A stretch of DNA of 8,151 nt from Bacilli bacterium (GTDB taxonomy: Bacteria; Bacillota_I; Bacilli_A; RF39; UBA660): positions 1 through 8,151 of the forward strand of contig CAADST010000019.1 in NCBI GenBank assembly GCA_900751815.1, read 5' to 3'. The notes under the pieces were generated by a model. The model worked only from the letters and a program-made list of their open reading frames with translations. It did no database searches and was not told the origin of the DNA. Below are positions 1-8,151 of this stretch, piece by piece; positions within the stretch are counted from its first letter, which is position 1; every line of letters starts with the position of its first letter. Made by a program: the position numbers and the translations under genes.

Positions 1-1056
1 TATATTGATAATATAAGACAAAACTATCCTGAGAGATTAAAAAATCCCAATATAGAAACTTCCATTAGTAATATTCTTCCTTCTCCCACAATAGAAAAAA
101 AATATCAAGGTGTTGATATAAGTCAAATTACTAATTTAGAGTATAAAGCTTTAACCACAGATTTTATTAATGTTATCACTCAAATAATGAAACCACAAAA
201 CTTAACAATATTTTATAATAACATTAATACTGTTTTAATTAATCAAGGAAAGAACAATATATTTAATCCTTTTATAGTTGCAGAATATGATGCCTCAAAA
301 AACATTGTATTATTAGGTAATAATCATTATATTAATTCCCTATTTCATGAATTATTACATATGGCTAGCACTATATTTCAAGATGGCATAATATATAGTG
401 GTTTATCTGAGCAAAATATAGGCATTGGCTTAAATGAAGGTTACACAGAACTATTAGCTAAAAGATATTTTGACAAATCAAGTAACAACGGCTATATTTT
501 TGAAACACAAATAGCCAAATTATTAGAATTAATTATTGGTCAAGAAAAAATGGAAAGCTACTATTTTAATGCCAATCTCTATGGATTAATTGAAGAATTA
601 AGAAAGTACAATAACTTTTATTCAATTGATAAATTTATTGCTAATTTAGACAGTCTAGCATTAAGAGAAATATCTCCAGGCTTTTCTGATAATTTTGTTA
701 CTGAAGCATCTAATAGTCTAAAATTTATAATTGACTTTTTATGTAACACTTATGTATCAAAATTAAAAAAGGAATATAATATTGATTTAGAACAAGTTAA
801 ACAAGTTATTTCATCTAAACATTATGATCAAACTACTGATCAAGAATTATGTAGAAAATATATTGATTTTATTAATGAAATTCAAAACTTTGTTTATCAA
901 ATGCCTAGATTTCATATATTTAAAGGAAATATATATACAATAACTATTAATAATAATCAAATTAATCCCTATACTTTATTACCAATAATAGATATTAATA
1001 TAGAACACGAATATACAATTGAACAAATATATCAATTAAAAAAATATAGATTTTAA
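1..1056 (+). CDS. Putative zinc metallopeptidase (HExxH), 5'-truncated by the window edge
   Basis: The frame is open from base 1 to the TAA at 1054-1056, giving 351 residues with no start inside the window that must be used. The ATG at 187 is probably internal, because the 62 codons before it read as ordinary protein (YIDNIRQNYPERL...) with no stop. The visible zincin signature is HELLH (residues 116-120 of this fragment, bases 346-360), followed 25 residues later by NEGYTE (145-150). This resembles a gluzincin arrangement in which two His and a downstream Glu bind zinc and the Glu of HExxH is the catalytic base. I do not recognise the family or substrate. No membrane segment is visible in the part present; any signal peptide would lie outside. 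The C-terminal 200 residues are Asn/Ile/Tyr-rich with no motif I know. The first 60 bases are only 14/60 G+C, lower than in tex or sufS, so this may be an accessory gene. It is convergent with sufU. Zinc-site assignment is good; biological role is unknown. Confidence 0.75.
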   Translation, partial: YIDNIRQNYPERLKNPNIETSISNILPSPTIEKKYQGVDISQITNLEYKALTTDFINVITQIMKPQNLTIFYNNINTVLINQGKNNIFNPFIVAEYDASKNIVLLGNNHYINSLFHELLHMASTIFQDGIIYSGLSEQNIGIGLNEGYTELLAKRYFDKSSNNGYIFETQIAKLLELIIGQEKMESYYFNANLYGLIEELRKYNNFYSIDKFIANLDSLALREISPGFSDNFVTEASNSLKFIIDFLCNTYVSKLKKEYNIDLEQVKQVISSKHYDQTTDQELCRKYIDFINEIQNFVYQMPRFHIFKGNIYTITINNNQINPYTLLPIIDINIEHEYTIEQIYQLKKYRF

Positions 1057-1059
1057 AAA

Positions 1060-1080
1060 GAAAAAGTTAGAGTCTTTTTT
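1060..1080 (+). terminator. Weak possible terminator of the metallopeptidase gene
   Basis: Four bases after the stop codon, GAAAAAG (1060-1066) can pair with CTTTTTT (1074-1080, one G-U pair) around a 7-base loop. The stem is nearly all A-U, and the T-run is part of the stem, so it is weak. The stronger hairpin at 1106-1129 could also stop plus-strand transcripts. Confidence 0.3.
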
Positions 1081-1102
1081 CATTAACTTTCTACATAAAT
1101 AT

Positions 1103-1129
1103 AAAAAAAATAGTTTTGCAACTATTTTT
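1103..1129 (-). terminator. Intrinsic terminator of the sufS-sufU operon, overlapping the sufU stop codon
   Basis: AAAAATAGTT (1106-1115) and AACTATTTTT (1120-1129) form a perfect 10-bp stem with a 4-base loop. Read on the minus strand the stem is followed directly by a T-run (complement of the A-run at 1103-1110), as expected of an intrinsic terminator. The sufU TAG stop (1124-1122) lies inside the stem. On the plus strand the same hairpin ends in five T, so it may work in both directions between the two convergent genes. Confidence 0.7.
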
Positions 1130-1526
1130 CAATTATCTTTTTTATTCCATCATATGGAAGCCAAGCACAAGTTTTACGACTTGTGTTTTTTACATTTTCA
1201 TAAACACTAGCTTCTTTAATTAAATCTTTATTGTAATCTAAATCATTTAACATATTATCAATATTATTTATTATTTCTTTTGCTTCTCTTATTGTTTTAC
1301 CCTTTAAAAGATTAGTCATAATTGATGCTGAAGAAATACTTATTGCACAAGCTTCACCATCAAAAGTAATGTCTTTTATAATATCTTGATCAATTAAACA
1401 ATAAATATCTAAATTATCAATACATGAAGTATTTCTTGTATTTTGTTTTAAATAATTACTATCTTCCATTCTTTTTCTATTTCTTGGATTACTATAATGA
1501 TCCATTACTACATCTCTATAATTCAA
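1122..1526 (-). CDS. sufU: SufU-type iron-sulfur assembly / sulfur-relay protein
   Basis: Small IscU-fold protein of 134 residues (B. subtilis SufU is about 147) that receives persulfide sulfur from SufS for Fe-S cluster assembly. The family N-terminus is clear (VVMDHYSNPRN), and the three conserved Cys are C35, C60 and C120 with D37. The 25-residue C35-C60 and 60-residue C60-C120 spacings match SufU, with its insertion, rather than classical IscU. The usual CGD motif is CID here (Gly to Ile at 36), and the C-terminal motif is RKTCAWLPYDG rather than the common R-x-K-C-x-x-L-x-W form. The start is TTG (1526-1524). Its frame is closed by a TGA just upstream, and the next start, ATG at codon 8, would cut into the conserved DHY-NPRN helix. 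The start follows the sufS stop by one base. The SD is weak (AGAGAG inside the end of sufS), so translation is probably coupled to sufS. Confidence 0.9.
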   Translation of the reverse strand: MNYRDVVMDHYSNPRNRKRMEDSNYLKQNTRNTSCIDNLDIYCLIDQDIIKDITFDGEACAISISSASIMTNLLKGKTIREAKEIINNIDNMLNDLDYNKDLIKEASVYENVKNTSRKTCAWLPYDGIKKIIEK

Positions 1527-1527
1527 T

Positions 1528-2724
1528 TTAAATCATCTCTCTTACTATTTTTTCTTTATCCCTTAAAAGTTCTACTAATTCATCAATTTCCTTTTCAGTA
1601 TTATAAAAATATAAACTAATTCTTAGGGAATTATCAACACCAGTTACATTTTTGGTTAATTTTGCACAATGATTACCTGCTCTTACACAGATATTATATT
1701 TATTTAAATAATATGCCACATCTTGGGAGAAAATATCATTAACATTAAATGCTACAATGCCACTTTCTGATTCTAAATTTAAAATATCGATGTGGGGTAT
1801 ACTCACTAATTTTTCAATTAAATATTCTCTTAAATGTCTTTCTCTTTCTTCGATTTTTACCATACCAATTTTCTTTAAATAACGAATTGCTTCCCCAAAA
1901 CCAATGACTCCAGCGATATTTGGAGTACCAGCCTCTAACCTAGTTGGTAAATCTTTTAAATAAACTTCATTTGGACTATCAAATGATTCATTCATGCCTC
2001 CACCAAGGTTTATTGGAACTAAATCTTCAAGTAATTCTTTTTTACCATAAAGAACTCCTACTCCAGTTGGTCCTAACATTTTATGAGCGGAAAATGTTAG
2101 AAAATCAACATCTAAATCTTGAACATCCACTTGCATGTGCGGTACACTTTGTGCTCCATCAACAACTAAAAATATATTGTTTTCATGAGCAAGTTCAGCT
2201 ATCTCTTTTATCGGACGAACATCACCAATAACATTAGTAACATGAGCAAGAGCAATAATCTTAGTCTTCGGCGTAATACTCTTCTTAACATTTTCTATTG
2301 TTACATGTAAATAATCATCTAAGGGAATAAAATTAACAACACAACCATAATCAGTTACTAGTTTAAACCAAGGTAAGACATTTGATGCATGTTCAGTTGT
2401 AGTAATTAATATTTCATCACCAGGTTCAACTAATTTAGCAAAAAAGCCATTAACAATCATATTTAGGGAATCTGTTGATCCACTAGTAAATATAACTTCT
2501 TCTTTACTACGAGCATTGATAAAATCTACTACTTCATCACGAGCATTTTCATATTCTAAATCAACTTTATAAGAAATATCATAATCTCCCCGATGAGCAT
2601 TAGCGCTATAATTCGAATAATAATCAACAATTTTATCAATAACACATTGCGGTTTAAAACTAGTAGCTCCATTATCTAAATAAATTATATCTTGTTTTAG
2701 CATTGGAAAATCTTCTCTATTCAT
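1528..2724 (-). CDS. sufS: Cysteine desulfurase SufS (class V aminotransferase fold)
   Basis: PLP enzyme that removes sulfur from L-cysteine, giving alanine and an enzyme persulfide that is handed to SufU. Length is 398 residues, normal for SufS. Visible family motifs are YLDNGAT (15-21), NAHRG (42-46), SGSTDSLN (81-88), the PLP-stacking His region TEHASN (110-115), the cofactor Asp in VVDGAQ (187-192, D189), the Schiff-base lysine in SAHKMLGPTG (K215), and the active-site loop RAGNHCAKL with catalytic C353. This is the group II type, with SAHK and a short catalytic loop. Compared with B. subtilis SufS, recalled from memory, the loop reads RAGNHC instead of RAGHHC, and the residue 19 before the catalytic Cys is Gln (Q334) where B. 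subtilis has His342. ATG start at 2724-2722 has SD AAGAAGG (2736-2730) five bases upstream. It is first in a two-gene operon with sufU. No sufB, sufC or sufD lies next to it. Confidence 0.96.
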   Translation of the reverse strand: MNREDFPMLKQDIIYLDNGATSFKPQCVIDKIVDYYSNYSANAHRGDYDISYKVDLEYENARDEVVDFINARSKEEVIFTSGSTDSLNMIVNGFFAKLVEPGDEILITTTEHASNVLPWFKLVTDYGCVVNFIPLDDYLHVTIENVKKSITPKTKIIALAHVTNVIGDVRPIKEIAELAHENNIFLVVDGAQSVPHMQVDVQDLDVDFLTFSAHKMLGPTGVGVLYGKKELLEDLVPINLGGGMNESFDSPNEVYLKDLPTRLEAGTPNIAGVIGFGEAIRYLKKIGMVKIEERERHLREYLIEKLVSIPHIDILNLESESGIVAFNVNDIFSQDVAYYLNKYNICVRAGNHCAKLTKNVTGVDNSLRISLYFYNTEKEIDELVELLRDKEKIVREMI

Positions 2725-2775
2725 AATTACCTTCTTTCTTTTATTATTTCTATAATAACATATTCGCTTTTTGCT

Positions 2776-2803
2776 ATTTTACATATAACAAAGGCCTTGT
2801 CCA
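2776..2803 (-). promoter_or_regulatory. Candidate proximal promoter of sufS (P2)
   Basis: On the minus strand TGGACA (2803-2798, 5 of 6 to the -35 consensus) lies 16 bases before TAAAAT (2781-2776, 5 of 6 to the -10). A start near 2769 would give a leader of about 45 nt. That leader contains a small A-U hairpin (2741-2747 with 2752-2758) just before the SD. The spacer contains the palindrome AAGGCCTT (2791-2798), which could serve as an operator, but it matches no regulator site I know. Confidence 0.45.
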
Positions 2804-2819
2804 AGAACAATATTGCATT

Positions 2820-2848
2820 ATTTTAACATATTTTTAATTTTTTTGCAA
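2820..2848 (-). promoter_or_regulatory. Candidate distal promoter of sufS (P1), extended -10
   Basis: On the minus strand TTGCAA (2848-2843) and TAAAAT (2825-2820) are separated by 17 bases. The -10 is preceded by TGT, an extended -10 element. Predicted start is near 2813, giving a leader of about 88 nt. Its -35 box lies 7 bases from the -35 box of the divergent plus-strand promoter at 2856, so the two could compete or share a regulator. Confidence 0.55.
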
Positions 2849-2855
2849 TTTATGA

Positions 2856-2883
2856 TTGACACAGGATAAATCTGTAGTATAAT
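2856..2883 (+). promoter_or_regulatory. Consensus sigma-A promoter driving the candidate small RNA
   Basis: TTGACA (2856-2861) and TATAAT (2878-2883) are exact consensus hexamers with a 16-base spacer. It is the best-matching promoter I found in the window, yet no plus-strand ORF of any size follows. Predicted start is around 2889-2891, just before the 12-bp closing stem that begins at 2892. Confidence 0.8.
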
Positions 2884-2889
2884 AGTATT

Positions 2890-2993
2890 TATAGGGCGAT
2901 ATCTTTTTCATATTTTTACCAAAGTATATATTATTATATATACTTTTGATATCGTCCTACAAAAAAGTACAAGTTTAGGCTTGTACTTTTTTA
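2890..2993 (+). ncRNA. Candidate structured small RNA of unknown family, about 103 nt
   Basis: The RNA would run from the consensus promoter to the terminator at 2961-2992. An outer stem pairs 2892-2903 (TAGGGCGATATC) with 2948-2959 (GATATCGTCCTA): 12 pairs, one of them G-U (2896 with 2955). An inner hairpin pairs 2921-2931 with 2936-2946: 11 perfect pairs with loop TATT. A 17-base pyrimidine-rich single strand (2904-2920) joins the two stems on the 5' side, with a single base on the 3' side. The wobble pair is G-U only in the plus-strand RNA and would be an A-C mismatch on the minus strand, which supports the assigned strand. There is no plus-strand ATG in the body. The motifs of SRP RNA, tmRNA, RNase P RNA and 6S RNA are absent. 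The ends are predicted. An alternative is a short inverted-repeat (MITE-like) element. Confidence 0.65.
2961..2992. terminator. Strong bidirectional terminator shared by the small RNA and the tex operon
   Basis: AAAAAAGTACAAG (2961-2973) and CTTGTACTTTTTT (2980-2992) form a perfect 13-bp stem with loop TTTAGG. It ends in six T on the plus strand and, read on the minus strand, also in six T, so it can stop transcription both ways. The last codons and the TAA stop (2977-2975) of the AI-2E family gene lie within it. Confidence 0.85.
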
Positions 2994-4105
2994 TTTGTCT
3001 TATTTTTATCTTCTAATCTGATTCTTACATTTGTTGCTAAAATACTATAAATAATTGAACAAATTGGCACACTTAAAAGCATACCTAATACTCCATTAAT
3101 ACTTGCTCCAACACTAACAGCTACTAAAACCCAAATACCAGGAAGTCCAACAGATTTACCAACAACCTTTGGATAAATTAAGTTACCTTCAAGTTGTTGT
3201 AAAATAATTATAAACATAACGAATATTATTGCTTGAAGTGGACTTACCATAAATATTAAGAAAGCTCCAAAAATTGTACCAATAAAAGCTCCAAATACTG
3301 GTATAAGAGCAGTAAAACCAACTAAAACAGAAATTGTTGAAGCATAAGGAAGTCTAAGAATAACCATTCCGAAGAAACAAAGAACTCCAATAATTATTGC
3401 TTCGATACATTGACCACTTACAAAATGAGAAAATACTTTATTAGATAATGTTGCAATCTCTTTTATTTTACTTATTTTCTTTTTAGGTAAATAAGCATCC
3501 ATTACTTTATTAAATTGACTAGCTATTTTTTCTTTTTGCGCTAGAAAATAAATAGCAAATACAAAACCAATTGTAATATTAACAAAACCAGTAACGACAT
3601 TTGAAGCAATACCTAAAGTAACATCTATTACTTGATTAGAATTATTTTTAATATACTCAGCAAGTGTTGTTCCTAAAGAATCTAATACTTCTCTAATTTC
3701 ATTTATCACTTCAGCATTAATACCCCAACCATTAAGTAAATTTTGTAAACTCCTACTATAAGCGGGAATACTATCAGCAAATAATTCTATTGTATTTTGC
3801 AAATTTGGAATAATTAAAAGTAATAAGAAAACTATAAAACCTAAAACTAAAGCGATAGAAACAAGTAAACTTATTGGCCTTTTAACTTTAGTACTAGCCT
3901 TCCATTTTTTAAACCATTTATTTTCAATCGTATTCATTAAAACATTTAAAACAAAAGCAATAGCTAAACCAATTATAAATGGCATAAAAATTCTAATTAC
4001 AAATTTAACAAATGACCAGATTTCTGATATATAAATAAATGCAAATATTAAAACTATTGCCATTATAACTAATTTTTTAATATCCTTAATATCTACCTTT
4101 TTCAT
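2975..4105 (-). CDS. AI-2E family (PerM/YdiK-like) membrane transporter
   Basis: Integral membrane protein of 376 residues, the usual size for the AI-2E transporter family (PF01594). Members have been linked to autoinducer-2 export and to sodium/proton exchange; the substrate here cannot be told from sequence. Hydrophobic segments lie at about 10-28, 36-58, 78-100, 163-189, 232-252, 256-285, 290-305 and 324-356, consistent with seven or eight membrane spans. The family's conserved C-terminal half is clear: ALIPVFGAFIG (266-276), then QQLEGNLIYPKVVGKSVGLP (303-322). The extracytoplasmic-type helical insert between the third and fourth spans is also typical. ATG at 4105-4103 overlaps the TGA of the preceding gene (ATGA overlap) and has a near-perfect SD, AAGGAGGG, at 4120-4113. 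It is last in the operon and its 3' end is inside the terminator. Confidence 0.9.
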   Translation of the reverse strand: MKKVDIKDIKKLVIMAIVLIFAFIYISEIWSFVKFVIRIFMPFIIGLAIAFVLNVLMNTIENKWFKKWKASTKVKRPISLLVSIALVLGFIVFLLLLIIPNLQNTIELFADSIPAYSRSLQNLLNGWGINAEVINEIREVLDSLGTTLAEYIKNNSNQVIDVTLGIASNVVTGFVNITIGFVFAIYFLAQKEKIASQFNKVMDAYLPKKKISKIKEIATLSNKVFSHFVSGQCIEAIIIGVLCFFGMVILRLPYASTISVLVGFTALIPVFGAFIGTIFGAFLIFMVSPLQAIIFVMFIIILQQLEGNLIYPKVVGKSVGLPGIWVLVAVSVGASINGVLGMLLSVPICSIIYSILATNVRIRLEDKNKTNKKVQA

Positions 4106-4827
4106 TGATCAACCCTCCTTTCTAAACTATTTAAAAAGTCAATAACATTTTCTATACTATAAACAACAAATTGGGTTCTATTATTCATCTCTCTGATAAC
4201 AATTAATTCATTTTCACTAAAATCTTGAAAAGTTAAAGTATAACCGCTGCCTTCCATACTAGCATCCACTTTAAGTGTTACATTTGCTTCATAATCATCA
4301 ACAATAACTGGATCTTCTACTTTTTCAGATTCATAAACCCTATTTATTAACTCACTCATAGCATTATCGGTAATATCTCCTGTGACATATAAACTTAAAG
4401 TATCATATTCATAAATCCACATATCACTAAGTTTATATTCTTCACTACAATAATTACCATTATCCATATGAATAGAAACACTTCTTAAATATTTATCATT
4501 ACTTATATTATAATCTATTATAGTTATACCATTATTACTATCATAATAATATCTATCGTAACATTTTTCCAAAGAATTCAAATAACTATTCTTAGCTTCA
4601 TTTAATGTCTCATAATTAAGTGGGGTTAAAAATGAAGCTGTAAGATCACTATTTATATCTTCAAAATACATAAATCTATTAATTGGTATTCCATCACCCA
4701 TCATAAAATCTTCTGTATATATTTCATTAATAAATGTTTTATTAATTAAAAGCAAAAATGCTAAAGCCATAAAACCAAAGACTAATACTAATTCGATTGC
4801 TCCGAAGAGCCATTTTAAATATCTCAT
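4102..4827 (-). CDS. Membrane-anchored protein of unknown function (single N-terminal transmembrane helix)
   Basis: I do not recognise this protein. With the start chosen here it has 241 residues: a short basic N-terminus (MRYLKWLF), one strongly hydrophobic segment at about 7-29, and then a roughly 210-residue polar domain likely outside the membrane. There is no lipobox Cys after the hydrophobic segment, so it looks like an uncleaved anchor. The polar part is rich in Asn, Asp, Tyr and Ser, and near its end has alternating hydrophobic residues suggesting beta strands (GYTLTFQDF, TQFVVYSI). The longest frame would begin at GTG 4833-4831, but that codon overlaps the SD itself. The ATG at 4827-4825 is placed correctly (see the site at 4833-4838) and is preferred. 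It lies between tex and the AI-2E family gene and overlaps the latter by four bases, so it may act with that transporter; this is inferred from position only. Confidence 0.75.
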   Translation of the reverse strand: MRYLKWLFGAIELVLVFGFMALAFLLLINKTFINEIYTEDFMMGDGIPINRFMYFEDINSDLTASFLTPLNYETLNEAKNSYLNSLEKCYDRYYYDSNNGITIIDYNISNDKYLRSVSIHMDNGNYCSEEYKLSDMWIYEYDTLSLYVTGDITDNAMSELINRVYESEKVEDPVIVDDYEANVTLKVDASMEGSGYTLTFQDFSENELIVIREMNNRTQFVVYSIENVIDFLNSLERRVDQ

Positions 4828-4829
4828 AT

Positions 4830-6971
4830 TCACTCCTCGATTAAAGATAAACTTACTCTTCCCTTATCTTTTTCTATTCCACAAATGTGGACATTTATTA
4901 TATCTCCAACTTTTAAAATCTCACTAGGATGTTTAACAAAACCTTTACTCATTTTAGAAATGTGTATTAAAGCATCATCATGAAGACCAATATCAACAAA
5001 AGCACCGAATGCCGTAACATTACGAACAGTACCTTCAAGTTCCATACCAAGTTCTAAATCATCAATTGAAAGTATATCACTTCTTAAAGTCATTTGTTTT
5101 ATTTCATCCCGTGGATCAATTACCCCATTTACTAAATTATCTTTGATAAGTTGCCACTTTTCTTCGGAAATATTATATTTTTCTAATATTTCTTTATCAT
5201 TTAATTTATTTATTTCTTCTTGCATTTTACTTGTTCCAACCAAAGATACATCAATTTTATAATCACCTAATATTTTATTAACAATATCATAATCTTCGGG
5301 GTGAATATTAGTTTTATCTAGAGGATTATCACCATTAAATATCCTTAAGAACCCTGCAGATTGTTCAAATGCTTTAGCATTATCTTCAACACTCTCAAGT
5401 TCACTCCTCGATTTAATTACCCCATTTTTCTTGCGATAATCTAGTATCTTTTTAATAATACTTTTATTTAAACCAGAGACATAATTTAAAATACTTTCAC
5501 TAGCATTATTTAAATTAACTCCAACCTTATTAACTATTTTACTTACAACAAATGAAAGTTCTTCATCAAGTTCTTTTTGTTTTAAATCATGTTGATAAAG
5601 TCCTACTCCAATACTTTTTGGATCAATCTTAACAAGTTCTGATAAAGCATCTTGCAATCTTCTACCAATACTTACAGCACTTCTTTGTTCAACAGAGTAA
5701 TCTGGAAATTCGCGTTTTGCTAAAGGCGATGCCGAATAAACACTAGCACCCGCTTCACTAACAATGACATATTTAACATCTAAATTATATTTTTTTATTA
5801 AGTTAGCCACAAATGCTTCACTTTCACGGGAAGCTGTACCATTACCAATAGCAATTATTTTAACATTGTGCTTCCCAATCAATGCCAGCATAATTTTTTC
5901 CGCCATATCAACTTCTTTTTTAGGTTCATGGGGATAAATCACGCCAATTTCTAGAACTTCACCAGTTGGTGATAAAACTGCTAGTTTGCAACCAGTTCTA
6001 AAAGCTGGATCAAAGCCCATAACAACACTGCCCTTTATCGGAGGTGTTAATAATAAATTTTCTAAGTTATTACCAAATTCTTCAATACCAAATTCACTGG
6101 CTTTATCAAATAATTCTGCTTTAATATCTCGCTCTAAAGAAGGCTCTAGTAATCTTTTCCAAGCATCCATTATAAACGCTTCCATATCACTTATAAGCGG
6201 ACTTTTTTTATTGCCAATTACTTGGTCATGTAAATATTCTAAGACTTTTTTACTATCAACACTTAAACTATAAGTGACAATTTTTTCTTTTTCTGCTCTA
6301 TTAATAGCTAGTATTTGATGTGGTTTAATATTAGTTATTTTAGCTTCAAAATTATAATATATTTCATAAACTTTGTTAGGGTCTTCCGCATTCTTTTTTA
6401 GTTTGGAAGTAATTACCCCATTATACCAATAATATTTTCTAATATATTTACGATATTTAGGATTATCACTTATCCAATCTGCAATAATATATCCGGCATT
6501 TGTTATAGCATCATCTATTGTCTTTACGCTTTCATTTAAAAAGTCTTTAGCCACTTCATCCCTAGTTTTATTAGGTAAGCTCATAATAATTTTTGCTAAA
6601 GGTTCTAAGCCCATTTTAATAGCTTCAGTTCCCTTAGTTTTTCTTTTTTCTTTAAATGGCGCATAGATATCTTCAACTTCACTAAGACGAGTTGCTTCAT
6701 CAATGGCTTTTACTAACTCTGGAGTAAGCATTCCTTTTTCATCAATTAATCTTTTAACATCATCTTTGCGTGCTTGTAAATTAACCGCATAGTTATATTC
6801 GGTTTCAATAAGCCGCAATTCTTCTTCATTTAAATTACCTGTTACTTCTTTACGATATCTCGCAATAAAAGGAATAGTTGCCCCTTCACTAAGCATATTT
6901 ATAACAGCCTTAATTTGATTAGACCCTAAATTTATTTTACTACTTACTTTGTTTATAACTTCTTCATTCAT
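4830..6971 (-). CDS. tex: Tex, S1-domain RNA-binding transcription accessory protein
   Basis: Cytoplasmic nucleic-acid-binding protein of the Tex family, which associates with transcription and, in some bacteria, affects toxin expression and stress tolerance. Length is 713 residues, slightly short of the usual 720-780. Domains in order: N-terminal Tex helical region (about 1-190, with IPFIARYRKEVTG at 33-45), YqgF/RNase H-like domain (about 315-445, with DPAFRTGCKLAVL at 321-333, GNGTASRE at 377-384 and EAGASVYSAS at 406-415), helix-hairpin-helix regions (about 450-630, with DPKSIGVGLYQHD at 450-462), and a C-terminal S1 domain (about 640-710, with GTVRNVTAFGAFVDIG at 647-662). The family's central Asn/Cys motif is altered (KIVNKVGVNLNNAS at 478-491, no Cys). 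ATG at 6971-6969 has SD AGAGGT (6984-6979). It is first in a three-gene operon with its own promoter. Confidence 0.96.
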   Translation of the reverse strand: MNEEVINKVSSKINLGSNQIKAVINMLSEGATIPFIARYRKEVTGNLNEEELRLIETEYNYAVNLQARKDDVKRLIDEKGMLTPELVKAIDEATRLSEVEDIYAPFKEKRKTKGTEAIKMGLEPLAKIIMSLPNKTRDEVAKDFLNESVKTIDDAITNAGYIIADWISDNPKYRKYIRKYYWYNGVITSKLKKNAEDPNKVYEIYYNFEAKITNIKPHQILAINRAEKEKIVTYSLSVDSKKVLEYLHDQVIGNKKSPLISDMEAFIMDAWKRLLEPSLERDIKAELFDKASEFGIEEFGNNLENLLLTPPIKGSVVMGFDPAFRTGCKLAVLSPTGEVLEIGVIYPHEPKKEVDMAEKIMLALIGKHNVKIIAIGNGTASRESEAFVANLIKKYNLDVKYVIVSEAGASVYSASPLAKREFPDYSVEQRSAVSIGRRLQDALSELVKIDPKSIGVGLYQHDLKQKELDEELSFVVSKIVNKVGVNLNNASESILNYVSGLNKSIIKKILDYRKKNGVIKSRSELESVEDNAKAFEQSAGFLRIFNGDNPLDKTNIHPEDYDIVNKILGDYKIDVSLVGTSKMQEEINKLNDKEILEKYNISEEKWQLIKDNLVNGVIDPRDEIKQMTLRSDILSIDDLELGMELEGTVRNVTAFGAFVDIGLHDDALIHISKMSKGFVKHPSEILKVGDIINVHICGIEKDKGRVSLSLIEE
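4833..4838 (-). promoter_or_regulatory. Shine-Dalgarno site that fixes the start at ATG 4827
   Basis: Minus strand GAGGAG (4838-4833), then TGAAT, then ATG (4827-4825): a five-base spacing. The upstream GTG (4833-4831) shares its first G with this site and cannot be served by it. The tex TGA stop (4832-4830) lies between the site and the ATG, so tex ribosomes end exactly where the next gene starts, which suits translational coupling. Confidence 0.8.
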
Positions 6972-6989
6972 GTTTTATACCTCTATTTA

Positions 6990-7018
6990 ATTATAAGAGA
7001 TTTTTACCATTAAAACAA
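6990..7018 (-). promoter_or_regulatory. Sigma-A promoter of the tex operon
   Basis: On the minus strand TTGTTT (7018-7013) and a perfect TATAAT (6995-6990) are separated by 17 bases. The predicted start near 6984-6983 falls at the SD itself, so the leader would be only about 13 nt, almost leaderless. It lies in the 62-bp gap after the HipA-like gene, where I see no convincing terminator, so read-through from that gene is also possible. Confidence 0.65.
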
Positions 7019-7033
7019 GAGTTTATGAGAATT

Positions 7034-7984
7034 TTATCTAACTCGCTTTAAACCAGTAATATTTAATAACTCATTAAAATAATCATAATATTCTTTTAAT
7101 CTTATTTGATAGAAATTTTTAATATTATCTGGTATAAGAAAACTAGTTTGTATTTCAATTAAATTAATAATTCTATTAATATTTTCAGGACTTATTACCC
7201 AGAGTAAATTAGATATTAAATCACTATATTCTTTTATACTTTCTTTTTGTAACTTATATATATTATCTTCAACAAATAAAGTATTATTATCAATTGTATA
7301 TTCAACATCGATAAAATCTGCTGATTCAATTAAAATTCGATAATTATCAAATAATGGTTGTAAATGTTTTTCTCCACTTGCATATTCTACAATACCCCAA
7401 TTAAAACAATGACGATCACTTTGACCTAAGAATATATCAAAAATAAATAATTTAACTAATTCACCTACAATAGTTTTAACAATATTTTGCATATCAGGAT
7501 TAAATTTATAATATTCTTCTAAAGCCGCCCAGGAATCTAGCAAATTATTATATTTAAAATATCTTTTTCCATAATTATATAATAATATTTCTTTACCAGA
7601 AATATAATTGGCTCCATTTTCTTTAAAATCTTTGGATATTACCCCGTTTAGACCACCGATAGTTGCAAGGTCATAATATACACAAGGCAAATCCATATCT
7701 TTTGCCACATAATAAGCGAGTAATTCATTATATGGATAAATCACTGGAATACCATTTTTTGCTAATGAATCATATTTAAAATAATAAGTTGTATTATCAT
7801 ATATAAAAGAAAAGACAAGTTGCGTATTATTATCATTTTGATTTTTTTTCACAATTTTTAAACCCGGAATTTTCTTTAGCTTCTTTAATAACTTATTAAA
7901 ATTTAAAGACTTATCAACTTTAAGTATTTCATTTAAATTTAAAAATCCGTTAATTCTTTCCATATTTAAAACAAACACACTCAT
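7034..7984 (-). CDS. HipA-like protein kinase (short form)
   Basis: 316-residue protein with the core of a HipA/PI3-4-kinase-like Ser/Thr kinase. The catalytic loop is GQSDRHCFNWG (187-197), with catalytic D190, H192 and metal-binding N195. It is followed by the second metal Asp in PLFDN (210-214, D213). A likely ATP-contacting lysine is K70 in YYFKYD, and a conserved Glu is E87 in YNELLAYYVA. HipA itself is about 440 residues and has an extra N-terminal domain; here only about 55 residues precede the kinase core, so it is closer to solo HipA_C/CtkA-like kinases. Targets are unknown. No HipB-like DNA-binding gene is adjacent; the upstream neighbour is tag. The ATG at 7984-7982 lies inside tag (35-base overlap) with GGAG 12 bases upstream, which is long; ATG at 7963 (codon 8) is an alternative, with no clear SD. 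A sampled line (7081-7140) is only 9/60 G+C, suggesting an accessory gene. Confidence 0.75.
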   Translation of the reverse strand: MSVFVLNMERINGFLNLNEILKVDKSLNFNKLLKKLKKIPGLKIVKKNQNDNNTQLVFSFIYDNTTYYFKYDSLAKNGIPVIYPYNELLAYYVAKDMDLPCVYYDLATIGGLNGVISKDFKENGANYISGKEILLYNYGKRYFKYNNLLDSWAALEEYYKFNPDMQNIVKTIVGELVKLFIFDIFLGQSDRHCFNWGIVEYASGEKHLQPLFDNYRILIESADFIDVEYTIDNNTLFVEDNIYKLQKESIKEYSDLISNLLWVISPENINRIINLIEIQTSFLIPDNIKNFYQIRLKEYYDYFNELLNITGLKRVR

Positions 7985-8151
7985 GACTATTAATTACTCC
8001 AATAGCTTGTAAATACGAGTAAATTATAGTTGTTCCTACAAATGTCATGCCTTTCTTCTTTAAAATATTAGATATTTTATCGGATAATTCATTATGAGTA
8101 ATTTTACTATCAATATACAATACTTCATTATTAGTAAAAGACCAGATAAAA
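7950..8151 (-). CDS. tag: DNA-3-methyladenine glycosylase I (Tag), 3' end only
   Basis: The minus-strand frame beginning in the last bases of the window is open for 66 residues to TAA at 7952-7950; the 5' part lies beyond the edge. The protein reads as the Tag C-terminus: FIWSFTNNE (1-9 of the fragment), KKKGMTFVGTTIIYSYLQAIGV (31-52), and then SHECVC with the His-x3-Cys pair (H56, C60) that, with an N-terminal Cys and His, forms the Tag zinc site. Tag removes 3-methyladenine from alkylated DNA in base-excision repair. The stop lies 35 bases inside the HipA-like gene, so the two overlap and are likely co-transcribed. The fragment has no internal start or full length, so only motif recognition reveals it. 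Confidence 0.88.
   Translation of the reverse strand, partial: FIWSFTNNEVLYIDSKITHNELSDKISNILKKKGMTFVGTTIIYSYLQAIGVINSHECVCFKYGKN

Follow-up and report, generated by a model that had tools for sequence, protein, structure and literature searches.

Comparative data support the presence of a stand-alone small RNA gene in the window, the 8,151-nt stretch of contig CAADST010000019.1 that was analysed as a whole. The predicted RNA is encoded by the plus strand, between sufS and an AI-2E gene. In related genomes its predicted promoter, two covarying helices (P1 and P2), conserved bulge and terminator stay together while the neighbouring genes change. It represents a well-supported small RNA family that has no match in Rfam 15, in an uncultured Bacilli lineage with no Hfq found among 30 genomes. 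A near-invariant open strand between covarying helices points with unusual clarity to a functional surface; this exposed strand would be the obvious working part of the molecule, and it offers a defined probe for finding the partner.

Besides sufU and sufS, the window contains a gene of the AI-2E/PerM type, one that has no Pfam match, and tex on the minus strand; we presume the names SufU, SufS and PerM from the Pfam domains. The features of the RNA gene are listed in Table 1.

Table 1. Predicted features of the small RNA gene (positions in the window)
Feature	Positions	Strand	Basis and remarks
-35 box TTGACA	2856..2861	+	Exact; TTGAC retained in 16/16 sequences (window and L001-L015)
-10 box TATAAT	2878..2883	+	Exact; in 16/16 sequences (window and L001-L015)
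Predicted small RNA, about 104 nt	2890..2993	+	Putative start from the distance to the -10 box, putative end from the terminator
Outer stem P1, 5' arm	2892..2903	+	MFE fold and covariation
One-sided bulge, 17 nt unpaired	2904..2920	+	96.5% mean pairwise identity, 19 sequences
Inner hairpin P2 (2921-2931 with 2936-2946)	2921..2946	+	MFE fold and covariation
Outer stem P1, 3' arm	2948..2959	+	MFE fold and covariation
Intrinsic terminator, 14-bp hairpin (2961-2974/2979-2992) and T-run	2961..2993	+	Fold

The two promoter boxes are separated by 16 nt and form the sole 12-of-12 match found by a promoter scan of the window. The total of promoter-like sites, 69, is near the level of shuffled sequences (61.8 ± 7.4), so that the perfect match alone stands out. 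Scanning with the SufS protein yielded 80 related loci, the 15 nearest of which are referred to as L001-L015. In all 16 sequences (the window and L001-L015), the spacer is 16-17 nt (16 in L003, by reading) and the -10 box ends 5-6 nt before P1 (6 in L003, by reading), so the start of transcription is predicted inside P1. The MFE fold of positions 2890-2997 has an energy of -38.1 kcal/mol (z = -10.65), which none of 200 shuffles equalled; P1 comprises 12 bp, P2 11 bp and the terminator 14 bp, with a single G-U pair, 2896:2955, on the plus strand. The preliminary description had read exact promoter boxes, a 12-bp outer stem, an 11-bp inner hairpin and one plus-strand G-U pair, all of which are borne out; the terminator hairpin that it reported is also present, with T's after it, and only its length of 13 bp had to be corrected. 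The PerM ORF runs convergently and stops at 2975, and its final codons overlap the hairpin. The list of ORFs contains no plus-strand ORF of at least 50 aa at the site, and there is no ATG in 2890-2993. The site carries its own promoter and an intrinsic terminator without an ORF, as is expected of a trans-encoded bacterial small RNA.

All 15 gaps of L001-L015 contain this promoter type along with P1, the bulge, a terminator, and P2 or a weaker form of it. P2 is weak or folded otherwise in L004, L009 and L013, and the terminator is, by reading, replaced by a different hairpin in L001 and L112. A covariance model built from the window and L001-L015 matches 18 of the 30 genus genomes (the 15 and also G356, G400 and G399), with one copy found per genome; the other 12 may lack the RNA or have it on missing contigs. 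The 19-row alignment was fitted to the model and hence leans towards the structure: 89.1% of its cells pair, 16 of the 23 pairs are altered on both sides, and the covariation is 0.343, compared to 0.180 ± 0.015 for shuffled and 0.049-0.119 for slid partners. In a MAFFT alignment of 16 sequences, 87.5% of cells are paired, 15 of the 23 pairs have changed on both sides, and the covariation is 0.316 (0.170 shuffled, at most 0.140 slid). The compensatory changes typical of trans-encoded bacterial small RNAs are seen in both alignments.

The most conserved part of the RNA is not the stem arms but the one-sided bulge, as the mean pairwise identity in the paired columns is 71%, well below the bulge value given in Table 1; the preliminary description had laid no stress on this bulge. 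Its core, UUUCAUA-U(4-7)-ACYAAA, is nearly invariant across the relatives. The near-invariant stretch spans 18 letters, 2906-2923, and extends three letters into P2. The flanking pairs are also retained: AUC/GAU atop P1 in 16-17 of 19 rows and AAA/UUU at the base of P2 in 15-19 of 19.

No Rfam family (Rfam 15) reaches its cut-off at the site in the window, and the same is true of 17 loci from relatives. A covariance model from relatives combined with an Rfam search had been proposed as a check in the preliminary description; the outcome, compensated stem changes and no family at cut-off, agrees with its suggestion of a stand-alone undescribed RNA gene, the more so as the unit recurs in 18 of the 30 genomes. 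It saw no hallmark of SRP RNA, tmRNA, RNase P RNA or 6S RNA; 6S RNA is a separate gene in the genus. A search of literature titles and abstracts returned none that describes this RNA, and the excerpts of two surveys of structured RNAs (PMC8040213, PMC11109978) contain nothing to the point on the lineage or on sufS.

Strong model matches number 4 among 386 genomes of the family and 11 among 385 genomes of the order. All are genus members, and none lies outside the genus; both sets are samples of larger groups searched with strict filters, so distant relatives could be missed. At the family level there are 16 matches at E ≤ 0.1, of which 12 score 27.1-31.5 bits. Since more than 12 chance matches are expected at this threshold in 386 genomes, these 12 are at chance level. 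As candidate homologues they were rejected: the 7 of the 12 alignments that were inspected have mismatched stems, a shortened bulge or no P2. At the order level there are 13 matches at E ≤ 0.02, two of them weak (30.2 and 29.5 bits). Weak matches outside the genus are thus at or below the chance number. When the model was run without filters on L016-L019 and L021, no score exceeded 16.1 bits, and no match was found in phages and plasmids (blastn) or, with one exact pattern, in viral contigs. In two sister genomes without the RNA, L016 and L019, positions 3800-6100 between the tex operon and sufS are occupied by genes that by eye are sufC- and sufD-like; this is the position of the AI-2E gene and the RNA in the carriers. 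A SufS tree of all 30 genus genomes, the window and 5 outgroups requires two changes for the presence of the RNA, and one change in 65% of bootstrap trees; a single origin is not rejected on this tree (p-AU 0.33).

As to function, we tentatively propose that this RNA, which is conserved within a single genus, acts through its bulge as an antisense to A-rich translation starts and lowers translation without Hfq, a reading that we hold at somewhat less than even confidence. The RNA would be transcribed from its own promoter, and its 5' end, lying in P1, would be paired and stable. The active part would be the bulge, 5'-UUUCAUAUUUUUACY, with the next AAA of P2. Its CAU could pair with AUG and its U-runs with A-rich flanks of the start codon. 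The partner would be an mRNA, and pairing at the start region would turn its translation down independently of Hfq. Hfq was detected in 0 of the 30 genus genomes, some of which may be incomplete; the same search was positive in 5 of 14 known genomes. The complement of the bulge, UUURGUAAAAAUAUGAAA, is AT-rich and start-like to the eye, and an unpaired CAU, an anti-AUG as in the csRNAs (see below), is present in the bulge in 19/19 sequences.

Pairing was assessed in two carriers, using 1.08 Mb of G001 (1.4 Mb) and 1.05 Mb of G010 (1.3 Mb), from which a simple gene caller produced 1125 and 1099 ORFs, respectively; these form 600 reciprocal best pairs, and in 396 the starts are consistent. Duplex energies were computed without accessibility. 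In 400 sampled genes of the two genomes, the bulge favours start over internal coding regions by -1.95 kcal/mol. A preference as strong occurs in 1 of 150 dinucleotide shuffles, in 4 of 120 shuffles containing UCAU and in 11 of 150 with UCAU fixed, while the reversed bulge gives -1.63 kcal/mol; in an earlier run with 500 genes and fewer shuffles, 0 of 52 and 3 of 52 were as strong. The start-region preference is modest evidence for an anti-start action. The raw affinity for starts is explained by a CAU within a U-rich sequence, as 13 of 60 shuffles with CAU kept are as strong and 37 of 60 cover AUG as often. For joint start pairing in the 600 ortholog pairs, the best pair was equalled by 16 of 60 shuffles, the fifth best and the mean were reached by none, and the twentieth by 3. 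Conserved contiguous pairing is at chance: of 100 shuffles, 28 do as well for the best value, 12 for the fifth and 19 for the twentieth. The complement of the bulge does not resemble the start consensus significantly (13% of shuffles do as well), and five 11-12-mers taken from it are all absent from 1582 start windows.

Nearly full-length matches to the bulge or its complement are not enriched in the genus: there are 21 non-self sites in the 18 carriers, compared to 28 for the reversed pattern, and 8 compared to 16 in the other 12 genomes. G001 and G004 have a second exact copy of the 18-mer, antisense and upstream of a gene that we take to be SWIM/Snf2-like. It was rejected as a target because the likely -35 box of the gene lies, by eye, downstream of the site, so that the mRNA would not contain it; among 18 relatives retrieved, the upstream region was read in L161, L162, L166 and L168, and the two more distant of these four lack the site. 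Other recurrent near-copies were also dismissed, being located in coding sequence, in genes for a YitT-like membrane protein and a small HTH regulator (names by eye). Overall, no specific target was found in the covered parts of the two carrier genomes or, for near-copies, in the 30 genus genomes.

The main rival to the antisense reading is protein binding, in which a specific protein would recognise the bulge and the conserved closing pairs, and the RNA would act by binding or sequestering it. There are well-known precedents: 6S RNA binds RNA polymerase, and CsrB binds CsrA. The 18-letter near-invariant stretch exceeds what a pairing seed needs, which counts against the antisense reading, and retention of the whole bulge along with its flanking pairs is more in keeping with a site for a protein or ligand than with a seed. 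The negative results of the pairing and near-copy tests also fit a protein partner. On the other hand, the start-region preference would then be a coincidence; TROVE (Ro60/Rsr), the partner of Y RNA, has one partial match in the 30 genomes, in the carrier G005, and 6S RNA is a separate gene. Since the start preference is modest and the target tests are negative, the antisense action stays short of even confidence, and protein binding is to be treated as a serious if doubtful contender. The broader idea of a new family of Hfq-independent global regulators, with one gene per genome and a near-invariant anti-start strand of ∼17 nt, kept open between the two stems and damping many A-rich starts in an AT-rich genus, seems to us rather unlikely.

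It is improbable that the site is a cis element of sufS or perM, that is, a 3'UTR or antisense control or a shared bidirectional terminator of perM. The idea is suggested by the gene neighbourhood. The order tex, unknown gene, AI-2E, gap, sufS, sufU is kept in L001-L015, apart from L009 and L013, where tblastn gives no match for the unknown gene. The RNA is near sufS and the AI-2E/PerM gene in 17 of the 18 carriers; in 16 of the 18 its distance from perM is no more than about 100 nt (about 1.7 kb in G010), and its terminator and the stop of perM overlap in the window. However, in G399 the RNA is located beside the tex operon, sufS is on another contig, and the genome has no AI-2E match at E ≤ 1e-30. 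Still, the promoter, stems, bulge and terminator are all kept in G399; P1 and the terminator differ in sequence, and the bulge core is the same save for one T fewer in the U-run. Persistence of the RNA without either neighbour, with its bulge kept, speaks for action in trans, on the evidence of this one genome. In addition, L001 carries two hairpins, one before perM that resembles those of the others and one of its own with a T-run, and G405 has perM (57% identity) without a model match to the RNA.

Several other features of the locus were observed. A conserved 243-aa protein without a Pfam match is encoded at 4102-4833 in the tex operon, and its relative from G399, used as a query, matches 19 of the 30 genus genomes. 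The protein at 7034-7984 matches HipA_C weakly, at 21.3 bits where the cut-off is 30.5; among L001-L015 it shows 40-91% identity or no match. Upstream of sufS, at 2784-2802 on the minus strand of the window, lies GGACAAGGCCTTTGYTATA; it or a close variant is found 71-89 nt upstream of sufS in L001-L015 and L017, that is, in all 16 carriers examined (the window and L001-L015) and in L017, and was not found in L016, L018 and L019. The element contains the near-palindrome ACAAGGCCTTTGT and continues into TGnTATA; by virtue of these two traits, it could by eye be taken for an operator that acts on a sufS promoter of the extended -10 type.

Very little speaks for an inverted repeat acting at the DNA level (an operator, or a replication or recombination site) with no RNA gene: any inverted repeat would covary, but G-U pairs occupy 20 cells on the plus strand against 5 A-C cells, i.e. 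G-U on the other strand (binomial p = 0.004, only a guide as the sequences are related and not independent), the promoter and terminator face the plus strand in the 18 relatives read, and the conserved sequence is the bulge rather than the arms. A miniaturised or divergent housekeeping RNA (6S, SRP, Y RNA, tmRNA or RNase P) would agree with the strong conserved promoter and the single copy found, but is hardly credible given the Rfam results at the site, the TROVE result, the lack of a tmRNA in the window, and 6S RNA above the Rfam cut-off in 26 of the 30 genus genomes, including 15 of the 18 carriers, where it is located elsewhere.

Among known RNAs, 6S RNA (RF00013) is also a long hairpin with a large unpaired region; the present RNA is shorter, about 104 nt compared to 187 model positions, its bulge is one-sided only, RF00013 is not matched at this locus, and the standard 6S gene sits elsewhere in the genomes. 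GcvB of enterobacteria serves many mRNA starts through a long single-stranded region that is conserved. It is similar to our RNA in having such a region, and differs in being Hfq-dependent and GU-rich and in its structure. The nearest functional analogue is the csRNA group, the CiaRH-dependent small RNAs of Streptococcus, a genus that apparently lacks hfq; their unpaired regions carry CAU as an anti-AUG in 53 of 61 cases, and they keep the nonamer [A/C]UCCUAAA[A/C] (PMC3091779). Unlike the csRNAs, the RNA described here has no anti-Shine-Dalgarno CCUCC, is found in one copy per genome, and has an outer stem enclosing the unpaired stretch, which is nearly invariant while that of the csRNAs varies; the CiaR promoter repeat NTTAAG-N5-TTTAAG is found in 0 of 16 promoters (the window and L001-L015). 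Still, both are small RNAs of low-GC Gram-positive bacteria apparently without Hfq, both expose an unpaired CAU (PMC3091779 for the csRNAs), and the csRNA nonamer by eye loosely resembles UUACYAAAR of this RNA.
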